Below, piece by piece: positions 1 through 50,574 of a stretch of 50,574 nucleotides of DNA. The stretch's first letter is position 1, and each line of letters begins with the position of its first letter. The translations under genes and the position numbers were made by a program. The stretch lies in the NCBI GenBank assembly GCA_026770575.1, contig MU657234.1, forward strand, positions 163,522 through 214,095. Direction: 5' to 3'. The DNA is from Pelagophyceae sp. CCMP2097. Lineage: Eukaryota > Sar > Pelagophyceae. The notes under the pieces were generated by a model. That model worked only from the letters and a program-made list of their open reading frames with translations, had not been told where the DNA came from and searched no databases.

Positions 1-666
1 ACTGTCCGCCGACTATCCGCCGACTATCAAAATCTCATCTTTAGACCGCTCCACCAGGACGACGCGGTCGACTCTGACAAAACTTCTTAGATATTATCAC
101 AGAGGAGACCTACCTCTTTCCAACGCCGTATCTAACTCCAACAGAGCTGCCCGCGTCGAGGCTGCAGACGCGGGAAAGACAGTATTTAGCGAGTTTGATA
201 GTCCGGCAAAAAAAACGCCTCTGCTTGTAGGCTATCACGGAAATTGTTTGGGTGTCGAGCGGAAACTGTTTTCGCTGCGCGCGGCGCGGAGGGCGACGCG
301 CTTCGGCGGCGCTTTTGTCACGCCGAGCGCGCGGCGGCGGCGCGCGTCGATCGCGCCCGGGCGCGTCGAAAACGGTGCGCTATGGAGCGAGGACGGCCGC
401 CGGGACGGACCCCGCGGCACGCAATAAACGCCGTTCAACCCTCGTATTTTCCAATGTGCAAGGCAGTTCTGAACAAGTTCAGAACACCGAGTTCTGAACT
501 CAGAATCGGTGTTCTGAACAAGTTCAGAGCAGTTCAGAACAGCGTATTTGCGTTTTCTGAACCAGTTCTGAACTTGTTAAAAAAAAGTGAACCTCCCTAC
601 TATCCCGTTGGCCGTTTGCTTTTCTAGCCTCGACAAAAAGGCTGAGCTCTGAAGGGCATCGCCGCG
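1..666. other. Non-coding left flank upstream of TOP2
   Basis: I see no convincing gene here. Bases 1-240 are AT-richer and full of stops. Bases 244-440 are GC-rich, and the open frames there run on both strands without recognisable motifs. Bases 6-27 hold a short tandem repeat (CCGCCGACTAT twice). Bases 466-573 hold the GTTCTGAAC array described separately. The stretch presumably contains the TOP2 promoter and 5' UTR, but I see no clear TATA element. Confidence 0.6.
466..573. repeat. Array of eight GTTCTGAAC / GTTCAGAAC nonamers
   Basis: The nonamer GTTCTGAAC, its reverse complement GTTCAGAAC or a one-mismatch form starts at 466, 477, 491, 511, 522, 532, 554 and 565. Steps are 11, 14, 20, 11, 10, 22 and 11 bases, mostly multiples of the DNA helical repeat. 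Bases 466-490 and 506-530 also form a nearly perfect 25-base inverted repeat around a 15-base centre, with CACCGA facing TCGGTG. The array ends about 95 bases before the TOP2 start codon. It could be a multi-site operator for a dimeric DNA-binding protein or a cruciform-forming element. Confidence 0.85.
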
Positions 667-3600
667 ATGGCTCCACTGGTACGCCGCCGCCCCCTTGTGC
701 CGCGGGGGGCGCGCCCCCGACTTGAATCTGCGCCGACGCCGCCGCTCTAGGGCGATGTGGCGAACAAGGCGGCGGCGGCGGCGCCCGTGGGCAAGGCCGC
801 GTCCAACAAGACCATTGAGCAAATCTACCAGAAGAAGACGCAGCTCGAGCACATCCTCCTGCGCCCGGACACGTACGGTGCGTGCCGCCGAAGGTCCCCC
901 GCCGCCGCGCCTGAAAAATCTTGTGTGGCGTGCGAGCCCGCCGCGCGTAGTCGGCAGCATCGAGGCCATGACGCAGCCCATGTGGGTCCTCGACGCGGAG
1001 ACGAAGCGGTGCGCGCCCCCTGCGGCACCGATGCCCCACGGCAGGCGTGGGACGGTAAGAATAGGATGGTCAAGCGGCCCGTGACGTACGTCCCCGGCCT
1101 CTACAAAATCTTCGACGAGATCATGGTACGTGGCCTGCGGCGGACGCCAGAGGCCTCGGAAGGGCTGGGGACACCCGCCGGACGCTCGACCCTTAGGTGA
1201 ACGCTGCGGACAACAAGCAGCGCGATTCGACGATGACAACGATCAAGGTCACCATCGACAAAGAGGCCAACCGCATCTCGGTCTGGAACGACGGCAAAGG
1301 CATCCCCGTCGAGGTGCACTCGGAGCACGGCTGCTACGTCCCCGAGCTCATCTTCGGCCACCTGCTCACGGGTTCCAACTTTGACGACGAGGAGCAAAAG
1401 ACGACGGGCGGCCGCAACGGCTACGGCGCCAAGCTGGCCAACATCTTCTCCACCGAGTTTGTCGTCGAGACGGCCGACTCGAGCACGGGCCTGAAGCTCA
1501 AGCAGACTTGGCGCGACAACATGAGCGGCACGGCCGGAAAAGCCATCGTCAAGCCGCACGCGGGCAAGGACTTTACGTGCATCACGTTCACGCCGGACCT
1601 GAAGCGCTTCAAGATGGACGAGTTGGACGACGACATTGTCGCCCTCCTCTCGAAGCGCGCCTACGACGTTGCCGCGTCGGCGAGCTGCCACGGCAAGGCG
1701 CTGGCCGTCCACCTCAACGGCGTCAAGGTGCCCGTCAAGTCGTTTAAGCAGTACATCGAGCTGCACGACGGCCTCGAGGTTCCCGTCGCGGTGGAAAAGG
1801 TCGACGAGCGCTGGACGGTGGGCGTCGCGCCGTCGGACGGCACTTTCCAGCAAATCTCCTTTGTCAACTCCATCTGCACGACCAAGGGCGGCACGCACGT
1901 CGCGCTGATCGCGGACCAGCTGGCCGCGAAGCTGGCGCCTTTGATCAAGAAGAAGAACAAGGGGACCGAGGTCAAACCCGCGTTCATCAAGGCGCACCTC
2001 GCCATCTACGTCGACGCGCTCATCGTCAACCCGGCCTTCGACTCACAGACCAAGGAGACGCTGACGACGCGCGCGTCGGCCTTTGGGTCCAAGTGCATCC
2101 TCTCGGACGCGTTCGTCAAGTCCGTCGAGAAGAGCGGCGTCGTCGACCGCGTCTTGGCATGGACCAAGTACAAGCAGGACGAGCAGCTCAAGCGCAAGGG
2201 CGGCGCCAAGCGCGCGCGCCTCACGGGCATCGCCAAGCTCGACGACGCCAACCTCGCGGGCGGCTCGCGCGGCCACGAGTGCACGCTCATCCTCACTGAG
2301 GGCGACTCGGCCAAGGCCCTCGCCGTCTCCGGCCTCGGCGTCATCGGCCGCGACCTCTACGGCGTCTTCCCGCTCAAGGGTCCGCCCCGGCGTCGTTGAA
2401 GTGCCGCGCTACTGAGAGACGCCTCCAGACCCGATCAGGGGACCCAAATGATCTCTCCCGACTGCCCGGCGCGCGCGTCGGCCTTTCGCACCGCGGCGCG
2501 CTTTTAGGTAAGCCGCTAAACGTGCGCGAGGCGTCGCACGCGGCCATCATGAAGAACGAGGAGATTCAGCACATTGTCCAGATCCTCGGCCTGCGCTTCG
2601 GCGTCAAGTACGATTCGACCAACGTGAAGACGCTGCGCTACGGCCACCTCATGATCATGACGGACCAGGACCACGACGGTGCGCGCCCTCGCCGGCCCGC
2701 GCGTCGGAGCGCCTCGCGCGAGGACGTTCGAGTCGAACCCCGCGGCCGCGTAGGCTCGCACATCAAGGGCCTGCTGATCAACGCGCTGCACCACTTCTGG
2801 CCGACGCTGCTGGCAGTGCCTCACTTTTTGCGCGTGTTCATCACGCCCATCGTCAAGGCGGAGCCGACCGCCGTGTCGTCGAAGCGGCCCGCGCGGACGT
2901 TCTTCACGCTGCCCGAGTACGAGACGTGGAAGACGGAGACGTTTGGGAAGAAGCAGCCCATCAAGGGCTACACGATCAAGTACTACAAGGGTCTGGGCAC
3001 GTCGACTTCAAAGGAGGCCAAGGAATACTTTTCGGACCTCCCGACGCACCAGCTCGACTTTGAGCGCCTCGACGCCGAGTCCATCGGCGGCGATTTGATC
3101 GACATGGCCTTCTCCAAGAAGCGCGTCGAGGACCGCAAGAAGTGGCTCCGCGAGGTCGAGGTCGGCACGTTTGTCAACTACTCGGTCGCCGAGCTCTCGT
3201 ACCAGGATTTCGTCAACCGCGAGCTCGTGCTCTTCTCCGTGGCGGACAACGAGCGCAGCATCCCCAATGTCGTCGACGGCTTCAAGCCGTCGCAGCGCAA
3301 GGTGCTCTTCGCGTGCTTCAAGCGCAACCTGAAGCGCGAGATTAAAGTCGCGCAGCTCGCGGGCTACGTCTCGGAGCACGCGGCGTACCACCACGGAGAA
3401 ATGTCGCTCACGGGCACCATCGTGGGCATGGCTCAGGACTACTGCGGCTCGAACAACATCCACCTGCTCACGCCCGCGGGCCAGTTCGGCACGCGCATCA
3501 TGGGCGGCAAGGACGCCGCCTCGTCCCGATACATCTTTACCAAGCTCGAGCCCATCGCGCGCTGCATCTTCCACCCCGACGACGACGCAGTCCTGGAGTA

Positions 3601-5999
3601 CCTCGAGGACGACGGCCAGTCCATCGAGCCAAAGTTCTACGTGCCCGTCATCCCGCTGGCCCTCGTCAACGGCGCCGACGGCATCGGCACGGGCTGGGCC
3701 ACGAGCGTGCCCAACTTCGACGCGCGCGTCGTCATCGCCAAGCTGCGGAGCATGATCGCCAAGCGCGGCGCGGACGCGGACTACGCGCCCGAGCCCGACG
3801 AGGCCGAGGCCGAGCAGGCGGATCTGGACATCGACCCGGCGTACCGCGGCTTCACGGGCGACATTGTTCGCAAGGCGGCGGCCAAGGACGGCGCGCCGCC
3901 GTCGTACCTCGTCGTCGGCCGCTGCGCGCGCCTCGACGACGTCACCGTCCTCGTCGACGAGCTGCCCGTGCGCAAGTGGACGCAGGACTACAAGCTTTGG
4001 CTCGAGGCGCAGATCACGGGCGGCGAGAAGGACGTGGCCTGGGTCAAGGACTTTAAGGAGAACCACACCGACACGACGGTGTCGTTCACCGTCACGGTGC
4101 TCGACGCATCCTCGCTCGACGAGGCGGAGAAGTCGCTCTCGGGCCTGGAGAAGCGCTTCAAGCTCGAGGGGACGATTGCGACGTCGAACATGCACTTTTT
4201 CGACGCGGACTCTCAGATGAAGAAGTTTGCTTCGCCCGCGGGCATCTTCGACGATTTCTTTAAGGTCCGCGTGGAAACGTACGTCAAGCGCAAGGCGCAC
4301 CTCTGCGCGACGGCGCGCGCCGAGTGCAACGTCCTGGCCAACAAGGTGCGCTTCGTCCTCGCAGTCGTCGAGGGCGAGCTCATCGTCACGAAGCGCAAGC
4401 GCGCAGACCTGCTGCAGCAACTCGTCAAGGACGGCTACACCGCCGTCCTGCCAAAGGCCGAGCAGCGCAAGAAGGACGCCGACGACGACGCCGCCGCCAA
4501 CGACGACGACGCTGTGGCGTTCTCCGACGACAAGGAGGCGTCGCTCGCGCGCGGCTACGACTACCTGCTGGCCATGAAGCTGTGGGCGCTGACGTACGAG
4601 CGCGTCGAGCAGCTCAAGCAGCAGCTCGCGCTCAAGGAGGCGCTCCTCGCCGACCTCGCCGCGCGGTCCGAGGCCCAGTACTGGCTCCGCGACCTCGACG
4701 GCGTCGAGGCCGCGCTCGACGCCGTCGACGCGCAGCGCGCCATCGACGCCGCTGACCAGGAGAAGGCGCGCCTCAAGCACTCGAAGAACGCGCCGGCGAA
4801 GAAGCGCGCCGCGGCGAAGAAGAAGAAGGACGACTCGGACGAGGAAGACGACGACGACGACGACTTTGCCACGACGAAAAAGGTCGCCGTCAAGCCAAAG
4901 GCCGCGCCGGTCAAGGCCGCGCCCGTCAAGGCGGCACCCGCGGCCAAGGCGGCGCCGGCGGCCAAGGCGGTTAAGCCCCCTGCCGCGCCCAAGGCGGCGG
5001 TCGTGAAAAACGCGGCGGTCAAGGCCAAGGCTCCTGCTGCGAAGAAGAACAAGGCCAAGTACGACTCCGAGGAGGACGACGACGACGACGACGCCGAGTC
5101 CGAGGAGGAAGAGGAGGTGCAGGCCGTCGCGCCGAAGAAGCCGCCTGCGCGGGCGCGCGCCGCGGCCAAGGTCGTCGTCGAGCTGAGCGACGACGACGAT
5201 TTCGGTGGCGCGAGCGAGGACGAGGATGAGTTCGAGCCGGCGGCCAAGCCCGCGCCCAAGGCGGCCGCGGCAAAGCCCGCGGCCGCGCCGAAGAAGAAGA
5301 ACACTGTCGTCGAGTCTGACGACGAGGACTTTGACGACGACATGCCCGCGCCGAAGAAGCGCGCCGCGCCCAAGGCCGCGCCTGTCGCCGCCAGCGAAGA
5401 CGACGTCGTGGTCCGCGAGGTGCCGAAGAAGGCGGCTGCGCCCAAGCCGAAGGCCGATAGCGACGAAGAGGACGAGTTCGCCTTTGATGAGGCGCCGGTC
5501 AAAAAGGCGCCCGTGAAGCGCGCCGCGCCGAAGAAGAAGGCGCTGGCGAGCGACGACGAGCTGAACTCTGACGAGGCGCCGGTCAAAAAGGCCCCCGCGA
5601 AGCGCGCCGCGCCGAAGAAGAAGGCGCTGGCGAGCGACGACGAGTTCGACTCTGACGAGGCGCCGGTCAAAAAGGCCGCCGCGCCGAAGAAGGTGTCTGC
5701 GCCTAAGGCCGCGCCAAAGGCCAAGGCCGCACCCCCGCCAAAGGCCGCGCCAAAGGCCAAGAAGGCCATCGTCATCGAGAGCGAGAGCGAGGACGGCGGC
5801 GAGGCGAGCGACGACGACGCACCCGCCGCACCCGCGGTGCGATCTCCGCGCGACGGACCCCCCGCGCCGCCGCGGGCCCTCACCGCTTTCGTAGGCCGCG
5901 TCTCGGGCGACGCGCACGCGCACGGCCGTCGACTACAGCAAGGTCATCGAGATCGACGACTCGGAGGACGACGAGTCCGAGGCCGAATACTCGGACTAA
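667..5999 (+). CDS. TOP2: DNA topoisomerase II
   Basis: Type IIA topoisomerase that passes one DNA duplex through a transient double-strand break in the nucleus. Exons: 667-678, 751-877, 951-1008, 1065-1125, 1197-2379, 2508-2678, 2754-5836, 5895-5999 (4800 nt, 1599 aa). All seven introns begin GT and end AG. Splicing restores family motifs such as RPDTYVGS, NAADNKQRD and DQDHDGSHIKG. In order: GHKL ATPase (GRNGYGAKL), TOPRIM (LTEGDSA, DQDHDG), then the breakage-reunion domain with the catalytic tyrosine of SSRYIF at 3530-3532. The last 400 or so residues are alternating Lys/Ala/Pro and Asp/Glu tracts, as in other eukaryotic TOP2 tails, with an 84-base tandem repeat. The short first exon (ATG at 667) is inferred. 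No upstream ATG continues the frame. Confidence 0.96.
5489..5680 (+). repeat. 84-base tandem repeat in the TOP2 tail
   Basis: Units start at 5489, 5573 and 5657, so the period is exactly 84 bases (28 codons). The first two units are almost identical and the third is partial. Each encodes an Asp/Glu-rich stretch followed by EAPVKKAP and a Lys-rich stretch (KKKALASDDE). The frame is preserved, so copy number could vary without breaking the gene. Confidence 0.9.
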
Positions 6000-6465
6000 G
6001 CCGCTGAGCCGCGCGGACCGCAGACTCATGTTTCCAACATGCGGCCGACCCCCCAGAACTTTTAATGCACCCCCCATTGACGCGCACGCCAGAGTTCGCC
6101 CCCGCAGCGCACGCCGGGAGGCGCGCGCCCCCAGCTGGAGGACGATCCGGAGCAATGCCCCGCTCTGCTCAAACACGCCAAATACGAGCGTCGTGCGCGT
6201 CGCGAGGCCCCGGCGGCGACCGGCATGCGCTCCGAGCTGACCCGAGTGGCGAGAGGAGCGTCGACTCTGCTTGCCAGTGGTCCGACTCGAGGTCGTCCGG
6301 CTGCAGCAGCTGTTCCAAAGAGGTGGCACGTTTTGGCGATTTTGGCGAGTGTCGTTGCTGGTCACGGTTGTCCGAGTCCGAGCTCTGGCCGCGCCGAGTC
6401 CGTCGTTTGTGGTCGGGGAGGTCCCATGGCCCGCGGGCGCTAGGGTCGCTATACCCGACGCGGCC
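6000..6465. other. TOP2 / coiled-coil gene spacer
   Basis: Between the TOP2 stop and the chosen start of the next gene. Frames are open on both strands, but nothing has recognisable motifs. One frame starting at 6271 is continuous with the downstream protein, so part of this stretch may be its true N-terminus. Confidence 0.45.
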
Positions 6466-9400
6466 ATGGGCATGGGCGAGGCGGTGGCGCTGCGGTCGCT
6501 GCGGGACTCTCTCGTCGTGGCGCCCCTCGGCGGTGCCCCGAGTGCGGCGCACGCAGACAGCCTCGAGGTGCTGGCCCTCAAGGGCCGCATGCACCAGATG
6601 GAGGCGGAGCTGCGCACGGCGCGCACGACGTCGCGCCAGGTACTCCAGGCCTTCCGTGCGAGCCTTTGAGTCTCGAGCGAGGTTCTCTCTAGGCGCGCGA
6701 TGCGGCGACTACGGCGCAGGACTGCGACCGCCGCGCGACGCTCGCGCTGGCCACGGACCACCAGCGCGTCTTCCGCGCGGCGCGTGACTCGCAGACGAAG
6801 ATGCAGCAGACGATCAACGACCGCAACAGCAAGCTGCAGCAGTCGCGGCGCGAGAGCAAAATCGCCGAGGGTCGCGCCGAGGCCGCCGAGGAAAAATGCG
6901 TCGAAGTGCTGGCCGTCCAGGACGCCGCGTTCAAAAAGCAGGCCGACGCGACCAAGGAGGCGGCGCGGTCGCGCTTCCTCTTGAAAAAGGCTGAGGCCCA
7001 AATCGCCGTCCTCGTCGAAGGCAAGCGCGCAGCCGACGCCGCGGGCTCCGCCGCGGCCATCTTCCTGAATGCGGCAGACCTGGACCGCGCGGCGTGGCCC
7101 GGGCGCGAGGCGGACGTGCGGCGAGAGTATGAGGCGCAGCTCGACGAAGCGCGTGTGTGCGCGGCGGGCCTGCGGCAGCAGGCGGCGAACCTCGTGGCCA
7201 AGCGCGCGGCGGCGGCCGAGGACCGCGACGGGGCGCAGCGGCGCCTGGCCGAGGCGCGCGTCGACGGCGCCGAGGCGCGCCTCGAGGTCAAGGCGCTGAA
7301 GCAGCGGCTGGCCCAGGTCCAGGTCGAAGCGGACCGCATTGCGGTCCTCCTCCGAGACGCGCGCGCAGACGTCGTATCCCTGCGCGCCGCCGCCGCAGCA
7401 AACGACGCCGCCGCCAACGACGAGCGGCGGCACGCGGCCGAGGCCCGCCTGGCGGCGGCGGGCGTCGAGGCGCGCGCGGCGGCCCTCGCCGAGGAGCTCG
7501 GCGCCGCGGAGCGCGGCCGCGGCGCCGCTTTGGTGCGCGCGAGGCAGGCGGGCGACCGCGCGAACCGCCTCGACGTCCACTACGCTGAGGAGTACCGCGG
7601 CGCGCGGTCCGACGCCGAGCGGCGCGCGGCGGCGGTGTGCGAGCGCCTCGTGCGCGAGCGGCAGGACGCCCTCGCGGCGGCGGACCGGCACCGGCGCGCG
7701 GCCGCGCTCGCCGAGGGCGCCGTGCGCGCGCTCACGGAGCGCGCTGTCTACCTCCAGCACGCGCTCCGCAGCGCGAAACTCGACGGCGCCGCGTCCGACG
7801 AGCGCTGCGGCCTCGCGCGCACGGCCCTCGTCGCATCCGAGCGCCGCCTCTTGCTCCAGGGCGACGCGTACGCCGAAGACAGCGACGCGCCGCTCGCGCT
7901 GCGCATTTTGGAGGCGGAACACGCACGCGACATTTTGGCGGACGTGGCCGTATCTGTGAAGAAGCTGCGAACGCAGCTCCCGGTGCGCGTCGCCGTGCTG
8001 CGGCGGCCCGAGCCGTCGTGCTTCCTCACGCAGGGCGAGCCTGACGAGGCCGACGCGCAGCCGCGCGGCTTCACCGAGCGGGAGACGCTCTTTGTGCTGG
8101 CCGCGCCGGGCGACGCGCACGGCGCCGACGTGCTGCGGCGCCTCGGCGTCGCGGGCCTCGGAAACGACGTCGCCGCCGCGCGCGACTGCGCCGACGCGGG
8201 CCGCGTTGTCGCGGACCGCATGGCGCGCGTCGCGACGGCGGTGCGCCGCTACGAGGCCGCGGCCGCGGAGACGTGCGGGAGGCTCCGCGCGGCCCTCGTC
8301 GTCTGCGCTTCGGCTTTGACCGACGCGGCGGCCGTGGAAACTGCCGAAGAGCCACCCGGCCTGGCCGTGGAAACGGCGGCGAAGGTAGCGCTCACGCTAA
8401 GGCTCACCGATGCCCTCGCGAAAGCGGCGACGGCGGACCGGCCGCTCTGCCTCGACCTCTCAGCGCTCGGGTTGAACGATGCTGTGTGCGTCGGCGTCGC
8501 ACAACGCCTCGGCAAGGGCGCTGATAAGATGTGCGCGCAAGACGCCTGGGCCGCTGCGGGCGGTTCGCTGGCCCTCAAGAACAAGCATTTAAACGTCGGG
8601 GCGCCGCCCGTCGTGCGAAAATTCGACGAGCGGCGTCCTTGCGCATTCCACGGCGGGCCGGCGCTGCGGCCGCCGGCCGACTTCGTGGCACGCCTCGTGC
8701 TAAGGGGCAACGACCTCGGCGACGTGGCGGCGCGCGCTTTGGCCGCAATCATCGAGAAGATGCCGCGACTTTTGCTTTTGGACCTGCGCGACAACCCGAG
8801 CATCACTGCCGCCGGCCGCGGCGCCCTCGAGGCGGCGGTGCGGCGCAATGCGTCCGTGGTAAACGTCTCCGTCGCCGACGGCGCCGCTCTAAGCGGCGAG
8901 GGCGGCATCGTCGCCGGCTGGCGCGAGCAGTCGGCGGCGTCGGCGGCGGGCGACGCGCTCCAGGCGCTGCCCTTCGTCGACGACGCCGACGGCAAGTTTG
9001 CAGCGGTGCCGCCGGACAAGAGGCCGCTCGTCGTCGACCTGCGCCGGAGTCGAGACCTGGAGCCCGCCGACGGCGGCACGCGGCGCTTCCGGCCCCTCGC
9101 CGCCGCTATGCTCGCGTTGCGGCCCGCCACCGCCGCCGCCCTCGCCGCCGCCGCGCAGGGCCAGGACACCGCCGCGCTCGCCGCCGCCGCGCGGGGCCAG
9201 GATAAAGCGCAAGAGGCCTGGCTCGCACACCTGACGGCGCCCGCCGCGCGCGCGGCGCCCCGGGCCGTGCGGCGCGCGTCGCGGCCGTCGGTCGACGAGG
9301 CCGCGACGCGGGCGGACAAGTTCCGGCGGTCAATCGAGGCGTCGAGCCGCCAGTCGAGCCGGCAGCCGGCGCACCGTCGGTCTGCGCCGTCGTTCGAGAT

Positions 9401-9602
9401 CCGGACGACGGCGCGCACGCTCTCCCTCTCGGCCAGCGACCCGGGCTTCCGTGTCAAGCTCCACAGCAAAAACTACGCCAAGAAGAAGCTTCGGGCGAGG
9501 CAGCCCGCGATGGCCACGCTCGCCGACGACGAAGGCCCTCTGGAAATACGCGACGCAGAGCCGCCGAGCCGCCATCGGAGCGCCATCCACGTGATTCAAT
9601 AA
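6466..9602 (+). CDS. Coiled-coil protein with leucine-rich-repeat segment
   Basis: Exons 6466-6639 and 6693-9602 (1027 aa), joined by a 53-base GT-AG intron at a codon boundary. Roughly the first 450 residues are Ala/Glu/Arg/Lys heptad-like sequence, strongly predicted by eye to be coiled coil. Around residues 600-770 lie leucine-rich pieces (LCLDLSALGLND, LVLRGNDLGD, LLLLDLRDNPSITAAG) resembling ribonuclease-inhibitor-type repeats. The tail is Arg/Ser-rich and basic. I do not recognise a named family. Coiled coil plus RNI-type repeats suggests a scaffold or cytoskeleton/flagellum-associated role, but that is only inference. ATG 6466 was chosen because coiled-coil-like sequence begins there. 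An in-frame ATG at 6271 would add 65 residues. Confidence 0.75.
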
Positions 9603-9771
9603 CTGTGACTGTACTTGTGCACCCTCGCCGCGCGGGTACCGTGTGCACTTCCTTGTACCTGAATAACGGGTCTTGTCCTCCCAATCGACGCCGACGACTT
9701 GTGAAATTATATTAGCGATTTAGGTTAGTCGTCCGTCCGAGCCGCGTCGTGAGCCGGCGCACTTGGCGAAT

Positions 9772-10372
9772 ATGGCGCACAAGAAGGAGTCGATCCTCGA
9801 CCTCGAGAAGCTCATCGACAAGCGCGTCCGCGTCAAGTTCCAAGGCGGCCGCGAAGGTTTGCCAAACGGCGTCGGAGGCTCTTGGGAAACACGCTGTTGG
9901 GAAGCACTCGAGACCCGTCGTCGGCGTCGTCGCGGCGACTCCGTCGCTCGAGACCACGTATACATCTGCGCGAGCGAATGCGAGCGTCGTCCCGTCGTTG
10001 CCAATCGCGCGCACCCTCCCGCTCGCCGCGACGTCTTCCGGCGCAGTGAGCGGCGTGCTCAAGGGCTTCGACCAGCTGGTCAACGTTGTCCTCGACGACT
10101 GCTACGAGCAGATGCGCGGTGCGTCCTTTGACAATTCTCGCCCGACATCTTCCGACGAGTCGCTCACGCGCCGCCCGCGCAGTGCCCGACGACCCGTACG
10201 CCATTTCCGACGAGACTCGGAGGCTAGGGCTCGTCGTCTGCCGCGGCCTCCAGGTGATGCCCACCGGCTCGGCGAACCTGAACCGAAACGGGCGGCGCAG
10301 GTCTCGCTCGTCTCGCCCGTCGACGGCCACGAAGAAATCGCAAACCCGTTCATCCAGCACGCCGACGAATAG
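9772..10372 (+). CDS. LSM7: U6 snRNA-associated Sm-like protein LSm7
   Basis: Subunit of the heptameric LSm rings: LSm1-7 acts in cytoplasmic mRNA decay, and LSm2-8 binds the 3' end of U6 snRNA. Exons 9772-9856, 10047-10118, 10183-10253, 10301-10372 encode 99 aa, close to the family's usual 103. The product begins with KKESILDLEKLIDKRVRVKF, keeps the Sm1 segment (FQGGRE, VSGVLKGFDQLVNVVLDD) and the Sm2 segment (RLGLVVCRG), and ends NPFIQHADE like other LSm7 proteins. Three introns (190, 64 and 47 bases) are required. Each has GT-AG ends and restores the family sequence. The first intron is long for this locus, but I saw no snoRNA-like boxes in it. Confidence 0.95.
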
Positions 10373-10672
10373 AATCGGCCCCCGAAGCGACGCACGCCAC
10401 AGCGAAGTGATCACGCCGCTGCCGGTGGTGTGTGAAAATCGCGGCACAGGGGCCCGCGGCGGAGGCCTCATGCAGGAAACGTATTTTAAATAGTACGCCC
10501 TCGTTCTTAATGGGCCCTCGCCGGGCATGCACGCCGTGCGCTGAAAATCCGGCGTGCGGGGCCTCTCTGCTTGCGAGGTGCCTCGCCGTCGTCGAGCGGC
10601 CGCCGGCTTCTTCCGCGGTGGCGGCGGCCCGCCCGCCGCGCGGTTACGTGAGGCCGCGGTGCCGCGGCGCGC
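10373..10672. other. Convergent 3' spacer, LSM7 / FYVE-SYLF gene
   Basis: About 300 bases between two converging genes. An AT-rich patch (near 10480-10496) probably holds 3' end signals. No gene is seen. Confidence 0.5.
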
Positions 10673-12456
10673 TCACTCGAACGACTCTGGGTACGCGGCG
10701 CCGGCGTCGAGGGCCGGTCGCAGGCGGTCGTCGAGCTTGACGAGCTTGAGCTCCTCCGTCGCGAGGCCCTCGTCATCGGCTGTCGTCGTGAGGCGCCGGC
10801 GCCGCTCGGCGGCCTACACAGAGGGGTGCGTCCCCTTGGCCAGAGGCTCCGACGGCGGGCGCGTTGCAAAAGGCGGGCGCACCCAGTCGTCGTCGTCCTG
10901 GCTGTCGCCAAAGCCCGACGAGAAGCCCGTCGACGGCGGCCGCTGCACGTACGGCGCCGGGGGCCGCGGCGCGGCGGAGCTGCGCTGCGTCTGCGCGCGG
11001 CGCGCCGAGTCGTCCTGGTCGGCGAGGGCCATCGCGAGGGCCATGTCCGCGTCGATTTGCTCCTGGTCGCCGCGCGACAGCTGCGCCGCGCGCACGGGCG
11101 CGTCGAACGCCGGCCGGAGCGCCGGCGGCGCGTCGCCGCGCCGCGCCGGCGGCTGCGCGTACTGGCCGCGGTCGTCGTAGGGCGCCTGCTGCCGGCGCTG
11201 ACCGTCGTAGGGTGCCTGCTGCCGGCCGTCGTAGGGGTTCTGTTGCTGCCGGCGCTGGCCGGCGTACGGGTCTTGCTGCCGGCGCTGCGGCCTGCGGGCG
11301 CGGTCGTCGAAGCCGGAATCGTAGAGGCCGCGCTCCGGCCCGTCGTCGCCGCGGATGACCTCGTCGAGGGCGCGGTAGAGCGGCTCGGCGGCCTGGGGCC
11401 GGCGCACAGCGCCACTTAGGAGGTGAGGCACTTCGTACCGCTCGCCGTAGAATTTTTCGTTGCAGTCGGGCCGCGCCAGGATGACGCAGGCGTGGAGGGC
11501 GATGCCGACGAAGAAGCCCTTTGAATGGGCGTAGGAGAAGACGGCGGAGACGCCGCCGTCGCCCGCGGTCATGTTCGTCTCCGCCGAGCGGCCCAGCGGC
11601 CCGAGCGCCAGGCTGAGCTCCGTGCCCAGCGACAGCTGGGCCGTCGACGCAAAGGCGTCTACCGCGTCTTGGGAGTTGAGGATGACGAGCATGTCCGTCA
11701 CCTCTCCACCTATCTGCAGGCCCCAGCCGGCCCCAGCCGTGCACACCGCCGTCGGCGCACTCCAGCCGCCGTCGGGCGTTCTGGCGATGACGAGGCCCGA
11801 CCCGACGCGCGCGGAGAAGAAGAAGCCGGCCTGCATCGTAGTGACAAAGGCGAGGCCCCACGCTCCCGCGATGAGCTCGCGCGGCACGTCGTCGCCGCCC
11901 TCCAGCGCATTGTCGTCGCAAAAGTTGTACAAGGTGTGCGTCGCCTTGAGAATCTCGCTTTTCATGTCGAACTGGATGGGCACGTTGAGGTAGCGCTCAG
12001 ATGCGCCTCGGTCGACGTCGACAGGCTGCGCGGCGTTGGCAGTCGTGCGTCGCAGCTCCGCCTGTTGCGGGAGCAGCACGGAACGGCAGGCGACGCAGAC
12101 GCGGAGGGGCTCGCGAGGGTCGAAGGAGCTCAACACGGAGTCCCAGTCGGGGGGGTAGACGACGTCGGCTGGGTGGACCAAATGGCGCGACTCTGAACAA
12201 GCGTCGCAGAATATGCCCCCGCACTTGCGGCAGTGGTGCCTACGAGCCTGTCGCGGAGATACGCGCACGCGGGCCGACGCACTTGCGGCTGATCACGCCG
12301 TCAAAGTTGTCGCCGCCTAAGCCCACACCGTCGACCACCCACGCGCGAGGCGGCAAAGCGGCGGAAAGTGGCCCATTTTCCAAAGCGGCGGAAGCGCCGC
12401 GTATACGCACAGCCGAGGCACCGGTCCACCTCCTCGTCACGCATCCATCGCGGCAT
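10673..12456 (-). CDS. FYVE zinc-finger plus SYLF-domain protein
   Basis: Membrane/phosphoinositide adaptor. Minus-strand exons: 12456-12411, 12316-12283, 12239-10883, 10813-10673 (525 aa). Splicing the first three rebuilds a canonical FYVE finger: WMRD near the N-terminus, then CLGC, the RKHHCRKCG core, FCDAC and the RVC motif. One cysteine codon is split by intron 1, which supports the model. Residues about 90-300 look like a SYLF (Ysc84-type lipid-binding) domain (GAWGLAFVTTMQAGFFFSAR, GGEVTDMLVILNS). A disordered Gln/Tyr/Pro tail with QQAPYDG-like repeats follows, then a ubiquitin-interacting-motif-like helix (DADMALAMALADQDD). Known FYVE-SYLF proteins act in endosomal and actin-linked trafficking, so that role is inferred. 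Intron 2 is only 43 bases. Confidence 0.9.
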
Positions 12457-13035
12457 GCCACCTCGCTCGCCTCAGGCTCCGCGAGAAAACTCGAGCACAC
12501 TGTCGAATTAGATTATCACCGGAAATCTATTAACTATTTTTGGCTCGTGAAGGCGGTTGGCGCTGCGCCGGCCACTCCCGCGAGACGCCCTGGGCGCGCT
12601 TGTTTGGCTTTTTCGTCAACTGCCTTATTTTGGCGATTCTCTGCGAAAGCTTCTTAATTTAGTAGTTAATCAAGTCTAAACCTTAGGGCACAAATCAAAA
12701 GTCGATGAAGGCGCCAATGAGTTCCCGGCCAATTGAGACAGACGTTAGGGGCACTATGCCCGAACGTTATGTCCAAATTGGCCGGCAATTCCTTGCCTCC
12801 AAAGTAGGCTACTAAAATTTCGCGGTTTGAGACGTTTCTTCTTCGCGCGCTTGTCTCCGAGGCGCCAACTAATACGACTGGAGGGAGCGGCAAGAGCGCA
12901 CGCGCTAAAAAAAGTTATCTTCGGCGATTCCTGTTGTGCAAATTCGACAGTGGCAGAAAATCTAGCCGTTGGGAATTTCTCGATGTGCAATTTCCGAAAT
13001 TGCGCCGAGGCCCCCAATCGGATCACTTGGGCGAC
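12457..13035. other. Divergent intergenic region FYVE-SYLF / coilin
   Basis: Shared upstream region of two divergent genes, with AT-rich patches at about 12505-12545 and 12645-12690. It probably holds both promoters. A 61-base near-palindrome (12725-12785) sits near its centre. Short open frames here have no family motifs. Confidence 0.6.
12725..12785. repeat. 61-base imperfect palindrome
   Basis: The outer arms CCGGCCAATT and AATTGGCCGG are perfect reverse complements. Inside them GACA faces TGTC, ACGTT faces AACGT and GGGC faces GCCC, around the loop ACTAT. It could fold as one long hairpin with small internal mismatches. It may be a regulatory palindrome, a structured transcript or a tiny mobile-element remnant. 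Confidence 0.8.
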
Positions 13036-15483
13036 ATGATATCGATGCGTCTGCGAATTACCGTGCACGCGGGCGCGGAGACGCGCCACGTCTTCTCGGA
13101 TCTCTCGGAGCACGGCTTCGCCGCGCTGCCCGACTCGCAGCGCAAGTTTTCCGTGCTCTGTACGGTGGAAGATGAGCCCGTCGCGGCGCTCCTCGCGCGC
13201 CTCCGCGCCAAGCTGCGCATCGACGATTCAGTGCGCATGGTCCTCACGGCCCGCGGCGCGCACCTCTTCGACGACGAGCGCACGATCATTTTAAAAGACG
13301 GTGAAGACGTCGACGTCCACCTATCCGGCTGCAGCGAAGCCGAAACTGCCGCGCACGCCGCGTGAGCGCCCCGCCACCCGCGCCGCCCGCGCGCGCCCCC
13401 GCCATGCTACCGCCGGCGCAGGGGCACGCAGAAGCGGCGGCGGCGGCGGCGGCACGCCGATTCGGCGACAGAGTCCAAGAGGCCGCGCCTCTGCGACGCC
13501 GCGCCGCCCCCCGCCCTCGTCTCGGCGGTCGCGCTCGTCTCGGCCGAGGCCGCGAGCGACGACGACAGCGACGACGACGACGACACCGTCGCGGACCAAG
13601 ACGCCGTCGCGCGGCCGGAACCGGCCGCCGCGCGGCCGCTGCAGGCCGTCGCGCCGGCGTCGCAGGCCGCCGCGCGCCGGCCGCCGGTGTCGCAGGCCTC
13701 GGCGACGCCGACGACGCAGACGCACGCGCCGAGCTGCAGCCAGGAGACCATCGAATCCTTCGGCTCGGATATGGCCGTGGCCCCCGTGGCCCCTCCGGCC
13801 ACCATCAAGGAAGACGAAGACGACGACGACGACGTGGACGTGCGAAACATGGTCGCGGCACTAACGCCCGCCGCCAAGGCCGCGCCGGCCGAGCCCTCTG
13901 GCGATGACGACGACGACGAGAGCGGCTCGGACGACTCCGACGAAGACGAGGAGGACGAGGCGCCGCAGCCGGCGGCGCCGGCCCCGCCCGCGACGCCGGC
14001 GCCCGCAACGGCCGCGGCGGTGCAGGACGAGAGCAGCTCGGACGACGAGAGCTCTGACGAAGAGATGGACGAGGCGCCGCCCCCGGCCCCGGCGACGCCG
14101 GCGCCGCCCGCAAAGGTCGCCGCCGCGGACGCCGACGACGAGGAGAGCAGCTCCGGCGACGACGACTCTGACGAGTCGGACGAGGAAGAGGAAGAGGTAG
14201 CGAAGCCCGCCGCTGCAGAGGTGAAGAAGCCCGCCGCTGCCGTTGAGTCAGATGATTCCGACGACGATGACGACGATGACGACGATTCCGACGAGGAAGC
14301 CTTGAAAGTCGAGGTCATTGAGCCCGTCGCCGGCGCAAAGGCCTACGCCAACGACGGCGAGGACGACAGCGACGACGACAGCGACGATGACGAGAGCGAC
14401 GCCGAAGTCGGGAAGCCTGTGGCCGCCCCCGCCAAGCCCGGCGGCGTACCCGACGCCGCCGTCAACGACGAAAGCGACGACGACAGCGACAGCGACGAAG
14501 ATTCCGAGGAGGACGACGAGCCTGCCAAGGCGGCCGCCCCCGTCGCGGCCAAGGCGGCCGTCGCGGCCCCGGCGGCTGTCGTGGCCAAGGCCCCCGTCGC
14601 GGCGAAGGCGGTCGCGGCGGCCGTCGCAGTCGCGGCCGTCGCGGTCAAGGCCGTCGTCGTGGTGGGCGCCGTGGCAGCGCCGAAGACGCCAGCGCCGTCG
14701 CTTGCTCGCGCGAGTGCGATATCGTCGTTCCCGCTGAGCCCGACCGGCGGCTTTTTTGGGCGCCTTGGGGAGGCGGTCGACGACGACGTGCCGCACTTCC
14801 GGCGGCCGCGCGCGGACTACGAGCCGACGCTCGCGCCGCCGCTTTCGCAGGAATCGACCCAGCGGCGCGGCGAGCGCTACGGCGCGGGCGCGGAACCGGC
14901 GGTTGGCGACATCATCGAGTACCACGTGGCAGAGCTCGACGCGGCCACGTTCACGCCGACGCTTTCCGCGCTGCAGCGCGGCCGCGTCGACGCCGTCGAC
15001 GGCTTTGGCGCCGACGCCGACTACGTCCTCGTCTCGGGCGACGAGGAGGCGACGTTGAAGCTCGCAGACCTTATCGAAGTTCGACGCATCTCACAGGCGC
15101 CGCGCACCGCCGACCGCGGCGCGGCCAGCTCGAGCCGCCGGGCAAAGTCGCGCCGGTCCTCGCGCAAGCGCGCGCCTGCCGACGACGACGAGCGACCCAA
15201 GCAACCCTTCTCGCCGACGCTGGCCGCGTTTGCGAAACCCGCGGCGCTGCCGACACCTGCGGCAAAGGCTGCGCCGACGCCCGCGAAAGCGGCGCCGACG
15301 CCGGCAAAGGCGGCGGCGACGCCGGCTGCGAAAGCAGCCGCGCCGACGCCTGCGACGAAAGCGGCGGAAGCGACGACGAGGAAGACGCGCTCCGCTTCAA
15401 TCCTAGACGAGTTCGACGCCGACCTGCAAGCGAAGCGCAAGCAGCTCCTCGGCGCCTCGAACGGCGCCGCCGCACGGAAATAG
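13036..15483 (+). CDS. Coilin-like protein (Cajal body scaffold)
   Basis: Exons 13036-13361 and 13422-15483 (795 aa). The N-terminal ~105 residues have the ubiquitin-like layout of the coilin self-association domain (LRARLRIDDSVRMVL, then an acidic end-strand DGEDVDVHL). Splicing brings in a basic run (KRRRRRRH) and KRPRL, likely nuclear localisation signals. A long Ser/Asp/Glu-rich acidic stretch interrupted by Ala/Pro/Lys follows. Near residues 600-660 is a segment (VGDIIEYHVAEL, then TFTPTLSALQRGRVDAV) that matches the atypical Tudor-like C-terminal domain of plant coilins. The family organises Cajal bodies and snRNP maturation. The usual RG box is not obvious, and the protein is longer than human (576 aa) or plant coilin because of the acidic middle. 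The call rests on the order and appearance of both end domains. Confidence 0.75.
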
Positions 15484-15522
15484 GCGCCCCGGGCGCACAG
15501 TAACTCAGCAACTCTTGACATG

Positions 15523-17375
15523 TTAGTACGGCGGATGGTACGCATTCGGCCGTGCGGGCGGAGGCGCGCCCGGGGGGGAGCCCGCCGTCGGCGGAGGCGC
15601 GTGCTGGTAGTACGGCGGCGCGGCGGCCGGTGGGAACTGCGCCGAGGAGGTTCGCGCCGGCGTCGGAGCCACGTACGGCGGCATATGAGCCAGCATGAGA
15701 GCAGCGTACGCCGGTATCGGCGCCGCGGCGCGTGGCGCGTACGCCGGCATCGGCGCCGGAACGGGAGCCGCGTACGCCGGCATCGGAGCCACTGCGCGCT
15801 GCGCGTGCGCCGCCATGTGAGCCGCGGCGAGTTGCGCGTACGTCGGCGCGGGCGCGGGAGCCGCGGCGATGGGTTGGTACGCCGGGATGGGCGCTGCGGC
15901 GATGGGTCGGTACGCCGGGACGGGCGCCGCGGCGATGGGAGCGTACACCGGCTTCGAAGCCGTGGCGATGGGAGCGTACACCGACTTCGCAGCCGGTGCG
16001 ATGGGCGCGTACACTGGCTTTGAAGCCGCGGCGATGGGCGCGCACGTCGACTTCGGAGCCGTGGCGATGGGCTGGTACGCCGGGATGGCGGCGACGGGCG
16101 CGTACACTGGCTTTGAAGCCGCGCGGATGGGAGCGTACACCGGCTTCGCAGCCGGTGCGATGGGCGCGTACGTCGGCTTTGGCGCCGCGGCGATGGGCAC
16201 CGGCGCGGGCTGCGGCGGGTTTGCGCTTTCCGGCACTTGGGGCGGCTTCATCGGGCCCGCCCTGGGCAGCACTGACGGCTTCTGGGCGCAGAGTGCGAAC
16301 TCGTACGGGTCGAGCGTGTAGCGCGCGGGGTCGTCGTGCTGCGGCTCGGCGACGCCGGCCGGCAACGGCGGCTGCGCGTAGGCGATCCAGCCCCAGAGCG
16401 CCCGGCAGCGGCTGCCGTCCCACCTCGACGACGGTGCCGCCGGGCCCGCCTCGGCGGCGAGCTGCGCGGCCTCGACAGCAGAGGGCTCCTCCAACGCCAA
16501 AGGCTCCTCCAACGCGTCCGCCGCGGCGGGCGGCTCCTCCATCGCCTCATCCTGCGCCTCCTCCTTTGGCTCTTCCTTTGGCAGCAGCAGCAACGTCGCG
16601 TCCGTCGAGGCGCGCTTCTTCTCCGGCTTTTTCTTCTCGGGGTGCCTAGAGGCGAACCGTGCCCAAAGTCAAAGCGGCGGCGGGGGCGCCTCGGCGCGCC
16701 GCCCGCGCGACGGACCTGCTGCGCGTGTAGTTACGCTGCGCCCGCGACTCGTCGTCGCGGGCCGTGGCGGCGCGGCGCAGGCGCAGGAGCCGGTCGACGG
16801 CGTCGTCGACGGCGTTGAGCTTGGCGGCGACCTTTGCCCAGTCGATTTCCGCCGCCGCGGGCTCGTCGCCGACGGCGGCGCAGAGCTGCGCGAGGTCGTC
16901 GTCGCAAAAGGCGACGCCGTCGACCGTCGTCGCGGCGGCCGCGGCGGCTTTGCACGGCATGAGCGCGACGAGCGCGCGCGCCTGCGCGGCAAAGGGCCGC
17001 GCGGGGTCGGGCCGCGGCTTCTTCACGACGCTGTACGCAATGGCCGGCTGCCGCGGCGCCTTGTACTTGCGCTCGCGCGGCGCCGCGGCCGCGTCGCCGG
17101 CCGCGTACTTTTGGACGCACCTACGCGACCGCCGTCGACGCCCGCGACGCCGGTGCCGAGGCGGCCCTTGGGAAAGGCGCACGCACGCTCGGTTCTCGCA
17201 GGGCTTGCGGATCGTCCCGGGGCCTGCGGGGGGCGGTGCGCCGCGGGGCGCGCGACGACGGATGCAGGGGGTCGTTACCCCCGCGCTTCTTCATGTCGAT
17301 GCACATCCTGCACGTGCCGCACTCGTCGGCGAGACAGCCCTCGCACGTCCCGCACCGCCCGCGCCGCCCGCTCAT
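15523..17375 (-). CDS. CXXC zinc-finger protein with Tyr/Pro/Ala repeats
   Basis: Minus-strand exons 17375-17279, 17223-17187, 17120-16716, 16645-15523 (553 aa). The first three exons join to make a complete CXXC finger: RCGTCEGCLADECGTCRMC, then DMKKRGGPG and KPCENRACVQKY. All eight zinc-binding cysteines are present with normal spacing. CXXC fingers bind unmethylated CpG in chromatin proteins (CFP1, KDM2, MLL, DNMT1), so a CpG-reading nuclear role is likely. No enzymatic domain follows. The middle has basic patches (KKKPEKKR), and the C-terminal ~250 residues are about a dozen imperfect 11-13-residue repeats around KPVYAPIA. A 37-base exon encodes part of the finger. The upstream neighbour is divergent, with 132 bases between start codons. 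Confidence 0.85.
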
Positions 17376-17507
17376 CGCGCCTCGGATTCGCCGCGCGCGC
17401 GCCCTTTTTGAAGCGTCGTCCGTTCCGAAAGAGAGTGTTTTGGCGACCGGGTCGTATATCGTCCAACTTGAACTGCGAACCCCGCCCGGGCTCGGCGACT
17501 CGCGGCC

Positions 17508-18538
17508 ATGTCGCTGGTCGTGGACGCGGCGGCGGCGGCGGCGTACGCGGGCGCGCTGGTTGCGGGGCTGGCGCACAGCGGCGCGTACCTGCCGACGTAC
17601 GCCCAGGGCTGGCAGGACGCCAATTGGGCCGGCTGGTCGAGCTTCCTCCCCGGCTTCGCGCTGTGCTTCGCAGCCCTCTGGGTCCTCGAGGCCGCAGCCT
17701 ACCGGTGCCTCAACGTCGTTTCCGCGCTGGTGAAGTCGGACATCTTCGAGACACCGCGGAACCGTGAGCCGCGGCGCCGCACCCGCGGGGCGGCCCCCGG
17801 GCGAAATCCTAAGCGCGGCCGCCTCGACTTTCACGTCTGTAGGCGCGATCCTGGCGCGGCACGTGATGGACACGGCGGCGCTGTCGTTCGTCGCCTACAT
17901 CGGCTGCGACATGTACATGCGGCAGGCGTCGTACCCGGAGACGGCGCTCGAGCGCTTGTACGTGCGGCTGCCCGAGTACGAGTTCCTCTGCGTCGCGATG
18001 CTGGCCTTCCAGACGAAGAACCTTGTTGACTCGCTGACCTGGAAGGACCCGCCCGAGTACGTCGCGCACCATATCGTCTGCGTCCTCGTCGCCATCGGCA
18101 CGCTCGACGGTGCGTTTTTTTGAGCGGCGGCGCGCGGGAGAAGACGCGAGCAGCGTAGGCCATTTCTTGCACTTGTATGGTATCTTCTTCTTTGGTGTGT
18201 CGGAAGTGTCGACGGCGGTGCTTTCCGCGCTCGCCTCCTTCGACCCGGAGCACGGCGTCGCCGCGCTCGCGAGAGCGATGCCGGTGACCAAGGTGCTCCT
18301 GGGCGCCCTCTTCGCCGTGTTATTCGTGTCGATCCGCCTCGTCGCTTGGCCGTATCTGGCGTACCATCTCGCAAACGACGCGGTCGAAGTGCTCCGCGCG
18401 GGCGAAGCGCACTCGCAGCCCGTCGTCGTCACCTTTCTCGCCTTCCTCGCCGGGTTGACGCTGCTCCAGTTCTTCTGGCTGACCGAGATTCTCAAACGCG
18501 CCGCAGATGAGCTCAAGCCAAAGGCCAAGGCCAACTAA
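17508..18538 (+). CDS. TLC-domain (TRAM/LAG1/CLN8) membrane protein
   Basis: Exons 17508-17763, 17843-18109, 18159-18538 (300 aa). The protein has at least five hydrophobic segments. It carries the LAG1-type double histidine (YVAHHIVCVLVAIG), followed after splicing by GHFLHLYGIFFFGVSEVSTA, a typical TLC motif block, and ends in a lysine-rich tail (KPKAKAN) suitable for ER retention. TLC proteins include ceramide synthases and other ER lipid-modifying or lipid-sensing proteins. The catalytic-looking HH favours ceramide-synthase-like activity, but the protein lacks a Hox-like domain, so the exact substrate is open. Confidence 0.88.
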
Positions 18539-18799
18539 AACGGGCCTGCGGACAAGGCCCGCGACCAAGGGCCCAGCGCATACACGCCTGGGCCCGTAAT
18601 ATAATGACCCCTTCCATGGATTTGTTTACCAAGTCGCCAGGATGCAAGGTCACAGAAAACTTGTCTTGATTTCAAAAGCAATTGTTGAAAGGTCAATCCC
18701 GCGGCCCGACGTTGCCGAACGTCTTGACGGCGCGCCTCGACGCGCGCGAGGTTTCGCCGGGTTGCCGGCACGGCGGCGCTGCCCCCCGGCCTCGGCGAG
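18539..18799. terminator. Two GC hairpins in the 3' flank of the TLC gene
   Basis: Directly after the stop codon, CGGGCC (18541-18546) pairs with GGCCCG (18556-18561). GGGCCCAG (18569-18576) pairs with CTGGGCCC (18588-18595) across an 11-base loop. An AT-rich stretch follows from 18597. They may be 3' UTR structures that affect mRNA ends. This is not a bacterial terminator in this context. The rest of the spacer shows no gene. Confidence 0.55.
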
Positions 18800-20446
18800 A
18801 TGCACTGCGGCCCGCAGGATGCGGCGGTCCCGGGCCGGGACGCGGCGCCGCCCCTCGTAACCCTCGGCGCGTCGCCGGCGGCCTGCGAGGCGGAGCGCGA
18901 CGTCGTGTTCCACACGCTCAGCGACCAGGACATCATCGCGCCGGCGGAGCATGTCTTGCACCGGAGTCGCGCGTAGCCTCGAGAGGGAAGCCTCCCAGAG
19001 CGCGGGCCGCCGCCGGGCGGCGGTCGCGGCGGGTGAGGCCGGCCGCCCGTCGCCACCGGGAGAGGCCGGCCGCCCCCTGTCGCCGCCGGGCTCGCCCGAT
19101 GGGCAAGTTTCGCCCCCAGGCGGCGGTGCACCCGGAGTGCGACGAGGCCATGCTCCGGGCGATCGAGAAGCTCAAGGCGGCGCTGCCGGATTGGGTCGAG
19201 GACATTAAGAGCATGGTCCGCCGCTACCCGCGGTGCGCCGCCGCCCCGCAGAGAGCCTCACAGAGACGAGACGCCGGCGACGCCAGGCTCGCGCAAGCGG
19301 ACCCGACCGTGCGACCTCGTTGCCTGCCGGCGCGACCGCGACGACGGAAGCGGGGGGGGGGGGCTCTCGCCGGGCGGCGGGCTTTTGGCGCTGCGACGGT
19401 TCGTCCGCAGGAACTCGCGCAGCGCATGCAAAAGCTCGGCGACCTGCTGCCCGTGGAAAAGGTGCCCCGCCTTCGTCGTCGTCGTCTGTCCTGAGCGTCG
19501 GGACTGTCGCCGTGTGGAGTGGACGTCGAGTCGACTCAGCTCGGCGGGCGCGTCTCTTCTCGTGTCGCCGTTTCTCGAAGGCGGCCGCCTTCGTAGTCTG
19601 AGCTGGCGAAGATCGTGCGCGCGCAGCCGTCTTTGGTGAACCAGTCGCCCGAGGCGCTCGCGGGCACTGTGCGGCAGCTCCGCGCGCTCGTGCCCGCGGG
19701 CGTGGACCCGCGTCGGGCATGGTCTACCGGACCGTCAGGAAAGACGGTGCCAGCAGGCGGGCGCCGGGGAAGCCCTGATCGAACGGCGCGTTTCGACTGC
19801 CGTCGTAGGCGTCGACGTCGGGTATCTTGTGTCGTCGCGGCCGATCTTGCTCAAACAGTCGGCGAGGACGCTGGCAGCGAACTGGCGGTCGCTGCACGCG
19901 CACGCGGCGCTTGTGCCGAGGTGGCAAAAGGAGCTCGACTTGTTCTCGCGGCGGCGATCGACGGCGCTGGGCAACCTGCTCCTGTACGGCCGCAAGAAGC
20001 ACGCGCGCCTGGCGCGCGTCGCCGGCCTGGCGCCGGCGCTGCGCGACCGCTACGCCCTGTCGACGATCTTCAACATGAAGGACGAGACGTTTGAGGAAAA
20101 GTTTGACGAGAACTTCAGGCCCAGGACGAACGACGCGCCGCGCGTGAGCGCGCCCGGCGAAGCGCCGCCCGGCGACGCGCCGGGTGGGTCGCCGCCCCGC
20201 CCCGCTGCGGACCCGGCGCTGCCGCACGACGAGGCGCGCGAGGCGCGGCAGGGCGACGAGACGCGGCAGGGTGATGAGACCCAACAGTTTATGAGCACCA
20301 TGCTCTCGCCGCCGCGCCTCACGCACGACGACTTCGAACCGCCGGATTTTGAAGACGACGACGACGTGACCCAGCCCCGGAAACGGTGCGCCCTCGTTTG
20401 CGGTCCGAGTGACGACGGCCGTGCGTCTGAGAAAAAAAAAGTATGA
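18800..20446 (+). CDS. mTERF-family protein
   Basis: Likely organellar nucleic-acid-binding regulator. Exons 18800-18952, 19120-19232, 19287-19308, 19411-19461, 19597-19711, 19809-20446 (363 aa). Joined, they read through consecutive mTERF repeats: WVEDIKSMVRRYPRLAQADP, ELAQRMQKLGDLLPVEK, LAKIVRAQPSLVNQSPEALA, VDVGYLVSSRPILLKQSART. The third exon is only 22 bases, yet it supplies exactly the residues missing between two half-repeats. mTERF proteins act in mitochondrial or plastid transcription and RNA processing. The C-terminal ~110 residues are acidic, Pro/Gly-rich and probably disordered. Exon 1 is the least certain part. If unspliced, translation could start at 19099. I saw no strong transit peptide. 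The stop overlaps the ATG of the next open frame by four bases. Confidence 0.8.
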
Positions 20447-21157
20447 GTCGGACGCGCAGGCCTAAGGGCGCATCGCGCGACGCGGCGTGCCCGAAGTGCG
20501 ACAACCCAAAGTGCCACAAGTCGCACTCGTACGAGGCGCCCTGCGCGCGCGCGGGCACGGTAAAGCCGTTGAGGGCAAAACCCAAACACGACGACAAAAG
20601 GCGCGCCCACGCCGCAGAGGGACCCACGAATACGCTCGGCACCGCTAGGCTCGCGAGGCTGTCGATGCTGCACGCGATGCCCGAAGTCGTGAGTCTTTTG
20701 AAAGGAAAGCGGCCGCCACGACGTCGATGCAACGGGACGCTTGGGCCTCTGCGTGTCGCAGTTTTGAGCGGCCCGCTAGATGCTGAACCAGCTGGCGCCG
20801 CCGCAGTTGCAGCTGCAGCTGCACGCGCACTACGTCCCGCCGCCGCTCCTGCAGCCGCCGCCGCACGAGTCGCAGCACCACGCCGGCGGCCGGCCGTGGA
20901 CCGTGGGCGACGGCCCCACGGGCGCCGAGGACCTGGCGCCGCAAACGCCGCACCACCTCGCGCCCCCGTTCCAATGTGGCCCGCACGCGCTGCCGCAGCA
21001 CGCGCTGGCAAACTTTGTGCGTATGGTTCCCCGGCTGTCGGGTGCCCCAGCGGAGCCTCGAAATCCCAGAGGGGCGCGCCGAGGGGCGCGGTGTTGGCGG
21101 CCGCTCACGGAGGCCGCGCAGGTTTCGTTCTTCTCGCACGCCGACTCGGCGGAGTGA
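20443..21157 (+). CDS. Uncertain Cys/His- and Gln/Pro-containing protein
   Basis: Possible exons 20443-20688 and 20780-21157 (207 aa), with a GT-AG intron at a codon boundary. The first exon has a zinc-ribbon-like cluster (CPKCDNPKCHKSHSYEAPC). The second is Gln/Pro/His-rich (LNQLAPPQLQLQLHAHY). I do not recognise the family. The ATG overlaps the upstream mTERF stop (ATGA), which is unusual for a nuclear gene. The true start may therefore differ, or this may be 3' UTR of the mTERF transcript. Bases near 21009-21157 may contain another intron. Confidence 0.35.
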
Positions 21158-21571
21158 TCGCCGTCGGACGCGGAAAGTGCCATCGCTGCCCTCGCGCCCC
21201 GCGCGCAGGCACACAATGTTTTCTGTTATGCATAGAGCCCGGTAACCATCTACCTGCCTGGGACCGCGGCCCTCTTCTGCGAGACTCCGTTTACTAGACC
21301 CCGCTCCATGGTTCTCCTACGAGTCACTCCCTGGCTCCACTGTCCAACCGTCAAAGTACCCCCCTTGTTCTGATACTCCGTGGACGGTGCACCGGTGGCC
21401 CTCTCGTGTGGAGAGTCGAAGGGAGGCAGCGCGCCCCGGTGTATTCCCCCGGTGTGAAGCCGATGCTGAAAGGATTTTGTTGTCTGATGATAGTCGGCCG
21501 CACGCGACGTCGGGCGGCCTTGATTGATTTGTCGAGTGGGGCGGCCGCGCCGGGCGCGGGTCGGTGGCCGC
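21158..21571. other. Convergent spacer before the thiolase gene
   Basis: About 410 bases. Small open frames exist on both strands without motifs. The 21240-21520 part is less GC-rich than its surroundings and presumably carries 3' UTRs of the flanking genes. Confidence 0.45.
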
Positions 21572-23026
21572 TCAGTTCGGGTAGCGCTCGAGGATACAGG
21601 AGTGGCCGATGCCGCCGTCGGCACAGGCGGCGATGAGCGCGAAGCGGCCGCCGTCGCGCTGCAAGCGGTTCGACGCCGTCGTGACCAGGCGCGAGCCCGT
21701 GGCGCCAAAGGGGTGGCCGAGGGCGAGGGAGCCGCCGAGGATGTTGACGCGGTCCATGTCCACGGCGCCGACCTTTGCCGACCGCCCGAGGTTCTTTTGC
21801 GCAAAGGCGTCTGAGTCCAGCGCGGCAAAGTTGGCCAGCACCTGGCCCGCAAATGCCTCGTGCATCTCGATGACGTCAATGTCCTTGAGGCCGAGGCCCG
21901 ACGCCGCGAGCATCTTGTTCACGGCGTACGTTGGGCCCAGGAGCATCTCCTCGAACGGGTCGACGGCGGCGAACGTCCAGTGGCGCAGGTACGCCTTGGG
22001 CTTGTAGCCCAGCGCGAGCGCCTTCTCCTCGGACATGATGAGGGACGCCGACGCGCCGTCGGTGAGGAACGACGAGTTGGCCGCCGTGTGCGTGCCATGC
22101 GGCTTGACAAAAGCGGGCTTGAGCTTTGACACCTTTTCGTACGTCGAGTCGCCCTTGATGCCATTCTCCGCCAGGTCGTTGCCGGCGACGCCGGGGACGA
22201 GCTCGTCGGCGTAAAGGCCCGCCGCGTGCGCCTTGGCCGCGTTGACGTGCGACCGGACGGTGAAGCGGTCCTGGTCCTCTCGAGAGACGCCAAACTTGGC
22301 AGCCAGGCGGTCGCTCGAGACGCCCATGACCTCGCCCGTGGTGAAGTTGGCGATGGACGGCGTCTCCGGCGCAAAGTCGCCGAGCTTGACGCCCTTGAGG
22401 ACCTTTGACACGGCGCCAAAGCTCCACTTCTTCACCTTGCTCGCCGCGATCATCGCCTTGCGAACCGGGCGCTGGAACTTAATGGGCACGTCCGACATGG
22501 TCTCGCAGCCGCCCGCGATGACGACGTCCGCTTGGCCCTACGATAAGCTCAGAGGCGCGGCTGCCCAAAGCGGGGAAGCGCACCGCGATGATCTTCTCCG
22601 CGCCCTGGCAAATGGCCACGTTCGACGACACGCACGCCAGCGAGACCGTGTGCGCGGGCAGCGAGATGGGCAGGCCGGCGTGCATGCCGGCCTCGCGCGC
22701 GATGTTCGCCGTCTACGCAGCGGCCGCGGTGCCTTGCTGCCGCGCGGCACGAGCGCAGTCGTCGAAAAATGGGTCGTCGTCGGCGCAAACCGGCGCACCT
22801 TGGTCTCCGCGATGACGGTGCCGTAGAGGAGGTAGTCGACGAGCTTTGGGTCGAGGCCCGTTTTGGTCATGAGGCCCGTGAGGGCCATTCTGGCGAGGTC
22901 GACTGCCATCAAGTCGTTGTAAACGGTCGAAGACATGGCAAACGGGATGCGCACGCCGTCCACGACGACGACGGTGCGCGCCGCGCTGGTAGCGCGCGCG
23001 CTGAACGCCCGCGCGCCGCGGAGCAT
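21572..23026 (-). CDS. HADHB: 3-ketoacyl-CoA thiolase, trifunctional-enzyme beta-subunit type
   Basis: Final step of fatty-acid beta-oxidation: thiolytic release of acetyl-CoA. Minus-strand exons 23026-22799, 22712-22584, 22537-21572 (440 aa). The N-terminus (MLRGARAFSARATSAAR) looks like a mitochondrial presequence. Then come VDGVRIPFA, the nucleophile-cysteine region (SLACVSSNVAICQGAEKI), GGCETMSDVPI, the catalytic histidine of HEAFAGQVLANF, GGSLALGHPFGATGSR and the second active-site cysteine in AACADGGIGHS. Wording and order match mitochondrial trifunctional beta subunits more closely than peroxisomal thiolases. An in-frame ATG at 23092 would add 22 residues ahead of the presequence. The gene is head-to-head with PEPCK. 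Confidence 0.94.
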
Positions 23027-23387
23027 GGCGCGGACGGGGCTCGCTTTCGATTTCTTCGAAGAGAAATCCTGCGCTGCATTTTCAATCCTCAAGGTTCTGG
23101 GTACAATTTTTGCCGTTACACGAAAAAAAGGTTACTTGGTTCTCTCGAAGGAAGCGCACCAGTGTGTAAAGGCGCCGCGGCTGCTAACTTCGCGGGCGCG
23201 GCGCGACGCGGCTTAGCAGCTTTTGACGACTGCACGCACGACCCGTGCGGCGTTCTGATACATTTTCTGCCGGCATTCTGAGGTGCCCGGAAAATGTTCG
23301 GCTTGAACGTGGCTTGTTCTGTGTTCTCAAATTCGAGGCATTCGAAGGACCGTACCCCCTCCGCGCCTCGAAGAAGCTTCCCTCGCC
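23027..23387. promoter_or_regulatory. Bidirectional promoter region, HADHB / PEPCK
   Basis: 361 bases between divergent start codons, with an AT-rich centre (about 23095-23140, including a run of A). It must hold both promoters. No TATA-like or repeated motif stands out. Confidence 0.5.
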
Positions 23388-25362
23388 ATGCGCTGCGGCA
23401 CCATGCTGCTGCGGCGCCTCGCCGTCGACGGCAAGCTCGCCCGCCTCGGCGCACTCCGCGCCACGGCCCCGTTCTCCGCCGCCGCCGTCGAGATCGAAGT
23501 CGACTGCACCTACGACGTAGCCCAGAAGCTCACCGGCCCGTGCGTCCGCCCGACGCGCCGGGCGTTTCGCCGACGCCTTATATAGGCAAGCCTGCGAATC
23601 CGTGGGCATCTCCTCGCTCGGCATCACCAAGCCGGCGACGTACGCCCTCTTCTGAAGGCCTCGCTTGCGGGCGCCTGCGCCGACGCTTCTGCCTAGGGTG
23701 TACCGCAACCTCAAGTTTGCCGACCTGTACGCGCACGAGGTGAAGAACGCCGAGGGCACGGTGGCGAAGACTGCGTACGGGGACGTCTTTGCCGTGGACA
23801 CGGGCAAGTTCACCGGCCGGTCGCCCAAGGACAAGTACGCCGTGCTGCGGCCCGGAAGCGAGTCGGAGAAGGAGATTTGGTGGGGCAAAGTGAACCAGCC
23901 CATGTCGGTGGCGGCGTTTGACGATGTCGTCGCTACGGCCGTCGGCTACATGGACAACCTCGAGGAAGTCTACGTCGGCGACTTTTACTGCGGGGCCTCG
24001 GAGTCTTCTAGAGTGCGCGTGAGATTCGTCCACCAAAAGGCGTGGCAGCAGCACTTTGTGACGAACATGTTCCTGCGGCCCAAGGACCCGATCGAGTTAG
24101 AGGCCTTCCACGACTCTAAGAACATTGACATGACCATCGTCAACGCCTGCGGCACGAACAACAAGGACTGGGAGAAGCACGGTTTGAATTCGGAAGTGGC
24201 CGTGGCCTTTGACTTTGAACGGAAGCTGGGCGTCATCCTCGGGACGTGGTACGGCGGCGAGAACAAAAAGGGCGTCTTCGCCCTGATGAACTACCTCCTC
24301 CCGCTGCGCGGCGTTCTCCCGATGCACTGCTCGGCCAACGTGGGGGCCAAGGGCGACGTGGCACTCTTCTTCGGCCTCTCCGGTGCGTTGGTCCGTCACG
24401 CCCCTTTCGAGCCCGAGGCTCGCCTTGTAGGCACGGGCAAGACGACGCTGTCCGCGGTGGCGCACCGCGCCTTGATTGGGGACGACGAGCACGGCTGGAA
24501 CGACGAGGGTGTGTTTAACTTTGAGGGCGGATGCTACGCCAAGACAATCGACCTCCACGAGTCGTCGGAACCGGAGATCTACCGCGCCATCCGCAAGGAC
24601 GCTCTGCTGGAGAACATCGCCTTTGACGACGAGGGCGCCCCGGCGTACTCTGACACTGCCAAGACGCAGAACGGCCGCGTCTCGTACCCCATCACGCACA
24701 TCCCCGGCCACCACCAGGCGCAGTGCGCGGGCCACCCGAAGAGCGTCATCTTCCTCACCTGCGACGCCTTTGGCGTCCTCCCGCCCGTCTCCAGACTGGA
24801 CAGCGATCAGGCTATGTACCACTTTTTGTCTGGGTACACGGCCAAGGTCGCCGGTACGGAGCGCGGCATCTCCAAACCGACGGCCACCTTCTCCGCATGC
24901 TTCGGCGAGGCATTTCTCACGCTCCACCCGACGAGATACGCCGAGCTGCTCAAGGACAAGCTCGGCAAGCACGGGTCGAAAGTGTACCTGGTCAACACGG
25001 GCTGGTCCGGCGGCGGCGTGGGAGTCGGCAAGCGCATGCCCATCGCCGTGACGCGCGCCTGCGTCGACGCCATCCTCGACGGGTCGATTGGCAAGTCGGA
25101 CTTTGTCAAGGACGCAGTTTTTGGGTTGGACGTGCCGACGTCGCTCGACGGCGTCGACGCCAAGATGCTGCAGCCGCGGCAGTCGTGGGCCGACAAGCCC
25201 GCCTACGACGAGGCCCTATCCGACCTCGGCCGCATGTACGCCATCAACTTTGAGCGCTACGCCGGCGTGGGGCAAGTCGACTATTCCAAGTTTGGGCCGA
25301 ACGTCGAACTCACGCCCGACCAGCGCGCAAAGCTGGACAAGCTCGTCCAGGCCGAAAAGTAG
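23388..25362 (+). CDS. pckA: ATP-dependent phosphoenolpyruvate carboxykinase
   Basis: Converts oxaloacetate and ATP to phosphoenolpyruvate, CO2 and ADP, the entry to gluconeogenesis. Exons 23388-23539, 23586-23639, 23697-24382, 24431-25362 (607 aa). Core motifs are TGRSPKDKY, HCSANVGAKGD, the kinase-1a P-loop GLSGTGKTTLS (split by the last intron), GDDEHGW, NFEGGCYAKTIDL, NTGWSGGGVGVGKRM and a C-terminal P-E-L-T-P-like region. This is the ATP-using bacterial/plant class, not the GTP class. The extra N-terminus (MRCGTMLLRRLAV...) is Arg/Leu/Ala-rich and could target mitochondria. An alternative start is ATG 23403. Confidence 0.96.
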
Positions 25363-25815
25363 CGCGACAAAGCGCACACCAAGCACATATCCCCGCGCGG
25401 CAGTGGCCGCGCAAACTCTGAAACCCGAGCCGAGCCCCTCCGCGGCCGCGCCGCCGCACAAATCTCTTTCGGCACCTGCCCCGTACGTGGGGCATCTGAA
25501 TTCCATTCTGTCTAACTATCATTCCTCCTCAACGGCGGGCCATCGCGCAGGCAACCCCGGGACGCAATTGTCGCGTATTGTCAAAGAACACCCCTCGAAC
25601 GAATAAGGCACCTTGACAGCAACCTCGTTCGACAAGGCGTCATCTCGAGCGCCGCATCGCGAGACGATGGCGCGGGTGAGCGCGCGCCTCGCGGGTACCT
25701 TGGCCGCGGCCTTGCGCGGCGCGGCGGCGCACGGGCGGCGACGGCGTTGACGCGCGCGCGACCCAGACCGGGCTCCCTCTAGTGCACAGAAGCGCCTCTC
25801 CGGCTGGCCCGATCG
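25363..25815. other. Convergent spacer after PEPCK
   Basis: About 450 bases between convergent genes. Nothing recognisable. It presumably contains both 3' UTRs. Confidence 0.5.
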
Positions 25816-26304
25816 CTACAGCACCCCAGCCTTTTGAAGCGCACGGGGCTCGATATTGCCGCGGAGACGCGAGTTCAAGTGCTCGTACGATTCGTCGGTG
25901 GAGGCGCTCCGCGATTCGTGCGCTTCAAACGGGCGCCGATACACATTGATCCTTGTCATCTTACGCTGCACGCACGAGTATGTCGGCGGCTCCCCGTCGG
26001 GAAGCCTAGACGGGCGTCGAGTTGGCGTCCCAGGCCGTGGGCACGGCGCCGTTGAGCCCGACGTGATGGTGCTCAAAGGGCCGCTGGCAGCCGGGCTTGC
26101 CGCAGGCGTAAAAGTCCTCCTCGGGCGCCTCCTCCGCCTCGTCGTCCAAGACGGCGGCGGCGGCGCCGTCGCCGTCGAAGGCGCGCGCGCGCTCGAGCCA
26201 CGTCTCAATCTGAAGACGCCGTGACCCGCCGCGCGCCCCGGCCGGCACGAAGCGGAGCGCACCGCGTCGCTCGCCGCGCAGTCGTCGTTGCCGAACTGCG
26301 CCAT
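25816..26304 (-). CDS. Small conserved-looking Cys/His protein, unknown
   Basis: Minus-strand exons 26304-26263, 26209-26045, 25989-25816 (126 aa). It starts MAQFGNDDC, then IETWLERARAFDG, an acidic stretch, a putative metal site (FYACGKPGCQRPFEHHH) and a basic Tyr/Arg-rich C-terminus (KMTRINVYRRPFEAHE). I do not recognise the family. The first intron is standard GT-AG. The second is less certain: the only frame-preserving GT choice ends in GAG, and a GC-donor alternative gives VGLPDGEPPTYS. Without a second intron the protein would stop after 81 residues at 26006. Confidence 0.5.
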   Translation of the reverse strand: MAQFGNDDCAASDAVRSASCRPGRAAGHGVFRLRRGSSARAPSTATAPPPPSWTTRRRRRPRRTFTPAASPAASGPLSTITSGSTAPCPRPGTPTRRPSRLPDGEPPTYSCVQRKMTRINVYRRPFEAHESRSASTDESYEHLNSRLRGNIEPRALQKAGVL

Positions 26305-26503
26305 GTCGACGGCGCACCTAAATGAAGTCAGACGGCGTCCGCCCCTGGCGATTCGCGAGGACCATTCCGAGAAAAGAAAGTGCTTCTCCGAAGCGCGTGC
26401 GTGCGCTGAGACCTCCCCTCGAACGAAGACGGCCAAGGCACCTAGGACGATAAAGTCGAGTTTGAGCGGGCAAGACGGCGGGGCCTTCGGACCGTGCTCG
26501 AGC

Positions 26504-27392
26504 CTAGAGGGTTTGCATGAGCGGATAAAGCCTCATCGACGTCTCGATGCGGCGCACCGATCGCTGGAGAGTCGAGCCGCCTAGGATCCAAGTTCGATGC
26601 CCAAAATTGTTTGTCCCAACGGCGGGCGGGCGTACCTCGGCGACGCGCAGTAGCGCGCCGGCTCGCACTCGGCAGCAAACAATGTTCCTCGTCGACGCGA
26701 TCGAGGCCTAGGGTCGGCATGCTCCACTCGTATCTCGGCGCTCGGCGACGACGCCGCGGCGCGCGAGCACGCGCTCGATGTGGCCGCACGCGACGCTCTC
26801 GTAGTCGTAGGCCAGCACGGTCACCGTCGTGCTCGCCTGGAGAAAGAGGGTCACAAAGGTGCGGAGCCCGGCGGCGCTCCACGGACCGACGTGGCCGCGG
26901 CGAGCCTGCGAGAAGAGCGTCGGGGCGGTAGCGTTTTTCCGGGGGCGCAAGAGGGGCGCACGCGTCGTGCGACGAGAGCTGGCGGAGGCCCGGCGAGCGC
27001 TGCTCCTCGATCTCGCGGACGCGGGCGTCGCGGAGTTTCTCCATGAGTTCGTTGTCCGACTCGTCCCAGTCTTCGTCGTCGCTCTCAGAGTCCGAGTCGC
27101 CGTCGAGCGAGACGGGCTCGAGGACGGCCGTCTGCGGCTCGCGAAACACCGCGGTTTCGCCGGCCTCGTAGGGCGGCATAGTCCCGACGGCGTAGCGCCG
27201 CATCTCCTCGGCGCGGCGCACGGGGTCCAGGCTCCGCAGCTTCTTCATCACCACGCCGTATTTGCGACGGTCCGAGATCTCCCGCGCGCAGCACGGGTCC
27301 ATAAACGGGTCCAGCGGCTCGCAGCACTCGCACTCCGCGCCAGAAGCAAAGCCGCCGGGGACGTGCGACATCGGCACGCCGCTCAGGCTCAT
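26504..27392 (-). CDS. Acidic protein with a possible thioredoxin-like end, unknown
   Basis: Minus-strand exons 27392-26962, 26876-26753, 26707-26636, 26563-26504 (228 aa). The N-terminus is cysteine-rich (CECCEPLDPFMDPCC). A Ser/Asp/Glu stretch and a charged helix (ELMEKLRDARVREIEEQ) follow, then hydrophobic strands (TTVTVLAYDYESVACGHIE, NIVCCRVRAGALLRVAE). The helix followed by alternating strands with a buried cysteine is faintly like phosducin-like/TXNDC9 proteins, but the usual cis-proline segment is missing. Intron 1 uses a GAG acceptor. The others are conventional. I would treat the function as unknown. Confidence 0.5.
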
Positions 27393-27566
27393 CTCGCAAG
27401 CTCTGGTGGACGAAGCAAGAGCTTGCTCTTTCGTGGCTTTTAGTGAGACCCTCTTTTAGCGACACTTTACGTTTAAAAAAAAAAGGCGACGCCCAGTCAC
27501 AGCGCCCACATGACACGAACATGCCGCTTGTTCGATACGAGCCCTTTTTGAAAAATGCCGGCTTGC

Positions 27567-27609
27567 GATTTGCGATCCACGGCCCGCTGCGTGCGCAGAG
27601 GCTCGGGAG
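27567..27609. repeat. Direct repeat, copy 1
   Basis: Starts GATTTGCGATCCACGG and ends GCAGAGGCTCGGGA. Copy 2 is at 28201-28239. The two copies differ mainly by a few bases in the middle. They are separated by about 630 bases. Confidence 0.8.
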
Positions 27610-28200
27610 CAGCCTCGCCACAAGCCTCGCCACCGCCGTCCATGACACGATGGGGACCCGCCGACCGCCGCCTTGCCAAAGCTGCGTCTGCGGCGAGCTG
27701 GGCGGCAAGCACCGCACCACGTGCAAAATGCGGCGTTTTGGCCCCAAGGCGGCCAGGTCGTCGAACGGAGTGAGCGCGGGCACGAGGCGGGGTGCGAGCT
27801 GCTCGCCGGCGACTTCCAGGACCGACTCCTCGACTCGCTCTTCACGGAGTAAAACGGGGGAGACCGAGGAGGACGAGCCGGGAAAGAGCGTCGCCGCAGC
27901 AGTCGTCTGGGCTTCGTCGAGTGCTGCCATTTCGCACAGCGTGCTGCAAGTGCGTGCAGCACGGCACGCTCCGCCGTCGAGTCGTTTGTCGGTAGGCTGC
28001 GCCGGGAATTTGCCGGGCCCAAAGCGGGACCGAGACCCGTCCCAACCGCTCGCGGAATGCGGCGGTCCGCGGAGCCGGGCGCCGCAAGAGCGGCCACGCC
28101 TCCCCCCGAAGCTTCCGGGCTCTTCTCGGGGACTGCGAGTCGCCTTCCGTGCTGCACCAACCGTCGCCTAACGCTCTTCTCTCTCTCTCACCCCGAAACC

Positions 28201-28239
28201 GATTTGCGATCCACGGCCCGCTGTGGCAGAGGCTCGGGA
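28201..28239. repeat. Direct repeat, copy 2
   Basis: Second copy of the segment at 27567-27609, lying just upstream of the glycosyltransferase start codon. On the minus strand both copies read GPWIANR in one frame, which hints at a shared mobile or duplicated origin. Confidence 0.8.
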
Positions 28240-28279
28240 ACGACGCTGCGCGCGCCGCGTCGGCGTTTGCGCCGGCGCC

Positions 28280-29660
28280 ATGGCGCACACGACGAAGCAG
28301 TGCTCGTACTACCTGAAGCCGTCGAAGAGCGCCGTGGTCGACATGTACGATTCCACTTACGTTGCGCCGGCCTTTTCCGGCCCGCAGCCGCGCCTCGGCC
28401 TCGTCACCATGACGAAGCGGCCGCTGGACCTCGACCACTGGCTGGCCTACCACTTTCACGTCGTCGGCGTCCGCAAGTTTTTCATACAGGTCGAGGACTC
28501 TCCCGAGGTGGCCGCGCTGCTCCTCGCGCCGCCCTGGAACGAGTGCGCCGCCGCCCCGCGCGCCGCCGCGTGCCGCCGCGAGCGCCCGCGCGCCGAGTGG
28601 GACGTTTCCGGCGCAGGTTCGTCGACGTCACGTTCGTCTCGAAGACGGCGCGCGACTATTTTGTGCAGATGGATCGGCAGGCAGTCCACGTCGCGGCGTC
28701 GCTGCCGCGCGCAAAGGCCGCAGACATCGACTGGCTCATCCACGTCGACGACGACGAACTCCTCTTCTGCCCGCACGGCGCCCCGGCCTTTTGGGTAAGA
28801 CCGCCGCAACGCCAAAGCGCCAAAGTCGACCCTCCAAACTCCCAGGCGACGCTGGCGCTGGCGCCGGCGCACGTGCACGACGTGCACGTCGCAAACCTAG
28901 AGGCTTTGGCGCCCGGCGGCTGCGCGCATCCCTTTGCGACGTGCACGCGCTTCATCGCGGCAACGTCGCGCTTTACCTCGTACACCAACGGCAAGTCCAT
29001 CGGCCGCGTCGCGGCGCCGGGCCTCCGCGCGCACGGGCCGCACCACTTCCGGTCCAGCGCCCCGGGCAACGCGCAGACGCTGGTGAGCAGCCCGCCCCGC
29101 CGCGAAGACCGCCCCTCACGCCGACCCGTCTGCAGAACCTCGATGCGGCGTGCTGCGTCGTCCTGCACTACGAGTCGTGCACGTTTGAGCGGTGGCGGCG
29201 CAAGTTCGGCGACCTGGCGAAGCAGCACGGCGGCGACGCGGCGGTGCTCGAGAAGCTGCCCTTTCCGTTTTATCGCGACTCGCTGCACTGCCTCTGGCGC
29301 TGCATGCACGCCGATGCGGCGGCGCGGCCCGCGGCCGACGCCGCCGCCTTTACCTGCTGGGAGGCGCGAAAAGGCGAGGCGGCGACGCGCATCGCGCCCG
29401 CAGAGCTCGCCGACGTCTTCGCCGTCCGCGACGCGCTCGCGACGCTCTGCCCGCCGCCCGCGGGCGGCGACGGCGCGCCGGCGCCGGCGCCGCAGGAGCG
29501 CGCCATCCTGGCGCCGGCCGACCTGCTCAAGGTGCCCAAGCTCACGATATCGCCGCCGGCGAGCCCTGGAGCCGTCGGCGCGGCCGCCGCCGTGGAGTTG
29601 TTCGTCGTCGGGACCCCGAGGCCCCGCGACGTCGCCGCCCTCCGGAGCAGCCGGCAGTGA
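28280..29660 (+). CDS. Glycosyltransferase, GT92 / GT2-like
   Basis: Exons 28280-28542, 28617-28794, 28846-29082, 29136-29660 (400 aa). The start (LGLVTMTKRPLDLDHWLAYH, then VVGVRKFFIQVEDS) matches the 'new-molecule, stay-in-place' opening of GT92/DUF23-type transferases. Next is RQAVHVAASLPRAKAADIDW and the metal-binding acidic motif of HVDDDELLFCP. Later conserved-looking pieces are FRSSAPGNAQTL and CVVLHYESCTFERWRRKFGD. The family transfers sugars from nucleotide donors, usually in the secretory pathway. No signal anchor is visible, so an upstream exon may be missing. The C-terminal 100 residues are Ala/Pro-rich. It converges with the HAD gene, with 49 bases between stop codons. Confidence 0.78.
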
Positions 29661-29709
29661 CGCTGGCGGCCGCGCCGGCGGATCATACTTAGACACACTG
29701 GAGCAAGCG

Positions 29710-30983
29710 TCACCATTTAAACATCGCGCAGTAGTGCGTCGGGAGCGGCGCGCCGTACGACGCGGCGACGGCGGCGATCGTCGTGTCGTCGCGCAGCGCG
29801 CCGTCGGCATCGACGAGCTCCTACAGTGGTTGGCGTCGGAAGGCGTGTTTTCAGGTGCAGTTTGGACGCAGGCGCGCGTGCGTGTCGGTGCACGCCGGTC
29901 TCGATGACAAAGAGCGAGTCGATATTTGCGCCGCGCGCGCCGTGGACGTCGTGCTTGAGCGAGTCGCCGACGTGGATGACGCGCGGCGCCGTCGGCCATT
30001 CTGCGGCGTCGACGGCGGCGTCGAAGAGGGCCTTCGAAGGTTTTCCAAAGTCGATTACGTCTCCGCCGAGGGCGCGGTAGGCGTCGGCGATGCTTCCGGG
30101 CATGTATAGGACCTGGCGCGCCGCGCCCTGCAGCGTAACCTGATCCGGGTTGGCGACGAGCATGGGCAGCCGCCTTACCGCCGCCTTTTTCAGCACTTCG
30201 AGGTAGGGCCCGATTTCGCCAGACTCGCGAAACCCCGTCTTCACCGCGGCCGCGGTGCCGAGGATCGTGTCGGGCCCGTGCGCGACGAGGCAGTCCGCGT
30301 CGGCCACGTCCGCGAGGCGCACGCCCGTGCCCTCCAAATACCCGGCGTCGTCGGCGTCGCGCTCCCAGCCGAGGAAGACGGCGCGCTTCCCGCGCCACGC
30401 CGTTCCGAGCTCGCGGTGGCACTCCTCGCCCGAGCAGACGGCGCCGGCGAGCCAGTCGGCGTCGAAGCCGCGGCTTGGGAGCTCGGCGAGGAGGACGGAC
30501 CTGCGGCGCGAGGTGTTCGAGAGGACGACGAGCTTCTTGCCCGCGCGGTGGAGCGATTCGAGCGCCTCGGCCACGCCTAGGCTCGTACGTGCGACCGTAT
30601 ACGGGGCCGTATAATATAATCGTGTCTCGGGTTTGTCCGTCGGGCTCGGAGATGCGTCGTCCTGAAACGCTCGAGTGCATCCTCACCGGGCAACAGGCGC
30701 TCGCCGTTGTGCAGCACGCCTATAAGACGGCGTGGCCAGACGCTCAAGGTGAACCCCATGTGATCCGCGCGCGCTCACCATACTGGTCGAGCAGGAAGAC
30801 GTCGTAGTCGTCGACAAGCTCCCGCAGGGACGCGACCGCGGTCATACCCGGCGCCGCCGCGCCAGCCGCGCCCGGCGCCGCCGCACCGGTCGCGCTCCTC
30901 GACAGCCCGATGGGGCCGCGCCTCGGCCCGCGCACGAGACCGGCCACCGCGCGCAACATCAGAGGCAGAGCCACACAGCGCAT
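29710..30983 (-). CDS. HAD-superfamily class IIA phosphatase
   Basis: Minus-strand exons 30983-30779, 30719-30687, 30576-29894, 29820-29710 (343 aa). Splicing rebuilds YDVFLLDQYGVLHNGERLLPG, which fits motif I of the HAD-IIA (TIGR01459-like) group. Motif II is VVLSNTSRR, motif III is the lysine of DFGKPSKALFDAA and motif IV is HVGDSLKHDVHGA. The end (PLPTHYCAMFKW) is also typical. The second motif-I aspartate of most HAD phosphatases is Tyr here (DQYG), as in relatives that have Trp at this place, so the substrate and even the reaction are uncertain. An Ala/Gly-rich N-terminus with hydrophobic start may be an organelle leader. One exon is 33 bases. Confidence 0.87.
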
Positions 30984-31328
30984 CGATGTCGCGACCGGAG
31001 GGAACCCACGGAATCGAGCGGTGGACTCGAGCTAGCGCTGTTGATCGACTCGCAGCACGAGCGCAGTCTCGCACGGCCGTGAGCACGCCAGTGGGGCTCG
31101 CTAAAAAGTGCCGCACTAAGTCTTTAAGAATCGATTCCACCTCGAGCTCTGGCAACAGTTATCACACTCGAACGAAAATCTTGATGGAGGCGCGGGTCAC
31201 GTCGCGTTTGGACAACCTTCGAAAGGCCCCTCCGCCTGAAGCCTCGCTGGCCACGCGCCCGCCGCGAGCGCGATTGAGTTGCTCCCTCGCCCGGGGCGAG
31301 GCGGCCGGTCCTCCTCGGGGCGTGTTTT
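30984..31328. other. Spacer between HAD and the downstream minus-strand gene
   Basis: 345 bases with the HAD promoter side and the 3' flank of the next gene. Open frames on both strands lack motifs. Confidence 0.5.
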
Positions 31329-32149
31329 TTAGAGGTACGGGGCTTCCTCCTCGTCCTCGATGCCGTCGTCGAGGTCGGATAGGCGGCGCATGAGGGCCAT
31401 GGCGAGGCGCTCGTCGCCTGAGACGATTGCCTCGTCCATGCGGCGCTTCATGTTCTCGCGGCGTTTCTGCAGCCGTTCCGCCGCCTCGTCCTCGGGGTTC
31501 CGGAATGCCGCCTGAATAGCCCGCGTTCAGCGCGCGTGCCGCGGACGACAAAACGCACCATAGCGCCAACCGTCGCGTCGACGCCGATGACGCCGGCGAT
31601 AAACGGGTTGCTGTCCTTATCGAACGTGACCCAGTCCGCATCGGCGTTGCCTCGCGGCGCGCCAAAGTCGGCCGTCGCCTAGGCGCGGCGTCGGGCGGCC
31701 CTCTGGCGCAAAAGAGGCGGCCTCGCCTCTGCGAGCCAGGCGGCCGCGAGGCTCTGCATCATGCGCGCGGCCATGGGGTCCTCGAGCGCATCCGCGGGGA
31801 ACTCCTCGTAGCGCATGGCGCTGACCTGCACGTAGCCGTGCTTGCGCACGAGGGCCGCGACGGCGAAGATGGCGTCGTCGAACGCCCCGACGTAGATGGG
31901 CACCTCCTCGGCGTCGTACAAAGCCACGACGGCGGCCAGCTCGCGCTTCATTCGAGACGACTCCTGCGCCCAGAGCAGCGCGTTGTCCTTGAGCGGGCAC
32001 TCGCCGAGGAAGAGCATCGACGGCGCGGCGCGGCTCGGCCGCCGTCGGTCCGACCCGGCCTGCCGCCGCGCCGTCTGAAGGCCCGAGCCGCCGCCGCGCT
32101 GCGACAACGACACCGCCACCGGGACGACGACGAGGAGCACGGACCACAT
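31329..32149 (-). CDS. Unknown protein with signal-like N-terminus
   Basis: Minus-strand exons 32149-31727, 31678-31559, 31511-31329 (241 aa). It starts MWSVLLVVVPVAVSLSQ, a clear secretory signal, followed by a Ser/Arg-rich stretch (TARRQAGSDRRRPSRAAPS). This is the order seen in bipartite plastid leaders of algae with secondary plastids. The mature part is alpha/beta-looking (PIYVGAFDDAIFAVAALVRK), then WVTFDKDSNPFIAGVIG, and ends in a charged helix (RLQKRRENMKRRMDEA) and acidic tail. I do not recognise the family. The first intron (31679-31726) has no GT: it starts GCGAGG, so it is probably a GC-AG intron. The second is GT-AG. Confidence 0.7.
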
Positions 32150-32323
32150 CGCGCCGCCGCTTCAAGCTCCGACCTTCCGACTCCCTTCGTTTTTGGCGAC
32201 CATGTTTCGGCGATTGTTGGAAATTTGGTGTGTGTTCTGCTTCGGACTGCTCTTGCAAGCACGAGTGCAGTCGAGCGCGGGAGCGCGCGCCGGGCTTCCG
32301 CGGCCTTTGATGGTGCACAGAAG

Positions 32324-34299
32324 TTACGGCCGGTCGTCTTCCAGCGGTTCAAAATCAGCGCCGAGTTCCGCGTCGAAGACGGAGACGCCGCGCGGCGGTA
32401 CTGGGATTGTCAAAAAGTCCCACGCCGCGACGACGGGGTCGTCGGGGTCCTCGGCCACCGCGTGGCCCGGCCGCAGCACATTGCGCGCCTGTGCCGGAAG
32501 AAGCGTCAAAAGGCGACAAGGCGCGCGCAACGGCAGCGCGGGGTGCCGACCTGGTCTTCGATGTGGAGCATGGTGTCCATGGACATTGGGTTGGAGTCGC
32601 CCTTGTAGCGCGCGGAGAAGTGCGTCAGCACGAGGCGCCGCGCGCCGGCCTTGATCGCGAACGCGGCGGCCATCTCCGGAGTCGAGTGCCTGAGGCTCGA
32701 GTGAGCAACCGCGCTTCATACCAGGGTCGGCGGAGACGGACCCGTGCGAGGCAGTGGTCTGGCGGACGGCGGCAGCCGTCGTCTGCGGGTCGTACTTAGG
32801 GATGTACGTGTTCGTCGCCTCGTGGACAACGACGTCGGCGCCTGCGCCGGGATTCGGCGGACTTCGCGTTGAAGCGAAGGGCGCACCTCGTTCGCCGAGG
32901 AGCGGGAGCATGGCCGAGGCGTCTGCGGTGTCGCCGCAGATGGCGACGACGCGGCCGTCGCGCGGCGGGGCGAGGCAGTCCTCCGCGGAGACGACGGTGC
33001 CGTCGGGGAAGGTCATGGACTGGCCGGGCGCGAGGTCCTTGAGGATGCGGAAGACGCGCTTGGGTTGCTTGACGCCGATGAGCTTCAGCGCGGCGGCGTT
33101 GCGCTGCACGACGGGCTCGACGAGCCCAATGTCGAGGCGGCCCGGCCGGTCGTGCTCGCGCACGACGTAGCCGACGCAGGGCACGGTGTGGGCCATGGGC
33201 GCCGCGCGGACGCCGACGTCGCCGTGGCGCTCGCCCTGGCGCGACGTCTCGAAGAGGGTCCAGCAGCCGTCGGCGTCTGGCTGAATGTCGCGGCCGCCGT
33301 CGACCTCGCCAAAGGCCGCGTCGGCGCGGCCCAGCGATGCGGCGCGCAGCTCGCGCTCGTGGCGCGCGAGCGAGTCGCGGGGCGGCGCGAGGCCGCGGGC
33401 TGTCTGCACGGGCACGTCCTTGAGCTCGTGCACGCGGTACGGCGCCGCGACGCGCGAAAATGTCAGGCGCAGCATGCTTCGGATCAGCAAGCGCAGGCCG
33501 TCGGGGCCGTAAATGTCGATGGGCTCGGACCCCTTGTCTCGGTTCGACCCGATCAAGCAGAGCAGCCCCGGCAGCCCAAAGCTGTGGTCGCCGTGCGTGT
33601 GCGTCACGAAGATCTTGCTCACCGACCCGGGGTGCACGTTCCTGAGAGAGTGCGTCCGCGCGAGGGCCGGCGCGGGCGGGCCGGCTCACGAGCAGCGCTG
33701 GACCTGGATCTGGGTGCCCTCGCCGGCGTCGAAGAGCCACGTGGCGCCGTCGTAGCGGAGCGCCGTGCAGGAGACGCCGCGCGTGATGGACGGCGTGCAC
33801 GACGCCGTGCCGAGGAAGACGAGCTCCATGTCGAAGCGCTTGTTCCCATACCTACGACCGCTTGTTCCCGTACCTGCCGAACCACATCTACCTGCCGAAG
33901 CGCATCCACCGAAACGGCCCCGCCGCCGCAAAGGGCGCTGGGGAGCTCGCAGCCTACGCCGGACGGCGTGCGAGGCGCCATGGAGCCGGCGCGGCACGAG
34001 GCGGCGCGCACCGCCGCGCGTGCGCCTTTCGCCTGTCGCTGCCGACGCGCCGCCAGTCCGTCTTGTTCGCGTCGTCCCAATCCGTGGCCATGAGGTCCTC
34101 GACGAGGTCCGGCCTGCGGCGAGACTCTGAAGAACACGGCTTTTGGAGGCAGTGCGGTGCACGGATGCGGGCGCCGGCGGCGAGACATGCGCATGGCCGA
34201 GCGCGGCTTTTGATGCGGCGCTTGCCGGCCGCGGCTCCGCGCGGGCCCGCCGAGGCCGTGCGCGGCCGCGGCCAGCAGGAGCGCCGCGCCAACGAACAT
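32324..34299 (-). CDS. Ribonuclease Z (tRNA 3' endonuclease), leader-bearing
   Basis: Removes the 3' trailer of pre-tRNAs. Minus-strand exons 34299-34163, 34113-34012, 33851-33690, 33641-32887, 32841-32742, 32689-32551, 32488-32324 (519 aa). The short-form (ELAC1-like) core is complete: [24 protein letters not shown], the zinc motif [59 protein letters not shown] and [10 protein letters not shown]. Ahead of the core is [20 protein letters not shown], a signal peptide, then an Arg-rich stretch, consistent with delivery to a secondary plastid. A cytosolic/nuclear tRNase Z would then be encoded elsewhere. Intron 2 carries a 22-base tandem duplication at its acceptor. OGG1 diverges only 62 bases away. 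Confidence 0.92.
33837..33880. repeat. 22-base tandem duplication at a splice acceptor
   Basis: CGCTTGTTCCCATACCT (33837-33853) and CGCTTGTTCCCGTACCT (33859-33875) are direct repeats with one mismatch, offset by 22 bases. On the coding (minus) strand the first copy spans the intron 2 acceptor of RNase Z and the start of exon 3. The second lies wholly in the intron. Confidence 0.85.
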
Positions 34300-34361
34300 G
34301 GTCCTCAACCCACTCTATCGCCGACTCCTATCGCCTGGAGATCGTTCCGTGATCCGGCGCA
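34300..34361. promoter_or_regulatory. 62-base bidirectional promoter, RNase Z / OGG1
   Basis: Only 62 bases separate two divergent ATG codons, so both 5' UTRs and core promoters must be compressed here or overlap the coding exons. Confidence 0.6.
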
Positions 34362-36002
34362 ATGGTGGTTGCGCTGTCGACGCCGTGGCAGCGGCTGGGC
34401 GTAGGCGCGCTGGAGCTGCGCCTGGCGCACACGCTGCCGAACGGGCAGTCGTTTTGCTGGGACTGGGACGCGCCCCAAAGCGAGTGGCGCGGCTGCCTCG
34501 GCGACGCGGCGCTGGCGCTGCGCGAGGCGAGCCGCCGTGTCCGGTCGCGCGCCTCACAAGGGAACGCAGCGACTTTGAAGCCATAGGCGCCCGGCTCGCA
34601 AGCGCCGGAGTGGCGATGCGCCGAGGACCGCGCCGACGACGTCCGCGCGCGTTTGCGCGACTACTGCCAGCTCGAGGCGCCGCTGGAGCCGCTCTACGCC
34701 GACTGGGCGCGGAGCGACGCCCGCCTCGCCCACATCGCACCGTGTCTCCCGGGCGTCAGAGTCCTCCGCCAGGACCCGTGCGTCTTTGCAGCCAAAGGCG
34801 CCGAAAGGCGTCGAGGCCCCTCCCGCGCCGTCGTTCGCCGAACGGCCGCCCAGGCTCGAGTGCCTCATCTCGTTCATCTGCTCGTCGAATAACAACATTG
34901 CGCGCATCACGCTCATGCTGAAAAGGCTCCGCGAGGCGTACGGCGTCGAGCTGACGCTGCCGCCGCCGCTCGGCGCGGCGGGCGAGCCGGCCGCGCTGTG
35001 GCAGTGCGAACCCCTCGGACGCCGACGCGACCGGAAGCGCGGGAGGCGATGCGCGCTAGGTTCCCGTCGCTCGCCGCGCTCTGCGCGGTGGAGGAGCAGG
35101 CGCTCCGGGACATGGGCTTCGGCTACCGGGCGCCGTACGTCGTCGAGACGTGCCGACTCGTCGCCGAGCGCGGCGGCTCGCCGTGGCTCGCCTCGCTGCG
35201 CGGCGCCAGCCGGCGCGAAGCGCGCGAGGTGCGTCCGCGCGCGCCGAATTGCGGCAGCAGCCCCGCCGTCGAGCCCTGGTCTCTTGGGCGCGTGATGCCG
35301 CTTTTGCAGGCGCTCGTCGAGCTGCGCGGCGTCGGTTTCAAGGTGGCGGACTGCGTGGCGCTCTTCTCGTTGGACCAGCCGGGCGCCATCCCCGTGGACA
35401 CGCACGTCTGGAGAATCGCGCGGCGCGACTTTGCCGACGAGCAGATCCAAAAGTGCGCGTCCGTGACGCCGGCCATCTACGACCGCGTCGGCGACCTCTT
35501 CCGCGACCGCTTCGGCGCCAACGCGGGCTGGGCCCACTCGCTCCTCTTCGCCGCGGTCCGTAGACGCCCGGCCTTTGCGCGACTATAAAGGGCCCGACGC
35601 GCGACTCGTAGGAGCTGCCGCTCTTCGCCGGCGCGCTGCCGGACTTTATTCTGGCCGAGCAAAAGGCGTTTAAGGACGTCGAGAAGCGGGCCAACGCCGA
35701 GGCCAAGACGGCCAAGCGCGGCCGCGTCGAGGTCCGTCCGCCCGCGCGCCAAAGGCCGGTCCGCGAATAGCGCCCCGTAGGCCGCCGCCGCCGTCAAGCT
35801 CGAAAAAGGCGTCAAGCTCGAAAAGGGCGCGGGCAAGCCCACCGCGGCCCGCAAGTCCAAGAGCGCGGCCGCGCTCCCGGCGACGCCGCTGAAAAAGGTT
35901 ACCAAAAGGTTACCAAAGAAGAGTGCCGCGCGGACCGCCGAGCCACAAACGAGCTCCGCGCCCAAAGAGGAATCCGAAGACGACGTCGAGTGGGATGGCT
36001 GA
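34362..36002 (+). CDS. OGG1: 8-oxoguanine DNA glycosylase/AP lyase
   Basis: Base-excision repair of 8-oxoG. Exons 34362-34538, 34587-34777, 34854-35003, 35060-35228, 35310-35555, 35612-35731, 35781-36002 (424 aa). The N-terminal beta domain has LPNGQSFCWDW and LPGVRVLRQDPLECL. Next is SFICSSNNNIARI (shared almost letter for letter with animal OGG1), then GFGYRAPYVVETCRLVAE. The helix-hairpin-helix reads LRGVGFKVADCVALFSLD with the catalytic lysine in GFK, and PVDTHVWRIA holds the catalytic aspartate. GWAHSLLFAAELPLF closes the fold. After that comes an unconserved basic tail (KKVTKRLPKKSAAR) that may serve nuclear import, ending EDDVEWDG. All six introns keep frame. Confidence 0.95.
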
Positions 36003-36392
36003 GTCGTCGGGGCGTTTGGGGGTCCACGCGTAAAATCACTTTATTTTCCAAGTCGCTACGCGGCGAGCTTTGCGTCAGACCGCGCGCGACCCGCCGACCA
36101 CAACCCCAGGGATCTACTGCCGCATTCGAGTGCTCGAGTGCGCGCGCCGGAAGCGCAGCCTCAGGAACAACCCCCAAAATATCCATCCCTGTTTCTTGTG
36201 AAAGTTCACTCGCCCCAAAGGATTTGTGGTACCTCGTCACCTCGCGGGCTTAAGCCGGGATGGCCTCGAGTCGTCTCGAGCCGTCAGAAAGACTTATGTG
36301 ATCATACAAGTTCAGTGCATCTTGAGAGCTCTTGCGCCTGGTTTCGGATTGGTGCGAACGGAGGTCCATATCGCGCAGGGCCGCACGGCGCG
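36003..36392. other. Convergent spacer after OGG1
   Basis: 390 bases between convergent genes. It includes an AT-rich segment (36031-36055) that may hold 3' end signals. No gene is recognised. Confidence 0.5.
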
Positions 36393-37144
36393 CTAGCCGC
36401 GCGTTCGTGGTCGCCTCGTGGCGTCTCCTCTCCGCTGCGCGTCCCGGCCCGGTCCGCCTTCGGTGAAGTACGGGCTCCACATGGGAACGCCGTAGCCCTT
36501 TGCGCGCATCTGGTCGTCGGTGCCTTCGATGGCCTTTGTCCGGAACCCATACTGCGCGAACCAAAACGCGTCGGCGGGCAAGCCCGTTGGCGGCGCCGCC
36601 GTCTCCGGCTCGTCGCTCCGATGGTACGGAGACCACGTCGGCACGCCGTTGCCTAATGTCCGCCGTCGAGCGCCCTCGCTGTCCCGCGCGTCGGCGCACC
36701 GTAGTCGCGCTTCTTCTCCTCGGACATCCCTCCTTTGAACCCATACTGTTCCCACCAGCCCTGGTCCGGCAGCTTGGGCCGGCGCGGCGGCAGGCGCTGC
36801 AACGGCGGGCGCGCCGACTGCGCCGTGCTCGGCCGAGGCGACGGCGCCGCCGTCGGCCGCCGCGACTGCGCCGTACTCGGTCGCTGCGTGCGGTGCAAGT
36901 CGGGCGTCGACGCCGCGGCGGGCCGGAAGGCGCCGAGCCGGCGGTGCGCGTCGCCCACGGCGGGGGCGGGCCGTGTGCTGACACCGAACTTTTGGCCCGG
37001 CGACACACCAACCGGCACAGTCGCCTGGTACCGGGCGGTGCCGACGCGGAAGAGCACCGTCTGGCCCGGCGCCGCGCCGCGGGGGCAGACGATGAGCGTC
37101 TCCAACGAATCGGCAGAGCGCTCTCGCGCGACCGAGTCTTCCAT
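36393..37144 (-). CDS. 'WSPY-repeat' protein A (paralogue of the 37303 gene)
   Basis: Minus-strand exons 37144-36700 and 36652-36393 (234 aa). The N-terminal ~55 residues form a compact unit (LIVCPRGAAPGQTVLFRVG, then VPVGVSPGQKFGV). A Pro/Ser/Gln/Arg linker follows (RPSTAQS repeated). Then two modules of the form [W]F/WxQYGF - charged helix - DYGxGVPxWSPY: QGWWEQYGFKGGMSEEKKRD, then GNGVPTWSPYH; DAFWFAQYGFRTKA, then GYGVPMWSPYF. I know no name for this family. The N-terminal VPxGVxPGxxF unit recurs in many algal and stramenopile proteins of unknown role. The intron splits DYG|G in phase 1, the same place as in the paralogue. The two genes share a 158-base AT-rich upstream region. Confidence 0.85.
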
Positions 37145-37302
37145 CGTTACTTCTCAACGCCAAGGTAAAACTCATATATGAAAAGCTTTCACAAAACTTT
37201 AAATTTTATACAAGATGGTTTTCAACTCTAACGAAAGTGCTGATTAAACCGACAAAAAAGAACAGCTCGATTCAACGCGGTCACGCGATCACGACCCACG
37301 AT
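37145..37302. promoter_or_regulatory. AT-rich bidirectional promoter of the WSPY pair
   Basis: 158 bases between divergent paralogues, much more AT-rich than the surroundings (37168-37240 in particular). It contains ATATATG and TTTATA-like stretches that could serve as TATA elements on both strands. Confidence 0.6.
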
Positions 37303-38455
37303 ATGGCATCCAACGACGACGACGCGATCACGCTCATCTGCCCCAAAGGCGCGCGCGCCGGTCAGAAACTCTACTTCAAAGAGCAGGGTGGCTCGCGGTG
37401 CGAGGCCCGCGTGCCCCCGGGCGTGCTCCCCGGCGAGCAGTTCCGCGTCTCGCGGCGCGCGGTGTCCTCAAGTGCGGCCCGCCGCGTCCCACTCGGAGGA
37501 GGCCACGCCGGCCAGCCGTGCGGCATCGTTTCGACCAGGCACGGAGCGGCGGCGCGCCGACGCAGAGGCGGTCCGGCGGCCCTCGTCCGCCGCCGTCGGA
37601 CGCATGAGGCCGTCGAGCGCTTCTCGGCGAAAGGAATGGCTGGCGGAGTCTGGGGCCCATGCCCAGCCACCCGCCGACGTGCCCTTGTCCCCGACCTCTG
37701 CCGCGCCGACCCCGCTGCCCGCGCCGACCCCGCCGGCCGCGGCGCCCGCGCGTGCGGCGCTGGCCAAGGCAAATTCGCAATCGAAGCTCTCCGAGAGCGA
37801 CCAGCAGCTCGTCGAGAGGTACCTGCAGCGGTGCCGTGCGCGGCCGGGCGTGCGGCCGGGCGGGCGCGGCGCCGTGAGCGACGAGGAGAAGCGCGACTAC
37901 GGCTTCGGGGCGCCCAAGTGGAGCCCGTGAGGATCATGCCGACGAAGAACTTCCTGCTGGCCCACGGCGCGCACGCCCGCATCACCGACGCCTGCTGCGA
38001 AAGGTACTACCGCGCCGAGGGCCCGGCGCCGGGGGCGCCCGCGCGGGCCCGGCGCAGCCTCGGCGACCAGGCGTGGTTCAAGCAGTTTGGCTTCAAAGGG
38101 GCAGTCTCTGCCGCCAAGCAGCGCGACTACGGTGCGCCGCCGCGAGCCTCGCGCCCTGCGCCGGCGGCCGACGCGGCCTCTAGGCAACGGCGTGCCCAAG
38201 TGGAGCCCGTTCGTCACCGAGTCCATCAGACTCGGTCGAATCTTCCGGAGTTGCGTAAATTTGATCCGTACAAACGTCGATAGGTACCACCACGGCGGCG
38301 GAGGCGACGAGCCGTTTGAGCGCTGCGCGCTCCCCGCCGACGCCTTCTGGTTCAAGCAGTTTGGGTTTAAGACGGCCGAGCTCTCCGAGGCGCAGCGGCG
38401 CGACTACGGCTACGGCGTGCCCATCTGGTCGCACTACTACCACGGCAAGCAATGA
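37303..38455 (+). CDS. 'WSPY-repeat' protein B
   Basis: Exons 37303-37471, 37539-37926, 38004-38131, 38184-38208, 38284-38455 (293 aa). Same architecture as the divergent neighbour: N-terminal unit (LICPKGARAGQKLYFKEQ, VPPGVLPGEQFRV), disordered Pro/Ala/Ser linker, then three modules. These are SDEEKRDYGFGAPKWSPYY; QAWFKQFGFKGAVSAAKQRD with YGNGVPKWSPYH; and DAFWFKQFGFKTAELSEAQR with YGYGVPIWSHYY. Introns fall at repeated places: phase 1 inside DYG|G and phase 2 inside SP|Y (twice). One exon (38184-38208) is 25 bases and encodes just GNGVPKWSP. This looks like exon-unit duplication. Function unknown. Confidence 0.85.
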
Positions 38456-38639
38456 CGCGCCGGAAATGTGTGTGTATCTGTTAACCGAGGCGACACTCGA
38501 CGGAACACGACCTCCACTCGCCGCGGGACTCGGGGGAAGAGACGATGCTCGTGCGATGGGGTTGACGTCGAACGATCTCGCGTCGCTTCGGGTTTTCTGA
38601 AGCTCTTGGAACGTCTTCCGTCGTCGATCGAGGGCTCAC

Positions 38640-40928
38640 ATGGGGGCCCGCGACGCCGCTGAGTCGCGCGCGGCCGTGCCGCCGCCGCCGTCGCCGCGGC
38701 CCGCGGCGCCGGCTGCGGCGCCGTGGTCGCTCTTCGCCGTGTGTGCGCCCTGCCGCGCGGCGGCGCCGGACTTTGGGCGGCCCGCGGCGCCGCGGCGGCG
38801 GCCGCCGCGGAGGCGCATCGAGGGCTTCCTCATGACGCTGCAGCGGTCGACGTGGCGGAAGCGACTCTTCGTCGTCCGGCACCAGACGCTGAGCGCCTAC
38901 GACGGCGAGCGGCTCCGCGGCGCCGTGTCTCTTTCGGGCGCGCGCCTATTCGACGACGACGAGCCCGCGCGCCACGCGTTTTCCGTGGAGGCCGCCGGCG
39001 GCGCGCGCCTCGCGCTGCGGTGCTCGACAGAAGCGGAGAAGCGACGCTGGCTCGCGGCGCTTCAAGCCGCCGTCGACGCGCCGGAAACGGCCGTCGGGGT
39101 CTGGGCGCGATTCGCCGACGCGGCGCGCGACGCCGAGGCGTCTGAGCGCGTCTGCGGCACGGTGCTCAAGCGCGGTCAGGCGTTTTGGAACCGCCGCGCG
39201 CTGGTCCTCGACTGTCGGCGCCGCACGGTCGAGTACGTCGACGCTTTGGACGCGCGCCATTCCGCGCGGCGCATCGACCTTTGCGGCGCGTCAGTCGTCG
39301 CTCGCGACGGCCTGCGCTTCGACGTCAGCGACGCCGCGGGCGTTGCGTTCCGTTTCAAAGCTTTAGACACCGCCGACTCCGCCAAGTGGGTCGACGCCAT
39401 CGCCAAGACCATCGAGGGCCGCGAGGACCCGCTTGCCATCGCGCGCGCCTTTTCGGGCGGCGGCGGCGCGGCCGACGCGGGCGAGCCGGCGAACACGGCG
39501 CGCGCGCGGGCCTGCCTCTTCGTCGCGTTCTCCGTGGCGCTCCTCGTCGGGCCGGGCCTCGTCGCCCGAATCGCCTGGCTCCTATTCCGCTGCGTATTCG
39601 CGCCAGCCTGCGTCGCGCTCGCAAACGCTTGGTATTTCCGCGCCGCGATCCTCCGCTGCGCCTGGCGCTACGCACGGCGTTTTGGCATCGAAGATCTGGG
39701 GCCGGTTCCGCGGCTCGACGCGAAGCTGCGGCGCTGGAACCACGTCGAGGTACGGCTCTGCGGCGTCGCCATCCGCGGCGGCGACGACGTCCGCGAGGGC
39801 GATGACCTCATCTCCTTTGACGCGCTCGTCGTTTCCGCGGTTTTGCGCTGCGACGAACCCCTGCGCCTCGAGTGCGCTGTTGACGTGGACGGTCTAGTCA
39901 TCAACTACGTCTGCTTCGACGCGCGCTTCAGGGACACCAACGTCTCGCGGCTCCTCGAGGACCTACGCGCGCGCGGTAACACCGGCGAAACCGGCGACGA
40001 GTCCGACGACGACGCGGCCGCCGCGGGAGACGGCCGCACGCGGGTCGAGACCGAGGCCCCCGCCGCCGTCGTCGAGGCGCTGGAGGAGCCGGCGGCCGCC
40101 CCGCACGAGGCCGATGCGTCGGCGGCCGCGGCGCCGCGGCGCGGCTGGCGGCGGCGCGTCGTGCTGAAGAGCGCCGTGGTCCGTCGCGCGGAGATTCGGC
40201 TCAAGTCGGCCTTTGGCGGGGTCGACGTGGGCCGTCTGGTCATCGAGGACGAGACGGTGGTCCTCAGCAGCCTTGGCTCCACGGTGGCCCTCGTGGCCTG
40301 GATCCACGCGCTCGTCGCGCGGTCGATCGTCGGCCTCTCCTTCGACGCCATCGACGGCCTCTTCGACGGCGTCACCGGCGTCGCGACGCAGGCCGCGTTC
40401 GCGCCCCTCGACGCCATCGACCACGCCTCTGAGAAGCTCGGGGGCAGCAGGGTCCTCCAAGGCACGACCGACGCCGCACGCGCCAGCGTCCGAGGGCCGC
40501 GCCAGCGTCCGAGGGCCGCGCAGAAAGGGGGCGCCGGATCCGAGGGCCGCGCCGAAGAAAGAGGGCACCGGGTCCAAGGGCCACGCCACGTCTGTCTACG
40601 CGACGCTGCCCGACGCCAGGTCCGCAGCATCGTCGGCGGCATCGTCGACGGCAGCTCGAACATCGTCCACGGCGTCGGCAAGGGCGGCAAGGCCCTGGCA
40701 AAGGGGATCACCTCGGGCACCGCCTCGGGCACCGCCCAGGGCTTTTACGACGCCGGCTCGGAGATTACCACGGGCCTGCTCTCCGGCGTCGCCACGACCG
40801 CGGGCGGCGTCGTAGGCGGCGTCAGGGCCGTGGGCGGCGGCGTCGTCGGCTCCGCGCGCGACGTGCGATTGCGAGCCGCCACTGCCACGGCGGCCAGAGA
40901 AGCGCGCGCCTCCGCCGCGAGTCGATAG
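38640..40928 (+). CDS. Double PH-domain membrane protein
   Basis: Open as one exon, 762 aa. Two pleckstrin-homology-like domains (about residues 60-150, IEGFLMTLQRSTWRKRLFVV to EKRRWLAALQAAV; and about 165-260, GTVLKRGQAFWNRRALVL to DSAKWVDAIAKTIEG). Then a hydrophobic pair (ACLFVAFSVALLVGPGLVAR, AWLLFRCVFAPACVALANAW) that may span or dip into the membrane. Then a beta-rich segment (NHVEVRLCGVAIRGG, DVDGLVINYVCFDARFRD) reminiscent of the repeating strands of VPS13/chorein-like lipid-transfer proteins. The Gly/Val-rich C-terminus (GGVVGGVRAVGGGVVGS) also recalls VPS13 ends. The phosphoinositide-binding and lipid-contact-site role is inference. Around 40482-40620 the frame may be interrupted by an unrecognised intron: another frame reads KKEGTGSKGHATSVYATLPD. 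Confidence 0.75.
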   Translation: MGARDAAESRAAVPPPPSPRPAAPAAAPWSLFAVCAPCRAAAPDFGRPAAPRRRPPRRRIEGFLMTLQRSTWRKRLFVVRHQTLSAYDGERLRGAVSLSGARLFDDDEPARHAFSVEAAGGARLALRCSTEAEKRRWLAALQAAVDAPETAVGVWARFADAARDAEASERVCGTVLKRGQAFWNRRALVLDCRRRTVEYVDALDARHSARRIDLCGASVVARDGLRFDVSDAAGVAFRFKALDTADSAKWVDAIAKTIEGREDPLAIARAFSGGGGAADAGEPANTARARACLFVAFSVALLVGPGLVARIAWLLFRCVFAPACVALANAWYFRAAILRCAWRYARRFGIEDLGPVPRLDAKLRRWNHVEVRLCGVAIRGGDDVREGDDLISFDALVVSAVLRCDEPLRLECAVDVDGLVINYVCFDARFRDTNVSRLLEDLRARGNTGETGDESDDDAAAAGDGRTRVETEAPAAVVEALEEPAAAPHEADASAAAAPRRGWRRRVVLKSAVVRRAEIRLKSAFGGVDVGRLVIEDETVVLSSLGSTVALVAWIHALVARSIVGLSFDAIDGLFDGVTGVATQAAFAPLDAIDHASEKLGGSRVLQGTTDAARASVRGPRQRPRAAQKGGAGSEGRAEERGHRVQGPRHVCLRDAARRQVRSIVGGIVDGSSNIVHGVGKGGKALAKGITSGTASGTAQGFYDAGSEITTGLLSGVATTAGGVVGGVRAVGGGVVGSARDVRLRAATATAAREARASAASR
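40482..40519 (+). repeat. 19-base perfect tandem repeat inside the PH gene
   Basis: GCCAGCGTCCGAGGGCCGC occurs twice back to back (40482-40500 and 40501-40519), with a partial third copy at 40537-40550. The copies contain GTCCG and CGCAG-type ends, so they could be a recently duplicated splice-site region. Confidence 0.85.
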
Positions 40929-40930
40929 CC

Positions 40931-40952
40931 AATAAAATCGTTTCATGAAACG
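40931..40952 (+). promoter_or_regulatory. AATAAA polyadenylation signal and adjacent palindrome
   Basis: AATAAA lies at 40931-40936, two bases after the PH gene stop, a good polyadenylation signal. CGTTTCATGAAACG (40939-40952) is a perfect 14-base palindrome just after it. Confidence 0.65.
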
Positions 40953-41117
40953 TGCCTCAAGGTACGCCCCTGCGAGTAGATCTACACTACGCTAATTCGC
41001 CGCGGTGCATCGACGCATGCGGAGAAGAAGGATCCACCGAGAAGCGTTCGGCGCAGCGCCGCATCCCCCCGCGGGCCGAGGAGGGGTCGTTTGGAGGTTT
41101 GATTTACGGAGCCGCGG

Positions 41118-42824
41118 CTAGTAGAGGTCGAGGCAGCACGAGGTCCGGTCGAGTTGGCGGTGCGTTTCGAGGAGCGGCATTTGCGCGTCGGCGGTGCGTT
41201 GGTAGACGGCGACGAGGTGGAAGGGCTCTGCGACGAACTCAGAGACGAGCCTGAGGCCGCCGACGCAGTTTTCCACGAGTCGGCGTACAAGGTCGAGGTC
41301 GAAAACGGAGTGGTGCAACGTCCGCGACTGTGCGTTGGCGAGCGCGCCGCGCGCGAAGCGCTCAAAATCGTCTCCCTGGAGCGGCAGGCCGCCGAGGACG
41401 TCGGCCAGCGATGAGAGATCCTGTCGCGCGGTTCCCGAACCGCGTCCCTGGAGCGGCCCCGCGAAGGACGCACGTCCTCGGCTGCGCGGCGGCCGCAGCG
41501 GTCGTCGAGCGTCTCGAGGCGCGTCGAGTTGCGGTAGACGTCAAAGGTGCCGCGGCGCTCGGGCAGCACGAGGACGAGGAGGCCCGCCGCCTCGAGGCGC
41601 GCAGCCCAGCGCCGCAGCGCCGAGATCGGGTCCGCGACGTGCTCCAGGACGTGCGACGCCAGCACCGCGCCGTACAACGAGTCGACACCGACCAACGTCG
41701 ACGCCTGGCGCAAAGCCGCTCCCGAAGAGGACTGCGAGAAGCCCTCTTCGGGAGGCTGCGCACCTCGGCGACGAAGCTGGCGCTGTAGAGCGCCCGTCGG
41801 CGCGCGTTCCCTGCGATTTTATGGCCTTGTTTTTATGGACCGCGGCGGTCGGCACGCACCGCCGTCGTCGACGGACCAAGCCGTCGTCTGTGCAAACTCG
41901 ACGTTGTCCAAACGCGAGACGACAGGGTACAGTCCAAAGCCGGCGAAGCGCCCGCCTTCCGCCCCTTCGAAGAGGTCCGACGGCCTGCAAAGGGGCCGCG
42001 TGGACGGGGAAGTCTTCGAAAGGAACGCTCGCGGCGCGTCGTGCTCCCGCAAACGCCCTGGAACGCGACATTCGGACTAACCCGCCGATCTCGAGCGCGC
42101 TGGCGCCGCGCAGCCTGTCGCGGGGCGGGGTTTCGTCCGCTGCGGGCGGCGCGGCGCCACGTACGACTCCCGCAGGCGCACGATGGCTCGCAGGAGCGGG
42201 ACGTCGCAGAGCGCGCCCCGGAGTTGCTGTGGTGCGGCGGTGCGCTGCGGCGACGGCGGGTACGAGACGCTCACGGCACCGTCGATGACGTTCGTCCCGA
42301 GCCACTCGGCGGCCTAGCGGACAAAGGTGCTCCGACGGCCTCTTCTTCTTTTGCACTCCAAGGCCTCGCTTCGGCCGCATTCGCCGCAACGCGGGCCGCC
42401 GACGTCCTCTGCGCAGCGCCGCGCGGATCTCGGCCTCACGGCGGCGGCGCACTGCTGGAGCGGCGTCAGCTCGTCGGCCGCCGCGGCCGCGCGCATCTAC
42501 CGCCGCGCGTGGGACGCGCGGCGCGGGCGCGGCGGGCGCGCGGCGCACCACGCCGCCGAAGCAGGCGCACCTACAGCGCGCGGGTACAACGTGGGCCGCT
42601 CCGAGGCGCCGCGGCCGACTGCGGCCGGGCGCTGGCGCCGACGCTGCGACGGAGTCCTCGACGCCTCCGAGGACCTCGAGGCACGCCGGGCCCGCGAGGC
42701 CGCGCGCGAGGCAGAGGGCGCCCGGGTCGACGGCGTCGTCGAACGCGGCGACGCCGTCAAACGCGGCGCCGTCGTCCATCAACGACAGCGCCGCGGGGAG
42801 CAAAGCGACGACCAAACACCGCAT
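41118..42824 (-). CDS. Class I SAM-dependent methyltransferase with signal peptide
   Basis: Minus-strand exons 42824-42675, 42631-42575, 42496-42440, 42313-42165, 42114-42082, 41984-41860, 41810-41764, 41704-41474, 41420-41118 (383 aa). It starts MRCLVVALLPAALSL, a secretory signal. After splicing the SAM-binding motif I reads LRGASALEIGGPSDLFEGA. Next are YPVVSRLDNVEFAQTTAW, LVGVDSLYGAVLASHVLEHV, the motif after the substrate aspartate, and GLLVLVLPERRGTFDVYR. The C-terminal part (HHSVFDLDLVRRLVE, FVAEPFHLVAVYQ) matches lipid/saccharide-type methyltransferases of the 'LEIGGPS' group. The substrate is unknown. A signal peptide suggests the ER, Golgi or plastid. Exons 1-2 are less certain than the rest. 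Confidence 0.82.
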
Positions 42825-43177
42825 CCCCCCACCGTTGATCTCTGTGGGCCACAGTGTGGCTCCTTACTGTCTGCCTCTGCTTCTCCGCGCCCTGCTCCTC
42901 CACGACACGCGTCGCGTAGCCTTTCCCCAGGTGCCGTTGGCGGACGACCACAGCGGAGTCCACAGCGGAGCTCCACAGCGGCGGCCGCGGCCGGTTCGGT
43001 TCGGATATCCGAGTCGCTTCCGAGATTTTCCGAGTCACTCGGCCAGTCGGCGACCACTTTCGGAGGTCCCGCGGCCGCGCTGCCCCGCGGTCCGGCCGCG
43101 TCCCGGGACGGACGTCCCTCTCCCGAGCGAATGCGCAGGCGCCGCGGCAGGGCGGCCTTCTCCGGCCGTTTTATGCG
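42825..43177. other. Spacer with short tandem repeats
   Basis: 353 bases between two minus-strand genes. CCACAGCGGAG-type units occur at 42948, 42960 and 42973. TCCGAGTC-like words recur at about 43008-43040. No gene is recognised. It should carry the methyltransferase promoter. Confidence 0.5.
42948..42981. repeat. Three 12-13-base tandem units (CCACAGCGG)
   Basis: CCACAGCGGAG at 42948-42958 and 42960-42970, CCACAGCGG at 42973-42981. It may be a repeated binding site upstream of the methyltransferase gene. Confidence 0.7.
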
Positions 43178-44957
43178 TCACGGGAGGAAGCGCGGCGCGT
43201 CATCGTCCGGGCGGCGCTCGACCCAGGTGTAGCCTTTGGTCGTGACACCCTGGCGCTCCGACGTCTCCGGGTGCGCAATGTACGCGGCGCCACGCGGCCT
43301 CTCCTGGTGCGCGAGGTGCGCGAGGCGGCCGCTGACGAGGTGCAGGACCGAGTAGGGCACGGGCCGGTGCAGCGAAAAGGCGTAAAGCGCATTGCCCAGG
43401 TCCTGCCTAGTGTCGCGGCGGTCGGTGGTCGGCGGCGGTTCCCAAACGACGCGGGTTATATGCGGGTTAAAGTCGTCGATCTGCTTCGCTGTCTGGTCCG
43501 CGGCGGCGCGAAAGAGCCAGGGGGCGCGGACGTCTGCGTGTGCGAAAGCCCAGAGGATGTTGGAAATGTCGCGCGGCGTGAAAAAAGTAATGCGCCGCAG
43601 CGCCGCCGCCGCCACGGCGTCGAACAGCGCCGGCGCTGCGATGCCCGCCGTCGCGTAGGCCCATGCCGTGATAGCCAGGGCCTGCGGAGTAAAGGCGGCC
43701 ATCTGGCGCGGGGCCTCCAGAGCCACGGCGCGGAAGAGCTGCAGCGCCTTGACGCTTGCCTTTGCGTACGCCCAGACGATCATGGTCAGCTCCTGCGGTT
43801 GAAAATCTGAGACGGTCTCCGGCGCCACAGAGGCAATCGCTTCGAAGAGGTCGAGGACGTATTCAGACACGTAGTCTGCCGTCGCAAAAGCCCATACCGT
43901 GTTCGCCACTTCCTGCGACTTGAACGATTTGACTTGAGCCAAAGCCGCCACCGCGATTGAACCAAAGAGGTCGGGCGCCTCGACGCCGGCCTTTGCGTAC
44001 GCGTAGGCGACGTTCGAGAGCTCGCGCGCCTCGAAATTGGAAATGGAAGCCACCGCCTGCTCGGCCAGCGCCTCGAAGAGCGGCGCCGTCGCCAGCACGC
44101 CGACGCTCGCCCGCACGCGCGAGAGGCCCCAGGCCGCCGCAGAGACGTGCCTCGGCTCCCATAACTCTGGCCCCTCGGCGAGGCTCGTCATCGTGGCGAC
44201 GACGAGCTGCATGGCCCTAGGGCGGTAGTTTGGCGAGAACGAGGCGTCTGCGTCTTGCAAAGTGCCGAGACGGTGCAGCGCCGTGGCTAGGTGGACGTGC
44301 GTAAAGTCCGCGCACCGGCCCTTGAAGAGGAAGAGCACGTCCGACGCCGTGTGGCAGTCGATGATCCGGTCGTTCAGCGTTGCCGCCGCCGACGGCACCG
44401 TCCGTTGGCGCTGCAACGCCACGTCGAGCGCGCGGCCGCCCAGCAGCGACCCGTGCACGCGCAGGCGCACGGCGTCGCAGTCGCGCGACTGGATCGTCAC
44501 CTAGCGCCGCCCTGACGGCGACAAAGGTCACCGCACGACCTCCGCGGGCCAGGCCGCGCGCCGCGCCCCGGCGCGTATCGAGCCTCTGCCGCCGCTCGCG
44601 GCTCCACGGCAACTCCGTCGGTGGTTCTCGTCTGCCGCATTGCCGGCACCGCCCGTGCATACGCCGTCGCGCCTCGAGAAGATGTCCCCAGGCCCGACTT
44701 GAAGAAGACGCTCCGGACGTCGCAGGGCAAACCGGCGAACCTATCGAGCGTGCGCAGGGATCCGACTCGACGATGAATCGACACTGTTCGAAACGGATAT
44801 CGAGTCAAACGCACACTCGGCGCACGGTGTCCTTCGTCGCGTCGAGCGGGACGTTGCGGACGACGAACTCGGCGCCGGCGACTTTGGAAACGGCAAACCC
44901 GCGCGCGGCAGCGCGCGGCGCGCCGGGGCGCCGCCGCGCGACGAAACACCAGGCCAT
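43178..44957 (-). CDS. RRM plus helical-repeat (FAST/RAP or OPR-like) protein, probably organellar
   Basis: Minus-strand exons 44957-44815, 44740-44650, 44500-43464, 43406-43178 (499 aa). The N-terminus (MAWCFVARRRPGAPRAAARG) looks like a mitochondrial or plastid presequence. Joined exons then give an RRM-like fold: AEFVVRNVPLDATKDTVRRV, VRSVFFKSGLGTSSRGATAY, GSLLGGRALDVALQ. From about residue 140 come at least six ~38-residue helical repeats with consensus F-x-P/S-Q-x-L-x-N-x-x-W-A-Y/F-A-x-A (for example QELTMIVWAYAKASVKALQL). This resembles the repeats of RAP/FAST and octotricopeptide organelle RNA-binding proteins. No RAP domain is visible at the C-terminus. The last intron seems to use a GC donor. 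It likely regulates organelle RNA. Confidence 0.82.
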
Positions 44958-45281
44958 GCGAATCGAGAGTCACCGGGCCCGACCGCCAAGCCCGCGTGGA
45001 GGTGTTTGCGCGAAGCGCGCCGTGGGAGAGCAGGGCGTGGAAGAGCAGTGACGAGGAGACCAAGAGGCGATAAAGATGCAGGAGAAAAGGCGATGCCGAG
45101 TATACCTGGCGGATGGAGCACGTCCGACGATGACGCGGTCCTAGAGCGTAGAAGGATTGCAACTCGAGCGCCTTTGTCACCTCGCTCCACTGCCCAGCAA
45201 TCTCTCGCGGAACACCCGAAACGTTTTCAAACCAATCTCAAAAAGACAATAGGAAAGACTTTATCAAATCTCCTTTCCCAT

Positions 45282-45319
45282 GGCTCAGGCCGGCCCGATT
45301 GGCTCAGGCCGGCCCGATT
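45282..45319. repeat. 19-base perfect tandem duplication
   Basis: GGCTCAGGCCGGCCCGATT occurs at 45282-45300 and again at 45301-45319, followed by a partial third copy (GGCTCGAGG). Confidence 0.9.
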
Positions 45320-45464
45320 GGCTCGAGGGGCCAAGGCGCCGAAGACGCCGAGCCATAAGCATCGAGGAAGAGGCTGAAGACGCCGAGCTGAAATCGCGCA
45401 CTTCGACGGGCTACCGTGACAATTTGAATCCCAGCCCCACCGGTGGATCTTAAGCAAGCAATCC

Positions 45465-45498
45465 CGTCAAAACGCGTCGTCAAAACGCGTCGTCAAAA
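45465..45498. repeat. 13-base tandem repeat (2.6 copies)
   Basis: CGTCAAAACGCGT at 45465-45477 and 45478-45490, then CGTCAAAA at 45491-45498. Each unit contains ACGCGT, an MluI-box-like hexamer known from cell-cycle promoters in fungi. That link is speculative here. Confidence 0.8.
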
Positions 45499-45668
45499 AC
45501 CTCGCTCCTGCTCCAGGCTGGTCGTAGTGGCACTGGTAGAGGGCGCCACGGGCGTTCGGGGGCCTCCACGGCCCAAAGTCACCGCTGCAAACTTAGTGTA
45601 CAGGAAACCCGACCCGACCCAAATCGGTTGCTTTCAAATTTTTCGGCCACGCGATAACGGGGTTCCCC

Positions 45669-48600
45669 ATGCCCACCGCCGCCGCGCCGTCGGAGGCCGG
45701 AGAGGCGACACCGCCGCCGCGCGCCGCGCTGGCGCTGCAGTGGCGCTACGACGTGCTCGCCGAGCCCGACGCCGGGCTCGTCAACACGTGCGCCTTCCGC
45801 GCCGCGGCTCCCCGTTTTCGCAGAGGCGCCGGGGCGGCGCGGTGCCGGGCGTCGCGACGGGGCGCCGGCCGCGCGGCGCGCGTCGACGATCCCCGCGGCG
45901 GACCCTCGTCGCAGGTGCGTGCGCGTGCTGCGCGACTATCTCGGCGAAGCCGCGGGCTGCGTCATCCCCGAGGTGCGTGCTCGCCGACGACACGTGTCAG
46001 AGGGCGCCTGTCGCTCTCGAGGCGGTGCCGCGCTTCATTCTGCGTGTGGCACGCGAGCGGCTCGTGTGGGGCGCGCGCACGGATGCATCATCGCTCCTCG
46101 CAGGCGAATTGCCGCGCTTTTGTCGAGGAGATCCGGTCCCGACCGGCGTCGCGTCCTCGACCGGCGGGTCGTCGGGAATTGAGCTCCCGGGGCCCGCCGT
46201 CACGCGCTTCTAGCCTTAACATGAGCTTAGGGTGAACATGAGTACGGCGTGGGTCGACCAAGTTCCTCTGCGCTTCGCCGCGTCCGAGGCCGCCGCGCCG
46301 AGGCCGCGCCGCGCAAGGGCGCCGGCGCAAAGGGATCCGTCTCGCGGGGCGGTCTCCGTGTATGAGTCTTAGCGGCTCCAGGTACCACAATTTCAAGCAC
46401 GGCGCCGACGTGCTGCTGCAAGTGGCGCACTACATGTTCGTCTGCGGCGCGCGCGAGATGCTCACGCCGCTGGACATGCTCGCCCTCGGCGTCGCCGCAA
46501 TCGCGCGCGAAGGCCGCGTCCGCGACTACGGGCACTCCCGGCGCGCGCGCCGTCGTGCGGCATGCGGGTTTTCGTTTGTCTCCCGGCGAGCCTACGTATC
46601 GTCCTAGGCACGACGTGTCGCACCCGGGCCTGAACAATGCTTATCAAGTCAACGCGCAGACGTGGCTGGCCGTGCGCTACTCGGACGCGGCCGTCCTGGA
46701 GGCGCACAGCGCCGCCGTCGTCAGCGACCTCGCTCGCGCCCACGGCCTCCTCGCCGGCCTCGGCGCCGCCGACTTCCGAAGAGCGCGCAACGTCATCTGC
46801 GCCTCGATTCTCGGCACGGACATGGCCTCGCATTTTAAGACGATGCAGCGCCTCGAAGCGTTTTGCGACGCGCATGCCGGCCCGCGGGTGGTGCTCGAGG
46901 CCGAGGAGCGCAAGTTCCTCTGCGACGTTCTCCTGCACTGCGCCGACGTCTCCAACCCGGCGCGGCCCTGGGCGGCGTCCAAGAAGTGGAGCGACCTCGT
47001 CTGCGCCGAGTTCTTCCTGCAGGGAGACCGCGAGGCCGCCGCGGGGCTGCCAATCTCGCCAAACTGCAACCGCCGCGCCTCGCAGCAGCCGCAGCTCGCC
47101 ATGGCCTTTGGCGACCACATCGTTCAACCGCTCTTCCAGCTCGCCGCGCGCCTCCTGCCGAGCCTCGAAGCCACGGCGCTTGCCGACCTCACCGCGAACC
47201 GCAAGCACTGGGCCGCGCGCAGGCACTGGGCCGCGCTCAGGCACCCCGACGGCCCGGCCGACGCGCCGCCGCCCGCCTTCGGGACGAGCGCCGGGACGAG
47301 CGACGCGCCGCCGACGGCCGCCGACGAGGCCGCCGCCGAGACCGACGCGGCCGCGCTGTCCCCCGTAGAATCCGCCGTGGAGCCGCCGCAGATGCCGCCG
47401 CCGGCCGACGGCGGCGGCTCCGCGTCGCCAGCGAGGCAGCCCCGGTTGCGCCGCGGCCTGTCGCTGTCCGAGGCCGCCCTCGACGTGCGGTGGCAGCGGA
47501 CGCTCACGCCCACGCCGAGGGACGGCGCCGGGGTTTTTGCTCTTCCCTCGGACGGCGCGCCCTCGGACGCAGCCGACGACGAAACGCGCGCGGGCTGCGA
47601 GCAGCGGCTCGTCCCAGCGGATGGCGCGCCCGCGGACGAGCGACCCGCGCTCGGCCGCAGCCCGTCGCAGCCGCGCCGTTTGTTTGACGGCGCGGACGCG
47701 GCGGCGCCGCACCCGCGGGGCGCGGTGCGCTGGGCCTCGACCCTCGCGGGACCGGTGGCGCATTTCTTGCTCCTGGTCGTCGGCGTCGCCGCGCTCGTCG
47801 GCGACGCGGCGCGCCGCGCGTGGCTGCCCGTCAGCGCCGACGCAGCCGTCGACGCGTTTCTCGCCACCGCGGGTGCCCTCCTCATTTGCGAGGTAGCGCT
47901 GCGCGCGGCTACGCACTCTGGCGGCGCGTTCGAGGCCGTCGTCGACGCCGCCGGCGCTTTGTCGCTCATCGTCGACGCTTCCGCGGTGCGCTTCGCGGTC
48001 GCGGCGGTCCACGGCGCGGTGACGACGGCGCGCACGGTTCAATTCGCCCGCTTCTGCAGCTGCTGCCGCCTGGCACGGGTCGCCCGCCTCGCCAAGTTCG
48101 ACGACGGCTCAGAGGCTGCAGGGGCGGCCGCCAGCGGCATTTCGCCGGCGGCGCTCAAGGGCGATCCTCGGTCACCCGGCGCGCAGCCCCGGTCGGCGGC
48201 GCTCGGCGCGCGGCTGGCGGAGCGCATGTCGCGGTCCATGGTCGCCGTCGTGCTCCTAGTCGCCCTCGTGGCGCCGGCGCCGGCGCGCGAATCAGATGAG
48301 GCGCAAATCGCGCTCCTCCGGGCGCTGCGGGACATGCCCCACGCGGCGCGCACCGCGTTCGTCGCGGACTCGTACGCGGAAACGTTCGACGTCCTCGCCC
48401 TCCGCGTGGCCGGCGTCGTCTTCGTGCCAGAGGACCACGCGAGGCTCGCCGCATTGCGCGCAAACGAGGTCGCGCGCTACTCGGCGGGCGACGACGGCGG
48501 CCGCGCGCGCCCCGACGGGACGACGGAGGTGCTCCAGGACGTGCGGCGCGCGTCGGCGGCGGCGGCGGCGGGCGAAGTCTTCACGCTCTCGCTCCTCGCC

Positions 48601-50049
48601 GTCCTGCTGGCCGCGGCGTCCTGGGGCTTCCGCCGCGCCGCGAGCGACGCTGTCGTGCGCCCAGTGCGGCGGCTGCTGCGCCTCGCTGCCGAGGTGGCGC
48701 GCGCTCTGGACGTGCTGCAGTGCGAGGCGAGCGTCGAGACGGACCTCCTCGACCACTCCATCGGCAAGGTCGCCGAGCTTTTGCGCCTCGGCTTCGGCGC
48801 GGCGGGCCTCGGCGACGCCGCGCCGGCGGTCCCGCGCGGGCCGGCCGTTTCGCGATTCGTCGCCGTCGACATCGAGGCCGCCTTTGCCTTCGTCGACTTC
48901 CACTCGCTCGCACACGTCGCCCTCGAAGAGCTGCGGCCCGACGTCGCGCGGCTCTACGTGGACCTCGTCGTGCACGTCGTCCGCGCCGGCGTCGACGCCT
49001 GCGGCGGCGTCGAGGCCCGGCGCGCGGGCACGGCGTTCCTCCTCGTCTGGCGGACGGCGCCGTCAGCGGACGTTGCGGAGGAGGCCCTGGCCGCGGCGCC
49101 GCGCGCGGGCCCGGCGCCGCGCGCGAAGCGGCCGTCTTGGACGGGCCCCAGCGACACGGACGCGTTCCCGGGCGAGTCGCCCTGCGACTGCGCCTTCCGG
49201 GCCGTCGTCCTCGCGGGCCTCGACGCGGTGCACCTCAACGAAACGACGGCGCGGGACCCGCGGGGCCTCGCGCAGCAGCTGGCGGCGATGAACTTCCCCG
49301 CCGACGACGACGACATGAACTTCCCCGCCGACGACGAAGACGACGCGAGTCCGGTTGGCATCGCGCGCCGCCTCTCCGAGGCGATGGCGCGCCGCCTCGG
49401 GCGCCGCGCCGATTTGGAGGGAGACTGGCGCGGGGCGGACCGCGCGGCTGCGACGCTGGAGAGGGACGGCTGCGCCCTCGCCTTTGCAGCGGGCCTCCAC
49501 TTCGGCGCCGCCGTGGAGCACCGGTCCTCGGAAGGCACCCCGACGTTCCTCTCACCGCACGTCCGCGTCGCATCGCGCCTCGGCGCCGCTGCGGCGGCCG
49601 TCTACGGCGCGCCGCTGCTCATGTCCGGCCCGTTCGTGGAGCGCCTCGCGCCGGAGACGCGCGCTATGGTGCGGCACGTCGACCGCGCCAAGCTGCGCGG
49701 CGTCGAAAAACCGCTGGCGCTGCACGCCTACGACTTTCTGCCCGCGGACGCCGCGGCAGAGACGCCCGCAGACGCCGCGGCAGAGGCGCCGGCAACCGAG
49801 GCGCCGGCGGCCGAGGCTGCGGGCCCGGCGGCGGTCGTGGGCGGCATCGCGGGGCGGGCCTACGCGCTCGACTTCCGCCGCGGCGTGGCCGCGTACCTGG
49901 ACGGAGACTGGGCCCTGGCGTACCAAATCTTCGACGACGCTCCCGCCGACTACGCTGACGACGCGCCGGCGCGCGCAATCGTCGACTTCATGGCCTCGCA
50001 CGGCAACATCTGCCCCGCGGACTGGCGCGGCTACCGCACCCTCCCATGA
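45669..50049 (+). CDS. Cyclic-nucleotide phosphodiesterase / voltage-sensor-like / class III cyclase-like fusion
   Basis: ATG 45669. Resolved exons are 46104-46135, 46382-46504 and 46608-50049. One or more exons between 45669 and 46103 are not resolved. The PDE HD domain is complete: YHNFKHGADVLLQVAHY, HDVSHPGLNN, LLHCADVSNPARP, EFFLQGDREAAAGLPISP, DHIVQPLF. A disordered Pro/Ala linker follows. Then come hydrophobic segments ending in an S4-like helix with Arg/Lys every third residue (CCRLARVARLAKF; genomic about 47750-48105). Two more membrane helices flank a ~110-residue extracytoplasmic part (48230-48640). The C-terminus (about 48840-49735) aligns with class III cyclases (VAVDIEAAFAFVDF, TAFLLVWR, GLHFGAAVE, SPHVRVASRLGAAA, LRGVEKPLALHAYDF). 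The GD-type second metal aspartate is Thr (AGTAFLL) and the conserved Asn is Arg. Intron 46505-46607 starts GC. Confidence 0.88.
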
Positions 50050-50574
50050 CCGTACAGGGCGCGGGACTCGGAGGACGACGACGCGCCCCAGGGATACGGT
50101 ACTATTATTTATACAACAACACCTTTTTGCCGACTTTCTGCCTCGCCACTCCCAAGAGCTCTCCAAGACGACCATGCTCTCGAACCAATGCAGTTAGCTC
50201 TGCTGCTCTGCGTCTCGACATCGTTTCCTTTGCAATTCGAAAGACTTTGAAACGGTGTCATGGACCCTTCTTCAAATTCCGCGAGTCCGTTCGCGCGAAT
50301 ACAATTGTAAGGTGGGCAAAGACAGTTGCTTGCTTAAAATCCACCCTATTACAAGAGCGCGCCGGAGGCACACGGAGGACCCGAAGGATACAGCCAAATC
50401 CCATTGCAATGCCCACGTAAATAATTGAAATTATTTAACTAATCGCTGAACTTTCAAATCCTCCTTATCTTTATTTTTATTATTTTATTTCTTATTGAGC
50501 TATTTCTTTTTTCTTTTTTTTGCGGCCGACCAGATTCGAACCTGTGACCAAAAACTTCTTCTATGATGATTCCA
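50050..50574. other. AT-rich right flank
   Basis: Past the PDE-cyclase stop, GC content drops sharply (50410-50521 is almost all A/T with long T runs). Frames here lack motifs. The last ~53 bases contain ATTCGAACC, which resembles the T-loop of a tRNA on the minus strand, but the window ends before the rest could be tested. Confidence 0.5.

Follow-up and report, generated by a model that had tools for sequence, protein, structure and literature searches.

A phosphodiesterase, a voltage-sensor-like membrane block and a cyclase fold with a degenerate active site predicted in a single chain of the pelagophyte CCMP2097

Our analyses on balance favour the interpretation of a gene of Pelagophyceae sp. 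CCMP2097 as encoding one membrane protein, in which a working N-terminal class I phosphodiesterase (PDE) would be controlled by a voltage-sensor-type block, an outside sensor domain and a dead class III cyclase domain close to the C-terminus. The gene lies in a stretch of 50,574 nucleotides (hereafter the window) that is part of contig C71 in a genome of 66 Mb, and its features are collected in Table 1. The tuning of cyclic-nucleotide turnover within one protein, as put forward in the initial annotation, would most likely be reduced to regulated hydrolysis in the window gene, both catalytic residue sets being kept in one relative (P0127). Having lost residues that cyclic-nucleotide synthesis requires, the protein probably acts as a degrading enzyme under membrane control and not as a switch working both ways.

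Table 1. Predicted features of the fusion gene (window coordinates).
Feature	Position	Strand	Basis
Exon 1, start codon and N-terminal PDE part (inferred)	45669..45787	+	P0121-guided; GT-AG intron 45788-45914; collinear with relatives
Exon 2 (inferred)	45915..45972	+	CVRVL motif as in relatives; GT-AG intron 45973-46103
Exon 3 (inferred)	46104..46135	+	GT-AG intron 46136-46230
Exon 4 (inferred)	46231..46269	+	NM-T-AWVD-VPL as in relatives; GC-AG intron 46270-46381
Exon 5, PDE HNxxH (YHNFKH) and Pfam positions 1-40	46382..46504	+	PDEase_I; GC-AG intron 46505-46607
Exon 6, remaining PDE, linker, membrane block, cyclase-like domain, C-terminus and stop	46608..50049	+	Stop-free frame
PDE catalytic domain	46609..47175	+	PDEase_I 185.4 bits; PDE4C alignment; metal H-D 46609-46614, metal D 46945-46947
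Low-complexity linker, predicted cytoplasmic	47251..47715	+	Identity 13-25% to the 5 fusion relatives compared, <=18% to 4 of them
S1-S4 voltage-sensor-like block	47737..48096	+	Four-helix bundle; S4 at 48022-48096
TM5	48229..48288	+	Hydropathy and model
Predicted extracellular alpha/beta domain, TM5-TM6 interval	48289..48549	+	Model, pLDDT mostly >85
TM6, long helix after it, second helix to ~48795	48571..48636	+	Model helices 277-335, 342-359
Class III cyclase-fold domain, degenerate active site	48844..49743	+	Fold modelled
C-terminal helical segment, kept in relatives	49873..50046	+	Identity 46-55% to P0121-P0123; model helices between 711 and 761

Fusion relatives and the membrane block

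A protein search with the PDE region of the window returned 31 proteins, nine of which carry PDEase_I together with PF26726 in their precomputed domains; PF26726 is also listed for PDE-free relatives combining a voltage-sensor domain (VSD) with a cyclase, and is absent from the Pfam profile search run here. Seven of the 31 (P0121-P0125, P0127 and P0128) share the domain order of the window protein, including P0122 and P0125 from Chrysophaeum taylorii and P0128 from Aureococcus anophagefferens. These fusions align with the window protein over its length, with the exception of P0124, which ends early, and P0128, which has gaps, its listed model being without part of the PDE, S2 and S3. The three-part single chain initially proposed is upheld by these collinear relatives, in which the combination of PDE, VSD-like block and cyclase fold is, on sequence evidence, conserved.

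When the window's own membrane and cyclase part was used as a query, no protein match was obtained at E <= 0.001, we suppose because alanine-rich words swamp the search; a PDE-free paralogue and the PDE region served as queries in its place. Two stretches of the window match the PDE-free paralogue on contig C147 (L018:3820-6675; E 2.1e-7 and 1.4e-6), whose protein is 100% identical to a record of Pelagophyceae sp. CCMP2097, and counts of PDE-free relatives given below refer to the 120 listed of 1210 matches. Of these 120, 83 entered a first alignment (A1, 91 rows in all) and 69 a second one (A2). The window protein is homologous along its length to the VSD-cyclase family, with VSD, TM5, outside part, TM6 and cyclase domain in one chain.

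Profile searches recovered only part of what had been expected from the initial annotation. PDEase_I matches the window protein in two segments, 46383-46502 (profile positions 1-40) and 46609-47175 (positions 42-234, of 238), with 30.5 and 185.4 bits against a cut-off of 24.8, and was the only profile to appear, neither Ion_trans nor Guanylate_cyc giving a match up to E 5. Both are found in P0127, where PDEase_I (260 bits), Ion_trans (27.0 bits) and Guanylate_cyc (28 bits) each exceed their cut-offs, and their assignment to the window protein comes from relatives and structure. Among the seven fusion relatives, P0127 is alone in passing the Ion_trans cut-off of 25; P0121-P0124 score 17.3-20.9 bits, and P0125 and P0128 have no match. 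Since this profile is unmatched in the window protein, we name its block voltage-sensor-like only.

Structure prediction modelled both the four-helix sensor and the cyclase fold, and bore out two further membrane helices around an outside domain. Similarly, the S4-like helix stands as one of four modelled helices, in a bundle of VSD shape, with a basic row, which is incomplete: at three-residue steps S4 reads R-Q-R-S-R-R-R-K, basic at six of eight positions, and in the S2/S3 charge-transfer centre the S2 Glu and S3 Asp are kept, whereas Leu stands where the family has its S2 Phe. The match to VSD shape was drawn from VIA-align, in which helical bundles can reach middling Z values by chance, and from the S4 and S2/S3 columns; Foldseek matched nothing to the membrane half at E <= 0.001. 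An ion channel appears unlikely from the model, which puts the alpha/beta domain, and no pore segment, between TM5 and TM6. A proline after TM6 (48661) is shared by the window protein and all 120 listed PDE-free relatives.

The most serious alternative, which we regard as possible, if unlikely, is that the membrane block acts as an anchor and ligand receptor, with the outside domain sensing, S1-S4 a leftover and voltage playing no role. Such a role would agree with the two missing basic positions and the lost S2 Phe of the window protein, with the status of S1-S4 as its least conserved folded domain (31-33% identity to P0121-P0123), and with the confident modelling of the outside domain. However, all eight S4 basic positions are kept in P0121-P0124 and P0128 (P0125 loses two), S2 Phe and Glu are kept in P0121-P0125, and among the listed PDE-free relatives with letters at these places seven of the eight S4 positions are basic in 97-100%, the eighth in 96 of 109. 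Sensor-type blocks and PDEs are, by their Pfam profiles, also joined in another order, an argument for their functional connection. Thus arranged, P0131 (truncated at the start), P0132, P0133 and P0138 are VSD-first PDEs without a cyclase match in Pfam, with Ion_trans at 30.9, 26.3 and 51.0 bits in P0132, P0133 and P0138, respectively. P0138 is a VSD-PDE of 694 residues, an arrangement that recalls voltage-sensing phosphatases.

The two catalytic domains and the proposed mechanism

The PDE is the best-conserved domain of the window protein, with 62-66% identity to P0121-P0123 as against 38-42% for the cyclase part; domain by domain, identity to P0121 amounts to 66% (PDE), 33% (S1-S4), 38% (outside domain), 42% (cyclase part) and 18% (linker). 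The complete set of PDE motifs noted at first holds for the metal ligands H, H, D and D, all kept in HNFKH, HD and HCAD according to the alignment with PDE4C and relatives, and fails for the conserved glutamine of the purine clamp, the place of which is taken by Ala (47098-47100) in the PDE4C alignment. This position is occupied by Ser or Gly in six fusion relatives and by Gln in P0127. We did not count it as defining class I PDEs, since it is replaced in the active MpCAPE. Indeed, excerpts of the literature on CAPE proteins report Asn or Thr at the PDE glutamine (PMC8115329) and cleavage of cAMP and, less well, of cGMP by the MpCAPE PDE (PMC5159850), so that by analogy the replacement by Ala need not inactivate the window PDE.

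The class III cyclase was correctly recognized as a fold, which is present in the structure model, and probably wrongly as an activity, as judged from its residues. Metal Asp 1 (48895) and Arg (49576) are kept, and four of the six scored catalytic positions are gone: of the base-recognising pair, Lys is replaced by Arg (49018) and Asp by Thr (49543), metal Asp 2 is replaced by Thr (49030) and Asn by Arg (49564). Lys and metal Asp 2 are missing in all seven of the window protein and six fusions, and are kept in 120 and 111, respectively, of the 120 listed PDE-free relatives; for P0124, the Asp, Asn and Arg columns were left out owing to its early end. P0127, with PDE Gln, both metal Asp, Lys, Asp, Asn and Arg, is the only one of the eight fusions compared (the window and seven others) to retain both catalytic residue sets.

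We consider it improbable that both enzymes are active in the window protein, one chain making and destroying cyclic nucleotide under membrane control. P0127, with its three profiles above cut-off and both residue sets, and CAPE, reported to do both in the parts of PMC5159850 and PMC8115329 consulted, lend this idea some support, but for the window gene an active bifunctional enzyme is disfavoured by the losses in the cyclase. Still less probable is a heterodimer in which one half is the cyclase-like domain and the other comes from a PDE-free paralogue, for instance the C147 gene, even though the latter keeps both metal Asp and Lys, with Glu at the Asn place, and in P0122 and P0128 metal Asp 2 is lost but Asp and Asn remain: the window domain is also without Asp and Asn, so that neither half of an active site would be complete.

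Phylogenetic analyses are consistent with a single fusion followed by decay of the cyclase in the clade of the window protein. In the PDE tree (32 rows, careful method; P0150 and P0151, in which the cutting motif was not found, were omitted), the window protein, six fusions and P0126 form one clade (100/99). The same seven fusions form one clade (SH-aLRT 99) in a VSD-cyclase tree computed by a quick method from 54 of 128 aligned rows, where a branch supported at 100 separates these and P0127 from 46 PDE-free rows, several branches being long. A separate origin of P0127 is not required: it has no firm place in the PDE tree, where its grouping with the other fusions was not rejected (p-AU 0.40; the group was named after the tree had been seen). 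In P0126, the PDE is accompanied by a fatty acid desaturase domain, possibly through a merged gene model.

Our analyses document the architecture, its conservation, the residue losses and the folds predicted for the membrane and cyclase parts, whereas PDE activity, voltage dependence, dimerisation through the cyclase fold and loss of cyclase activity are inferred. The enzymatic output of the favoured membrane-controlled PDE would be cyclic-nucleotide hydrolysis, and with six membrane helices both termini would be cytosolic. A shift of S4, or an outside ligand once bound, would act by way of TM5/TM6 and the long helix behind TM6 on a dimer of the cyclase fold, which usually acts as a dimer, and from there, or directly via the linker, on the PDE; long helix and cyclase fold would constitute the relay. 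Voltage is the putative signal, though the true input may instead be received by the outside domain. Voltage signals are plausible in CCMP2097 because its genome holds many Ion_trans matches (74). In a bolder version, which we hold to be rather unlikely, voltage would directly set hydrolysis, and the pelagophyte cyclase (intact in P0127) would have become a nucleotide-binding pseudocyclase gating the PDE in a two-input hydrolase that responds to both voltage and nucleotide.

Such a protein would link membrane potential directly to cyclic-nucleotide breakdown in marine algae, and would constitute a natural voltage-regulated PDE, the counterpart to voltage-sensing phosphatases. It would furthermore exemplify a make-and-break pair of which one half has turned pseudoenzyme in one clade and both are kept in P0127. 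P0127, P0121 and P0138 are ready test objects.

Gene model and neighbouring observations

Guided by P0121, the gene model predicts a protein of 1270 residues starting at 45669, with three GT-AG and two GC-AG introns, the splice sites being putative and those of introns 1-3 placed by eye against P0121. For intron 4 (46270-46381), only one of 26 in-frame GT-AG or GC-AG choices, a GC-AG one, yields the VPLYHNF of relatives, and for intron 5 (46505-46607) GC-AG puts HDxxHPG back in register with them, with a single residue at the junction. In-frame GT donors exist for both, and none among the enumerated choices reproduces the sequence of relatives. Two adjacent introns for which only GC-AG fits the relatives would be an unusual pair.

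The single exon of 3.4 kb first assumed for the whole protein corresponds to a forward frame without stops (46366-50046), a run expected by chance at about 4e-7 per start at the same base composition, and does not extend to HNxxH and the N-terminal PDE, which lie in upstream exons. An artefact, be it two adjacent genes in one GC-rich frame or a decayed gene, is hardly credible: despite the 75% GC of the long exon, where other frames are also long, and the absence of the window protein itself from the protein search listings, seven other proteins in which these parts follow one another alike rule out two merged genes, no frameshift was seen against these seven relatives, and GC3 stays at 0.89-0.93 in all six segments measured.

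On contig C66 (L019:5485-6387, L009:3-5360), a Guanylate_cyc fragment is followed in one long frame by an AAA_16 ATPase, a PH match slightly below its cut-off and PDEase_I, a candidate second cyclase-PDE design in this genome, like a soluble adenylyl cyclase joined to a PDE, in which the place of the cyclase exon in the same transcript is putative. Next to the fusion gene, at 43178-44500 on the reverse strand, lie FAST_1-like repeats (27.2 bits against a cut-off of 27.4).

Comparison with known systems

The novelty of the arrangement claimed at the outset applies to the combination and not to its pairs: no chain uniting a PDE with both a voltage sensor and a cyclase was found in the literature searched (best matches among open-licence full texts), while VSD-cyclase proteins, PDE-TM-cyclase proteins and ion-transport PDEs have already been published. 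Like the window protein, Ci-VSP carries a voltage-sensor domain on a cytosolic enzyme, and its VSD was among the best structural matches; its enzyme is a lipid phosphatase, and to our knowledge it is without a TM5-outside-TM6 part. Channel-cyclase fusions of Paramecium, Tetrahymena and Plasmodium, reportedly described by Weber in 2004, similarly join a membrane voltage-type block to a cyclase, and we know of no PDE in them. In Toxoplasma, TgPDE4 is likewise a class I PDE that carries an ion-transport domain, and the excerpts consulted mention no cyclase domain (PMC7720076).

PDE-TM-cyclase proteins are reported, in the parts of the sources consulted, as CAPE in streptophytes and CAPE-like proteins in saprolegnian oomycetes (PMC5159850, PMC8115329), the plant and oomycete fusions being considered independent (PMC8115329). 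By description, they share with the window protein a class I PDE at the N-terminus, a number of membrane helices and a C-terminal class III cyclase, and CAPE likewise has the PDE glutamine replaced, whereas its cyclase catalytic residues are kept. No voltage sensor is mentioned in these excerpts, the word voltage being absent from the text of PMC8115329 consulted; the oomycete CAPE-like proteins may carry the same voltage-sensor-like block, undescribed.

VSD-cyclase proteins of stramenopiles and alveolates, exemplified by Phytophthora PPTG_13136 and PPTG_13761, are described in excerpts of PMC12223298, which report a flagellar location for PPTG_13136 only. By their domain order, the C147 paralogue and the 120 listed relatives look to be of this kind. 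As far as these excerpts go, VSD-cyclase proteins resemble the window protein in having an S4-bearing block without a pore, followed by a cyclase domain, and differ from it in that the window protein has an N-terminal PDE added and a degenerate cyclase active site.
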